Assembly: GCF_021530995.1 (NCBI RefSeq)
Contig: NZ_JADYTF010000011.1
Location: forward strand, 1 to 48,861
Direction of reading: 5' to 3'
Length of the DNA: 48,861 bases
DNA from: Bacteroides caecigallinarum
Lineage (GTDB): Bacteria > Bacteroidota > Bacteroidia > Bacteroidales > Bacteroidaceae
Shown: positions 1-48,861 of the stretch, piece after piece
Numbering within the stretch: position 1 is the stretch's first letter
Layout: each line of letters starts with the position of its first letter
Position numbers and translations under genes: made by a program
The notes under the pieces: model-generated
Databases searched by the model: none
What the model was told of the DNA's origin: nothing
Seen by the model: the letters and a program-made list of their open reading frames with translations, nothing else

Positions 1-10
1 ATATACGATT

Positions 11-283
11 ATGACTATTAAACCATTAGCAGACAGAGTTCTGATCCTTCCTGCTCCGGCAGAAGAAAAAACTATAGGTGGTATCATCATTCCTGATACA
101 GCAAAAGAAAAACCATTGCAGGGTAAAGTGATTGCAGTTGGTAACGGTACTAAAGATGAAGAAATGGTATTGAAAGTTAATGATACTGTTTTGTACGGAA
201 AGTATTCTGGTACTGAAATCGAACATGAAGGTGTAAAATACCTGATGATGCGTCAGAGTGACGTTCTAGCTGTAGTGGAATAA
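11..283 (+). CDS. groES: co-chaperonin GroES
   Basis: A 90-residue protein with the GroES fold signature: an N-terminal IKPLADRV strand, the mobile-loop region around residues 17-32 ([11 protein letters not shown]), and a C-terminal strand ending in DVLAVVE. GroES is the heptameric lid of the GroEL chamber and acts in the cytoplasm in ATP-driven protein folding. It lies 36 bases upstream of groEL on the same strand, the standard groESL operon. Its promoter, probably heat-regulated, is outside the window. Length and sequence are ordinary for Bacteroidales. Confidence 0.98.
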
Positions 284-313
284 TATTAATAATCAACAAT
301 CTTAAAAATTTAG

Positions 314-1957
<1,644 letters not shown>

Positions 1958-1991
1958 TCTTCCCCTTTTAATCACATAAAATATTGATATT

Positions 1992-2025
1992 AGACTCCTG
2001 TCGGACTGATGTTTGGCAGGAGTCT
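1992..2025 (+). terminator. hairpin downstream of groEL
   Basis: A perfect 9-bp stem (AGACTCCTG at 1992-2000, CAGGAGTCT at 2017-2025) with a 16-base loop begins 35 bases after the groEL stop, followed by TATATTTAATAT. The U-tract is weak, so it may act as a partial terminator or 3' stabiliser. The stronger hairpin follows at 2063. Confidence 0.6.
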
Positions 2026-2062
2026 TATATTTAATATAACATATGCATTCTGGAGTAAAGAC

Positions 2063-2110
2063 AAAAACAACGCATGAATTTCATAAAGATGTTATTCATG
2101 CGTTGTTTTT
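2063..2110. terminator. bidirectional intrinsic terminator
   Basis: A perfect 17-bp stem (2063-2079 with 2094-2110) and a 14-base loop. The arms begin with AAAAAC and end with GTTTTT, so each strand carries a U-run after the stem. It sits between groEL (plus) and the convergent winged-helix genes (minus), where one hairpin would end both transcripts. Confidence 0.9.
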
Positions 2111-2129
2111 TATATTAGACAATATTGTC

Positions 2130-2360
2130 TTAAAAGTACAAATCTAGTGATAAATACAGATATTCCTTGTTGTCATCCTTATTCCTTTCAAAGAATATCT
2201 TGTCTTCCCTAGCCAGCCATCCTATGGCCAGATTAAGGTCTCTGTCGGACATACCGGAAACTGCTTTAAGCTTATCGTATTCCCAACGTTCGCCGTTGTT
2301 CAGTAGTTTCCATATAATACCGGCATTTTCTCCAATAATGTGTTTATCCATATTATCCAA
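2130..2360 (-). CDS. winged-helix domain protein, copy 2 (DUF2582-like)
   Basis: A 76-residue protein resembling the small Bacteroidetes winged-helix family (DUF2582 type): N-terminal helix IIWKLLNNGERWEYDKLKAVSGMSD, then LNLAIGWLAREDKIFF and a beta-wing. It is a clear paralog of the gene directly upstream (2353-2580); both share GxxWxLLN, SGxSDRxLNxAIGWLARE and a closing LYxxL strand. The two reading frames overlap by 8 bases. An alternative start at Met4 (2351) would remove most of the overlap. The role is unknown; the fold suggests DNA or protein binding. Confidence 0.85.
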   Translation of the reverse strand: MDNMDKHIIGENAGIIWKLLNNGERWEYDKLKAVSGMSDRDLNLAIGWLAREDKIFFERNKDDNKEYLYLSLDLYF

Positions 2361-2580
2361 TAAAAAAATTCAGTTCTACGTAAAGTATGTTTCTTTTACC
2401 AACCTGGGTTTCCTCAATGTTGAGTTTCCCTTCTCTTGCCAGCCATCCTATGGCTGCATTTAATTCTCTGTCTGACAATCCAGAAGTTTTTTTGATCTCA
2501 CTGTAAGACCATTTACGGTGTTCGCCATTAAGTAATTGCCATACTTCACCTGCGCATTTTCCTATACTTTGTACATCCAT
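2353..2580 (-). CDS. winged-helix domain protein, copy 1 (DUF2582-like)
   Basis: A 75-residue paralog of the following gene, first of the tandem pair in transcription order. The winged-helix core is visible: GEVWQLLNGEHRKWSYSEI, then SGLSDRELNAAIGWLAREGKL, then strands rich in Val and Leu. No catalytic residues are apparent. The pair is probably one short operon, ending at the shared terminator with groEL. The function is not known; many Bacteroidales genomes carry such proteins as single genes, so the duplication is the notable point. Confidence 0.85.
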   Translation of the reverse strand: MDVQSIGKCAGEVWQLLNGEHRKWSYSEIKKTSGLSDRELNAAIGWLAREGKLNIEETQVGKRNILYVELNFFIG

Positions 2581-2893
2581 ATCTTTAATTATTTAGGTTA
2601 AGAAATACAGTTATCGCACATAGTCCAATAAAAATAAAGTCATGCTTTTCCCCAAATATATGTTTTTTTTAAATATGTTGTAATCTTTATCTGATATTTT
2701 TTAGTACTATATAATAAAATAGTATGTTTTTGTCAACTATATTTCTATAATATTTACATTCTTGTTGATTTAAAACATTAGAACATTTGATAAAATATTA
2801 CTACCTTTACACCCGAATTCGTTTCTGTAGGTGAACCCCTCCGTAACCTTGCGGAAATTTGTTTTATTAATGTGAGGGTTAAATTATAATACG
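2581..2893. other. AT-rich intergenic region with leader of the GH109-like gene
   Basis: 313 bases without a gene, between divergent units. The distal part is very AT-rich. Close to the plus-strand gene, TACCTTTA (2802-2809) resembles a Bacteroidetes -7 box, but the nearest TTTG (2786-2789) is only 12 bases away instead of 19-20, so the promoter is uncertain. The leader holds an imperfect inverted repeat (AACCCCTC at 2834, GAGGGTT at 2874-2880) enclosing a smaller CCG/CGG hairpin just before the start codon. Confidence 0.5.
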
Positions 2894-4423
2894 ATGAAAA
2901 AAATTTTATTCTTAATCTTGTGCGTGGCTTTTTGTGCCTGTACTACAGACACCAGTAAGGTTAATGTCAATGAACATGGAACCGAATGGAAATGGGATGG
3001 TGGTACCATTGTTGTGAAAACTCCTGAACGTGAATCCGGTCAAAAGAGTGTTTTAGGTCTTACAGCTCCTAAAATGGAAGTTGTCAGAGTTGGTTTTGTT
3101 GGATTGGGTATGCGTGGCCCTGGTGCTGTTGAGCGTTTCACTCACATACCGGGAACACACATTGTAGCCTTATGCGATTATGAAGCTTCGCGCGCTGAAG
3201 CTTGTCAAAAATATCTGAAGAATGCTTCTTTGCCTAAGGCAGAGATCTATTCAGGTGAAAAAGGATATGAGGAGTTGTGTAAAAGGGAAGATATTGATTT
3301 GGTTTATATAGCTACAGACTGGTTACATCATTTCCCTGTTGCTAAATGTGCTCTTGAAAATGGTAAGCACGTTGCTATTGAGGTTCCTTCTGCAATGAAT
3401 CTTAATGAGTGTTGGAGTTTGGTGAACTTGAGCGAAAAATATCAGAAACACTGTATGATTCTTGAGAACTGCTGCTATGACTGGTTTGAAATGAATACAT
3501 TGAACATGGCACAACAGGGAGTTTTCGGTGAGGTTATACGTGCTCAGGGTGCTTACATTCATGATTTAAGTCCATTCTGGGAGTATTACTGGAAGGACGG
3601 TGAGTCTGATAAGTTGGGATGGCGCTTGGATTATAATATGCGTCATCGTGGTGACGTTTACGCCACTCACGGACTTGGTCCTGTTGCTCAGGCTTTGGAT
3701 ATCCATCGTGGAGACAGAATGAAGACTCTTGTGGCAATGGATACTAAATCAGTAAACGGTAAGGCATGGGTGAAAGCTGCTGCTGATTCTGTATGTGAGA
3801 ATTTCAGAAATGGAGACCACACTACTACTCTGATACGTACTGAGAACGGCAAGGTGATAGAAATCCAACATAATGTAATGACTCCTCAGCCATACAACAG
3901 ACTTTATCAACTTACAGGTACAAAAGGTTTTGCAAACAAATATCCTATCGAAGGATATGCTGTTGGTGGTGATCAGCTTGAGGCTTCAGGCCTTCAACCG
4001 GAAGTTGATAATTTGAATGCCCATAGTTTCTTGCCTGAAAAGGAAATGAATGCTTTGGTAGATAAATACAGACATCCTATATTGAAAAAGTATGGTGAGA
4101 TGGCTAAGGAAGTAGGTGGCCATGGAGGTATGGACTTCATTATGGATGCCCGTTTGGTTTACTGTCTGCAGAACGGTTTGCCGCTGGATATGGATGTTTA
4201 CGACCTAGCAGAATGGTGTTGTCTTGCAGAACTTGGTGAGTTATCAATGGATAATAATTGTGCTCCTGTAGAGTTTCCGGATTTCACACGTGGTGACTGG
4301 AATAAGATTAATGGATACAGACATGCTTATGCTTCTCCTGAAGATGAGGCTGTTTCAATCGAAAAGGCTAAGGCTTATACAGCCAAGCTGAAAGAAGCCG
4401 GAGCAAAAGAGTGGGCAGAATAA
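2894..4423 (+). CDS. Gfo/Idh/MocA-family lipoprotein, probable GH109 glycosidase
   Basis: A 509-residue exported protein. An N-terminal lipoprotein signal ends at Cys around residue 16 (CVAFCAC). A Rossmann NAD-binding motif follows, GFVGLGMRGPGAVER near residue 76, with an acidic residue after the second strand (LCDYE). The later RHRGDVYATHGLGPVAQ matches the conserved His-containing segment of glycoside hydrolase family 109, which uses NAD+ to cleave N-acetylgalactosaminides by an elimination-type mechanism. It probably acts in the periplasm or at the outer membrane on host or dietary glycans. The next gene is a sugar transporter. GH109 assignment rests on motifs; a sugar dehydrogenase of the same fold is the alternative. 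Confidence 0.85.
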   Translation: MKKILFLILCVAFCACTTDTSKVNVNEHGTEWKWDGGTIVVKTPERESGQKSVLGLTAPKMEVVRVGFVGLGMRGPGAVERFTHIPGTHIVALCDYEASRAEACQKYLKNASLPKAEIYSGEKGYEELCKREDIDLVYIATDWLHHFPVAKCALENGKHVAIEVPSAMNLNECWSLVNLSEKYQKHCMILENCCYDWFEMNTLNMAQQGVFGEVIRAQGAYIHDLSPFWEYYWKDGESDKLGWRLDYNMRHRGDVYATHGLGPVAQALDIHRGDRMKTLVAMDTKSVNGKAWVKAAADSVCENFRNGDHTTTLIRTENGKVIEIQHNVMTPQPYNRLYQLTGTKGFANKYPIEGYAVGGDQLEASGLQPEVDNLNAHSFLPEKEMNALVDKYRHPILKKYGEMAKEVGGHGGMDFIMDARLVYCLQNGLPLDMDVYDLAEWCCLAELGELSMDNNCAPVEFPDFTRGDWNKINGYRHAYASPEDEAVSIEKAKAYTAKLKEAGAKEWAE

Positions 4424-4453
4424 TCTGTAAAATTTTTAAATAAAATATATTTG

Positions 4454-4489
4454 GTGTAGGTCCCGTTATATTTTATGCGGAACCTACAC
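4454..4489 (+). terminator. hairpin terminator after the GH109-like gene
   Basis: A 12-bp stem with one mismatch (GTGTAGGTCCCG at 4454-4465, CGGAACCTACAC at 4478-4489), loop 12, followed by TCGTTTTATTT. It lies between the GH109-like gene and the transporter on the same strand, so it may only partly end transcription and set different expression of the two. Confidence 0.7.
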
Positions 4490-4523
4490 TCGTTTTATTT
4501 CTTTACCTAAATAATATATCATT

Positions 4524-5735
4524 ATGTCTTTCAATAGAAATAATACAATAATACCTTTGTCATTTATAGGAATAATGTTTTTTGCCATAGGTTTTGCTTT
4601 AGGTATAAATTCATTGCTTGTTCCTGTATTGCAGGGCTCTTTGGAGATATCCAATGCAGCTTCGTACCTGATAATTGCCGCTACTTTTATACCATTCCTT
4701 ATATTTGGTTATCCCGCAGGATTGACAATAAAGGCTATAGGGTATAAGAAGACTATGTCATTGTCTTTTTTCATATTTGCAATTGCTTTTTATCTTTTTA
4801 TTTTATCTGCCAATGACAGCAGTTTTACTTTGTTTCTTTTGGCTTCTTTTGTGAGTGGAGCAGCCAATGCCTATCTGCAGGCATCGGTAAATCCTTACAT
4901 TACAATTCTTGGTCCTTTGGAGAGTGCTGCAAAGAGAATCAGTATTATGGGAATATGTAATAAGCTGGCCTGGCCTATTCCTTCAATATTCATTGTGTGG
5001 CTTATCGGTAAGGATGTCAGCGCTATCGGAATTTCCGACCTTGAGTCTCCATTTAGAATAATTATATTTGCTTTTATATTTCTTGGCATCATAGCGCTCT
5101 TGGCTCCATTGCCTGAAGTAAAGGCTGAAGGAGAAGATTCTTCATCATCCGAAACGGCAGATGATTCGTGCACTTCATCTAAAAGCTCCGTATTCCAATT
5201 CCCTCATCTGCTGTTAGGCTGTGTTGCATTGTTTCTATATGTAGGTGTTGAGACGGTATCACTGGGAACGCTTGTCGATTATGCTAATTCCATTGGCCTT
5301 TCAGGCGCTGCTAATTATGCTTGGATAGCACCTATAGGAATTGTTATCGGATATATCTGTGGTATAATTCTTATACCGCGTTATATAAATCAGGCTACAG
5401 CATTGAAAATCTGTTCTATTATTGCCATAGCGGGTTCATTGCTGGTTGTTATGACTCCTTCTCACATATCCATCTATTTTGTATCACTTATGGCATTGGG
5501 ATGTTCTCTGATGTGGCCTGCTTTATGGCCTTTGGCAATAGCAGATCTTGGTCCTTTCACAAAGACTGGTTCTTCACTTCTTATAATGGCTATGTTTGGA
5601 GGAGCTGTAATACCGACCGTTTATGGATGGTTGAAGGATTCTTATGGTCCACAACAGGCATATTGGTTGTGCTTACCTTGTTTTTTGTTTATATTGTATT
5701 ATGCAATGTATGGCTGTAAGATACGTACTAAGTAA
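4524..5735 (+). CDS. MFS sugar transporter, FHS family (FucP/GluP-like)
   Basis: A 403-residue inner-membrane protein with about twelve hydrophobic segments and a hydrophilic Ser-rich central loop (around residues 208-232), the usual 6+6 layout of the major facilitator superfamily. Sequences such as SFIGIMFFAIGFALGINSLLVP, FVSGAANAYLQASVNPYI and FGGAVIPTVYGWLKDSYG are typical of the fucose-galactose-glucose:proton symporters found beside Bacteroides glycan genes. It follows the GH109-like glycosidase by 100 bases on the same strand. Inference: it imports the released sugar, possibly an N-acetylhexosamine. The substrate cannot be read from sequence. Confidence 0.9.
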   Translation: MSFNRNNTIIPLSFIGIMFFAIGFALGINSLLVPVLQGSLEISNAASYLIIAATFIPFLIFGYPAGLTIKAIGYKKTMSLSFFIFAIAFYLFILSANDSSFTLFLLASFVSGAANAYLQASVNPYITILGPLESAAKRISIMGICNKLAWPIPSIFIVWLIGKDVSAIGISDLESPFRIIIFAFIFLGIIALLAPLPEVKAEGEDSSSSETADDSCTSSKSSVFQFPHLLLGCVALFLYVGVETVSLGTLVDYANSIGLSGAANYAWIAPIGIVIGYICGIILIPRYINQATALKICSIIAIAGSLLVVMTPSHISIYFVSLMALGCSLMWPALWPLAIADLGPFTKTGSSLLIMAMFGGAVIPTVYGWLKDSYGPQQAYWLCLPCFLFILYYAMYGCKIRTK

Positions 5736-5744
5736 TTAATATTC

Positions 5745-5792
5745 AAAAAGCCTTTTGAAAACTCTTTGCAAACGGTTTTCAAAAGGCTTTTT
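5745..5792. terminator. bidirectional intrinsic terminator
   Basis: An 18-bp perfect stem (5745-5762 with 5775-5792) and a 12-base loop; both arms carry A/T runs at the outer ends. It separates the plus-strand transporter from the convergent peptidase gene at 5798, and serves both. Confidence 0.92.
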
Positions 5793-5797
5793 TGATT

Positions 5798-7564
5798 TTA
5801 TAAAGAAGAGTGTTTTTGAACTTCTTCCATTACGCGCAGGAAGTTGCCTCCCCATATTCTTCTGATGTCTTCTTCGTTATATCTTTCTTTCATCAGTCTT
5901 CGGGTAAAGTTAATCAGTTCTGAAGAATCATTGCAACCTATGATGCCGCCGTCACCATCGAAATCGGTTCCTATTCCCACGTGGTCTGTACCTGCCAGAT
6001 TTACAATGTGATTAAGATGTTCTATTGCATCAAGGATATTAGCTTCGCGGTCAGAGCGGAGGAAACCGCTGTAAAGACAAACCTGTATCACTCCACCTTT
6101 GCGGGTAATGGCCTTTATCTGTTCGTCGGTCAGATTTCGTGGATGGTCACATAGCGAGCGGCATGACGAGTGTGAGCATACAACAGGCACCTGGCTTATC
6201 TCCAAAGTGTCGTAAAAACTTCTTTCACCGCTGTGTGACAGGTCTATCATCATTCCCGTGCGGTTCATTTCGCGTATAACATCTTCGCCGAACTTGCTTA
6301 CACCGAGATTTTCGTCATTATATCTTGCCGAGCCGCATATGTTGTTGTTCCCGTTGTGGCATAGAGTCATATACACCACACCTCTCCTTCTGAAACGTTC
6401 CACGTTGGTGATGTCCTTGCCTATGGCATAACCGTTTTCTATACCGAGCATAATAGCTTTTTTACCTTCCATTTTCAGACGGTAGAGGTCTGACGGGGTA
6501 TAGGCAATATCTACTGCCGTACAGTTTTCAGCCACCATTTTCTCCATTTCGTTCAGCAGTCTGTCAGCTTTTGCTGTCGCTGCAAGCAGAGCCTCGTCCG
6601 TACGTTCTTTCTGAGGAATGTATGCCACCATGATTGTGGCATCCTGTCTTCCTTCAGTCATTTTATGCAGGTCTACTTTTATCTTTTTGTCCCTAGTGGC
6701 AAAGTTTATTCCCTGACCGAAAAACATAGGGGTGTCGCAATGGGTATCTAGTGTCAGAATCCTCTGATGAATCCTTTTCGCTTCCTTGAATGATGATGAT
6801 TCTTTTATCAGCCATTCAAATAGAGGCATCATACTTCTGTCCCCGTTAAGGATAAAACATTCCGGATGCCATTGAACTCCGAGCATCGATTTGTATTCAG
6901 TGCTTTCCACAGCTTCTATGATTCCGTCGTTTGAACGTGCACATACCCTGAATCCTGGAGCCGGTTCCTTGACTGCCTGGTGGTGGAAAGAATTTACGGG
7001 CAATACTGTTTGACCCATAATTTCGGCAAGCAGACTGTCTTCATCTATATTTACTGTGTGCGATGCGTATGATCTGTCAAGGTCTTGGCTGTGTTTTATC
7101 AGTTTGCCATCGGCCTGTGAGTAGATATCCTGATATAGAGTACCTCCCAATGCGGCAGTCATTGTCTGGATTCCTCTGCAAATACCGAGAACCGGAATCT
7201 GTCTGTCGGCAGCCATTTTCACAATCATCAGTTCCTGGCGGTCACGGTAAGGATTGATATTGTGGAGTTCCCTCACCGGGTCTTCTCCCAGAAATAGCGG
7301 ATTGATATCTGCGCCTCCGCTGAGAAGTATTCCGTCTAAAGAATCAAGCAGATTTGGCAGAATGGTCAAGTCATCAGAAGGAGGGATAACCAGAGGAATA
7401 CCTCCTGCTTCGTATATTGATTTGAAATATCCCGGAAACAATGATACGTTTCCATCGCTTACGTTGGCGGTAATGCCAATTATCGGACGTAGTTTGTCGG
7501 ATGGCAATTTGCTATGCAAATAGTCATAATCAGCCTGTATATCGAATGTATTATACGTTTTCAT
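5798..7564 (-). CDS. fused C26 gamma-glutamyl hydrolase / M19 membrane dipeptidase
   Basis: A 588-residue two-domain protein. Residues about 25-260 are a class-I glutamine-amidotransferase-like peptidase (C26, PuuD-like): LLSGGADINP, nucleophile Cys129 in GICRGIQ, and His233/Glu235 in QWHPE. Residues about 265-580 are a membrane (renal) dipeptidase, family M19: the zinc pair HCD (His275, Asp277), DLSHSGERSF, and CSHSS followed by HPRNLTDEQI, then GIGTDFDGDGG. Each domain is usually a separate enzyme. No signal peptide is visible, so the fusion probably acts in the cytoplasm on gamma-glutamyl or other small peptides, both cleaving the gamma bond and splitting dipeptides. The gene is intact and monocistronic. 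Confidence 0.9.
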   Translation of the reverse strand: MKTYNTFDIQADYDYLHSKLPSDKLRPIIGITANVSDGNVSLFPGYFKSIYEAGGIPLVIPPSDDLTILPNLLDSLDGILLSGGADINPLFLGEDPVRELHNINPYRDRQELMIVKMAADRQIPVLGICRGIQTMTAALGGTLYQDIYSQADGKLIKHSQDLDRSYASHTVNIDEDSLLAEIMGQTVLPVNSFHHQAVKEPAPGFRVCARSNDGIIEAVESTEYKSMLGVQWHPECFILNGDRSMMPLFEWLIKESSSFKEAKRIHQRILTLDTHCDTPMFFGQGINFATRDKKIKVDLHKMTEGRQDATIMVAYIPQKERTDEALLAATAKADRLLNEMEKMVAENCTAVDIAYTPSDLYRLKMEGKKAIMLGIENGYAIGKDITNVERFRRRGVVYMTLCHNGNNNICGSARYNDENLGVSKFGEDVIREMNRTGMMIDLSHSGERSFYDTLEISQVPVVCSHSSCRSLCDHPRNLTDEQIKAITRKGGVIQVCLYSGFLRSDREANILDAIEHLNHIVNLAGTDHVGIGTDFDGDGGIIGCNDSSELINFTRRLMKERYNEEDIRRIWGGNFLRVMEEVQKHSSL

Positions 7565-7643
7565 ACGTTAATCTTTATTATAACTCTGACAAATATACGG
7601 AAAAATCGGATTTATTTCGGATATTTGTTTAAAATAACACACT

Positions 7644-8555
7644 ATGGAACCTGTAAGAACACTTTCCCAAATGGTAAACAGGCTGCGTTTAAGCAATAAG
7701 CGATGCAGGGTTGCCGTTGTCTGTCCTAATGATCCACACACCGAATATGTTATAATAAGAAGTCTGAGAGAAGAAATTGCCGAATATCTTTTGGTGACTG
7801 ATGTTGATCACGTTGACATCTCGAATAGTCTTTATGCCGCATCTCCTGATTTTGTTCGTGTCTATACTGCTCCCAGTCCGGATGATGCAGCAGCCTTGGC
7901 TGTGGAACTAGTCCGTTCTGGTGAGGCTGATGTACTTATGAAAGGATTGATCAATACAGATAATCTTTTAAGGGCTGTTCTTCATAAGGAGAGAGGGTTG
8001 CTTCCTGCTGGTGGAGTCCTCAGTCATGTAGCAGTCGCTCAGATTCCGCTTTATCATAAATTATTGTTCTTTTCGGATGCAGCCGTAATTCCCAAACCTA
8101 CATTAGACCAGTTCAGGGCCATGATAATGAACGATATCAAGATATGTAACAGACTTGGAATGGAGGAGCCGCGTGTCGCTCTTATACACTGTTCGGAGAA
8201 GGTGAATGCCAAATTTCCTCATACCATTTGTTATACTGAACTGAAAAAAGAGGCCTCGGAAGGTAAAATGGGTAAGGTTTACGTTGACGGTCCGATGGAT
8301 GCCAAGACAGCTTGTGACGCTCATAGTGGAGAAATTAAAGGAATGTCATCACCGGTTATCGGCAATGCTGATGTTATGATATTCCCCAATATCGAGTCTG
8401 GAAATACCTTTTATAAAACACTATCCCTGTTTGGAGATGCCAACATGGCCGGAATGCTTACGGGTACTATTGCTCCGGTAGTTGTCCCATCGCGAAGCGA
8501 TTCCGGTAATTCAAAATACTACAGTCTTGTACTGGCATGTCTGGCAGGAAAATAA
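7644..8555 (+). CDS. ptb: phosphate butyryltransferase
   Basis: A 303-residue member of the phosphate acetyl/butyryltransferase family. Recognisable segments are VAVVCPNDPHTEYVIIRSL near the start, ADVLMKGLINTDNLLRAVL, and the closing DANMAGMLTGTIAPVVVPSRSDSGNSK. It converts an acyl-CoA such as butyryl-CoA plus phosphate into acyl phosphate. The next gene, 13 bases downstream, is the matching kinase; together they make ATP from acyl-CoA. In Bacteroidales the pair may act on butyrate, isobutyrate or branched-chain acyl groups; the true substrate is not shown by sequence. The start at 7644 gives the family-standard N-terminus. Confidence 0.9.
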   Translation: MEPVRTLSQMVNRLRLSNKRCRVAVVCPNDPHTEYVIIRSLREEIAEYLLVTDVDHVDISNSLYAASPDFVRVYTAPSPDDAAALAVELVRSGEADVLMKGLINTDNLLRAVLHKERGLLPAGGVLSHVAVAQIPLYHKLLFFSDAAVIPKPTLDQFRAMIMNDIKICNRLGMEEPRVALIHCSEKVNAKFPHTICYTELKKEASEGKMGKVYVDGPMDAKTACDAHSGEIKGMSSPVIGNADVMIFPNIESGNTFYKTLSLFGDANMAGMLTGTIAPVVVPSRSDSGNSKYYSLVLACLAGK

Positions 8556-8568
8556 ATCTGATATTTAT

Positions 8569-9633
8569 ATGAAAATACTTGTAATTAATCCCGGATCAAC
8601 ATCAACCAAAGTTGCTGTTTATAATAATGAAAATCAGTTGTGGTTTGAAAGTATATATCATAAGGCTGATGAACTGTCACGGTTTTCACATGTAAGCGAT
8701 CAGCATGATTTCAGAAAGGAAACCATTATCAATTCTTTGGAAGAGGCAGGTTTCAATCTTGAGTTTGATGCTGTGATAGGTCGTGGCGGATTGCTTAAAC
8801 CTACCCAGGGGGGAGTCTATCTGGTTGATGAAAAGATTAAATACGATTTGATGCACTCACAAAAGGAACATGCTTCCAATCTTGCGGCATTAATAGCAGA
8901 TGAGATTGCCAAAGAATGTAATTGTCCCGCATATATTGCCGATCCTGTGGTAACTGATGAAATGAATGATTTGGCACGATTTACAGGAATACCGGAAATA
9001 TCCCGTATATCAATTTTTCATGCATTAAACAGTCGTGCTGTATCACGCAGATATGCTGAAAGCGTTGGAAGCAGATATGAGGATTTAAATCTTATAGTGG
9101 TACATTTGGGAGGGGGTATTTCAATTAGCGCACATTCTAATGGTAGGGTGATAGATGTGAATAACGCTCTTGATGGTGACGGCCCTTTCAGCCCAGAAAG
9201 AGCTGGCTCCATACCTACTAGGCAACTGGTTGATTTATGTTTTAGCTCTAAATATTCATATAATGAGATTCTAAAGAAGATAAATGGTCATGGAGGATTA
9301 TATGCCCACCTTGGAACAACAGATGTAAGAAATATAGTGGCAGAAATTAAGTCTGGCAATACACATGCTGGTAATGTTATGCAAGCCATGGTATATAATA
9401 TAGCAAAAACTATAGGTAGCATGCACATTGCCTTGAGACAGAAAACAGATGCTATTATACTTACTGGAGGTATGGCCCACGAAAATTATGTCGTGTCCGG
9501 AATATCCTCTTGGATAGACGGACTGGCTCCGGTAATAGTTATTCCGGGTGAGGACGAGATGGGGGCATTGGCCATGAATGCACTTGGCGCGTTACGTGGA
9601 GAACTGCCATTACAGGTGTATAATCCGAAATAG
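8569..9633 (+). CDS. buk: butyrate kinase
   Basis: A 354-residue acetokinase-family enzyme: INPGSTSTKVAVY at the N-terminus is the first phosphate-binding loop, VVHLGGGISISAHSNGRVID the second, and IILTGGMAHENYV the C-terminal ATP site. It transfers phosphate from butyryl phosphate (or a branched acyl phosphate) to ADP. An in-frame upstream start at 8482 would overlap ptb by 74 bases and add 29 residues foreign to the family, so the ATG at 8569 is chosen. It is in an operon with ptb. Confidence 0.92.
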   Translation: MKILVINPGSTSTKVAVYNNENQLWFESIYHKADELSRFSHVSDQHDFRKETIINSLEEAGFNLEFDAVIGRGGLLKPTQGGVYLVDEKIKYDLMHSQKEHASNLAALIADEIAKECNCPAYIADPVVTDEMNDLARFTGIPEISRISIFHALNSRAVSRRYAESVGSRYEDLNLIVVHLGGGISISAHSNGRVIDVNNALDGDGPFSPERAGSIPTRQLVDLCFSSKYSYNEILKKINGHGGLYAHLGTTDVRNIVAEIKSGNTHAGNVMQAMVYNIAKTIGSMHIALRQKTDAIILTGGMAHENYVVSGISSWIDGLAPVIVIPGEDEMGALAMNALGALRGELPLQVYNPK

Positions 9634-9727
9634 TTTGTCCTTCTTTTGTCATGTTTTGAGAGTTTTTCGTATCTTTATATAAGATAGCCTGCACCTCGGA
9701 ATTAAAAGTCGAAAACTTTGTTTTCAC

Positions 9728-9758
9728 TTTGTACTTCACTCGGTTTGTATTATCTTTG
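9728..9758 (+). promoter_or_regulatory. Bacteroidetes-type promoter without an ORF behind it
   Basis: TTTG at 9728-9731, a 19-base spacer and TATCTTTG at 9751-9758 fit the Bacteroidetes consensus exactly. Transcription would run right from about 9765. No open frame of useful length follows, so it may serve a small RNA or a displaced gene. Confidence 0.6.
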
Positions 9759-9903
9759 CCGAGGATAATTAAAAAAGCTGTATCTGATTGATACACAGAA
9801 TGGAATTGAAGAGTGTGAGATTTTAGGTAACGATTTAGCGACATTCAGAACGCTCTGACTTGCTGCGGTTTACCTCATAGATTCAAACAACTCTTTCGTA
9901 TTT

Positions 9904-9913
9904 GCAAAGATAC
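9904..9913 (-). other. candidate ICE attachment core (GTATCTTTGC)
   Basis: The minus strand reads GTATCTTTGC, matching the GTANNTTTGC core known for CTnDOT-family IntDOT recombination. It lies where sequence changes from AT-rich chromosome after buk to GC-rich ICE DNA, and near inverted TTCAGAACG copies (9845-9853 and 9972-9980). Seen: the 10-base match and composition shift. Inferred: that this is the tra-side junction. The partner end lies beyond the window. Confidence 0.45.
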
Positions 9914-9936
9914 ATTTTTTATCCCATAGCACCAAA
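9905..9936 (-). promoter_or_regulatory. minus-strand Bacteroidetes-type promoter overlapping the att core
   Basis: Read on the minus strand: TTTG (9933-9936), 20-base spacer, TATCTTTG (9905-9912). It faces the plus-strand promoter at 9728-9758 across about 150 bases that hold no gene. The -7 box is embedded in the candidate integration core (9904-9913). Confidence 0.55.
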
Positions 9937-10811
9937 TCATTACCTATTTTTTAGGGATATTGCCGTTACCTCGTTCTGAAAACGGCTTCCGGCTTGATGT
10001 GCGTAAGCCCATTTCAGAAACGGCACAAGCAAAGAAAAGCCCACGACGACCACAATGTCACAAGTGACACCGCCATCGTCGTGGGCACTTCTTTTATATG
10101 CTTGTGCAGAACGGACAAGTCCGTTTTATCCATTTTCTTTTTCTCGTCTTCTTTTGGCAGCCGAAATGCCGCCGGATGCAGGGCACGGCAAGCGTGAATC
10201 TGCACCTGCGACTATTTCCGGCTGTCATGTCTTCCCTGTCCTCAAACCGTCTTGCCATGCTTTTGCCAAACCGGGCATGGCAGACAAGACCGTTTGAAGA
10301 CATGTGCCGTCGGCAGAAAACTTGCAACCGCAAGCCATGCACGCATGACAATGACGGTTGCAGGACTTCTGTCACGGCGGCAGGAAAGCGGGGCTTTCCC
10401 CTTGTCCGTTGCGCCGCCCTTTGAACTTCCCCGTGGCGCATTGCGCCATCCTCTATGCTTCCCCTTTTCCTTCCCGCCTCTCCAGCAAGTATGCCGATAT
10501 TCCCATGCCGCCATTCCAGACGGCATCAGTGGGTCATTTTCGTTGCAGGGGCAAAGGTAAAGACGGGATTAGGAACACAAATTTTTTAGCCACAATCTCC
10601 ACACTTCGCAAGCTCAGGTAGTATTCTGTCGAAAAAATTTGCTGAACCTACTCCCTAACCTTTGCATGGCCCCCGAAACGAAAACGACCGATGCGCGGTC
10701 GGAAGACGTCACAAGGAAACATCGGACATACGGAGAGGCGAAAAGAAAAAGGACTCGACCCGACCTCCCATCCGAGCAAGACAAGTAACAACAACTTAAA
10801 AATTGGAAGAT
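9914..10811. other. structured non-coding DNA at the ICE end
   Basis: About 0.9 kb in which I see no convincing gene; short frames exist on both strands but overlap each other and lack starts with context. It holds the large nested inverted repeat at 10023-10107 and further imperfect repeats: CAAACCGTCTTG near 10243 against CAAGACCGTTTG near 10284, and TGCAACCG near 10322 against CGGTTGCA near 10355. TAACCTTTG at 10656-10664 resembles a -7 box but has a poor spacer, so the promoter of the downstream accessory genes is not settled. Confidence 0.5.
10023..10107. repeat. large nested inverted repeat
   Basis: Three concentric perfect stems: GCACAAGC (10023-10030) with GCTTGTGC (10100-10107), GCCCACGACGA (10039-10049) with TCGTCGTGGGC (10076-10086), and TGTCAC (10056-10061) with GTGACA (10064-10069). 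A/T-rich stretches AAAGAAAA and TTCTTTT lie opposite each other between the outer stems. It could be a terminator, a structured RNA or a protein-binding cruciform near the ICE end. Confidence 0.85.
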
Positions 10812-11030
10812 ATGAGAATGACATTGAACGACATCGGAAAGGCTTTGCGGAAAGTATTGTCCGCAGTAGCGAGAGCGGCATGGGGCATTACCCTTTGCGC
10901 AGGAGGTTTGGCGGTAGGCATCGCAGGGGAAATCCTATTGGGCGTGTTGAACTTCATGTTCGGCATCCTCACCGCACTACTTTCAATAGTGACAATTATT
11001 TGGACATTCATTTGGTTATTAACCCTTTAA
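10812..11030 (+). CDS. small hydrophobic membrane protein of the ICE
   Basis: A 72-residue protein with an amphipathic N-terminal helix (about residues 5-24) and two hydrophobic stretches (around 25-45 and 47-70), so probably a small inner-membrane protein. The upstream GGAAGA favours the ATG at 10812 or 10818 over a TTG at 10803. It heads a run of small ICE accessory genes read toward the tra operon. I do not recognise a family. Such small genes are common in this segment of CTnDOT-like elements. Confidence 0.55.
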   Translation: MRMTLNDIGKALRKVLSAVARAAWGITLCAGGLAVGIAGEILLGVLNFMFGILTALLSIVTIIWTFIWLLTL

Positions 11031-11041
11031 TTCATAAGGAT

Positions 11042-11263
11042 ATGGCGAAAAGAAACAGCAAGACGGCAGCGCAGCAATGCAGGTTTTACGAGGTGGACAA
11101 CATCTTTGAGTATATGGTGGAAACGTACATTAACGGCAATTTCAGCACATTCCGAGAAATGTACAAGGAGTTGTGCAAGGATGCAAAAAAGGACTTCATT
11201 GACTTCCTTTTAAGCGAGGTAGAGCCAATCTATTGGAGAGAGATTTTGAAAGAAACCATTTGA
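11042..11263 (+). CDS. hypothetical ICE protein
   Basis: A 73-residue, mostly helical, charged protein (Met-Ala-Lys-Arg start; FYEVDNIFEYMVETYINGNF core; ends in EILKETI). The start at 11042 lies 11 bases after the previous stop, which suggests translational coupling; a longer in-frame extension from 10691 would cross the previous gene and is rejected. No known domain is recognised. Confidence 0.6.
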   Translation: MAKRNSKTAAQQCRFYEVDNIFEYMVETYINGNFSTFREMYKELCKDAKKDFIDFLLSEVEPIYWREILKETI

Positions 11264-11285
11264 CAACCCATCAAAAGAGAACCTT

Positions 11286-11534
11286 ATGAACAAGACAACG
11301 GAAAAGATACCCACATGGAGTTTGGGGTACATCATCAACGGTGACATGACGGGACTGACGGACGAGGAAATCCGCATGATTGACGAGTGGCAGAGCAAGT
11401 GGAACGTGCAGATTGTCTCACCCCTTACGGACGAAGAAGGCAACGCACAGCCCTATTTCTCACGTTATCCCCTTTTCGGACTTCCAGCCGAAGTGGAGGA
11501 CTGCGACATACTTTACACGAATGACAACATCTAA
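11286..11534 (+). CDS. hypothetical ICE protein
   Basis: An 82-residue acidic protein, 22 bases after the preceding gene. It contains GLTDEEIRMIDEWQSKW, then PYFSRYPLFGLPAEVEDCDIL. The same N-terminus (MNKTT) starts the next gene. It resembles small conserved proteins of unknown function found beside PcfK/PcfJ-like genes in Bacteroidales ICEs. No catalytic motif is visible. Confidence 0.65.
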   Translation: MNKTTEKIPTWSLGYIINGDMTGLTDEEIRMIDEWQSKWNVQIVSPLTDEEGNAQPYFSRYPLFGLPAEVEDCDILYTNDNI

Positions 11535-11545
11535 AATCTGACGAT

Positions 11546-11971
11546 ATGAACAAGACAACAGACCATTTCAAGCGTACAATCCAAGCCTATTTGGAACAAC
11601 GTGCAGCCGAGGACAAGCTGTTTGCGGCAAGTTACAGCAAACCGAACAAGAACATTGACGAGTGTGTAACCTATCTATTGCATTGGGCGAAAAGCCAATG
11701 TGACGGAGGCAACGCCATCGGCATGACAGGGGGTGAGGTCATATCCCAAGCGGTACACTATTTTGACGAGGACGACATCGAAGTCGGCAAGCCCCTGCAA
11801 TGCCAAGTGATGGTATGCCACGACATGGAACTGACTGACGAGGAAAAGGCGGAAGCACGGCAGCAAGCCATCCGCCAATACCAAGCCGAAGAACTGCGCA
11901 AGTTGCAGAGCCGGAACAAGCAGACAGCGAAAAAAGAAACCCAAGTACAACCTTCATTATTTGACTTTTGA
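11546..11971 (+). CDS. PcfK-like protein
   Basis: A 141-residue protein resembling the PcfK-like family named after the enterococcal pCF10 plasmid gene: HFKRTIQAYLEQRAAEDKLFA at the N-terminus, an ECVTYLLHWAKSQC segment and a C-terminal Gln/Lys-rich helix. It overlaps the PcfJ-like gene by 4 bases (start 11968), the usual partner. The molecular role is unknown; the pair travels with conjugative elements. Confidence 0.85.
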   Translation: MNKTTDHFKRTIQAYLEQRAAEDKLFAASYSKPNKNIDECVTYLLHWAKSQCDGGNAIGMTGGEVISQAVHYFDEDDIEVGKPLQCQVMVCHDMELTDEEKAEARQQAIRQYQAEELRKLQSRNKQTAKKETQVQPSLFDF

Positions 11972-13251
11972 TTATGAAACCTAAGAATAAATTCCAACGC
12001 AATATCGTAGAAGCGAGCAAGAACCTGCAACCCCTTACAAGCAAGCAGATACAATGGGGATTGGAGCACAGTATCAATCATGTCGGGCATAAATCCGCCA
12101 AGAAGATTGTAACCTGCACCAAATGCGGTCATCAATGGAAGTCGGACACGAAGCGCAAGCATGAGAAATGTCCGCACTGCGGCACAAGGCTGACGATACA
12201 CGAGGGCAGGAAAAGGATTTTCAATGATTGTGGATATTTCACGGTGATAACAGCCTGCAAAGATTACCAAGTCGTAAGGTCTGTCATGGTAAAATGCTCG
12301 TTGAGAGTCGGCAAACCCGCAGAATATGAATGGGCGGAAGTTATGCAAAGGTGGATTGCCCCCAACGGGGAACATGTAACTTTCACAAGGTTGCGGCAAA
12401 CGATGGGCACTTTATATTATGACTTGTGGCTGTTCTATACTCCGTTGGAATTGAGGAAAGAAAACCACATCTTCAATCTTGTCCATTCGGGGACTGTCTG
12501 TCCGTTCATGTCCGCTACCCATGAACTGAGAAAAAGGGGATTCAAAAAGTCCTTTTACGGTCAGTCACCTCTGAATTTCTTCCATACGCTATTGACAGAC
12601 AACAGAATGGAAACCCTGCTAAAGACAGGACAGACCAAACTTTTGCGGCATTTCATGGAGCATCCCAAAGAGAATGTGGAAGATTATTGGCAGTCTATCC
12701 GTATTTGCAATAGAAACGGATATAAGGTACATGACGCCGTGACATGGTGTGACTACATTGATGCGCTGAAGTATTTGGGAAAGGATGTCAGAAACATGAA
12801 ATATGTATGCCCTCAAAACCTATCCCGCGAGCATGACAAGGCGTGCAGAAAGGTGGTTGAAAGGGAATTGGAAAAGGAAATGAACGGCAACACTCCAAAA
12901 TTCCTTTCAAAAGAACATTGCTACCTGCTTAGCAAAGGGAGATTTTTCGGATTGTCCTTTTCAGACGGTGTAATCTGCGTCAAAGTGATTGAGAGTGTCA
13001 AAGATATGATTTTGGAGGGCAGGGCGATGCACCATTGCGTGGGAAGATACCATACAAAGAAGGATTCCCTTATACTTTCCGCCACCATCAACGGAAAGCG
13101 GATTGAAACGGTAGAAGTGTCATTGTCACAGATGAAGGTGGTACAATGCAGAGGCGTATGCAACTCCAACACCGAATACCACGACCGCATCATCAAGTTG
13201 GTGGAGGACAATGCCGAGCAGATACGGCAGCGGATGAAGCAGGTGGCATAA
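11968..13251 (+). CDS. PcfJ-like protein with zinc ribbon
   Basis: A 427-residue protein of the PcfJ-like family. Near residues 48-70 a four-cysteine zinc ribbon is visible (CTKCGHQW and CPHCGTRL). The C-terminal part carries GRAMHHCVGRYHTKKDSLI and the VVQCRGVCN segment, the conserved His/Cys-rich core of the family. It is translationally coupled to the PcfK-like gene. PcfJ proteins are found in conjugative elements of Firmicutes and Bacteroidetes; their activity is not established. Confidence 0.88.
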   Translation: MIMKPKNKFQRNIVEASKNLQPLTSKQIQWGLEHSINHVGHKSAKKIVTCTKCGHQWKSDTKRKHEKCPHCGTRLTIHEGRKRIFNDCGYFTVITACKDYQVVRSVMVKCSLRVGKPAEYEWAEVMQRWIAPNGEHVTFTRLRQTMGTLYYDLWLFYTPLELRKENHIFNLVHSGTVCPFMSATHELRKRGFKKSFYGQSPLNFFHTLLTDNRMETLLKTGQTKLLRHFMEHPKENVEDYWQSIRICNRNGYKVHDAVTWCDYIDALKYLGKDVRNMKYVCPQNLSREHDKACRKVVERELEKEMNGNTPKFLSKEHCYLLSKGRFFGLSFSDGVICVKVIESVKDMILEGRAMHHCVGRYHTKKDSLILSATINGKRIETVEVSLSQMKVVQCRGVCNSNTEYHDRIIKLVEDNAEQIRQRMKQVA

Positions 13252-13278
13252 TCGTATAACAAACTAATAGTTAATGAT

Positions 13279-13536
13279 ATGGAAGTGAAAATAGAAAATA
13301 TGGTTTTCGGATGGCACGAGGAGCTGCCCGAAATGTTCCTTGAACTGTTGAACACGCTTGTGCTGACAAAGAACGAGCAGGATGTAAGGGGTGTAATGGA
13401 GGTGTTCGCCCGAAAGGAACTTTTCAATGTCCTTTTCGCCTTTGGGTATGGCGCACACCATTTATGGGTGACGCAGAAGAAGGCATCCGACCCCGACCAA
13501 TGTTTGGAGAACAGATTACTGATTGTTGAATTTTAA
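13279..13536 (+). CDS. hypothetical ICE protein
   Basis: An 85-residue protein, 27 bases after the PcfJ-like gene. It is mainly helical, with LPEMFLELLNTLVLT and RKELFNVLFAFGYGAHHLW. There is no domain I recognise, no signal peptide and no obvious metal site. Position and matching composition support it as a real member of the accessory operon. Confidence 0.6.
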   Translation: MEVKIENMVFGWHEELPEMFLELLNTLVLTKNEQDVRGVMEVFARKELFNVLFAFGYGAHHLWVTQKKASDPDQCLENRLLIVEF

Positions 13537-13547
13537 TTGATAAGGCT

Positions 13548-13769
13548 ATGACAACGAGAATGACCATTAACGGAGTAAGCACCTGCCAAGCGGCAGGAAC
13601 GGAGAAATACGAGAGTTTCCAAATGAGTATCGGCAGGAAAAGGCGCACTTTCGTGCAATACGACTACCGCCATACGGACGGAGAGTTGTTCTCCTGCGTG
13701 AAGCCCACGCTGGACGAGTGCAGGCGGTTACGTGACGAATGGATTAAAACGAAGGAGGACAGGCTATGA
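13548..13769 (+). CDS. DUF3873 family protein
   Basis: A 73-residue protein: TMTINGVSTCQAAGTEKYE-type opening, then FVQYDYRHTDGELFSCVKPTLDECRRLRDEW. This pattern is that of the DUF3873 family carried by Bacteroides conjugative transposons. Its last bases overlap the next start by 4 (13766). The function is unknown. Confidence 0.8.
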   Translation: MTTRMTINGVSTCQAAGTEKYESFQMSIGRKRRTFVQYDYRHTDGELFSCVKPTLDECRRLRDEWIKTKEDRL

Positions 13770-14011
13770 CAGCAGGCTATGACACGCTGATTGTGACATT
13801 CAGCGACCCCATTTGTGTGTTGGACAGAATGTTTGCCGATGCGGACGCATGGGGAACTGACACCCTCAAAGGAAGGGTGGAGGACTATGAAAGTACGAGG
13901 TTTACGCAAATAAACGAGCATACGGCAGTCATCACTTCCGAATACAACATGCCCTGCGTAAAGGAATGGCTCACACACTGTACGACTATCGCTGATATGA
14001 GAGAATTTTGA
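13766..14011 (+). CDS. hypothetical ICE protein
   Basis: An 81-residue protein whose start overlaps the DUF3873 stop by 4 bases, showing translational coupling. Features are DTLIVTFSDPICVLDRMF and a C-terminal VKEWLTHCTTIADMREF. No known family is recognised. Confidence 0.6.
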   Translation: MTAGYDTLIVTFSDPICVLDRMFADADAWGTDTLKGRVEDYESTRFTQINEHTAVITSEYNMPCVKEWLTHCTTIADMREF

Positions 14012-14064
14012 GTGCGTGGCGGTGGAAACCACCGCCCACACTTACCATTAAAAGAGAAAGCATC

Positions 14065-14271
14065 ATGAAATACTATTTTATACTGACAGACGGCAAGGAC
14101 GCATGGATGCAGTTCGTTTACCTCCCTACGGGAGATTATGTGTCCGGCTATATCCGTGACCTGCGGAGCGTGGGAATATCCGTGCATGACTATGACCTTT
14201 GGACAAAGGACACACGCCCCATTGCCGAGCGTACCCTTGAACGCATACAGAAGCGGATGGTGGCAGGATGA
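14065..14271 (+). CDS. hypothetical ICE protein
   Basis: A 68-residue protein starting MKYYFILTDGKDAWMQF; AAAGAGAAAG precedes the ATG by 3 bases. A longer in-frame start at 14008 would run into the preceding gene and adds a Pro/Trp-rich stretch, so it is rejected. It is the last gene of the plus-strand accessory run before three hairpins. No family is recognised. Confidence 0.55.
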   Translation: MKYYFILTDGKDAWMQFVYLPTGDYVSGYIRDLRSVGISVHDYDLWTKDTRPIAERTLERIQKRMVAG

Positions 14272-14278
14272 CCCTTTG

Positions 14279-14418
14279 GCGGGTGGCAGGAATTGCCGCC
14301 CGCTACTTTCTTTCATGAGCAGGACAGGCGGATAAGAAAGTAGCAAAGAAACCGTTACTTTCCATCTTCGATAATATGGAAAAATCCGATGAAGCCACAA
14401 AAGGCACCATCGGATTTT
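14279..14418. terminator. three hairpins between convergent accessory and tra operons
   Basis: Stem 1: 14279-14288 with 14294-14303 (10 bp, one T-G). Stem 2: CTACTTTCTT 14303-14312 with 14334-14343 (10 bp). Stem 3: AAAATCCGATG 14381-14391 with CATCGGATTTT 14408-14418 (11 bp, U-run on both strands). The third is a bidirectional terminator for the accessory genes (plus) and the tra operon (minus, last gene ends at 14444). Confidence 0.85.
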
Positions 14419-14443
14419 GTTTGTTGTACAGCCAACCATAGCC

Positions 14444-14965
14444 TCACGGCTCATACAGCAGCAGGAACTCCATTTTGCGCCGCCGCTCTATCGAGCGGAC
14501 GGGCTTGCCCTTGTACCGGCAGTAGGCTGTGTATTCACGGAAAATGTCCCTGTTTCCGGCTTCCAGCTTGCGGACAAGCCCGCTTTTCGGATGCCCTCCA
14601 TGACCGAGCAGCACCCCTTGCCCCACGTTGTAGCTCAGGACGGTCAGGAGCAAGGCGTCTTTTCCATACTTGCGGAACAGCCTGTAACGCACCGCCAAAT
14701 CCTTGCGGAGCAGGGCTTCCGCTTCCGCCTCCGTCATGCCGTAGGACAGCTTCTCGTTCGGCAGCCTGCGGTGTCCGTAGCCGTAATACGGGTAGTCGGA
14801 ACGGTCATGCAGCCCCTCATATTTCTTCACCAGTTCAACGGCTATGTCCGCTTTCGGGTGGCTGTTGAACAGCGCCAGCAGCCGTGCCGTTTCCTCCGTA
14901 TCCTGTGCCGGCAGGCTGCCACAGAGGACAGCCGCCAGCAGCAGGAGCAACGCCTTGCGCATCAT
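14444..14965 (-). CDS. tra-associated lysozyme (phage-type muramidase)
   Basis: A 173-residue exported enzyme: signal peptide over residues 1-20 (ALLLLLAAVLCGSLPAQ), then VKKYEGLHDRSDYPYYGYGHR with the probable catalytic Glu50 and the glycine-rich GYGH segment of GH24-type lysozymes. It likely cuts peptidoglycan locally so that the conjugation channel can cross the wall. Last gene of the tra operon; it overlaps the TraQ gene by 4 bases. Lysozyme genes at this place are regular in CTnDOT-like ICEs. Confidence 0.88.
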   Translation of the reverse strand: MMRKALLLLLAAVLCGSLPAQDTEETARLLALFNSHPKADIAVELVKKYEGLHDRSDYPYYGYGHRRLPNEKLSYGMTEAEAEALLRKDLAVRYRLFRKYGKDALLLTVLSYNVGQGVLLGHGGHPKSGLVRKLEAGNRDIFREYTAYCRYKGKPVRSIERRRKMEFLLLYEP

Positions 14966-15453
14966 CGGCTGACGTTCAAGGTGTCCGACACCGCCACATC
15001 CGCATCCGAGTCATTGTTGAACTCGACTTCCCACTCGAAGGCATTGCCGAAGTTGTCCTCCACCGTGATGGTCAGGCTCTGCGACTCGTCGCACTCCGAG
15101 GTGTAATACAGGCGGAATTTCTCGTTCTCCAGCAGGTAGCGGTCATTGGGCAGGAATACCAGGCCGTTGTCCAGCTTCAGCGTGCCTTCGCCGTCAAACT
15201 GGAAGTAGCGGATGGTATAGACCGCCCCGTCAAACTCGCCCTCACGCACCAGCTCGCAGCGTATCTCCGCCGTTTCGCCCTGCGCCAGTTCTTTCGGCAC
15301 GGGCATGGTCTCCACCGTGAACGGGTAGGCTTGCGTCACATCCAAGTCATCATCGCAGGAAGTGAAGCCTATGGAGAGCATACCCACACAGAGGGCAGCA
15401 AAGGTTCTTACTATGTTTCTTTTCGCTTTTTGGTTCAATTTATTCATGTTCAT
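14962..15453 (-). CDS. traQ: conjugative transfer protein TraQ (DUF3872 lipoprotein)
   Basis: A 163-residue lipoprotein: signal with lipobox ending SIGFTSC at about residue 32, then an immunoglobulin-like, beta-rich domain (AEIRCELVREGEFDGAVYTIRYF, then SLTITVEDNFGNAFEWEVEFNN). It matches TraQ/DUF3872 of Bacteroides conjugative transposons. Its role in transfer is not known; the signal places it in the periplasm or outer membrane. Tightly packed between traP and the lysozyme gene. Confidence 0.88.
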   Translation of the reverse strand: MNMNKLNQKAKRNIVRTFAALCVGMLSIGFTSCDDDLDVTQAYPFTVETMPVPKELAQGETAEIRCELVREGEFDGAVYTIRYFQFDGEGTLKLDNGLVFLPNDRYLLENEKFRLYYTSECDESQSLTITVEDNFGNAFEWEVEFNNDSDADVAVSDTLNVSR

Positions 15454-15459
15454 AATCTG

Positions 15460-16371
15460 TTATAGTCTGATGGATTTGTTTTTCTTTTCGTTCTCGCTTT
15501 GAGCCTGCCTTTCGGCAAGCACCCTTTGCAGGTGCTCGTTCAAGTCCTTGCACCCGTCATAAATGCCGGAGCAGTTCGATACCCTTCCGCCGTAACGTGC
15601 AAGCAAAGCCCCCAGCGTCCGCCGCCCGGCTTCGTCATTGTCAAGGTAGCACTTTATCTGTCCGTAACCGTCCAGATGGCGGTACGCCCTCGCCACGTTG
15701 GACACCGAGTTGAGCACGAGGTGGTCTTCCTTGCCGCCGATGCCCAGCGCACGGGCGGAGAGGTAGTCCATGAAGCCCTCGTACACGTTGCAGGACGCCG
15801 AGCCGACCGACAACAGGGTCACGTCCTTCGGCGGCACGCAGCCCTTGAAAAACGGGTTGCGTATCTCGTAGCCGCCGCCTTCGTTGCCGAAAGCCACGGC
15901 GAAATACCGCTTGCCGTGCGTGGAGTAGCGTATCTCCTTGCAGTTCGCTATGGCGACGGCGGACGGTATGCCCCTCTCTTGCAGGTAATGGAGCAGCGCC
16001 CGATTCTGCAAAGGCAGCACCTTCACATCCTCGAAGCTGTGTCCGTCGGAACGGTGCGTATCAACGGCTTTTTGCGGTCCATAGTCCTGTGCCGGCATAC
16101 CCGCCACTTCCGCCACATACCTCGCTTGCGTGAGGAAGTCGCCCGTCTTGATGAACTCGCCTGCCAATGCGAAGATGTTGCCGCCCTTGCCCTCGCCGAA
16201 GTCAAACCAGAGATTCTTCTCCGGGTTCACCTTGAAGGAAGGCGTCTTCTCCTCCCGGTACGGCGACCTGTACCAAATTGCATTGGCACGCCTTTGAACC
16301 GGGTGATGCCCCAGCCGGGCGAGGAAGTCCTCTATCGGAAACCGTTTCATTCCTTCTATGTCCATAGGCAT
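15460..16371 (-). CDS. traP: TraP, toprim primase-like protein
   Basis: A 303-residue protein with a DnaG-like layout. The N-terminal CHC2-type region (YRSPYREEKTPSFKVNPEKNL, residues about 33-53) is recognisable, yet the zinc-binding Cys/His residues are missing. The toprim domain shows VYEGFMDYLSARALG and CYLDNDEAGRRT with the acidic residues expected to bind magnesium. In this family TraP probably helps prime or process the transferred strand in the recipient. It lies 3 bases from traO and 6 from traQ. Loss of the zinc ligands is common in Bacteroidetes homologs. Confidence 0.88.
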   Translation of the reverse strand: MPMDIEGMKRFPIEDFLARLGHHPVQRRANAIWYRSPYREEKTPSFKVNPEKNLWFDFGEGKGGNIFALAGEFIKTGDFLTQARYVAEVAGMPAQDYGPQKAVDTHRSDGHSFEDVKVLPLQNRALLHYLQERGIPSAVAIANCKEIRYSTHGKRYFAVAFGNEGGGYEIRNPFFKGCVPPKDVTLLSVGSASCNVYEGFMDYLSARALGIGGKEDHLVLNSVSNVARAYRHLDGYGQIKCYLDNDEAGRRTLGALLARYGGRVSNCSGIYDGCKDLNEHLQRVLAERQAQSENEKKNKSIRL

Positions 16372-16374
16372 CCG

Positions 16375-16932
16375 TCAGTTGATGATGAACTTGACACCTA
16401 TCCCGTACTCCGTATGGCACACGCCCATGCTGCCGCCCCAGAGGAAACGTTCCCTGAGCGAAGCCGTCAGCGCGATGAAGTCCGCGAGGTACACCTCCAT
16501 GTCCAGCGTGGCGGCGCAGCCATAGACAAAGGCATCCCCGTTGTTCAGCCTTGCCCCGTCGTACAGCGTCTTTTCGCCCCAGTTTACCGTTTCGTACCCG
16601 GCAAGGGCTGACGCGCCCGCATAGAGGAACACCACCTTTTTCGCGTCCGACAGGAAGTTGTAGTAGAAACCGCCCTCCGCCGTGAACTGCGCCGCAGGGA
16701 TGGTCGTACTCCTATAATCATGGTTGGTTTGCAGATATTCCACCCCGTACACCCACTTGTTCCCGCCTTTCGCGTAGCTTGACAAAGTGGCTCCCAGCAC
16801 ATAGCCGTCCGCCCCGTTCAGCCCGGCTTTCAGTTCGATGCCCCGCATCTTCGGCAGGCACCGCTGGGCTTCCGCCCGTCCCATGAAAAGGACGGACAGA
16901 AGCGTTACAAGGAAAAGGACTCTCGCTTTCAT
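16375..16932 (-). CDS. traO: conjugal transfer protein TraO
   Basis: A 185-residue protein with a cleavable signal (FLVTLLSVLFMGRAEAQ) and alternating polar/hydrophobic strands ending in an aromatic-poor GVKFIIN strand, as in a small outer-membrane beta-barrel. It matches TraO of CTnDOT. Start overlaps the traN stop by 4 bases. It probably belongs to the outer-membrane part of the mating channel. Confidence 0.88.
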   Translation of the reverse strand: MKARVLFLVTLLSVLFMGRAEAQRCLPKMRGIELKAGLNGADGYVLGATLSSYAKGGNKWVYGVEYLQTNHDYRSTTIPAAQFTAEGGFYYNFLSDAKKVVFLYAGASALAGYETVNWGEKTLYDGARLNNGDAFVYGCAATLDMEVYLADFIALTASLRERFLWGGSMGVCHTEYGIGVKFIIN

Positions 16933-17927
16933 CGCACACGCAGCTCATTGATGGTTTCAGCCTGTACCAAGTCCTCGTTCTCCACGGTAAACGTCTGGTG
17001 GCGTCCGCCGTCCTTCTCGTTCATCTCCACCACGAGCTGCTTGCCGTCGGGGATGGTGAACTTCGGAAGGCAGAACACCGTGCGTTCGGACTGCTTCCCG
17101 GCTACACGGACGGCGTAGTTGTAGGCGCGGAGCGGGAACAGCACCTGCTCCTGCATGGCGGTACGTTTCGCCACCTTCTTGTCCACAATCTTGAACGTGA
17201 TGTAGTCCACGTCAAACGGCACGTTGCTCTGGTTCTTGATTTCCGTGTGGAAATACAGCAGGTCATTGTGGACATAAATCCCTTTCAGCAGGTACTGGAT
17301 GCCGAAACGCTTGCAGCCGATGTGCTTCACCTTGCGCTTGTCCTCCTTGTGCAGCGACTTCATGATGAGGTGTACCAGCATCGGGCTTTCGCTGCCTAAT
17401 TCCTTCAGGTAGATTTCCTGCGCGTTGTTCGGTCGGTTCACTGTGCTGCCGTCGTGGATAAAGTCCTTCATCTCCACGTTCAGGATAAGCGGCTCGTCGG
17501 CGTATTTCACATTAAAGGTATAAAAGCTGCCATCCTCCGTGATGACGCTCATGTTCGTCTCGCTGCGGAAGTCCCTGACCGTCGCCTTCACGCGGATGAC
17601 GTTCTCCGCGCCGTCCGCCTTGCCCGCTATCAGGTTGGGCGAACCCAGGTCCACGTAGCGCACCGCCGCCGGAAACAGGATGTGGACGGTCTTGTCATAC
17701 GTGACTTCCAGACCGTGCGGCGGTATCATGCGGTCGAACATCAGCTTCTTCGTCAGACCGTGGTACAGGTCGCCGTCCTCCTCCGTCTGCGGATAGACGT
17801 CCTTCGCCAGTTCCAGCCCGTCCTCCTTGGCGGTGGCGGTGCTGTCGTTCGTCACTCCCTGCGCGTAGGTCGCACAGGCGATGCCCATCAGCAGGGCAAA
17901 CATTGTCATTACTTTCTTGATACTCAT
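16929..17927 (-). CDS. traN: conjugative transposon protein TraN (VirB9-like)
   Basis: A 332-residue exported protein: signal peptide in residues 1-22 (MFALLMGIACATYAQ), then beta-rich domains with VDLGSPNLIAGKADGAENVIRVKA and a C-terminal TIPDGKQLVVEM segment. It matches TraN (DUF4138), the VirB9-like component that links the periplasm and outer membrane of the type IV channel. Seven bases upstream of its start lies one copy of the recurring ACCACTAAATCCA motif. Confidence 0.9.
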   Translation of the reverse strand: MSIKKVMTMFALLMGIACATYAQGVTNDSTATAKEDGLELAKDVYPQTEEDGDLYHGLTKKLMFDRMIPPHGLEVTYDKTVHILFPAAVRYVDLGSPNLIAGKADGAENVIRVKATVRDFRSETNMSVITEDGSFYTFNVKYADEPLILNVEMKDFIHDGSTVNRPNNAQEIYLKELGSESPMLVHLIMKSLHKEDKRKVKHIGCKRFGIQYLLKGIYVHNDLLYFHTEIKNQSNVPFDVDYITFKIVDKKVAKRTAMQEQVLFPLRAYNYAVRVAGKQSERTVFCLPKFTIPDGKQLVVEMNEKDGGRHQTFTVENEDLVQAETINELRVR

Positions 17928-17930
17928 TTT

Positions 17931-17947
17931 ACGTTGGATTTAGTGGT
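17931..17947 (-). repeat. ACCACTAAATCCA leader element upstream of traN
   Basis: The minus strand reads ACCACTAAATCCAACGT, ending 3 bases before the traN start codon (the 13-base core ends 7 bases before it). The same 17 bases precede traI (22012-22028), and the 13-base core also occurs before traE and mobA. Confidence 0.85.
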
Positions 17948-18006
17948 AAATAAAAATTGGTTTGTTGATTATTTTTTCTTTTTTCGCCTTTATGTTTTTG
18001 GACTGT

Positions 18007-19335
18007 TCATTCCTTTTCTTGGTAGAGCAATACCCTGTACCCTGACTTCAGATGCACCTTGACCGTGCGCATCCTTTTCGAGATGTACTGCGAGATGCCC
18101 TGTATCGCCCCGCGACCCAGATCGGAGGCGAGCTGCGCCCCCGCGTCGGTCGATATGTTGATGCTGCTGCCGAGCGAGCTGCCCATGTTGGCCCCGATTT
18201 CCTTTGCCGCGTCTATCTCCATCGAGCCGGGTATGAAGATGCCCGCCTGCCCGTCGCTGTCGTACACCTCCAGTTTCACCGGGATGATGCTTCCCCCGTG
18301 TTCCAGCGAGGTGATGCCGATGCCGAGCCTTTCGCCCTGCAACCGTGCCGCGCCCACAAGGAGCGTGTTCCGGGGAATGACGCGCCCCGACACGCGCATC
18401 GGATCCAGCAGCCGGAGCTTCACCGTCTGCCCGTCCGTGAGGGTCTGGTCGCCCTGCACGCAGGCGGCGATGGTGTTCTTTTCCGAGGCTTCCGCCGTGC
18501 CGATGGCGGTGTGGAAACCGTAGTTCCGTTCACCCGCGTAGTCAGCGATAAAAGCCGAGTCTGTCATGGGCTGCGGCAAGGCGGACACCACTGCCGGACG
18601 CACCCCGCTTACCGGTTCCGCCTTCATGCTCCTTTCGTCAGCCTTGGCGGATGTTTCCGTCCCTTCGGGCTGTGCGCTCTGCCCGGCATTGCTCTTCCCG
18701 TTCTGGTACTTCGCCGCCAGTTCGTAGGACTTTTCCAAGAGCGCGACCTGTTCCTCCATCGAGGACGGCTTGCCCTCCTGCGCCATCAGCATGGCTTCCA
18801 GTTTGTCGATGCGTTCCCGAAGCTCCTCCTTTTCCCGGTCCTCCTTCGGCGGCTCGTAGAACGTGCCCAGCGAAGTGTTCAGCCGCTCGTAGGCAGCAGC
18901 GGAGGTGCGTATGCCCGCCTGTTGCTTATCGGCACGCTCATTTTCGGACGGTTCCGTCTGCGTCAGGCGGTAGTCGTCCGATGCAGCCGCCGTGTCCGGC
19001 TTTTCCGCGCCGTCGTGCCAGAACGAGGACAGGTCGCCCACCATGCCCCGGCGTTCCTTCTGCCGGTTCTCCAACTGTAACTGCTCGTAGGCTTTCGCCT
19101 TGTCACCGATGATTTTCGAGTCTTCGGGCAGGGGCATGTCCGTGTTGAATCCCTGACCCTGCTTTGCCTTCTCCCTGTCCTCGGAGGACGGTGCGAAGAT
19201 GAGCCACATGCAGCCCAGGAACAGCAGTCCCATCAGCGGATAGACCAGCATCTTCTTGCGTTGCTGCCGCTGCTGTTCGGTCAGCGGCTTCTTCTCTTTC
19301 GTTTCATTCTTCTTCTGTTCCTTTTCCATATACAT
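18007..19335 (-). CDS. traM: conjugative transposon protein TraM (VirB10-like)
   Basis: A 442-residue protein with a Lys/Glu-rich cytoplasmic start, one membrane segment (LVYPLMGLLFLGCMWLIFA, residues about 30-48), a long charged coiled-coil/linker region, and a C-terminal domain with IAACVQGDQTLTDGQTVKLRLL and MRVSGRVIPRNTLLVGAA typical of VirB10-like TraM. It spans from inner membrane toward the outer-membrane core complex. It overlaps traL by 32 bases; the second Met at 19329 is an equally good start. Confidence 0.9.
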   Translation of the reverse strand: MYMEKEQKKNETKEKKPLTEQQRQQRKKMLVYPLMGLLFLGCMWLIFAPSSEDREKAKQGQGFNTDMPLPEDSKIIGDKAKAYEQLQLENRQKERRGMVGDLSSFWHDGAEKPDTAAASDDYRLTQTEPSENERADKQQAGIRTSAAAYERLNTSLGTFYEPPKEDREKEELRERIDKLEAMLMAQEGKPSSMEEQVALLEKSYELAAKYQNGKSNAGQSAQPEGTETSAKADERSMKAEPVSGVRPAVVSALPQPMTDSAFIADYAGERNYGFHTAIGTAEASEKNTIAACVQGDQTLTDGQTVKLRLLDPMRVSGRVIPRNTLLVGAARLQGERLGIGITSLEHGGSIIPVKLEVYDSDGQAGIFIPGSMEIDAAKEIGANMGSSLGSSINISTDAGAQLASDLGRGAIQGISQYISKRMRTVKVHLKSGYRVLLYQEKE

Positions 19336-19576
19336 TATTATATAGGTTCATATTCTCCTGCATCGGCAGGTCCAATTTCTCGATGTGCCGTATCTCCATT
19401 GCCCCGTTCCCCTTGCCGAAACCGGCGATGGCGGTGACGGTCATGTACAGGCAGAGCGAGGCGAAAGCGGCAAATGCCGTGAGGACTATCCCCAGACGCG
19501 CCTTCGGCGGCAGGGCTTCCAGTTTCCTGCGTACCCCGCCTTTCAAGCCTTCAATCAGAGTTTTCATCTTTCCCAT
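19304..19576 (-). CDS. traL: conjugal transfer protein TraL
   Basis: A 90-residue protein with one transmembrane helix (LGIVLTAFAAFASLCLYMTVTAI, residues about 28-50), a basic N-terminus and an acidic C-terminus. It matches TraL (DUF3989) of CTnDOT. It is placed between traK and traM and overlaps traM by 32 bases. Likely an inner-membrane accessory part of the channel. Met4 (19567) is an alternative start. Confidence 0.85.
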   Translation of the reverse strand: MGKMKTLIEGLKGGVRRKLEALPPKARLGIVLTAFAAFASLCLYMTVTAIAGFGKGNGAMEIRHIEKLDLPMQENMNLYNNVYGKGTEEE

Positions 19577-19583
19577 ACGCGCA

Positions 19584-20207
19584 TCATCTTTCTATGGTCC
19601 GGATGTCCTTGTTCTCCAGCACCGTGAAGCCCTCGATGGTAAAGCCGTTGGGGTTGTCGTCCGAGCGGCTCGCGTTGAGCAGGCGGCAGGCGGTCACGAG
19701 CGTGCGTTCCGTCACGTTGCTCTCGCGGATAATCATCTGTCTTGCGTATGTCCTCGCCTCGTAGGGGTAACGGTTAAAGTTGCACACCACGCTGTCCACC
19801 TGAAGCACCTGGTTGATGTTGCCGGCGATGATGCGGTTGTAGAAGCCCTTTTCGGCGAAGTCGGCGTAGTAGTTGTACGCGCTCTTGTCCGCCAGGAGCA
19901 GGGCACGCTTCACGTTGTGCTCTATCGCGCTTTTCTCCGGCGAGAGCGTGAAGAACAGTTCATGGAAACGGCGCACGTGTTCCCTCGCTTCCGCCGGACG
20001 GTTCTGCGACAGGTCCTGCGAGAGTGCGAGCATCAGGCTCTTGCCCCCGTCGAGGACATATATCTTCTTCCGCTGTGCCTCGGCAAAGCGGAAGGCGCAC
20101 ACCACCGAGCAGACCACCACGAGGGCGCAGGCTGCCGTATAGACGATGCCGAACAGACGTATCTGCCGGAAACTCGTCTCGATGTTCTTTAGTGATTTGA
20201 ATTCCAT
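19584..20207 (-). CDS. traK: conjugative transposon protein TraK (VirB8-like)
   Basis: A 207-residue protein: short cytoplasmic N-terminus (FKSLKNIETSFRQIRLF), one membrane helix (IVYTAACALVVVCSVVCAF, residues 21-39) and a periplasmic domain with NYYADFAEKGFYNRIIAGN. This is the VirB8-like arrangement and matches TraK of Bacteroides conjugative transposons. It forms part of the inner-membrane platform of the channel. A 128-base gap with two hairpins separates it from traJ. Confidence 0.9.
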   Translation of the reverse strand: MEFKSLKNIETSFRQIRLFGIVYTAACALVVVCSVVCAFRFAEAQRKKIYVLDGGKSLMLALSQDLSQNRPAEAREHVRRFHELFFTLSPEKSAIEHNVKRALLLADKSAYNYYADFAEKGFYNRIIAGNINQVLQVDSVVCNFNRYPYEARTYARQMIIRESNVTERTLVTACRLLNASRSDDNPNGFTIEGFTVLENKDIRTIER

Positions 20208-20260
20208 TTTCTTTTCGTCTTTCTTTTTCTGTTTGTAAAATCATGTTTCGGTATCCTTTT

Positions 20261-20320
20261 CCCGAAGTGACACTTCGGGGGAGGTCAAAGTGGCACATAG
20301 GCAACCCCAAAGTGCCACTT
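20261..20320 (-). promoter_or_regulatory. two hairpins sharing AAGTGnCACTT between traJ and traK
   Basis: Hairpin 1: CCCGAAGTG (20261-20269), one base, CACTTCGGG (20271-20279), a perfect palindrome. Hairpin 2: AAGTGGCAC (20288-20296) with GTGCCACTT (20312-20320), loop 15. Three AAGTGnCAC-like half-elements recur in 60 bases. They could be a protein operator, an RNA processing site or an attenuator inside the tra operon. Confidence 0.7.
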
Positions 20321-20335
20321 CAACCGTTCCGGCTG

Positions 20336-21361
20336 TTACCTCTTGAACACCTTTCCAGCCGTTCCCTTGATGAGCTTCCCGGCACGCCCCGCCACGTTTC
20401 CTGCGGCTGCACCTGCCACGCTGCCGCCCAAAGCCCCGGCGGTCCCGATGTTCTTGTTGTAGCTGCCGATGCCGCCTCCGGCTTGGATAATCCAGCCCGC
20501 CACCGTCGGTATGGTGAAATAACCCACGATGCCGATGATAAGGAATACGATGTACACCCCGTCGCTTGCATCCAGCGAAAAGTTTGGGTCGGTCTGCATA
20601 CGCTCGATGTCCTGCTGGAGCATCAGAATCTGGATTTTCGCCAGTATGGTGCTGAACAGGTCGGACACCGGAAGCCAGAGGTAAATCTGTATGTAGCGGC
20701 TGAACCACGCCGAGAGTGTCGAGTGGAAGCCGTCCCACACGGAGAAGGCGAAGGCTATCGGTCCCAAGATGCTGAGCACTACGAGGAAGAACGTCCGTAG
20801 CGTGTCGATGATGAGTGCGGCTGCGGCGAACATCAGTTCAAGCAGTTCGCGGAACCAGTCACGCACGCTTTTCTTGATGTTGTACGCCGCCCGGTCCATG
20901 TACATCCCCGTCATCGTCACGAGATCCGAGGGCGACCAGCCCAGCTCGTCCAGCTGCCGGTCAAACTCCTCATCCGAGGCGAGGTAGGCGGTTTCCGGGT
21001 TGCGCATCAGCGCCTCGTACTCCAGTTTGTCCTTCTGCTCCCGGTACTCGTTCATGTCGAAGGTCTGCTCTTCGAGAATCCCGTGTACGCCCTGCACGAT
21101 GGGACTCAGCACGCTGTTCATCGTGCCCAATACGATGGTCGGGAAGAACAGGATGCACAGACCTAATGCAAAAGGTCTCAGCAGCGGGTACACGTCTATC
21201 GCTTCGGCTCGTGCAAGCGACTGCCATACGCGCATCGCCACGTAGAACAGTGCGCCCAGCCCGGCAAGCCCTTTCGCCACGCCCGTCATGTCCGCGCAAA
21301 GCGGCATCATCTCGTCGTAGAGCGAAAGGAGTATCTGGTGAAGGTTGTCGAACTCTCCCAT
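20336..21361 (-). CDS. traJ: conjugative transposon protein TraJ (VirB6-like)
   Basis: A 341-residue integral membrane protein with several hydrophobic segments, among them LRPFALGLCILFFPTIVLGTM, AAALIIDTLRTFFLVVLSILG and GVYIVFLIIGIVGYFTIPTV, and a C-terminus rich in Gly and Ala (GGSVAGAAAGNVAGRAGKLI). This is the VirB6-like inner-membrane channel component TraJ. It starts 3 bases after the traI stop. Confidence 0.9.
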   Translation of the reverse strand: MGEFDNLHQILLSLYDEMMPLCADMTGVAKGLAGLGALFYVAMRVWQSLARAEAIDVYPLLRPFALGLCILFFPTIVLGTMNSVLSPIVQGVHGILEEQTFDMNEYREQKDKLEYEALMRNPETAYLASDEEFDRQLDELGWSPSDLVTMTGMYMDRAAYNIKKSVRDWFRELLELMFAAAALIIDTLRTFFLVVLSILGPIAFAFSVWDGFHSTLSAWFSRYIQIYLWLPVSDLFSTILAKIQILMLQQDIERMQTDPNFSLDASDGVYIVFLIIGIVGYFTIPTVAGWIIQAGGGIGSYNKNIGTAGALGGSVAGAAAGNVAGRAGKLIKGTAGKVFKR

Positions 21362-21364
21362 AGG

Positions 21365-22009
21365 CTACCAGTACCTTTCGTTAGCCGTTCCGTACAGCGA
21401 CATCACCCGGTCCATGTCGTTCTTCTTTCTTGCCCGCAGGTAGCTCACCGAGATGGTCTTGCCCGTGTAGTAGCGCACGAGGTTGCGGTAGTTCATCAGG
21501 CTGCGGTAGGCGTTGTCGATGATTGCCAGCCGTTCCGCGTCCGAGAGCGACATCCCTGTGACGTTCACCACGTTCTTCAGGTCTTGCAGCACGTCCGAGC
21601 TTTCGTCTATCAGCATGGCGTAGCCCGACGAGATGGCGGCAAGCTCCTCCGGCGTGTAGTTCTCGTCCGAGAGCATACGCTGGTAGTTGTCCACGTATAT
21701 CTCCGAGATTTCCATCACCAGCCCTATGCTTTTCGATACTTTCACGCCGCCCTTCACCACGTCATGCACGGATTTCAGCGCGTCGTAATACTTCTTTCCC
21801 TGCTGGAAAATCTTTTGCGTTTCCAGAAAGCCGTTCAGGGTGTTCGCCTTCGTGCCCGCCGTCTCCACCATCTCCTTGGCGGAGTTGATGATGCTCTGGG
21901 CGAGGTTGCCGGGGTCGGACACCACCCACTGGGCGTTTGCCGTGCCCGCACCCGTGAGGCACAGGCAGACCGCTATCAGCGGCATTTTCAGTTTTTGTCT
22001 CATTCTCAT
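21365..22009 (-). CDS. traI: conjugal transfer protein TraI (DUF4141, VirB5-like)
   Basis: A 214-residue secreted helical protein with signal peptide (IAVCLCLTGAGTANAQW, residues about 12-28), then WVVSDPGNLAQSIINSAKEMVE, typical of DUF4141/VirB5-like proteins that join the pilus or channel. Six bases before its ATG lies a copy of the ACCACTAAATCCA motif. Met1 and Met3 are both possible starts. It should not be confused with the F-plasmid TraI relaxase. Confidence 0.9.
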   Translation of the reverse strand: MRMRQKLKMPLIAVCLCLTGAGTANAQWVVSDPGNLAQSIINSAKEMVETAGTKANTLNGFLETQKIFQQGKKYYDALKSVHDVVKGGVKVSKSIGLVMEISEIYVDNYQRMLSDENYTPEELAAISSGYAMLIDESSDVLQDLKNVVNVTGMSLSDAERLAIIDNAYRSLMNYRNLVRYYTGKTISVSYLRARKKNDMDRVMSLYGTANERYW

Positions 22010-22011
22010 TC

Positions 22012-22028
22012 ACGTTGGATTTAGTGGT
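22012..22028 (-). repeat. ACCACTAAATCCA leader element upstream of traI
   Basis: The minus strand reads ACCACTAAATCCAACGT just before the traI start codon; identical over 17 bases to the copy upstream of traN, and extended by a 5' CGA shared with the copy near 25779. Confidence 0.85.
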
Positions 22029-22042
22029 TCGTTGTCTTTTCA

Positions 22043-22465
22043 TTATTCTTCTTTCTTTTCACCGTCCGAAGCGTCCTCCATATTTACCCGGATGTAGTCG
22101 CCGTTCGGCGAGAAGGTCAGCACGTCCGTTTCCTCGTTGTACGCCACGTCGATGCGAAAGCCCGTGTTCATGTAGAGGTTGCCGTTCTCCTCCCGCTGGA
22201 GCAGGTAGGTTTCCGGCTTCAGCCTGCGGCGCACGCCCGACCGTCGGAACAGCGTCACCTTGTAGTGTTCACCCTCCTTGTACACCAGTATGTCGGGTCC
22301 CGCCTCCGCACTCTGCCAGTTGCCGCAAATCTTCTCGCGGACGTCTTCGTTTTCCTTCATTACCGTTTCGCAGGCTTGCAGCATCAGCGATGCCAAGCCA
22401 ATCAGACCGCCGCAAAGCAGCAGCCGTTGTGTCTTTGTCAGTTCAATGTTCATTTTCTGTTTCAA
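22043..22465 (-). CDS. traH: TraH-type protein (DUF3876)
   Basis: A 140-residue lipoprotein: hydrophobic signal LLLCGGLIGLASLMLQAC with Cys near residue 32, then a beta-rich DUF3876 domain with CGNWQSAEAGPDILVYKEGEHYKVTLF. It lies between traG and traI, the traH position of CTnDOT-type operons. The function in transfer is not established; the signal indicates a periplasmic or outer-membrane site. A later Met (Met5) is another possible start. Confidence 0.82.
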   Translation of the reverse strand: MKQKMNIELTKTQRLLLCGGLIGLASLMLQACETVMKENEDVREKICGNWQSAEAGPDILVYKEGEHYKVTLFRRSGVRRRLKPETYLLQREENGNLYMNTGFRIDVAYNEETDVLTFSPNGDYIRVNMEDASDGEKKEE

Positions 22466-22490
22466 TTTTTAATGTCGTTGAATAATCTGT

Positions 22491-25001
22491 TTACTGTTTT
22501 TCTTCTTTCCGCCTTTCCGCTATCTGCCGTATGGCGGCTTCCATGTCGCCGCCCAGCCTCTCCGCCAGTTCGCGGACTTCCATCTTCTCCGTTTCCTCCG
22601 TCGTGTAGGCGAGGTACTCGTGCATGGACACCTCCGTGGCGTACACCGCCGACTGTGTGCCGCCCAGCCCTATCCATACCTCCTTGTACCGTCTGGACGG
22701 GTCGTTGGACTGGTTGATGGAGAGTATCTGTGACTTCTCCTTTTCCGTCAGCCCCAACAGACCCTGTATCTGGTCAAAGCGGTTCATAAACTTCCGTTGG
22801 TCGAGCAGTATCTTGCAGTCCGAGTTGTTGATGATGCTTTCCTTCACGATGGGCGACGAGATGATGTCGTCCACCTCCTGCGTCACCACAATCGCCTCGC
22901 CGAAGTATTTTCTGACCGTCTTGTACATATAGCGCAGATAATCAGCCATGTTCGCCGAAGAAAGAGCCTTCCAAGCCTCCTCCACGATGAGCTGTTTCCG
23001 GACGCCTTTCAGCCTCCGCATCTTGTTGATAAATGCTTCCATGATGATAATCGTAACCACAGGAAAAAGCTCGGCATTATCCTTCACCGAATCAATTTCG
23101 AAGACCACGAACCGCTTGTGCAGCAGGTCGATGTTCTCCGTGGAGTTGAGCAGGAAGTCGTACCGTCCGCCCCGGTAATACTGCCGGAGCGTGGTCAGGA
23201 AGTTGTCGATGTTGAAGTCCGTCTTCGCCACCTTGATGTAGCGTTCCTCCATCTCCTTGCGGTACACGTCCCGCATGTACTCGTAGAACGAGTTGAACGA
23301 CGGCACGATGCTCCTGTCCTGCTGGATTTTCAGGATGTAGGCGTTCACCGCGCTGCCCAGCTCCGCCGACTCCGTTTTCGTGGCGGGTTCGTTCTCGCTT
23401 TTCCACAGGGTAAGCAGCAGCGTCTTGATGCTGTCCTTCTTCTCCACGTCGAACACCCCGTCGTCCGTGTAGAACGGGTTGAACGAGATGGGCTTTTCCT
23501 CCGTGTAGGTGAAGTAGATGCCGTCCTTTCCTTTGGTCTTGCGGTGTATCATCTCGCACAGCCCTTGGTAGGAATTGCCCGTGTCCACCAATACCACATG
23601 GGAGCCTTGCTCAAAGTATTGGCGGACAAGGTGGTTCATGAAGAACGACTTGCCGCTGCCCGAAGGACCCAGCACGAACTTGTTTCGGTTCGTCGTCACG
23701 CCCCGCTTCATCGGCAGGTCGGAAATGTCGATGTGCAGCGGCTTGCCGCTGATACGGTCCGCCATGCGGATGCCGAAGGCGGAGGGCGAGTCCTTGTAGT
23801 TGGTCTCGCCGGCGAAGAGGCACACCGCCTGCCCGATGAACGTGTGGAACGCTTCTTCCGCCGGGAAGTCGGCGGCGTTGCCGGGGATGCCCGCCCAGAA
23901 CAGCGTCGGGCAGTCCGTCGTGTTGTGGCGCGGCACGCAGCCCATTGAAGCCAGCTGGCTGCCCACATCGTTCTTGATGCGTTTCAGTTCCTCCGCGTCG
24001 TCGCTCCACGCCATCACGTTGAAGTGGGCGCGGACGGACTTCAGCCCCTGCGAGTGCGCTTCGTTTAGGTATTCCTCCACCCACTCACGGTTGATGGCGT
24101 TCTGGCGGCTGTACCGCGAGAGCGACTGCATGTTCCTCGCCGTTTTCTCGAAGCGGCGCAGCTCCTCGTCGCTGTTGCCGATGAAAACGTACTGGTTGTA
24201 GATATGGTTGCAGGGAAGCAGCAGGCCCACGGGAGCGGCGAACGACAGGCGGCAGTCCGAGCGGTCGGTGGAGAGCCGTTCGTAACGGCAGTCCGTCGCC
24301 ACCGCAGCGGGCAGGTCTTCCGTGTCCGACAGGGTGTGCAGGCACAGCCGGTTGTCGCCGATGCGCATCTCCCTTGCCGTCATTTCCATGTCCTCCAGAC
24401 AGTCCACATTGCCCGGCGAGAGCGCGAAGTACCTGCCTATAATGCCCGTTTCCTTTTCCGTGCCCGTAAGCTCGTCATCGGAGAGCCGGCGCAGCCGGAT
24501 GTGCCCCGAATCGTTCAGGATACGCGCGAACTGCTCCACCGCCTCAATGAACTTCACCGCCGTTTCCTTGTCCTGCATCTCCTTCGGCACGATGTGCCCC
24601 CGGCACAGGGTGTTCCAGTTGCTCTGCTGTCTCATGCGCTCCTTCGTCGTCTTCGTCAGGAACAGGTAGCACTTGTGGTGCAGGAACGGGCGCTCGTTGA
24701 AGTGCATCTCGTAGCTGCGGGCGAGGAAGCCCATGCCCTCCCTGCCTGTGTCGGGGCGGTACCGCTCCTTCACGTACCAGTCCTGCTTGTGCAGCACCGA
24801 GTAGTCGGGCAGCACCTTTATCGCCTTGCACCACGTGGCATGGATGGCCTCGTACTCCTCCGCCGTGACGGTATAGACCTCCGGCAGTTCCACCTCGAAG
24901 GCGGCGGTAATGTCCGCGTCCTTCGAGACGATGCAGCCGTGCTCCACCGAGAGCAGCGGAAAGCGGCTTTCCAGCGTGGTGGCTTTCATTACATTTCTCA
25001 T
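22491..25001 (-). CDS. traG: TraG, VirB4-like conjugation ATPase
   Basis: An 836-residue cytoplasmic ATPase that powers assembly of and transport through the channel. Walker A GPSGSGKS lies near residue 445, the Walker B-like KQLIVEEAWKAL further on, and VVTQEVDDIISS follows. The start at 25001 overlaps the traF stop in an ATGA arrangement; a longer open frame to 25190 runs through traF in another phase and is rejected. Length and motifs match TraG of CTnDOT (a VirB4, not the VirD4-type TraG of other systems). Confidence 0.92.
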   Translation of the reverse strand: MRNVMKATTLESRFPLLSVEHGCIVSKDADITAAFEVELPEVYTVTAEEYEAIHATWCKAIKVLPDYSVLHKQDWYVKERYRPDTGREGMGFLARSYEMHFNERPFLHHKCYLFLTKTTKERMRQQSNWNTLCRGHIVPKEMQDKETAVKFIEAVEQFARILNDSGHIRLRRLSDDELTGTEKETGIIGRYFALSPGNVDCLEDMEMTAREMRIGDNRLCLHTLSDTEDLPAAVATDCRYERLSTDRSDCRLSFAAPVGLLLPCNHIYNQYVFIGNSDEELRRFEKTARNMQSLSRYSRQNAINREWVEEYLNEAHSQGLKSVRAHFNVMAWSDDAEELKRIKNDVGSQLASMGCVPRHNTTDCPTLFWAGIPGNAADFPAEEAFHTFIGQAVCLFAGETNYKDSPSAFGIRMADRISGKPLHIDISDLPMKRGVTTNRNKFVLGPSGSGKSFFMNHLVRQYFEQGSHVVLVDTGNSYQGLCEMIHRKTKGKDGIYFTYTEEKPISFNPFYTDDGVFDVEKKDSIKTLLLTLWKSENEPATKTESAELGSAVNAYILKIQQDRSIVPSFNSFYEYMRDVYRKEMEERYIKVAKTDFNIDNFLTTLRQYYRGGRYDFLLNSTENIDLLHKRFVVFEIDSVKDNAELFPVVTIIIMEAFINKMRRLKGVRKQLIVEEAWKALSSANMADYLRYMYKTVRKYFGEAIVVTQEVDDIISSPIVKESIINNSDCKILLDQRKFMNRFDQIQGLLGLTEKEKSQILSINQSNDPSRRYKEVWIGLGGTQSAVYATEVSMHEYLAYTTEETEKMEVRELAERLGGDMEAAIRQIAERRKEEKQ

Positions 25002-25333
25002 ACGTTTCTTCCTTTCTTTTTTTTTCGTCTTAACAGATTGGACACCCGTCTGCGGTGGAGCACATGGCGGGGGCGCATCCGTGCCGCGCCCAGCTTCATC
25101 AGCCCGTGTTCGCCGTACTTCGCGTTCAGGCGGAACGTGAGCCAGACGGTGGCGGAAGCAGACACCACACCGAAGCCGATGCAGAGCCACTGGCCCGCGC
25201 CTGCCATGTACAGGATGACAAAGAGGACGAAGGCGGCAAGCAGCCCGCCTGCGAAGATGAACAGGTATTGCGCCTTTAGTCCCTTGAACTCCACCGGACG
25301 GCCTATGCCCTTGTTGATAGGGTATTCAGCCAT
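24998..25333 (-). CDS. traF: conjugal transfer protein TraF (DUF4133, VirB3-like)
   Basis: A 111-residue protein with two membrane helices (QYLFIFAGGLLAAFVLFVILYMA and WLCIGFGVVSASATVWLTF) and a basic C-terminal tail. It matches DUF4133/TraF and has the VirB3-like size and topology. It overlaps traG by 4 bases, as VirB3 genes often couple to VirB4. Confidence 0.9.
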   Translation of the reverse strand: MAEYPINKGIGRPVEFKGLKAQYLFIFAGGLLAAFVLFVILYMAGAGQWLCIGFGVVSASATVWLTFRLNAKYGEHGLMKLGAARMRPRHVLHRRRVSNLLRRKKKKGRNV

Positions 25334-25375
25334 TGTCCTTACACCTTATTATATATGTATGGGAATGTACGTTTA

Positions 25376-25687
25376 TTAAAGGAAGAACGAACGGAGAATC
25401 GTCGCGCTCACAATCAGGAAGATGCACGCCCCGAACCAGCTTGCTGCGGTCTTCGAGGTGTCGGGGTCGCCGGCGCTGAACTTGCCATATACCTTGATGC
25501 CCCCGATAAGCCCGACGACAGCGCCGATGGCGTAGATGAGTTTCGTCGCCGGGTCAAAGTATGAAGTGACCATGCTGGTGGCTTCGGTGATGCCCGCCAT
25601 GCCGTTGCCTTGTGCGGACGCTGAGATGTTTGCAGCCAGCAGAAGGGCTGCGAGAATGATTTGTTTTTTCTTCAATGTCTTTGTCAT
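25376..25687 (-). CDS. traE: conjugal transfer protein TraE (DUF4134, VirB2-like)
   Basis: A 103-residue protein with a signal peptide (ILAALLLAANISASAQ, residues 10-26) and two hydrophobic helices (ATKLIYAIGAVVGLIGGIKVY and ASWFGACIFLIVSATIL), the pattern of a VirB2-like pilin. It matches DUF4134/TraE. It follows a gap of 171 bases after traD that includes another copy of the ACCACTAAATCCA element. Confidence 0.9.
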   Translation of the reverse strand: MTKTLKKKQIILAALLLAANISASAQGNGMAGITEATSMVTSYFDPATKLIYAIGAVVGLIGGIKVYGKFSAGDPDTSKTAASWFGACIFLIVSATILRSFFL

Positions 25688-25778
25688 AATCGTTTCTTTT
25701 TTGTGCCTCCGGGTTGGATAGTCCCTTTGGCGGTTGATACTTGTTTTACTTCTTGCGGCTTTGGATGAAGCCGGCTTG

Positions 25779-25791
25779 TGGATTTAGTGGT
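25779..25791 (-). repeat. ACCACTAAATCCA element between traD and traE
   Basis: A perfect copy of the 13-base core on the minus strand, 91 bases from the traE start. It shares CGAACCACTAAATCCA with the traI copy. Its greater distance from a start codon differs from the other copies. Confidence 0.8.
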
Positions 25792-25858
25792 TCGGTGGCA
25801 AGCCGAAGTTTAGCCGTAGTCGATTTTCTTTTTTCGCATCATTGTTTCGTTTTACTTG

Positions 25859-26575
25859 TTATACAAAATCACGGATATTGAAATCCTCAATATTGTCCGG
25901 CACGTTTGGGACTGTAGTCCGTACCGCCGTCGGGGTCGGTTCCTTCCGTATGGTGGCGGAAACGCTGTCCATATAGAAGTCCATCAGTTCGTTCAGTTTC
26001 CTGCGGGTCGCTTCCGAACTCTTTTCTATCATCGCGAACAGCTCGTTACCCTTCATGTCGCAGAACACCATCCCGGCGTGGCGGCGTTCCTCCATTGTGG
26101 CTGCCGGTTTCTTTACCGTCCGCATGGCAAGGTCGATGTCCTCGAAGGTGAAGCCGCTTGCCTCATGGGGTTCGCCATCGTAATCCTCATTCCCGTCATA
26201 TTCTGCCATGTCCGACACGCGGCTGTCGTTGAATGTTTCATCAAGTTCGTCATCGGGCACTTGGCGTGACGGCTTGTTTTCCGGTGCTTGTCCTCCGTCG
26301 GTATCCGTTTCATCGGCAAAGGTAACGTCCTTTTCTTCCACCGCCTCGGCTTCCACGGAAGTGGCAGCTTCCGGCACTGTGGTGTCCTTTTCTGTCCCAA
26401 TCCAGTCCGATATTTTGAACTTGCTCCTGCCCACGACATCGGGCGGCGGTTCCTGCCGTTTCCGGTCTGTGTTTTCTTGACTGCCGGCCTTCTGCCGTTC
26501 CTGCTGCTCCCATGTCAGATAGAAAAGTATCCACAGGTTGCACATCATCATCAGGACAATCAGGAACGTCACCAT
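25859..26575 (-). CDS. traD: conjugal transfer protein TraD
   Basis: A 238-residue protein: an N-terminal membrane anchor (FLIVLMMMCNLWILFYLTW), a long acidic low-complexity middle (about residues 30-135), and a C-terminal helical domain (RHAGMVFCDMKGNELFAMIEKSSEATRRKLNELMDFYMD). It matches TraD of CTnDOT-like ICEs. It overlaps the preceding DUF3408 gene by 7 bases. The role is unclear. Confidence 0.82.
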   Translation of the reverse strand: MVTFLIVLMMMCNLWILFYLTWEQQERQKAGSQENTDRKRQEPPPDVVGRSKFKISDWIGTEKDTTVPEAATSVEAEAVEEKDVTFADETDTDGGQAPENKPSRQVPDDELDETFNDSRVSDMAEYDGNEDYDGEPHEASGFTFEDIDLAMRTVKKPAATMEERRHAGMVFCDMKGNELFAMIEKSSEATRRKLNELMDFYMDSVSATIRKEPTPTAVRTTVPNVPDNIEDFNIRDFV

Positions 26576-26865
26576 CGGCTTATCGTTATCTGTTCGACCA
26601 TCCCGTGGCTCTTCTTCCCATGCAGGGTTTCCAGTTCAGCCCTGTGCTGTTCAAGGTGTTCGGTGACAATGCTGTCTATGTAACCGGATATGGTTGTCCC
26701 TTGCCCTCCCGCCATGCCTACGATCCGCTTGACGGCTTCATGGTTCTCGCGGCTGATGTACACCGCCTTCTGTGCGGTTCCTTCCGGCCTGCGCCCGTTG
26801 AGGTACTTGCCCGCATAGGCTTCTTCCTTTCCCTTGCGTCTGAAAATGTTGATGTTCAGTTTCAT
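26569..26865 (-). CDS. DUF3408 protein, third of three (TraC-like position)
   Basis: A 98-residue basic protein. The core KAVYISRENHEAVKRIV, ISGYIDSIVTEHLEQH is the shared pattern of this tandem family and looks like a ribbon-helix-helix-type strand plus two helices. It is the most diverged of three neighbouring paralogs. Likely a small DNA-binding or regulatory protein at the start of the tra operon. Confidence 0.8.
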   Translation of the reverse strand: MKLNINIFRRKGKEEAYAGKYLNGRRPEGTAQKAVYISRENHEAVKRIVGMAGGQGTTISGYIDSIVTEHLEQHRAELETLHGKKSHGMVEQITISRW

Positions 26866-26882
26866 GATTATTTTCTTTTGAG

Positions 26883-27191
26883 TTAGAAAATCGGTTTGCT
26901 TAATTCATACAGTTTGGTCATCTCATCCTTGTGGCTTGCGAAATGCTCTGCCAGTACATTGTCTATGTAACCGGATAACGTAATCTTGTTCTTCCCGATA
27001 ATATGGACAATATGTTGTATCCGCTCGTGGTGTTCGTCACGGATATAAGCTGTCTTACATGTGCGGGCGGTAAAGTCCGCACTCTTCAGGTATGTATAGA
27101 TGTAGTTTTTTACTTTTTCCACCTCACTCGCATCTTGCGCGATACCTGTTCCTGAATTTTTTTTCTTGTCTATTTTTCTTTCCATTGTCAT
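26883..27191 (-). CDS. DUF3408 protein, second of three
   Basis: A 102-residue protein, second of three tandem DUF3408 paralogs. Core: TAYIRDEHHERIQHIVHIIG, ITLSGYIDNVLAEHFASHKDEM. The sequence is AT-richer than its neighbours. The N-terminus is Lys-rich. The function is unknown; the fold suggests a small DNA-binding protein of the ribbon-helix-helix kind. Confidence 0.8.
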   Translation of the reverse strand: MTMERKIDKKKNSGTGIAQDASEVEKVKNYIYTYLKSADFTARTCKTAYIRDEHHERIQHIVHIIGKNKITLSGYIDNVLAEHFASHKDEMTKLYELSKPIF

Positions 27192-27205
27192 TTTTGTTTT
27201 TAATG

Positions 27206-27616
27206 TTAATAAACGTCTTCATAATTCTTTTTGTAGAGCCTGCGTATCACTTCCTCTTTCTCGCGGAAATGTTGTTCCAACACACGGTCCACATAGACTG
27301 ACAGCGAAATCCCGTTTTTCCCGATGACCTGTACGATGCGCTGTATCCGCTCATGGTAATTCTTACGGATATAGGCAGTCTTGCCTGAACATATGGGAGT
27401 TTTCGGCGCATGTAGGAAGAGTTCCATATATTCCTCTTCCTGTATGGTTTCTTCCTTTTTCGCCTTTATTGACGGTTTCTCCGTTGGTCTTGTCACCTTG
27501 TCTGGGGCATTTTCATCCGTTCCAGCATTTTCAGGGGCGGCGGACGTGGGCATTTCTGGACGGAACGAGTCCAGAAACTTGCCGGGATCAATATCGACAT
27601 CAAGTTTTTTAGCCAT
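27206..27616 (-). CDS. traB: DUF3408 protein, first of three (TraB-like)
   Basis: A 136-residue protein with a disordered N-terminal half (Pro/Glu/Lys-rich) and a C-terminal core TAYIRKNYHERIQRIVQVIG, ISLSVYVDRVLEQHFREKEE. Its start overlaps the stop of the ParA-like traA gene by 8 bases, so the two are coupled. By position and family it corresponds to TraB. A ParA-type ATPase with a small DNA-binding partner recalls partition cassettes; that is inference. Confidence 0.82.
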   Translation of the reverse strand: MAKKLDVDIDPGKFLDSFRPEMPTSAAPENAGTDENAPDKVTRPTEKPSIKAKKEETIQEEEYMELFLHAPKTPICSGKTAYIRKNYHERIQRIVQVIGKNGISLSVYVDRVLEQHFREKEEVIRRLYKKNYEDVY

Positions 27617-28382
27617 GCGTCGGGCGCTTTACGATACCGAGTATTTCTTCCGCAAGGTCATCGATGCCGCTACCTTTCGCCAGTGCTTTGTCTGGTGGCA
27701 GCAGCGTGGAACGGAAAAACGGGCGGTCGCCTTCTTCCGAACCTTCCTTGCGGAAACGCTTGCTGTCCGGCAGGCTTGTCTTCAGCGTTTCCAACCCCAT
27801 CCCGGCAATCACTTTGTCATAGATGTCGTACAGGTCGGTTTTCTCGCGTTTGTCCACCATATTCCACAACAGTCGGATACCTTTGATGTTCGACTTGCCA
27901 GTGGTGATCAGCGTGTCATTGATAATGCTTGCATACTTCAGCGAACTTTCCATGATGAATCGGTCGGCGGCTATAGGACAGAAAATGTAATCCATGGTCG
28001 CCACCGTCTTGATTAATCCGAGGTTGTTCACCGTACCCGTCAGGTCGAAAAAGATGAAATCGGGCGGTGTCGCCGACTCAATGAAGGGCTTGACCGTTTC
28101 TATCGCATTGTCGGGTCGGCTGCCCACAATCGGGTAGGCACGTTTGCCGATGCGCTTGAACTGGTCATATGCCAGCTTGCGCAGGTACGGGTTGCGCTCG
28201 ATGTTCTTCAGGTCACGCTCGCGCATGTCCTTAATGCTGAACTGGGGAAAGTCGCAGTCCACGACTACCACGTCGTACCCTTTCACGTAATACAGGTAAC
28301 TCGCCATCAGTACGGTGAGTGTCGTTTTGCCGGCTCCTCCCTTCTGGGTGGAGAAGGCGATGAACAAAGGTTCTTTTTTCAT
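27609..28382 (-). CDS. traA: TraA, ParA-family ATPase
   Basis: A 257-residue P-loop ATPase: deviant Walker A KGGAGKTT at residues 14-21, VVVVDCDFPQ (Walker A') and FIFFDLTGT (Walker B region). It matches TraA, the first gene of the CTnDOT tra operon. The ATG at 28382 puts the Walker motif at the usual distance from the N-terminus; an upstream in-frame start at 28460 adds unlikely sequence. It may help position or stabilise the excised element; proof is lacking. Confidence 0.9.
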   Translation of the reverse strand: MKKEPLFIAFSTQKGGAGKTTLTVLMASYLYYVKGYDVVVVDCDFPQFSIKDMRERDLKNIERNPYLRKLAYDQFKRIGKRAYPIVGSRPDNAIETVKPFIESATPPDFIFFDLTGTVNNLGLIKTVATMDYIFCPIAADRFIMESSLKYASIINDTLITTGKSNIKGIRLLWNMVDKREKTDLYDIYDKVIAGMGLETLKTSLPDSKRFRKEGSEEGDRPFFRSTLLPPDKALAKGSGIDDLAEEILGIVKRPTHG

Positions 28383-28452
28383 TCTTCTTTTTTTAATTGT
28401 TAGACATCGGTTTATTGCAGGTCGGCATATATGCCATTTCGCAGACTTGTTC

Positions 28453-28608
28453 ATTTGCACATTTGCGGCTTTGCTTGTATGCTCATGAGGTTACTCGCTT
28501 GCTTGCAATCTAATGTGCCTGCTTGCGTTTCCGCCTGTACGCTTGCGTGCCGGCAGGCAGGCACACAGGCAGGAGGGCAGACAGGTGCAAGGATTTGCAC
28601 ATTTGCGG
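28453..28608. repeat. direct and inverted repeats upstream of traA
   Basis: ATTTGCACATTTGCGG occurs twice (28453-28468 and 28593-28608). Between them lies a 13-bp inverted repeat with one mismatch (TGTGCCTGCTTGC at 28514, GCAGGCAGGCACA at 28553) and an array of short CAGGCA-type units. Possible operator or relaxosome binding region. Confidence 0.85.
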
Positions 28609-28851
28609 ATATGCCTGTACGGAAATAGGCAGGCTTGCCGACCTTTCTGCCTGCAAAGTAAAGGGCATTTTTCCATATCCGTATCGTTTTGGAGTTTGGT
28701 GGCAGCTTCTGGCAGCAAGTGGTAGGGAGTGGCTTCGTTCTTGTCACGTTTTCAAGGGCTTAAACGCCCTACCTTTGCACCCAAGCGGCAGGGCAATGCT
28801 CCCGGCGCGTACCGCAGCCCCCGGCTCCGTCCTTCTTTTGGGCAGCCGGAG

Positions 28852-29008
28852 GGTATCGGGCGACCGATACCTTTATGGGATTGTTATAACAGGTATATCC
28901 CCAATCCGTCTGCTACGGATTTTTGTGTCCTCTAAGACACAGCAAGGTATGTTTCGAGTTACCCGAAACCTTGCGGGTTACTCCCGCAAGCCTTGCCCCT
29001 GAAAGGGG
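28852..29008. other. hairpin cluster, oriT candidate
   Basis: Five perfect stems in 157 bases: GGTATCGG/CCGATACC (28852/28864), TGTGTC/GACACA (28924/28936), GTTTCG/CGAAAC (28951/28964), CTTGCGGG/CCCGCAAG (28970/28983) and CCCCT/AGGGG (28996/29004). They end about 100 bases before mobA. Inverted repeats next to the relaxosome genes are the usual mark of oriT; the nick site is not identified. Confidence 0.55.
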
Positions 29009-29088
29009 AAGGGGCTTCCTCTCCGAAGTCGGGAAGCCTGTTTTCCTGCCTGCGGTATGTATGCCGGAAGCTGCGCTTATGCCGTGAA

Positions 29089-29101
29089 ACCACTAAATCC
29101 A
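29089..29101 (+). repeat. ACCACTAAATCCA leader element upstream of mobA
   Basis: A perfect copy of the 13-base element on the plus strand, 8 bases before the mobA ATG, oriented toward the gene as for traN and traI. Confidence 0.85.
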
Positions 29102-29109
29102 TAGTAATA

Positions 29110-29535
29110 ATGAACAGAGAACGTAAGAAGGGGGGAAGACACCCCAAGTTGGAAAAGAAAACGCACCATGTGATGCTGCGTTTCAACGACGAGGAATGGC
29201 TCAGGTTCCTCGCCATGTACGAACAGACGGAGGTGAAGGCAAAGGCGGTGTTCGCCAAGGCACGCATCTTCGGCGGGGAGTTCCGTGTGTTCCGGGAGGA
29301 CAGGACGCTGGTGGAATACTACGCCAAGCTGTCTTCATTCCATGCGCAGTACCGCATGATAGGCAACAACTACAACCAGACCGTCAAGGAGCTGCGCTGC
29401 CATTTCTCCGAGAAAAAGGCGATGGCATTGCTCTACCGGCTGGAGCGATGCACGAAGGAACTGGCGGCATTGACCCGCCAAATCGTGGAACTGACAAAGG
29501 ATTTCGAGGAACGATGGTTGCAAAAATCAGTTTAG
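29110..29535 (+). CDS. mobA: mobilisation protein MobA (relaxosome accessory)
   Basis: A 141-residue basic protein: KKGGRHPKLEKKTHHVMLRFNDEEW gives a ribbon-helix-helix-like start, followed by helices with QYRMIGNNYNQTVKELR, the signature of MobC/MobA relaxosome accessory proteins that bind oriT. The ATG at 29110 follows the ACCACTAAATCCA motif; longer frames upstream cross the hairpin cluster and are rejected. It overlaps the relaxase gene by 22 bases. Confidence 0.88.
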   Translation: MNRERKKGGRHPKLEKKTHHVMLRFNDEEWLRFLAMYEQTEVKAKAVFAKARIFGGEFRVFREDRTLVEYYAKLSSFHAQYRMIGNNYNQTVKELRCHFSEKKAMALLYRLERCTKELAALTRQIVELTKDFEERWLQKSV

Positions 29536-30761
29536 GGAAATCGTTGTTCGGGGCACTGGCGTACAACGGGGAGAAGATTAACAAGGAACAGGGCAAACTG
29601 CTCGGCACGAACAAAATTTTCGACGGCTGTTCCGGCAGGATGGACATCAGCCGCGCCATGCAGGACTTCTCGCGCTACCTCTCGCCCCACGTGAGGACGG
29701 AGAAGCCCGTCATGCACGTATCGCTCAACCCGCATCCCGATGACCGCCTGACGGACATGGAACTGGAGAACATCGCGCGTGAGTACATGGAACGGATGGG
29801 GTTCGGCGAACAGCCGTACATCATCTACAAACACGAGGACATCGACCGCCACCACCTGCACATCGTGACCATCCGCGTGGATGATAACGGCAGGTGCATC
29901 AGCGACCGCTACAACTTCCGCAGGAGCAGGGAGATTACCCGTGAGCTGGAACACAAGTACGGTCTGCACCCCGCCGACCGCAGGCAGCACCGCCATGACA
30001 ACCCCTTGCGGAAAGTGGATGCTTCGCAGGGCGACGTGAAGCGTCAGGTGGCGAACACCGCCAAGGCGGTCATGGCGACCTACAAGTTCCAGACGATGGG
30101 CGAATACCGCGCCCTGCTCTCCCTCTACAACGTCACGGTGGAGGAAGCCCGCGGCATGGCGGGCGGACGGGAATATCACGGGCTGGTCTATGCCGCCACC
30201 GACGATGCCGGGAACAGGGTGGGCAATCCTTTCAAGGCATCCCGTATCGGGAAGTCCGTCGGCTATGAAGCCGTGCTGCGCAGGTTTGAATTTTCCAAAG
30301 GGCAGATCCGCGACAAGCGTCTGGCGGACAGGACGCGCAAGACCGTCGCCGCCGCGCTCGCCCGGACCTACCGTAAGGAGGAGTTCATCGGCTTGCTTCA
30401 TGCAAAGGGCGTGGATGTGGTGTTCCGCCACACGGATGAGGGGCGCATATACGGGGCGACCTTCATCGACCACCGCACGGGCTGCGTGCTGAACGGCTCG
30501 CGCTTGGGCTGGGAGTTTTCCGCCAACGCCTTGCAGGAGCATTTCACCCTGCCGTATGCCGGCACTCCGCCGATACCGTTCACCATTACGGAGGACGAAC
30601 CGCAGCAGGAAGCCCGTACCTATGTGGAACACGACGAGGGACACTCCACCGGCTTGGGGCTGCTCGGTGGCGATGCGTCGGGCGCACAGGCGGAAGAAGC
30701 CGCCTTCGAGCGTGACCTCAAACGCAGGAAGAAGAAACGCCGCAAGGGTTTGGGGCTGTAA
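29514..30761 (+). CDS. mobB: relaxase MobB (MOB-P type)
   Basis: A 415-residue relaxase/mobilisation nuclease. The metal-binding motif HEDIDRHHLH lies at residues 107-116, with His114 and His116 as expected ligands, and NRNRNF-like RYNFRRSREITRELEHKYGL follows. It nicks oriT and carries the strand into the recipient. The C-terminus is basic (RKKKRRKGLGL). The start overlaps mobA; the catalytic Tyr is probably among the N-terminal tyrosines (Tyr18, Tyr55) but is not certain. Confidence 0.9.
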   Translation: MVAKISLGKSLFGALAYNGEKINKEQGKLLGTNKIFDGCSGRMDISRAMQDFSRYLSPHVRTEKPVMHVSLNPHPDDRLTDMELENIAREYMERMGFGEQPYIIYKHEDIDRHHLHIVTIRVDDNGRCISDRYNFRRSREITRELEHKYGLHPADRRQHRHDNPLRKVDASQGDVKRQVANTAKAVMATYKFQTMGEYRALLSLYNVTVEEARGMAGGREYHGLVYAATDDAGNRVGNPFKASRIGKSVGYEAVLRRFEFSKGQIRDKRLADRTRKTVAAALARTYRKEEFIGLLHAKGVDVVFRHTDEGRIYGATFIDHRTGCVLNGSRLGWEFSANALQEHFTLPYAGTPPIPFTITEDEPQQEARTYVEHDEGHSTGLGLLGGDASGAQAEEAAFERDLKRRKKKRRKGLGL

Positions 30762-30786
30762 TTTATCCCTCCGCAGGGCATAGGGG

Positions 30787-30838
30787 ATGAGGTCGGACTT
30801 CATCCTACATCAAGTCCGGCCTCATGTACCATGAAGTC
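30787..30838 (+). promoter_or_regulatory. alternative hairpins between mobB and mobC
   Basis: A 14-bp stem with one G-U (ATGAGGTCGGACTT 30787-30800, AAGTCCGGCCTCAT 30812-30825), loop 11. GACTTCAT (30796-30803) can instead pair with ATGAAGTC (30831-30838), so two folds compete. Placed 75 bases before mobC, this could act as an attenuator or translation switch. Confidence 0.6.
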
Positions 30839-30912
30839 TGGGGTGATGTATGCTTCACCTCCGTACCGTGCCTTGCGGAGATATTGTTCAACTTAAAAAC
30901 AGAAACAGATTT

Positions 30913-32922
30913 ATGTCACAACAGGAAGACGATTTGAGGGCATTGGCGAAAATCATGGATTTTCTGCGTGCCGTAAGCATTTTACTGGTGGTCATTCACC
31001 TCTATTGGTATTGTTACGAAGCCGTAAGGCTGTGGGGCATCGACATCGGTGTGGTGGACAGGGTGCTGGTGAACTTCGACCGTACTGCAGGGCTGTTCCG
31101 CTCCATCCTTTATACGAAACTTTTTGCGTTGGTGCTGCTGGCACTCTCGTGTCTGGGCACGAAGGGGGTCAAGGAGGAAAAAATCACGTGGGCAAGGATT
31201 TGGACGGTGCTTGCAGCAGGGCTGGTGCTGTTTTTTCTGAACTGGTGGATATTGTCCCTGCCGTTGCCCGTAGAGGCAAACGCGGCATTGTACACCGCCA
31301 CCGTTGCGGCGGGCTATGTCTGCCTGCTGATGTCCGGCACATGGATGAGTCGCCTTCTGCGCACCAACCTCATGGAAGACGTGTTCAACGTGGAGAACGA
31401 GAGCTTCATGCAGGAAACGCGGCTCATCGAGAACGAGTATTCGGTGAACCTGCCCACACGCTTCTATTACAGGAAGAAGTGGAACAACGGATATATCAAC
31501 GTAGTAAACCCGTTCCGTGCGTCCATCGTACTGGGCACACCGGGCAGCGGAAAGTCGTATGCCGTGGTAAACAGTTTTATCAAACAACAGATTGAGAAAG
31601 GTTATTCAATGTATATCTATGATTTCAAATTCAGCGACTTATCGACTATTGCCTACAACCACCTGATGAACCACCCGGAGGGATATAAGGTCAAGCCGAA
31701 GTTCTACGTGATAAACTTCGACGACCCGCGCCGCAGCCACCGCTGCAATCCCATTCACCCGGATTTCATGGAGGACATCACCGATGCCTACGAGAGTGCC
31801 TACACGATAATGCTCAATTTGAACAAGACTTGGGTGCAAAAACAGGGCGACTTTTTCGTTGAGTCACCGATTATATTGTTCGCTGCCGTGATATGGTTTT
31901 TGCGCATCTACAAGGACGGTAAGTATTGCACTTTTCCCCATGCCATCGAGCTGCTTAATCGCCGTTACGAGGATGTGTTTCCTATTTTGACCAGCTACCC
32001 GGAGTTGGAGAATTATCTTTCCCCGTTCATGGACGCTTGGCAGGGCGGCGCGATGGAACAGCTTGCCGGACAGATAGCCTCGGCGAAGATACCGCTCTCG
32101 CGCATGATTTCGCCCCAGCTCTATTGGGTCATGTCCGACAGCGAGTTTACGCTGGATATTAACAATCCCGATGAGCCGAAAATCCTCTGTGTCGGTAACA
32201 ATCCCGACCGTCAGAACATCTACGGCGCGGCATTGGGCTTGTACAATTCACGCATCGTGAAGCTCATCAACAAAAAGGGCAAGCTGAAGTCGGCGGTGAT
32301 TATTGACGAGCTGCCCACCATTTACTTCAAGGGGCTGGACAACCTTATCGCCACCGCCCGAAGCAATAAGGTGGCGGTCTGCCTCGGTTTTCAGGACTTC
32401 TCACAGTTGAAGCGCGACTACGGCGACAAGGAAGCCGCCGTAGTGATGAACACGGTGGGCAACATCTTCTCCGGTCAGGTGGTGGGCGAAACCGCCAAGA
32501 CCCTTTCGGAGCGTTTCGGCAAAATCTTGCAGAAGCGGCAGAGCATCACCATCAACCGCGAGGACAAGTCCACCTCTATCAACACGCAGATGGAAAGCCT
32601 TATCCCGGCGAGCAAGATTTCCACACTCACGCAGGGCATGTTCGTCGGCGCGGTGGCGGACAACTTCAATGAGCGCATCGAGCAGAAGATTTTTCACTGT
32701 GAGATTGTAGTAGATGCCGATAAAGTGAAGCGTGAGGAACAGGCTTACAAGCCCATCCCCGTCATCACGGACTTCACCGACGCCGACGGCAACGACCGCA
32801 TGAAAGAGATGATTCAGGAGAACTACAACCGCATCCGTGCCGAGGTGCGGCAGATTGTCGCCGACGAGTTGCAGCGCATCCAGTCCGACCCCGAACTGCA
32901 ACATCTGTTGCAGAACAAGTAA
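30913..32922 (+). CDS. mobC: MobC, VirD4-like coupling ATPase
   Basis: A 669-residue type IV coupling protein: four hydrophobic segments in the first 150 residues, Walker A GTPGSGKS at residues 208-215, Walker B region SAVIIDELPTIYFKGLDNL and a GFQDFSQLKRDYGDKEA glutamine motif. It links the relaxosome to the channel. The ATG at 30913 was chosen over 30850 because it begins the conserved protein. In CTnDOT-type ICEs this gene is called mobC. Confidence 0.92.
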   Translation: MSQQEDDLRALAKIMDFLRAVSILLVVIHLYWYCYEAVRLWGIDIGVVDRVLVNFDRTAGLFRSILYTKLFALVLLALSCLGTKGVKEEKITWARIWTVLAAGLVLFFLNWWILSLPLPVEANAALYTATVAAGYVCLLMSGTWMSRLLRTNLMEDVFNVENESFMQETRLIENEYSVNLPTRFYYRKKWNNGYINVVNPFRASIVLGTPGSGKSYAVVNSFIKQQIEKGYSMYIYDFKFSDLSTIAYNHLMNHPEGYKVKPKFYVINFDDPRRSHRCNPIHPDFMEDITDAYESAYTIMLNLNKTWVQKQGDFFVESPIILFAAVIWFLRIYKDGKYCTFPHAIELLNRRYEDVFPILTSYPELENYLSPFMDAWQGGAMEQLAGQIASAKIPLSRMISPQLYWVMSDSEFTLDINNPDEPKILCVGNNPDRQNIYGAALGLYNSRIVKLINKKGKLKSAVIIDELPTIYFKGLDNLIATARSNKVAVCLGFQDFSQLKRDYGDKEAAVVMNTVGNIFSGQVVGETAKTLSERFGKILQKRQSITINREDKSTSINTQMESLIPASKISTLTQGMFVGAVADNFNERIEQKIFHCEIVVDADKVKREEQAYKPIPVITDFTDADGNDRMKEMIQENYNRIRAEVRQIVADELQRIQSDPELQHLLQNK

Positions 32923-32956
32923 TGCACCACAGGCGAAAAGAGGAAAAGGTAAAATA

Positions 32957-33721
32957 TTATTCAACCTTTTCCTCATTTTCTTTAAGAGGTATGTGGACAG
33001 GCGTCGATGGATATTCTCCTTTTCTCAACATTTCTACTAATGAGTTACGAGAAATTCCAAATGAGTCTGAAATATAATGTAAGTGTGGCTGACTCCCTTG
33101 TAGCCCCGCCTCTTGTCCTTTAAGTCCTTTAAATGTTTGCAAGAAACAATGCCAATGTTCATCATTGTCTAATATTCTTGCAATCAATACGTCGGCTTGT
33201 TCTACAACTTGTTTCATCTGCCCTTCAGTTAAAGTTGTTTTTCCATAATATTCCACTGTACCATCTTCTTTAACATGAATAAATTTAGGAAGTTCATCTT
33301 TATTTACAGATGACGGGTCTCCTTGATAGTGATAATGGCTAAAACTATATCCTTTATTTTCAGCTTGTGCAAAAAGTGCCCCTAATTGGTCATATGTAAG
33401 ATTTGCTCCCTTTAGTAATTTAATTTGCTCCTTCTTTTTCATAGGTTTTTCCAAAATTTCAGTAAAGCACGTAGGAATTTCTTTGTGAGCAAATGAATCA
33501 AAATTTTGATTAGCAAACTCCTTGGCTTTTTGCATAATATAATTAGAATCATATGATGTTACAAAGCCTAAATAATGACGAACCATTTCTGATAAAACAT
33601 TATATATGGATTTTGTATGAAAAGAAACCATACATTCACGAAAACTAACATTTTCTACCTCGTCCATAGAATTTGCTATTAACGATTTATCTTCTTCTTG
33701 TTGGTAAATTTCCATTGCCAT
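32957..33721 (-). CDS. AT-rich orphan gene of unknown function
   Basis: A 254-residue cytoplasmic-looking protein convergent with mobC, distinctly AT-richer than the ICE genes on both sides. Visible parts: an N-terminal acidic segment, KKKEQIKLLKGANLTYDQLG, and a C-terminal part with HWHCFLQTFKGLKGQEAG, then QPHLHYISDSFGISRNSLVEML. The histidine pairs HWH and HLH could bind metal. I do not recognise a family. Composition and position suggest a recently acquired cargo gene. Confidence 0.75.
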   Translation of the reverse strand: MAMEIYQQEEDKSLIANSMDEVENVSFRECMVSFHTKSIYNVLSEMVRHYLGFVTSYDSNYIMQKAKEFANQNFDSFAHKEIPTCFTEILEKPMKKKEQIKLLKGANLTYDQLGALFAQAENKGYSFSHYHYQGDPSSVNKDELPKFIHVKEDGTVEYYGKTTLTEGQMKQVVEQADVLIARILDNDEHWHCFLQTFKGLKGQEAGLQGSQPHLHYISDSFGISRNSLVEMLRKGEYPSTPVHIPLKENEEKVE

Positions 33722-33829
33722 AGCTATATATCATTTTAATATAAATATCATCATAAATGAAAAATGCCCCCAAAAAGTTAGTTATCTTTAACTTTTATGG
33801 GAGGCTTATTATCTGTTGCTTTTGTCTTG

Positions 33830-34435
33830 TTATTCGGTGCGCAGCAGTATCAGGTCGAAATACATCAGCCGGGTGTGCATGGGCTGCATGGCTGTTCCCT
33901 CTTTCGCCGTCCGCCTGCCGTGCAGGAACGTCCATTCCTCTTCCTCCGTGGCGAACAGGAACTTGAAGCCGTTGCGCAGGTAAAAGTCAAAGACCTTGGG
34001 ACGGTTCAGTGCGTCCACCACTACATAACGGCATCCTGTCTTGTTCAGCGGCTCGATGAACCACGACTTGATGGCGTCCAGCAGTTCGTCGCCTATGTGC
34101 AGTCCCTTATAGTCCTCGCTGACGGCAAGCTGCCCTACCAGCACCGCAGGGTATTGCGGGCGGCGTTTCTCGTTGGGTATGTTGCGGTTGAGCTTGTTGC
34201 GGCGGCTGTTCGGGAGCAGGTCGGCACGGATGCTCGAATTGGCTACGGTGAAAGCGCCGACAATACACCGTTTTTCCTGTTCCACGAAACAGTAGGACTT
34301 GCCCAATAGCTGGTAGGCGTAATCGGCATACTCTTTCGTGAAGAACTCGGTTATGTCCCCGTCCTTGCACGAGAAGCCGCCGCACTCACGCAGTACTTCC
34401 TCATTCAGTTCGCAGAACTCGCAACGCTCCAACAT
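33830..34435 (-). CDS. GNAT-family N-acetyltransferase (possible toxin)
   Basis: A 201-residue GNAT protein. The acetyl-CoA binding motif A reads VGQLAVSEDYKGLHIGDELLDAI, and a C-terminal YVVVDALNRPKVFDFYLRNGFKFL gives motif B. It follows a 56-residue basic protein by 6 bases. This size and pairing resemble GNAT toxin-antitoxin modules in which the toxin acetylates aminoacyl-tRNA, but a plain acetyltransferase is also possible. No signal peptide. Confidence 0.85.
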   Translation of the reverse strand: MLERCEFCELNEEVLRECGGFSCKDGDITEFFTKEYADYAYQLLGKSYCFVEQEKRCIVGAFTVANSSIRADLLPNSRRNKLNRNIPNEKRRPQYPAVLVGQLAVSEDYKGLHIGDELLDAIKSWFIEPLNKTGCRYVVVDALNRPKVFDFYLRNGFKFLFATEEEEWTFLHGRRTAKEGTAMQPMHTRLMYFDLILLRTE

Positions 34436-34441
34436 ACAGCC

Positions 34442-34612
34442 TTATCCCTCCCGATACAGTTTGGAGCGCTTCAGAATGGAGCGCATTTTCGCCACCTGCT
34501 TCGTGAAGTCTATGGAACCGCGCCTTTCCTTGGCGTTGCGGTCGGCTTCCTCCACGAAACGTGCCGCAGCCTTGCCGCGAAGCACCGGGATGGGTTTGAT
34601 TTCTATTGCCAT
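34442..34612 (-). CDS. small basic partner of the GNAT protein (antitoxin-like)
   Basis: A 56-residue basic protein (MAIEIKPIPVLRGKAAARF start; KERRGSIDFTKQVAKMRSILKRS). The ATG at 34612 follows a CAAAGGTA (-7 box TACCTTTG on the minus strand, 34638-34645). The longer frame to 34714 crosses that promoter and is rejected. An N-terminal beta strand and a following helix could form a dimer that binds DNA or the toxin. It is the first gene of the pair. Confidence 0.7.
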   Translation of the reverse strand: MAIEIKPIPVLRGKAAARFVEEADRNAKERRGSIDFTKQVAKMRSILKRSKLYREG

Positions 34613-34710
34613 AATATATAGTCTTTTGATTTCCCTGCAAAGGTACGGCTTTTCCGCGAGAAAACCTAACATCTTCACGTATATTGCGTTATGTGGGGCG
34701 AAACGTCTTT

Positions 34711-35337
34711 TCATCTCCTCATCCGCTCCCGTTCCTCGTCCAACAGCATCCGCTTGTTCACCTTCTCCGCAGCCCGGTCGAGGAAATAGGTGCGGCTCTC
34801 GCTCTTGCGCATCTTGATGTCGTTGTATATGTTGTAACAGCCTTTCGCCTGTACGCCGAACACCTTGTAGCAGTAGGAAGCTATCTCTTTCAGCGATGCT
34901 TCACCGCCGTTTATACAGCCCATCTCGCTGATGCCATAGATAAGTTCCACGAGGTCGGACGCCTTGCCCGTCCACCGCATGGGCGGGGCATCGGCAGGCG
35001 TATCGTCTTTCTTTTCATCTTTGGAGGGGATGGAGGATAGTGGCGGCACTTGGTTATGTGGCATGGAAATGTGTTTCAGCATCTTGCGCACGAAGGCGAG
35101 GGCTTTGCGCACGTACACGCTGTGGTGGGTGCCCGTATCTTGCAGGGCTTTGTGGTATTGCAGTTCCGTTTCCGCATAGCTCAACGCGGGCAGCGGATGG
35201 CAGGGGCTTGCAGCTCCCGTACAGAGCGAAATGACCGTTGCCACGAACTCGTTGTATGCCGCACTCAGCCCGTTGCGGCTTTCGGGGTTGTCTATCAGGC
35301 GGAAGAACTCCGTTTCTGTCAATATGAGATGTTCCAT
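34711..35337 (-). CDS. rteC: regulator RteC
   Basis: A 208-residue protein whose C-terminal domain (KASDLVELIYGISEMGCINGG, then SLKEIASYCYKVFGV and IYNDIKMRKSESRTYFLDR) is the RteC family. In CTnDOT, RteC binds inverted repeats near the excision promoter and turns on xis genes, after RteB has activated rteC. Regulation here may use the palindromes and GG/GC promoter-like motif found upstream (35397-35583). Length close to CTnDOT RteC. Confidence 0.9.
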   Translation of the reverse strand: MEHLILTETEFFRLIDNPESRNGLSAAYNEFVATVISLCTGAASPCHPLPALSYAETELQYHKALQDTGTHHSVYVRKALAFVRKMLKHISMPHNQVPPLSSIPSKDEKKDDTPADAPPMRWTGKASDLVELIYGISEMGCINGGEASLKEIASYCYKVFGVQAKGCYNIYNDIKMRKSESRTYFLDRAAEKVNKRMLLDEERERMRR

Positions 35338-35396
35338 TTGCTTTCAGTTTTATGTTGTTACACTTGGGTTGAAGTGTGCGCACATAAAACTATCGG

Positions 35397-35411
35397 GCAA
35401 ACGGCAGTCCA
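35397..35411 (-). promoter_or_regulatory. possible sigma-54-type -24/-12 element before rteC
   Basis: The minus strand reads TGGACTGCCGTTTGC, that is TGG-N8-TTGC with GG and GC separated by 10 bases as in sigma-54 promoters. It lies 60-74 bases upstream of the rteC start. A competing reading is a weak sigma-ABfr promoter with TAGTTTTA (35385-35392) as -7 box, but no TTTG sits at the proper distance. Confidence 0.4.
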
Positions 35412-35510
35412 ACGGATGGGATTTTTTGCGGCTTGTTTTGCAAGTCGCTGATAAACAGCAGACATATTTGATAAAAATAAATTGGAATACCCGAATTCAG
35501 TCTTTCGGAT

Positions 35511-35583
35511 GTGTTCAGAAATTGAACACGTGTTCATAATCTGAACACTCTTTTGAGCAGGGAGGTGTTCACTTTCTGAACAG
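35511..35583 (-). promoter_or_regulatory. three GTGTTCA-N5-TGAACAC palindromes upstream of rteC
   Basis: Perfect copies at 35511-35529 and 35530-35548 stand back to back; a third with one changed end base is at 35565-35583, inside the end of the DHFR-like gene. They lie about 100-170 bases upstream of the GG/GC element, where enhancer sites of AAA+ activators such as RteB would be. Confidence 0.8.
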
Positions 35584-35998
35584 TCGCACCCTCATTCTTG
35601 CGGTACACGGCTTTCAGCGAACCGTCCTTGTATGTCTTTGTCTCGTCCCGCATCCATTCGCTTTCAGGCAAATCTCCAAGGAACAGGCGGCAGCCGTTCC
35701 CGGCAATGACGGGTATCGTGCAGAGGATGATTTCATCCAGCAGGTGCATCCTTGCCATGCCGTTAATGATGCTTGCGGTAGCGGTGTTGGCTTCTATGAA
35801 ACAGGTGGTGTCGGACTTGTCAAGCACCAACGTGGTAAGGGAAGTGTATTCGGAGAGCGGACGGGCGGTTTCTTTCATTCCGGCAATGCCGAATCTGTCC
35901 GGCGTGTCGGTTTTGGCAAGCCATTGCTGCGCTTTCCCTGAACTGTCCGCAAGGCATCCGTCCATCGTGAGGACGGCGAATAATATGACTTTTCCCAT
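35534..35998 (-). CDS. dihydrofolate reductase/RibD-C family protein
   Basis: A 154-residue protein of the dihydrofolate reductase-like family (RibD C-terminal type): VILFAVLTMDGCLAD at the N-terminus and LLDEIILCTIPVIAGNGCRLF later, the nucleotide-site segment. Such proteins occur beside rteC in many Bacteroides ICEs; their substrate is unknown, and trimethoprim resistance should not be assumed. The ATG at 35998 begins the conserved domain; an in-frame start at 36145 would translate a foldable leader. The last codons overlap an RteB-type palindrome. Confidence 0.85.
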   Translation of the reverse strand: MGKVILFAVLTMDGCLADSSGKAQQWLAKTDTPDRFGIAGMKETARPLSEYTSLTTLVLDKSDTTCFIEANTATASIINGMARMHLLDEIILCTIPVIAGNGCRLFLGDLPESEWMRDETKTYKDGSLKAVYRKNEGATVQKVNTSLLKRVFRL

Positions 35999-36391
35999 CG
36001 GTCTCTTTTTTAGTGGTTGCGACCGAAAGCCGTCATACGAAAATAGCGTGCAAATCACACTACTTTCTGGTGACGGCTCTGGACTGCCTCTACGGAATGT
36101 ACGTGACTGCACGCTATGCCGAGGCATAGCATAAGCATCACGCAATCGCCTTCCATAGTTCCAATTGTCCAGATTTTCACCAGATGCGCCTTGCGGTCTT
36201 ATTCTATACTATATTTTCATCGGACGGATTTTTTTTACTTTCCGCACCCGACTTTTCTCAAATGTTGCTACAAAGGTAATGCAAGTTGAGGGCAGAACAA
36301 AACAAATCCATTGTTTTTTATGCCGAAACGCCGCTTACCTTATCGAAAGGTAGCCTTTTTCCTGTAATTCCTTTCATTTTTTCACAGTTTT
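35999..36391 (-). promoter_or_regulatory. promoter and long folded leader of the DHFR-like gene
   Basis: A good promoter (TTTG 36298-36301, 19-base spacer, TACCTTTG 36271-36278, minus strand) is followed by a leader of about 265 bases. It holds a three-codon frame Met-Lys-Ile (36209-36220), a 33-codon frame starting near 36165, and stems P1 (36112-36119/36122-36129), P2 (36044-36052/36107-36115) and P3 (36028-36035/36070-36077). P1 and P2 exclude each other; P2 and P3 interlock. ACCACTAAA (36009-36017) is 11 bases before the start codon. The part beyond 36302 is an AT-rich gap after rteB. Confidence 0.65.
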
Positions 36392-37678
36392 CTATTCTAT
36401 CCCGTATGCTTTCAGCTTGTTGTACAGCGTGGTGCGCCCGATGCCGAGCAATGCTGCCGCCAACTTGCGGTTGCCCTTTGCCTGTTCCAGCGCATGGATG
36501 ATTTGTTTCTTCTCCATGTCGTTCAAAGCCAGCGAAGCGTCATCCGCCATTGGCATTTCATCGAACTCCAACGTGTCTGCCATGACCGTATCGCCTTCGG
36601 TATGCAGCACCGCCATGCGCACGACCCGTTTCAGTTCCCTCACGTTGCCGCCCCATGCATAGGCGAGCAGTTGTTTTCTTGCTTCCGCGTCAAAGCCTTT
36701 CACCTGCCGGTCAAGTTCCTCATTGGAGAGTTTCAGGAAGAAATCAGCCAAAGGCATGATGTCCTCACGGCACTCGCGCAGCGGCGGTATGTTCAATGTG
36801 TATTCCTTTATCCGATGGAACAAATCCTGACGGAAATGCTTTTCGGCGATGGCTGCCTGCAAGTCCTCGTTGGTGGCGGCGATGATGCGCACGTCAGCCC
36901 GCTTGTCCTTGCTGCCTCCCGTGGCTCTGTACCGTTTGGCTTCCAACGCCCGGAGCAGCATCTGTTGCACTTCCGGTGGAAGGTTACCTATCTCGTCGAG
37001 GAACAATGTGCCTCCTGCGGCTTCTTCCCAGAATCCCTGTTTCTTGCTTTCGGCTCCCGTAAACGCCCCTTTCTCATGCCCGAACAGGGAGGATGCGGCA
37101 AGTTCCTTTGAAAGCAGCCCGCAGTCCACAGCGACAAAGGGCCCCGCCGACCGTTTGCTCATCGTATGTATTTTCTCGGCGATGTGTTCCTTTCCCGTTC
37201 CGCTTTCGCCTAATATCAATACGCTCATGTTGGTTGGGGCGACCAGCCTTATCTTGCGGTCTATTTCCCGGAAAGCCGTGCTCTGCCGCTCATGGATGGG
37301 CGTATCGTGCCGCTCCATCCTTTTCCGCAAGGTTTTCAGGAGCGGGAAGAGGTTGGCTTCAATCAGCTTTTTCGGGATGTAGTCTTCCGCGCCCTGCTTC
37401 ATTGACCGGACGGCGGTGGGCACCTCGTCATAGTCGGTCATGACGATGTAGGGATTGTTCCTGCCCTGTTTCCGCAGTTCTTCCAGCAGACTGATACCGT
37501 CACCGTCATTCAAGCGCAGGTCAGCCAGAATGATGTCATCTTCCCTCATCTTGGCAAACAGCTTCCGTGCGCCGTTGCAGGTGGAGGTGCTGACGCTTGG
37601 GTATCCCTTGCTTTCCAGCAGGCGGCATACAAAGTCGGAATAGATGATGTTGTCCTCCACTACGATTATTCTGCCCAT
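36392..37678 (-). CDS. rteB: RteB, sigma-54-type response regulator
   Basis: A 428-residue enhancer-binding-type regulator: receiver with phosphoacceptor Asp53, AAA+ domain with Walker A GESGTGKE (157-164), the sigma-54-contacting GAFTGA loop (204-209) and Walker B near 224-229, then a C-terminal Fis-type helix-turn-helix (KLAAALLGIGRTTLYNKLKAYG). It overlaps rteA by 13 bases. In CTnDOT RteB, phosphorylated by RteA, activates rteC. All key motifs are intact. Confidence 0.93.
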   Translation of the reverse strand: MGRIIVVEDNIIYSDFVCRLLESKGYPSVSTSTCNGARKLFAKMREDDIILADLRLNDGDGISLLEELRKQGRNNPYIVMTDYDEVPTAVRSMKQGAEDYIPKKLIEANLFPLLKTLRKRMERHDTPIHERQSTAFREIDRKIRLVAPTNMSVLILGESGTGKEHIAEKIHTMSKRSAGPFVAVDCGLLSKELAASSLFGHEKGAFTGAESKKQGFWEEAAGGTLFLDEIGNLPPEVQQMLLRALEAKRYRATGGSKDKRADVRIIAATNEDLQAAIAEKHFRQDLFHRIKEYTLNIPPLRECREDIMPLADFFLKLSNEELDRQVKGFDAEARKQLLAYAWGGNVRELKRVVRMAVLHTEGDTVMADTLEFDEMPMADDASLALNDMEKKQIIHALEQAKGNRKLAAALLGIGRTTLYNKLKAYGIE

Positions 37679-39975
37679 CGTTCCGCCTCCTTCCTTGCCG
37701 AATCAACAATCAGTCTGCCCTGTGCCAGTACCGCGTTTACGGCAGATTGCACCTTTTCATCCGGTATGTCCTCCTTGTGGATTACCTCATACAATGCCGC
37801 CAACGGTTGCTCCGCCTTTATCAGCATCCACGAGCTTCTCAGGTGATGTACCCAGTTATCCAATGCTTCCATGTCCCCCGCTTCCGCCGCCTTGCGCACT
37901 TCGTCCATGTCGGATTGTGTAGTGGCCGCCAGCTTTTCCAACGTGCGCCGCTTGTCGCCGAAGGCAAGCAGGGATGACAGGTCTATGCTGTTTGCTTTGT
38001 TCCGTTTGATGCAGCTTTCCGTCACCGCCAGCAGTTCGTCTATGGAATAGGGCTTGTACAGCACGGCGGCAAAGCCTTTGCCCGTCAGTTCTTCTTTCTC
38101 CACATAGCCTGCGGCGGTGGCTGCCACGACGGGAATGGTCTGCGAATTGCCTATTTCCGATGTGCGCAGCAGTTCCAGCACCTCGTAGCCGTTCACCTCC
38201 GGCATTTTCAGGTCGGTTATCAACAGGTCATAATCTTTTGTGCGCATCAGGTCTGTCAGTTCTCCTGCTGTCTGGCAAGTGTCGCACTCCACACCGTTTT
38301 GTCTGTACATCTCTTTCATCATGTCCAGCAGCATCCCGTTGTTGTCTATCGCCAGTACGGAGCAGCCGGACAGCGTGGAATGTCCGGCGTTTGTCTTTTC
38401 GCCGGCCGCCATTTCTTCCGCCTTTGCCAACGGCAGGCTGACGGTGAAGCGGCTTCCCTTGCCCGGCTCGCTTTCTACCGTGATATTTCCTTTCAACAGC
38501 TTTACCGTGTCGGCTACGATGGCAAGCCCCAGCCCGAAGCCGTCCTCCGTCACGGCGTTGCCCAACCGCTCAAACGGGATGAATATCCGCGCCTGTTGTT
38601 CTCCGGTCATGCCCGTGCCGGTGTCTTCCACCGTCAAGGTAAATATGCCGTTCTTGTAGCCGGTGCTTAATGTGACTGTACCGCTTCGGGTGAACTTGAT
38701 GGCGTTGGAGAGCAGGTTGCCGCCAATGCTTATAATCCGGTTCCTGTCGCCGCTTACAATCTCGTCCGTTTCACTTTCTGTCTTGAAGTTGAGTCCTTTA
38801 TTCTTCGCCAATGTTGCAAACTCCGTTTCCAATGTTTCGGCGATGGAGCGCAGTTTGAAAGGCTTGACGCTTGGCGTTTCCTTGCCGCTGTCCAGCCGGA
38901 AATACACCAGGAGGTTGTTTATCATTCCCGCCATGCGCCCGGCGGCATCCCCGATGGTCTGTGCGTGGCGCATACGGTTGTCTGCCTCCGTGTCGTTCAG
39001 CAGCAGTTCGGCGTTGCCGCCGATGACGGTCAGGGGAGTGCGCAGTTCGTGGGTGACGTTCTGGATAAGGTTGCGCCGAAGCCTGATTAGTTTTTCATTC
39101 GCATCGTTGCTCTTCTGCAATTCGCCGATGAGCTTTTCTCGCTTTTTCTTTTCGTTCGCGCTGTGTTTCAGTTCTCTATGGATGGTGAGATAAGAAAGGA
39201 ACAGCAGGATGATGGCAGCAGAGATGGTCGCCGTGAACAGCCTGACGGACAACGCCTGTGCCTCGGCTATCTTCCGCTCCTTCTGCACGAAAGCCTCCTG
39301 CGCCTGCCCGTCAAGTTCGGTTATCAGCCGGTTCAGCTCGGCGTTCAGCCTCCTGCCCAGCGTGCGCAGGCTGTCGGTGTATGCCTCCATTTCCGCCGTC
39401 CGTTCCTGCTGCATGGCTATCAGGCTGTCGCTGAACTGGTGCAGTTCCTTGGCGGACGGCAGTATCTGCACGGTCTTCTTGCCGCCAAAAGCCCCAGCGA
39501 TGCCTTTCTTTTTCTGCGTCACGGTGCGTACACGGGTGGCACGTTTCGCCACTTCGGGCAGATGGTTCACCAGCAGGCTGTCTGCCTTGTCCTGACGGGC
39601 GAAAGTTTCCATAAGGTGCAGCAGGTGGGCTTCTTTTTCCACCAAGAGGGCGCAGAGCGTGTCTATCTGCGCCGGATGCACGAAATCCTTGCAGCGGGGC
39701 TTCATGGCTTGCAGCAGGCTGTCCGTCCGCAGCCGCCGGGTGCGGTAGTGCCGGTAGTCCGCCTCTTCCCAGCCGATGACGCCTTCGCCCAATGTGGCGA
39801 GGGTGATGATGTTGCGTTGGGCGACGGTGATGTCACGCCTTATCTCCTGTATTTCGCCTGTTTCGGCTTCTATCTCACGCATCCGTCCACGTTCATGCAC
39901 CAAAATGGCGGCCATGCTACAGATGACCGCCACCAAGACCAGATACCCGGCAAGAATTTTTGTCTGTAATCTCAT
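37666..39975 (-). CDS. rteA: RteA, hybrid sensor histidine kinase
   Basis: A 769-residue membrane sensor: helix at residues 7-27, periplasmic helical domain, second helix at about 247-266, kinase H-box with His309 (THELRTPL), N-box around 420-428, DTGTGM and GFGLGLAI ATP lid, then a receiver with Asp588 (ITDLKMPE) and an HPt domain with His710 (VHHLRSS). Phosphate thus passes through His-Asp-His to Asp53 of RteB. In CTnDOT this pair sits behind tetQ; here an HU-type gene precedes it. Confidence 0.93.
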   Translation of the reverse strand: MRLQTKILAGYLVLVAVICSMAAILVHERGRMREIEAETGEIQEIRRDITVAQRNIITLATLGEGVIGWEEADYRHYRTRRLRTDSLLQAMKPRCKDFVHPAQIDTLCALLVEKEAHLLHLMETFARQDKADSLLVNHLPEVAKRATRVRTVTQKKKGIAGAFGGKKTVQILPSAKELHQFSDSLIAMQQERTAEMEAYTDSLRTLGRRLNAELNRLITELDGQAQEAFVQKERKIAEAQALSVRLFTATISAAIILLFLSYLTIHRELKHSANEKKKREKLIGELQKSNDANEKLIRLRRNLIQNVTHELRTPLTVIGGNAELLLNDTEADNRMRHAQTIGDAAGRMAGMINNLLVYFRLDSGKETPSVKPFKLRSIAETLETEFATLAKNKGLNFKTESETDEIVSGDRNRIISIGGNLLSNAIKFTRSGTVTLSTGYKNGIFTLTVEDTGTGMTGEQQARIFIPFERLGNAVTEDGFGLGLAIVADTVKLLKGNITVESEPGKGSRFTVSLPLAKAEEMAAGEKTNAGHSTLSGCSVLAIDNNGMLLDMMKEMYRQNGVECDTCQTAGELTDLMRTKDYDLLITDLKMPEVNGYEVLELLRTSEIGNSQTIPVVAATAAGYVEKEELTGKGFAAVLYKPYSIDELLAVTESCIKRNKANSIDLSSLLAFGDKRRTLEKLAATTQSDMDEVRKAAEAGDMEALDNWVHHLRSSWMLIKAEQPLAALYEVIHKEDIPDEKVQSAVNAVLAQGRLIVDSARKEAERWAE

Positions 39976-40011
39976 CCTCTGTTTTTATTCATTGCTCCTT
40001 TCGCTGAAAAA

Positions 40012-40476
40012 TTACCCCAACGGATTCTCCGTTACATCCTCGTCATCCTCATCCTGTGCCGGGTCGCTGTCCTCCGTGTCGGGCGAAAGCTCGATCCATT
40101 CCAATTGGTCGCTGTCCACGAGGGCGCGGGTGTAGGTGCCGTTGGCAAGGCGGGTGCGTTCGGGGATGAACTCCACTCGGACGGCTTTCACCTGCTTCTC
40201 GAAGTCGAAGTCTTCGAGGGTGTCCACGCCCACGGTGTCGAGCACGTAGCGGAAGTAGCCGAGGCCTTTGATGTGGACGCTCTTGCCTTGCGCCATGCGG
40301 GTGTGCATTACGCCCGCGATGTCACCCAAGACGGCCTGGACATCGGAGTTGCTCACTGTGGAAATCTTCGCCAAATCCTTGGCGATGGTTTCCGTTTCTA
40401 CAGGTTTGCCCTGGACTACGGCACGGGGGTAATATACACCCTGCTGTTTGTTGTACGATTTTTTGTAGAATGGCAT
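40012..40476 (-). CDS. HU/DNABII-family DNA-binding protein
   Basis: A 154-residue protein of the longer Bacteroidetes HU-like group: IAKDLAKISTVSNSDVQAVLGDIAGVMHTRMAQGKSVHIKGLGYF followed by a strand-rich arm and an acidic, probably disordered tail (DTEDSDPAQDEDDEDV). It binds DNA and bends or scaffolds it. It is 36 bases upstream of rteA on the same strand, so an HU-rteA-rteB operon is likely. The region before its start has the 22-bp-periodic palindromes but no recognisable Bacteroidetes promoter. Confidence 0.85.
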   Translation of the reverse strand: MPFYKKSYNKQQGVYYPRAVVQGKPVETETIAKDLAKISTVSNSDVQAVLGDIAGVMHTRMAQGKSVHIKGLGYFRYVLDTVGVDTLEDFDFEKQVKAVRVEFIPERTRLANGTYTRALVDSDQLEWIELSPDTEDSDPAQDEDDEDVTENPLG

Positions 40477-40515
40477 AGCTTCTTCTGTTTTTAAGTCGTT
40501 ACTAATTATGTCGTT

Positions 40516-40582
40516 TTCTCAATACGCCGAATTGAGGCGGGCAATATGCCGTATTGTGCTCGTCAATTCGGCGTATTGAGAA
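40516..40582 (-). promoter_or_regulatory. three 15-bp pseudo-palindromes at exact 22-bp spacing
   Basis: CAATACGCCGAATTG (40520-40534), CAATATGCCGTATTG (40542-40556) and CAATTCGGCGTATTG (40564-40578) begin exactly 22 bases apart. The outer two are reverse complements, giving a perfect 20-bp inverted repeat (40516-40535 with 40563-40582). Two helical turns between centres means sites on the same DNA face, as expected for cooperative repressor binding ahead of the HU-rteA-rteB genes. Confidence 0.85.
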
Positions 40583-40584
40583 TG

Positions 40585-42147
40585 TCAGTTCGTTGACTTT
40601 ATCACAGGCAGATTATTTGCACCCATTTCATATTGATAATTATACCCTGCTTCTTGCAAAGCATTGTTCATGTCTGTAATCGCAGAAGACCAATCGTTAT
40701 TCGTTATCTGCGTGCCATAGCCATTATCATTTCCTGCACTGAAATAGCAAGCTGTGAGCTGAGAATAATCTGTTCCTACTATCCCTCCAACGGTCATGTT
40801 ACTGTTCCCTGTAACAGTCCCGGTGTTGCAACAACCTATCAGGCTGCCGTCCCAAACCACTCCGACAATTCCACCCACCCTTTCTAATCCAGTAATATCC
40901 GCAGAATTGCTACAAGCCACTATGCGCGGCGCGCCATACAAGCAAACGCCAGCCAAACCTCCGGCATCAAATTCACTTGTTATTGTTCCACCTATTATGT
41001 GGCAATTTTCTATCGTTCCGTAATTTACGCCAGCAATTCCACCGCATACTTGTCCTGAAACTGACATATTGCAATCTTTGAGTTTCACGTTCTTTACTAC
41101 GCCACTGGTCCCAATCATTCCGAAGAGTCCGGCTATATAATCTGATAAATTAAATTTAAGTTCAGATATAGTATGCCCGTCCCCATCAAATGTTCCCAAG
41201 AATTGATTACCATTACCGTGTTCGTCAACCGTTGTTATCGGTGTCCATGATTCAGTTAATGTAATATCCGCGCCGAGTTTGAAGTGTTCAGTTATATTTT
41301 GGTTGTCTTGGCTTTTCGTCGAAAGAGAGGTAAGCTGGGTGGCGTTTAACAATACATACGGATATGCTTCGCTTCCATCCCCCAATGAATTATAATTAGA
41401 AGCCTGTTCAGATGTAGGTATGGCATCTGCCGCAAAACTTTGTCCGCTGGCTGATGCGCGGCTTAATGCCTTGTTGTAAAGCTCCGTTGGCGTGGATGCG
41501 GAATATTGCGCCGTCACCTGCAAGTTGCTGCTTGTCGTCCACGTGCCGTATAGATAGGCATTGCCCTTGCTATCCGTGGTCAGGGTGTAATTGTTGCTTC
41601 CTGAAGTTGTACTGCCTGCCGGGGTAAAGTCTGTAAGCGACACACTTAGCTGCGTGCTTGAGGTAGAGGCGATACGCAGGCGGCTATATTCGCGTGATGT
41701 GAAAGTGATGTTGGGCGAACTGTTGCTTGTAGCCATGATGCACTCGTCAAGCCCGGCTTGCTCTCCGTCGCGAAGCGCCAATGTGCCATCGTTTGTTGTG
41801 CTCCATTGATAAGCGGGGGCATACCATGCGGTCACGGTGTAGCTGGCGTAGGTTTGCTTCAAGGTGGGCGTAGTTATCCATGTGCTACCGTCATAACTCA
41901 TAACGGCATATTGCGGTTTATCACTACTACAAGTTACGCTGACCAGCAGTTGGTCGCCAGCCTCCCATGCCGACTTGCCGCCTGCATCAGTTGTGCCAAT
42001 GGCACGTGTTGCCGCATCTTCACCGAAAGCGGGGAAGTCACCTACAGTGAGGGTCAGTATGCCTGTTTGTATCGCATTGTTTTCTATGTCGTTGGTACAA
42101 GCCGCAAGCAGGATAGCCATGCTTATGATATAAAGTAGATTTTTCAT
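40585..42147 (-). CDS. fimbrillin-like lipoprotein with GLUG-type repeats
   Basis: A 520-residue lipoprotein (signal ending AILLAAC). The N-terminal half resembles fimbrillin family proteins (ILTLTVGDFPAFGEDAATRA). After about residue 280 come repeats of the GLUG kind: CGGIAGVNYGTIENC, AGGLAGVCLYG, GGIVGVVWDGSLIGC, GGIVGTDYSQLTAC. Such repeats form beta-helices in adhesins. It is the last gene of the fimbrial run and probably a pilus-tip or surface adhesin; that role is inferred. Confidence 0.85.
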   Translation of the reverse strand: MKNLLYIISMAILLAACTNDIENNAIQTGILTLTVGDFPAFGEDAATRAIGTTDAGGKSAWEAGDQLLVSVTCSSDKPQYAVMSYDGSTWITTPTLKQTYASYTVTAWYAPAYQWSTTNDGTLALRDGEQAGLDECIMATSNSSPNITFTSREYSRLRIASTSSTQLSVSLTDFTPAGSTTSGSNNYTLTTDSKGNAYLYGTWTTSSNLQVTAQYSASTPTELYNKALSRASASGQSFAADAIPTSEQASNYNSLGDGSEAYPYVLLNATQLTSLSTKSQDNQNITEHFKLGADITLTESWTPITTVDEHGNGNQFLGTFDGDGHTISELKFNLSDYIAGLFGMIGTSGVVKNVKLKDCNMSVSGQVCGGIAGVNYGTIENCHIIGGTITSEFDAGGLAGVCLYGAPRIVACSNSADITGLERVGGIVGVVWDGSLIGCCNTGTVTGNSNMTVGGIVGTDYSQLTACYFSAGNDNGYGTQITNNDWSSAITDMNNALQEAGYNYQYEMGANNLPVIKSTN

Positions 42148-42163
42148 CGTTATTCCTCCTTCC

Positions 42164-42985
42164 TCAGTTTAAGTCTGTTTCGTCATCCCATCCCGGCAGT
42201 ACGTTTGTTGATGCAGGGGTCAGCGTCAGTTCCTTGTCTGTGACGGTAAGGTCAAATGAGTATGCGTTGCCACTGGTCAACATTTGGTTGCTGGTAGCCG
42301 TCATGTCCATCCCGTTCACCTTCAGTTTGAGTGTAAAACCGTTATCGCTGGGTGCTATGATAGCGGTGTAGGTATTACTGCTTTCTTCGTAAGCGATAAC
42401 ATCCGTAGCATTGCCTGTTCCAGTCACTGTGTCATCGCTTCTGGTCACATTGGGATAGGACGTAATTTTGAAATCGGAAATGGCTGGCATCGTGTTTCCA
42501 TAGTCACTCCAACTGGTAATGGTGACGGCGACTTTGCACAGCCTATGCACCAATGCCAGCGAAAGGTTGGTGCCGTTAAGTTGTTGGCTTGAAGCGGTAG
42601 TCATATAGTCCGCCTCAGCAATGCCCGCACTTTGGTTAGTTGGGATAGTGAACGATGTCAGCGTTGCCGTTGCTGGATAACAGGCTTCCACGGTGGCTGG
42701 CAATGTGACATTGAATGTGGTCCATGATGCTCCATTGATGTATGTCAAAGTCCTGGTCGTCGGAGAGGTACTGCCATAACCCATCACATATAGATTTATC
42801 GCATCACCATTCTGCCATGTCCACGTGTCACCATCAGCGGTGGCACGTGTGCTGATGCTCACTTGTACCTCTTGCGGTTCTCCGCCAGGCACGGTAGCAT
42901 CTTCTTCGTTGCTGCACGCCGCAAAAAGGGGCATGAAAACCACTAATGCGAAGCCTTTTATCAAGCTGTAATGTCTTGTTGTCAT
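42164..42985 (-). CDS. fimbrillin family lipoprotein
   Basis: A 273-residue lipoprotein with signal ending VFMPLFAAC, then the fimbrillin-like domain (VQVSISTRATADGDTWTWQNGDAINLYVMG, then LALVHRLCKVAVTI). It resembles FimA/Mfa1-type proteins, which are exported as lipoproteins, cut by a gingipain-like protease and joined by strand exchange. The fourth of five such genes in the cluster. Separated from the next gene by a GC-rich hairpin and the PIN module. Confidence 0.85.
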   Translation of the reverse strand: MTTRHYSLIKGFALVVFMPLFAACSNEEDATVPGGEPQEVQVSISTRATADGDTWTWQNGDAINLYVMGYGSTSPTTRTLTYINGASWTTFNVTLPATVEACYPATATLTSFTIPTNQSAGIAEADYMTTASSQQLNGTNLSLALVHRLCKVAVTITSWSDYGNTMPAISDFKITSYPNVTRSDDTVTGTGNATDVIAYEESSNTYTAIIAPSDNGFTLKLKVNGMDMTATSNQMLTSGNAYSFDLTVTDKELTLTPASTNVLPGWDDETDLN

Positions 42986-43057
42986 TCTTCTTTATGTTTT
43001 ATATTGTTAAAATTCTTCATTCTTCGTGCTTCATTTTCAACGGAATTGGAAAACAAG

Positions 43058-43095
43058 CGTCCCGCCCTCCTCCTTGCGGGGAGAGGGGCGGGACG
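43058..43095 (-). terminator. GC-rich hairpin after the PIN gene
   Basis: A perfect 10-bp stem (CGTCCCGCCC 43058-43067, GGGCGGGACG 43086-43095) with an inner CCTCC/GGAG pairing. It follows the end of the PIN gene (43125) on the minus strand. The T-run after it is weak. Similar CCCTCC-rich palindromes are common between Bacteroidales genes. Confidence 0.65.
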
Positions 43096-43124
43096 AAACA
43101 ATGGGGATATGTCTGTTGAATCGG

Positions 43125-43543
43125 TTAAAGTCCGGCAAGTTCTTCCATAAACCGATTCAGGCGAATCACGTTCACTTTAGGAAAGGGTATGGTTTCCAAT
43201 ATCCGGAAGTGGGTATCCTCGCTGACAATGTAATCGGCACCTGCCACTATGGCACAATCCACAAACTTGTTGTCATCAGGGTCTTGCTCAATAAGACGGA
43301 AGCGGAAATGCGGAGTAAAGAACCGCGTGAACGGGCTGCGTATGATGGCATTGACGATATTGTGGGCGACGGCTGCATTTGCCACGCGCTCTATGATTTC
43401 TCCTCATATTCATCCACAATGTCATCGGTCACACACAGCTCGTATTTTCCTTCACGAAACGCCTGCCATGCCGCACGGTAGGGACTATGTACCGACAGCA
43501 TTTGCACCAAACAATTAGTGTCCAATACCACCAGCCTTTTCAT
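43125..43543 (-). pseudogene. PIN-domain toxin broken by a frameshift
   Basis: The N-terminal half starts at 43543 (KRLVVLDTNCLVQMLS) and reads 50 residues to a stop just after EYEEKS. The C-terminal half continues in another frame (IIERVANAAVAHNIVNAI to FMEELAGL, ending at 43125), with the PIN acidic residues in DPDDNKFVDCAI. A one-base deletion in a run of A's (GAGAAATC) explains it. The N-terminal part overlaps the antitoxin by 4 bases. Probably an inactive toxin; a sequencing error is possible. Confidence 0.85.
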
Positions 43544-43773
43544 TGTTTGTAAGGGGTACGGTAATGGGCATTGCCCAGTTCTTTCAAGGTCTGTTCATTC
43601 CATTGTCCGGACTGCCACAGCTTTTCCATTTCCTCGTCGGCACGGCGGGCATAAAACTCGGATACGGCATGTTTCAGTGCATCCAGTTCCTCATCGCTTC
43701 GGACATTCGCCATGATGTCGAGCATCTCCAATTGCGCTTTGTTGAATATAGTTCGTTCCATAATCAGCTTCAT
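43540..43773 (-). CDS. antitoxin partner of the PIN gene
   Basis: A 77-residue acidic helical protein (FNKAQLEMLDIMANVRSDEELDALKHAVSEF, then ARRADEEMEKLWQSGQW). It precedes and overlaps by 4 bases the PIN-domain gene, the usual antitoxin-toxin order. No clear DNA-binding motif is visible. Met5 (43761) may be the true start. Its partner is frameshifted, so the module may no longer work. Confidence 0.8.
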   Translation of the reverse strand: MKLIMERTIFNKAQLEMLDIMANVRSDEELDALKHAVSEFYARRADEEMEKLWQSGQWNEQTLKELGNAHYRTPYKQ

Positions 43774-43881
43774 TTCAATTTGTCACTTGGCAAAATTACG
43801 AAATTTATCCGAAACCTGTATGTACTTCCCATTATTTCGTTTGTTTTCCAACCTGTCAAAGAACGCTTTATATTTTCTTCT

Positions 43882-43897
43882 CCCCTCCACGGAGGGG
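43882..43897. repeat. CCCCTCC hairpin, common Bacteroidales-type palindrome
   Basis: CCCCTCC (43882-43888), AC, GGAGGGG (43891-43897), followed by TTGGGGGAGGCTTTTTATT. It lies at the end of a fimbrillin gene and could act as a terminator or as a short dispersed repeat. Confidence 0.6.
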
Positions 43898-43911
43898 TTG
43901 GGGGAGGCTTT

Positions 43912-44880
43912 TTATTCTGTTGTCAAGTCATAGTTGCCACCGTTGCCCCAATCGCTTACAGTGATATTATTAACCCACACTCCGCTCTCTTTTGTGATAG
44001 TTACCTCATAGGTATAGGAATGGCCTGCTTTCCAAACAATGTCCTTTGATGCATAACACGAATATTCCCTCCTATTATTAATGACAAGATAGTATTCATT
44101 CTCCTTCACTGTTTGCGGAATGACAAGTGCGGCGAAACTGGCGAGGGAAGTTTCGTTTCCGTCGGATGCAAGGGGCTGTGGACCGAGGCTGTAGGCCGTG
44201 ATAGTCCCCCTTGTGCTTCCCGGTGTCCAGTTGAGATAATTCTCGCTTATGTTGTCCGTACTCACTGTGCCATTCATAACAATATTGTTCATTTCTCCTA
44301 CCGTCACACTGACGTCATCACTTTCGTACACAGGACCTACATTGCGGACATGCACCACCACTTTTGCCACTTGATGGTAGAATTTAAGGGCAATTTCCTG
44401 CCCTCCGCTTACCCTTCCCTGCGCAAATAGCAAGTCGCTATTCGCATAATTGTCGTCAGTTCCTTGATTTCTTTGCACAGGCCATGAGTCTGGATGCACT
44501 TTGCTGTCGTCGCCATAATGCCAGGCACGGACAAGTTTGGTCTCGGTGTCGCTTAGCCAAGAAGATTGCTCGCCGCTCGTAAAGGTCAGTTTGCCATCGG
44601 TACCGGCTGTGTAAATTCCTCTCTTGGCTTGCGTCCAGTCGGGAGTTGTCGTATTGTCGTAATTGTCTATCACCTCTACAATGACGGTTTCCGTGCCTTC
44701 CCAACTGTTATCGGGAGTTGCCCGCGTGCCGGTTGTCGCATCCGCCATAACAGCAGTCAGCACCAACGGCTCGCCGTTTTCCGCAGGGCTTGTTTCGGTA
44801 AGGTCGTCATGCGAACAGGCGGATAGAATGCCTGCCAGCAAAAGGAGAATCATCCGTTTCAAGTCTGATAGTCGGTTCAT
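43912..44880 (-). CDS. fimbrillin family lipoprotein
   Basis: A 322-residue lipoprotein: signal with lipobox LLLAGILSAC, then GEPLVLTAVMADATTGTRATPDNSW, and a C-terminal VSDWGNGGNYDLTTE typical of fimbrillin-family proteins. The ATG at 44880 is chosen because the upstream Met at 44916 would give an extra polar stretch before the signal. Middle member of the fimbrial run; the C-terminal strand ending may act in strand exchange. Confidence 0.85.
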   Translation of the reverse strand: MNRLSDLKRMILLLLAGILSACSHDDLTETSPAENGEPLVLTAVMADATTGTRATPDNSWEGTETVIVEVIDNYDNTTTPDWTQAKRGIYTAGTDGKLTFTSGEQSSWLSDTETKLVRAWHYGDDSKVHPDSWPVQRNQGTDDNYANSDLLFAQGRVSGGQEIALKFYHQVAKVVVHVRNVGPVYESDDVSVTVGEMNNIVMNGTVSTDNISENYLNWTPGSTRGTITAYSLGPQPLASDGNETSLASFAALVIPQTVKENEYYLVINNRREYSCYASKDIVWKAGHSYTYEVTITKESGVWVNNITVSDWGNGGNYDLTTE

Positions 44881-45013
44881 ATTACATATATATTTTATGT
44901 TCTGTCTTTGTGCCACCGGCGGCTGCGAAACCGCCAGCTACACCTGTTTGTTCAGGCATATCTCCGTGCTTGCGCAAGATGCACGGGATGGCTGTTGTTT
45001 CTTTTCACTGGAA

Positions 45014-45964
45014 TCAGTTGATTATAATATTATCACCTCCACCGTTCGTCCAATCTTGTATTGTGCCGGAACTGATTACCAAGCCTGTCTTCTGAATGGA
45101 AATGTCGTAGCTGTAAGATGTGGATGCAGCGAATGCAGGGGTCAGTGTACCCGTGTAGGTCTGCCCGTCGATGGTAGCACTAAAGGTCAGGCTGGCTCCT
45201 GTTTGCGGATAGAGTATCAGGCTGCATGTTCCGATGTTATTAGTATAAGTAATGTAGTCGGTTATTTCCCAATTATCTGTCGCATTTCCTGTCGCTTCCG
45301 CTGTTCCGTCCTCCGTGTTGAACGTACCGCTGTGCTTGATACCACTCAAGGAGTACGCGCCGCCTTCTACATCATTTGCCGAGAAGCCTGCATCGGTATC
45401 TGTCGTGATGTTCAGCACAAGGCGTGTCATCATGTGCTTGAAGCGGGCATCAGTGGTTCCATTATCTGTGTTGTTGAATTTTACAGTGGGGCTGTTCTTG
45501 CTTGCCGTTGCACCCGTTGCGAACATGAAGTCGAAGTTCTTTTGGTCGCTTTGGTTATCGGTTCTTACATCCGTTATTGTCACTTCTCCGTTGTTTTCTT
45601 GACTGTCTTCATCAAAAGGATAGTAAGCGCGGAAATATACCGTTTCGTCCGCATCTTGGAAGAAGATGCCTGATGACGAGCCGCCAGAGTGCGTGAAGTT
45701 GCCGTCGCCAGCGGTGGTAACATAGTGCATGTTGGTGTATTGGGTGAGCGTGGGTGTTCCGTCTGTTGGTGTATAGACCGACACGCCGATGGCATCGTTG
45801 GCTTCCCATGATTGCCCGAACGCACGTGTCAGCACGTCGTTGATGCCTGCGGTGATTTGCGCCGCTACTGGGCCATCATTTGCGCCCATGTTCTCATCGT
45901 CACTGCTGCAAGCCGCGAAAGATAATGCGGTTGCCGCGAGGAATAAATACTTAGTTCCTTTCAT
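45014..45964 (-). CDS. fimbrillin family lipoprotein (paralog of next upstream gene)
   Basis: A 316-residue lipoprotein (signal ending ATALSFAAC). The first part (GINDVLTRAFGQSWEANDAIGVSV, then YTNMHYVTTAGDGNFT) closely matches the gene at 46062-47018 (RAFDQTWEAGDAIGISG, then YTNVQYVTTGGNGNFT), so the two are tandem duplicates. It ends in TIQDWTNGGGDNIIIN. Likely a structural pilin or accessory pilin. Confidence 0.87.
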   Translation of the reverse strand: MKGTKYLFLAATALSFAACSSDDENMGANDGPVAAQITAGINDVLTRAFGQSWEANDAIGVSVYTPTDGTPTLTQYTNMHYVTTAGDGNFTHSGGSSSGIFFQDADETVYFRAYYPFDEDSQENNGEVTITDVRTDNQSDQKNFDFMFATGATASKNSPTVKFNNTDNGTTDARFKHMMTRLVLNITTDTDAGFSANDVEGGAYSLSGIKHSGTFNTEDGTAEATGNATDNWEITDYITYTNNIGTCSLILYPQTGASLTFSATIDGQTYTGTLTPAFAASTSYSYDISIQKTGLVISSGTIQDWTNGGGDNIIIN

Positions 45965-46061
45965 CTTTATCGTTGTATATTTGGTTATTGTTCAAAATCT
46001 TTGTTTGTTTTATGTTTTGCCTTCGTCCAGCCAAGGCTATGTCTCCGTCCAGTCAAGGCAA

Positions 46062-47018
46062 TCAGTCGGCATTCACGTTACCACCGTTTGCCTCATCCCA
46101 TCCTTGGATGGTGCAGCCGTCCACGGTGATGTCGGTCTTGTGCAGGGTCACGCTGAGGTTATACTGCCGTCCGGCTACCCATTCGTTCTTCGCGTCCGTA
46201 TCGCCGGCATCGACATTGGCGGCAGTGAAGTCAAGCGTCGCGCTGAACGACTGCATACCCGTAAGGGTTGCCGTGATGGGCAACGGGCTACTGAACTCCT
46301 GCGGGAAGAGGATGAGCGTGTAGGAAACGGATTCTGCTGTGGCATTGGGTACGAAAGGCGCATTGTAGCCTGTTTCAGAGGTGTTTCCGGCAAATGTCCA
46401 GCCCGTCGCCAAGTCATCGGCGGTCGAGGTTGTCCCGTCCGTCACGTTGAACGTGCCGCTGTACTTGAAGCCGCCAAGCGACAGCACGGCATCCTGCACT
46501 TCCTGATAGCTCACGTCATTGCCTTTCTGGATGGTCAGCACGAGCTTCGCCATCTTGTGTGCGAAAATGAACTGCACGTTGGGGCTTGCCTTGCTACCCG
46601 TCTGCCGCGACCAAAGGAAGTCGAAGTCGCTTTGCGAAGCCTGCGCCCGTGTGTCGGCGGTAATGGTAGTTGCATCTGCTGCAAGGTTGGCCCACGGGTA
46701 ATAGGCGGTAAAGGTCACGGAGTTGTCATCCTGATAGTAGATTTCATTGCCCTGAGTGCCTACGGTGAAGTTGCCGTTCCCACCTGTGGTTACGTACTGT
46801 ACGTTAGTGTAGGTCGTACTGCCCGATGTGCCGCTGATGCCGATGGCATCGCCTGCCTCCCATGTCTGGTCGAATGCGCGGGTATTCACCTGTCCGTCGA
46901 TGGCAGCGGTGAACGTGGCTTGGGACGACCCGGTGTCAATCACGTTGTTCTCGTCGTTGTTGCACGCCGTCAGCACTGCGGCTGCCAGCGTTGCCATGAA
47001 AATGATTTTTGCTTTCAT
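46062..47018 (-). CDS. fimbrillin family lipoprotein (tandem paralog)
   Basis: A 318-residue lipoprotein: signal MATLAAAVLTAC, then the fimbrillin domain with RAFDQTWEAGDAIGIS, IFAHKMAKLVLTIQKG and the ending TIQGWDEANGGNVNAD. The ATG at 47018 starts the lipoprotein signal; a longer frame to 47111 runs into the preceding gene. First fimbrillin after the FimB/Mfa2-type gene. Duplicate of the neighbour at 45014. Confidence 0.87.
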   Translation of the reverse strand: MKAKIIFMATLAAAVLTACNNDENNVIDTGSSQATFTAAIDGQVNTRAFDQTWEAGDAIGISGTSGSTTYTNVQYVTTGGNGNFTVGTQGNEIYYQDDNSVTFTAYYPWANLAADATTITADTRAQASQSDFDFLWSRQTGSKASPNVQFIFAHKMAKLVLTIQKGNDVSYQEVQDAVLSLGGFKYSGTFNVTDGTTSTADDLATGWTFAGNTSETGYNAPFVPNATAESVSYTLILFPQEFSSPLPITATLTGMQSFSATLDFTAANVDAGDTDAKNEWVAGRQYNLSVTLHKTDITVDGCTIQGWDEANGGNVNAD

Positions 47019-47071
47019 CTTATTAAATTGTGTAATTTTGGGGTTATATTTCTTTATTCCTAATCTCTCCA

Positions 47072-47926
47072 TCAATGCGCGTCCGCATTGCCTCCGTCCG
47101 CCTGCTGCCAACCGTCTATGCTGCCGGCAAAGCCTCCCTCCACGGGAGTGCGCAAGTTGCCTGTCAAGGCAAAGGGTTCGGTACTGCCGTTGAACCCGGC
47201 AAGGACTTCCGTCAGGTCGCTCTCAATGGACTGCGTGTCGCCGTTGCTGAAAGTCAGCAGGATGCTTAGCGTTTGCGCATCACCCATGATGCCCAGCAGA
47301 CGCAGGTCTGCCGACACCTTGTCACCGCTGCGCGTGAACGTAGGTCGTGTGCTGACCGCCTCGCCGTAGAGCGTTTCGTTGCGCAAGTCGTATGCTTCCG
47401 CCACGCCGCTGAGCGTACCCGTTATGGCAGCGATGCGCTCCGGGTCGCCCTCGGTCACGGTCAGCTCGATGTGCAGGTCGCGCACCCGTTGCGTCACGTC
47501 AAGGTTCATGCGTAAGGTGTCATCCGCCATGACTGTTATCCGCTCCGTGCCCGAATAGAGATAGTCCGGCAGGGGATTGATGAAGTCGGTGAGGGCGCGT
47601 ACCGTGCCGTCTGTCCGCTCCACACGGGCGATGCCGTCCGTCACGGTGAACCCCTGCGGCGTGTTGTAGGCCAGCACGGTGTACTCGCCGGGAGGCAGCG
47701 GGTCGGAAACGGTGTAGCGGCCTTCCTTGCCGTCGGCGGTCGTGCCGTCAATCTCTACCGTATAGTCTTCCCCGCTTGCGCCCTGCGGCAGGTCGATTGA
47801 CACTGCCACTATGCCCTTGTCCGGATGCGGCGTGTCGTGCAGCTCGTCCTTCACGCATCCGCCCAGAGAGAACAGCAGGGCCGTCGCCAGAATCGTTGTC
47901 GTATATTTCCTTTTTCTTGTTTTCAT
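47072..47926 (-). CDS. FimB/Mfa2-family fimbrial anchor protein
   Basis: A 284-residue lipoprotein: signal LATALLFSLGGC, then GIVAVSIDLPQGASGEDYTVEIDG, PPGEYTVLAYNTPQGF and MNLDVTQRVRDLHIELTVTEG, a pattern of the FimB/Mfa2 family that anchors and limits type V fimbriae. It ends GWQQADGGNADAH. It precedes four or five fimbrillins on the same strand, consistent with an anchor-first fimbrial operon. Confidence 0.82.
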   Translation of the reverse strand: MKTRKRKYTTTILATALLFSLGGCVKDELHDTPHPDKGIVAVSIDLPQGASGEDYTVEIDGTTADGKEGRYTVSDPLPPGEYTVLAYNTPQGFTVTDGIARVERTDGTVRALTDFINPLPDYLYSGTERITVMADDTLRMNLDVTQRVRDLHIELTVTEGDPERIAAITGTLSGVAEAYDLRNETLYGEAVSTRPTFTRSGDKVSADLRLLGIMGDAQTLSILLTFSNGDTQSIESDLTEVLAGFNGSTEPFALTGNLRTPVEGGFAGSIDGWQQADGGNADAH

Positions 47927-47947
47927 ATCCGCAGGATGTTTTTCAGT

Positions 47948-48861
47948 TTACCGTACCGGCTTGTCCCCGAAGCGGTGCGGCTGCCCGGCGGAGCGTACCG
48001 CAGGCGTATCTTCCTTGCCCGCCTCGCCCGGAATGAGGTAGGCGTGCTTCAGGGTGTACTGGATGCGCTCCACCTGGTCGGGCGTGATGCCGGCCATGAA
48101 GCCATACTCGTAATCCATGATGTTGTCGGAGAAGAAGATTTCTCCTGTTGCGGCATCCGTGCGCGTATATTCGATGTTGCCCTGCGTGGCCTCCAGATAA
48201 GCGTCCCGGTCGTACCAAGGCGTATCTTCGCAGTAGTCGTCTCCCTCGATATAGACATGTTCCAATCCAAGGAAATGTCCTGCCTCATGGGCGAACGACT
48301 TCACATCGTTGGCCATCGTCATCGCCCGGGTATTCAGGAATATGCCTGAGACAACACCGGGCTGGTACGGCGTTTCGCATCCCTCCATCATCTCGTCTTC
48401 ATCGAAGTAGGGGAAAAACGAGAACCCGGCGAATATGCTGTACTCGTCCTCGTACACATTATTGATCGGGCTGACCCACACATTGAGCGCATGCTCATTG
48501 TCCCATATATACCGGTCGTCAAGCTCGACGTTCGCGTAGTCTATCTCCACGGCCTCCTTCTCGTGGACGATGCCGGGAGTTTCAAGCGGCGTACCGTCGG
48601 GCGCGGTGGTGGCGGCCACAAAGCGCACGCCGGTCTCTGTCTGCCCGGGGAGGTTGAAATAGTTGCTATATACATAATTGGCATAGTCCAGCTGTTCCCT
48701 CACCATCCAGTCCTTGACCGGATAGTTGCCTTCAGCATCCGGAAAGAGGTGGAAGATGACGGGTATCTCGTAGGCGTCGGGGTTCTCCGCCACCGGTGCT
48801 GTGAGGCTGGAGCGGATTTCAACCGTGTTGGAATAGTACTCCGCCTTGTTTGTCTGCACAT
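47948..48861 (-). CDS. M43-type zinc metalloprotease lipoprotein, C-terminal part
   Basis: The frame stays open to the window edge, so only the C-terminal 304 codons are present. The zinc site FAHEAGHFLGLEHV (HExGHxLGLxH) and the upstream YANYVYSNYFNLPGQTETGVRFV suit the pregnancy-associated plasma protein-A-type (M43) metalloproteases of Bacteroides. It lies upstream of the fimbrial genes with 21 bases to the next, so it shares their operon. It could trim fimbrial subunits or act on host proteins; neither is shown. Confidence 0.88.
   Translation of the reverse strand, partial: VQTNKAEYYSNTVEIRSSLTAPVAENPDAYEIPVIFHLFPDAEGNYPVKDWMVREQLDYANYVYSNYFNLPGQTETGVRFVAATTAPDGTPLETPGIVHEKEAVEIDYANVELDDRYIWDNEHALNVWVSPINNVYEDEYSIFAGFSFFPYFDEDEMMEGCETPYQPGVVSGIFLNTRAMTMANDVKSFAHEAGHFLGLEHVYIEGDDYCEDTPWYDRDAYLEATQGNIEYTRTDAATGEIFFSDNIMDYEYGFMAGITPDQVERIQYTLKHAYLIPGEAGKEDTPAVRSAGQPHRFGDKPVR

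Follow-up and report, generated by a model that had tools for sequence, protein, structure and literature searches.

We propose that the tandem dyads upstream of rteC are upstream activating sequences for the response regulator RteB, that TGGACTGCCGTTTGC is a -24/-12 promoter of rteC read by the host's sigma-54 polymerase, and that phosphorylated RteB activates rteC through them; judging from comparison of sequences, we put the probability of this reading at roughly 0.8. The window, that is, the whole stretch of 48,861 nucleotides of Bacteroides caecigallinarum DNA that was analyzed, includes the part of a CTnDOT-type conjugative transposon with the tra, mob and regulatory genes. Transcription on its minus strand runs from rteA, which encodes a hybrid histidine kinase (37666..39975), through rteB (36392..37678) and an open reading frame resembling dihydrofolate reductase and RibD_C (35534..36145, with an unsure 5' start and a Pfam match below the curated cut-off), to the regulated gene rteC (34711..35337, with its ATG at 35337; Pfam RteC, PF09357, 1.7e-23). 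A domain search showed RteB to be intact, with a receiver (Response_reg, 2.6e-17), a sigma-54 AAA+ domain (Sigma54_activat) and a Fis-type helix-turn-helix (HTH_8, 8.1e-15) whose recognition helix reads GRTTLYN, and the nearest solved relatives of the protein are members of the NtrC family. The GAFTGA loop, which the first-pass annotation of this DNA had described as intact, is indeed present in the window's RteB. Among 37 RteB-like matches, duplicates included, 26 have GAFTGA, 7 have GSFTGA and 4 have neither. In the type represented by locus L092, RteB reads GAFTSA instead of GAFTGA, and the -12 element reads TTGG.

The activation of rteC by RteB in CTnDOT, which that annotation had named, is stated in PMC1976400, citing Moon et al. 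2005. The regulatory genes of the window share with the rteA-rteB-rteC cascade of CTnDOT and CTnERL, as described there, the activation of rteC by RteB and the control of excision by RteC. Unlike in CTnDOT and CTnERL, tetQ does not lie directly ahead of rteA here, and a HU-HIG gene and a lipoprotein-like gene are found instead. The gene order, including a gene for a dihydrofolate reductase family protein, is the same as in CTn214 of Bacteroides fragilis (PMC10865816), with tetQ in front in CTn214. The HU-HIG type gene, which encodes a DNA-binding protein and lies upstream of rteA, occupies 40012-40476 of the window. By eye, a series of genes for secreted, fimbrillin-like lipoproteins, possibly cargo, extends over 40585-47926.

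Upstream of rteC, two exact copies of GTGTTCA-N5-TGAACAC abut each other at 35511..35529 (UAS1) and 35530..35548 (UAS2), and a third dyad with one mismatch, GTGTTCA-N5-TGAACAG, lies at 35565..35583 (UAS3), in the 3'-terminal part of the dihydrofolate-reductase-like frame. All three are predicted RteB sites, the third being the distal one. The first-pass annotation had pointed to two back-to-back sites with a near copy ahead of a TGG-N8-TTGC element, and both the sites and their distances were confirmed, in that the dyads lie 100-172 bp from TGG-N8-TTGC, which is itself 60 bp ahead of the rteC ATG. We counted as a like-dyad pair any two dyads 10-100 bp apart with at least 6/7 arm pairs and at most 2/14 arm differences. 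The window contains four such pairs, three of which make up the rteC cluster, and 60 first-order Markov copies of the window contain two in total. Given these three pairs against two in 60 copies, the cluster is not attributable to chance. The whole 3.7-Mb host genome contains one other dyad with at most one mismatch; this near copy is solitary, sits on another contig (C391) and was dropped as an extra site because it lies within a coding frame. No further cluster of the RteB type was found in the window or in its own genome, and the CTn214 stretches that were searched contained the rteC site and no extra site.

To see how far this arrangement extends among relatives, RteC was sought in whole genomes sampled at the ranks of order, family, genus and class (sets of 295, 399, 61, 395, 123, 38 and 7 genomes, overlaps included); GTDB species contigs supplied 17 RteC loci, plasmid records were used for RteB, and a single-protein scan of viral contigs gave no relative. 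We excluded 32 of the 126 loci with an RteC match, in which the match did not start near residue 1 or the upstream DNA was too short, and merged the remainder by identity of the last 300 nt, which left 54 distinct rteC upstream regions; full-length RteC matches in three genomes (G399, contig C13; G560; G581) stand outside this set. Dyads, defined for this count by six-base arms with at least 5/6 arm pairs and a five-base centre, were found between -255 and -185 from the rteC ATG in 41/54 loci, compared with 0/54 in a control interval 285 bp farther upstream and 1.2% in shuffled DNA. They occupy three registers relative to the ATG, at about -191, about -210 and about -233 to -246; counterparts of UAS1 stand at the first in many relatives, and those of UAS2 and UAS3 at the second and third in several. 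Measured from the predicted transcription start, the centres of 81 sites lie near -135, -154 and -177 to -189, of which about -135 is the commonest. The 13 loci without a dyad of 5/6 arm pairs comprise 9 of the 13 loci whose helix reads GRTTLYS, and L046, L089, L092 and L119. GRTTLYS marks the CTnDOT type, in which the sites are TGTTCT-like and mostly degenerate (for example, TGTTCTGATTACAAACA), in contrast to the GRTTLYN helix and TGTTCA sites of the window.

These dyads might instead function at the RNA level, as a terminator or as hairpins ending the dihydrofolate-reductase-like gene, and the dyad segment does fold better than its shuffled versions (z -4.6) and has one terminator-like match. 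However, tandem dyads fold well regardless of function, the terminator-like match is on the plus strand and hence off the gene strand, and no Rfam match to an RNA element was obtained at E up to 0.5. Furthermore, in five loci (L055, L090, L048, L049 and L094) rteB ends 225-270 bp from rteC, too close for the reductase-like gene to fit between them, and yet the dyads are kept, directly after rteB; the L092 type is the exception. Given also that the half-sites track the RteB helix, as described below, we regard a role in RNA as extremely improbable.

As a competing view, the first-pass annotation had suggested that the palindromes are bound by RteC itself, which would amount to autoregulation. 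The position of the dyads before rteC agrees with this idea, as does the fact that RteC controls genes for excision and transfer in this family of elements (Moon 2007; PMC1976400). However, in an analysis of 46 loci, the distance between half-sites followed the distance between the RteB helix-turn-helix regions once RteC was allowed for (partial Mantel 0.51, as a rank correlation; 0/999 permutations as high), and its correlation with RteC distance once RteB was allowed for was -0.29. This analysis omits L057, L058, L121 and L128, for which an RteB end was not found, and L046, L089, L092 and L119, which have no scored dyad; 7/13 GRTTLYS loci entered it by their -232 site instead of their -190 site. 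Individual pairs of loci also argue against RteC. The last 95 residues of RteC are 83% identical between L003, which is of the window type, and L113, and yet the sites are TGTTCA with the helix GRTTLYN in the former and TGTTCC with GRTTLYR in the latter. Conversely, L048 and L094, in which the same 95 residues are only 37% identical, have RteB C-termini 95% identical and do not differ in their sites (TGTAAA). The helix GRTTLYN and the TGTTCA site are found in both L003 and L007, although their RteB C-termini are 48% identical, and between L007 and L065 the helix-turn-helix differs at 2/28 residues (D/N and N/S) and the innermost base is changed, from TGTTCA to TGTTCT. Little weight was given to L067 as a clean switch of helix and site, because its TGTATG site coincides in register with a weak site of the CTnDOT type (TGTGCG...CATACA).

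We also analyzed the promoter of xis2c, the presumed target of RteC. An Xis2c-like match was present in 15/15 rteC-carrying genomes tried (E up to 1e-6, some of the matches being weak), and 0/19 regions have a dyad of the RteB type in the 300 nt ahead of xis2c. The upstream DNA contained TACGTGAGTCACGTA or a variant of it in 13/19 regions (CTnDOT-like), CTCACGTAAGTTACGGGTAAG / CTCACGTAAGTTACGGGTAAGTACCG in 4/19 and neither in 2/19, and a scan across 3.2-3.4 kb showed a perfect CGTCCG dyad farther away in 8/19 loci. Judging by gene neighbourhood, the xis2c block is common to the window-type element and the R-type element of genome G515; the window-type element was taken for this comparison from G417, where RteC is identical at printed precision. 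Since these two elements have the same xis2c block and different rteC dyads, RteC is separable from the dyads. Taken together, because the half-sites track the RteB helix and not RteC, and because the xis2c promoter is without dyads, the dyads are likely RteB sites; the correlation of -0.29 and the result at xis2c led us to reject RteC as their binder, a view that we consider very unlikely. Separately, the blocks TACGTGAGTCACGTA and CTCACGTAAGTTACGGGTAAG upstream of xis2c in L142 (G000:C247), L141 and L105 are possible RteC sites.

Next, we tabulated the recognition helix of RteB against the bases of the half-sites at the canonical registers, many of which come from related loci, for 10 helix types; inclusion required at least 5/6 arm pairs, and positions 2-3 of the half-site are GT/AC by construction. 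GRTTLYN occurs with TGTTCA (53/58 half-sites), SRTTLYN with CGTTCA or TGTTCA (16/18), GRTTLYS with TGTTCT (9/14), GRTTLYR with an innermost C (16/16), SPPTLYK, TPPTLYK and SRPTLYK with an innermost AA (34/34), SRPTLYE with TGTAAG (3/4), SRSTLYE with an innermost G (8/8) and SRATLYS with TGTATG (2/2). In other words, the innermost base is A with N or K, G with E and C with R, and the helix and site of Escherichia coli NtrC agree with the pairing of R and C. For the residue after TLY and the innermost base, 5/6 same-residue pairs agree (permutation p 0.0105), and for the third helix residue and the next base, 9/12 pairs agree (permutation p 0.0105), both p values being uncorrected and the best of 16. 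A tree of the part of RteB that precedes the helix-turn-helix requires 11 changes for 12 helix types, which is the minimum possible. Because each helix type need arise once only, few re-origins test the code independently. This tree, which is weakly rooted, places the clade with GRTTLYS inside the GRTTLYN rows and puts the two E types in separate parts.

The predicted sigma-54 promoter of rteC, TGGACTGCCGTTTGC, lies at 35397..35411 on the minus strand and was assigned from TGG-N8-TTGC and its conservation. Based on sigma-54 spacing, the predicted transcription start, 12 bases downstream of the C in TTGC, is at 35385 (minus strand, within 2 bases), and the spacing from TTGC to ATGTGCGCAC is constant within one base in the aligned relatives. 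By itself, TGG-N8-TTGC is not beyond chance, with 15 occurrences in the window against 9.24 expected and as many in 5/100 shuffles, and a longer sigma-54 consensus was not enriched in the window either (77 matches against 84 in shuffles). Since motif significance in a single genome failed for the -24/-12 element, we relied on conservation. An ungapped alignment of 45 of the first 47 sequences was anchored on TGTGCGCA, the first eight bases of the palindrome TGTGCGCACA described below; 51/54 loci have this octamer within 90 nt ahead of rteC, about 11 bases beyond the TTGC block in aligned relatives. From these 51 anchored loci (L046, L089 and L129 are without the anchor), we drew 18 representatives less than 75% identical over 60 nt and scored them against the sigma-54 consensus TGGCACG-N4-TTGC. 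At the promoter spot the mean score was 7.61/11, which is 7.6 sd above the mean of the 560 positions and strands scored (mean 2.57, sd 0.66). The second-best of them had 5.28, and 0/20,000 permuted consensuses reached the score of the promoter spot.

In the alignment of 45 sequences, a G is conserved in 42/45, and 12 bases on stands the TTG block, with its G in 43/45 and its T's in 45/45 and 44/45; the following C is present in 32/45. Strict TGG-N8-TTGC was found in 13 of the 54 loci, GG-N8-TTGC in 18 and TTGC in 43, so that neither the second G of the -24 element nor the final C is invariant. The CTnDOT type has lost that second G and reads TGACACG or TGCCGCG. TGGCACG is the majority sequence only over the 45 unweighted sequences, where one column has C in 20 and A in 19, and the majority -24 element over the 18 representatives is TGGAACG. 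The first-pass annotation's GG-N10-GC element therefore holds as the spot that best fits the consensus across the 18 representatives, although a single match carries no weight and the strict form is restricted to 13/54 loci. The own genome encodes one RpoN, with an ARRTVAKYR box, and rpoN was present in 46/46 rteC-carrying genomes chosen. Exact TGGCAC-N5-TTGCW was found twice in the own genome, which is not above the reversed control and does not help to define the sigma-54 consensus of the host. By eye, a perfect TGGCACACATCTTGCA stands shortly upstream of a gene for an HlyD-like efflux adaptor in the own genome (L163, contig C348), and may be a host sigma-54 promoter.

We also considered the possibility that RteB binds the dyads but acts by a route other than sigma-54, with the Bacteroides sigma-ABfr (-33/-7) recognizing the rteC promoter. 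With TTTG-N19..21-TANNTTTG as its consensus, the best ungapped fit scored 6.28/10, where the mean was 2.90 (sd 0.83); this is a weak fit at about 4 sd, and it includes columns invariant through the anchoring of the alignment. TT and A are conserved immediately ahead of the predicted start, as this possibility would have it. However, it leaves the near-invariant TTTG block in its spacer and the G-to-G spacing of 12 unexplained, the fit to sigma-54 is the 7.6 sd given above, and RteB keeps GAFTGA; in addition, there is no match of the E. coli sigma-70 type in 35300-35700. We therefore consider a sigma-ABfr promoter unlikely. The combination of an RteB enhancer and a sigma-54 promoter, which the first-pass annotation had put forward, is thus supported, as far as sequences can tell, by the dyads of the 41 loci, their covariation with the helix, the conserved promoter spot and the rpoN of the carriers.

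Two other conserved elements were found in this region. The palindrome TGTGCGCACA lies at the predicted mRNA start (35375..35384), and its octamer TGTGCGCA occurs once in the window. Around the palindrome, 35346-35391 contains a 20-nt inverted repeat that could form an mRNA hairpin (z -3.6 for a 61-nt stretch); by eye, this hairpin is seen in some relatives only, and its outer stem would start upstream of the predicted start. The second element is a mid-spacer dyad, CTG-N5-CAG, at 35448..35458 on the minus strand, which follows an AT-rich stretch and is a candidate bend site for a protein of the IHF/HU family. YTG-N5-CAR was present at -126 to -112 in 16/18 representatives and in 45/54 loci, compared with 1.3% of shuffled regions. 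Its mean score against the E. coli IHF consensus WATCAA-N4-TTR was 6.8/9 over 16/18 representatives, a value partly built in by the CA-anchored alignment. A host factor of the HU/IHF family has been reported in CTnDOT integration. IHF-assisted sigma-54 promoters, such as that of nifH, likewise have a conserved element that adjoins an AT-rich stretch halfway from enhancer to promoter, but the element here resembles the E. coli IHF consensus only moderately, and its role as a bend site is our guess.

On the reading with RteB and sigma-54, RteA would phosphorylate RteB, and RteB dimers would occupy the dyads, whose centres lie about 135, 154 and 189 bp ahead of the predicted start. The DNA between enhancer and promoter would then bend, perhaps through an IHF/HU-family protein at YTG-N5-CAR, so that the GAFTGA loop of RteB could contact sigma-54 and ATP hydrolysis could open the promoter; the RteC made in this way would turn on excision. 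The element probably relies on the host's sigma-54 as the switch that controls its departure from the chromosome. Enhancers of the NtrC type, such as the upstream sites of glnA, similarly consist of dyads with a 5-bp centre more than 100 bp upstream of a -24/-12 promoter, and their binder, as predicted here, is a response regulator with GAFTGA and a Fis-type helix-turn-helix. The rteC sites differ in that they are on a Bacteroidales mobile element, are known here from sequence and have half-sites that diversify with the recognition helix.

The covariation of helix and enhancer, the conserved TGTGCGCACA at the predicted start and the conserved mid-spacer dyad are new here. Among the literature matches listed, we found no description of a sigma-54 promoter or of RteB sites at rteC; subscription papers were mostly beyond reach, and such a description may be in print there. 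Sigma-54 regulons have been predicted in Bacteroidota (PMC12316311), in the main text of which, as far as it was available, no word beginning with 'conjugat' occurs. It is the step from RteB to rteC that commits elements of the CTnDOT type to excision, and these elements, which carry tetracycline resistance, are widespread among the Bacteroides of the gut. If our reading is true, then this step can be tested through single-base changes.

A broader and more tentative idea, to which we give somewhat less than even odds, is that the RteB family carries a modular DNA code, open to being read, in which two helix residues set the two inner bases of the half-site. Conjugative transposons of the Bacteroidales would then each evolve an enhancer of their own but have the host's sigma-54 and one promoter layout in common, sigma-54 would gate excision in the whole family, and a single residue could insulate co-resident elements from one another or wire them together. 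If this speculation is true, then the code predicts which co-resident elements can activate one another. A count of co-resident elements, based on the 63 loci that had been assigned to a class (L058 and L069 are classless, and G1148 and G507 were left out), gave 3/20 pairs with the same helix against a shuffled mean of 5.9 (P = 0.136), which does not establish insulation. Separately, five rteC loci were observed in G515, and the genome of L027 (G000:C392) contains a second rteC element, whose RteB helix reads GRTTLYR and whose dyads are different.
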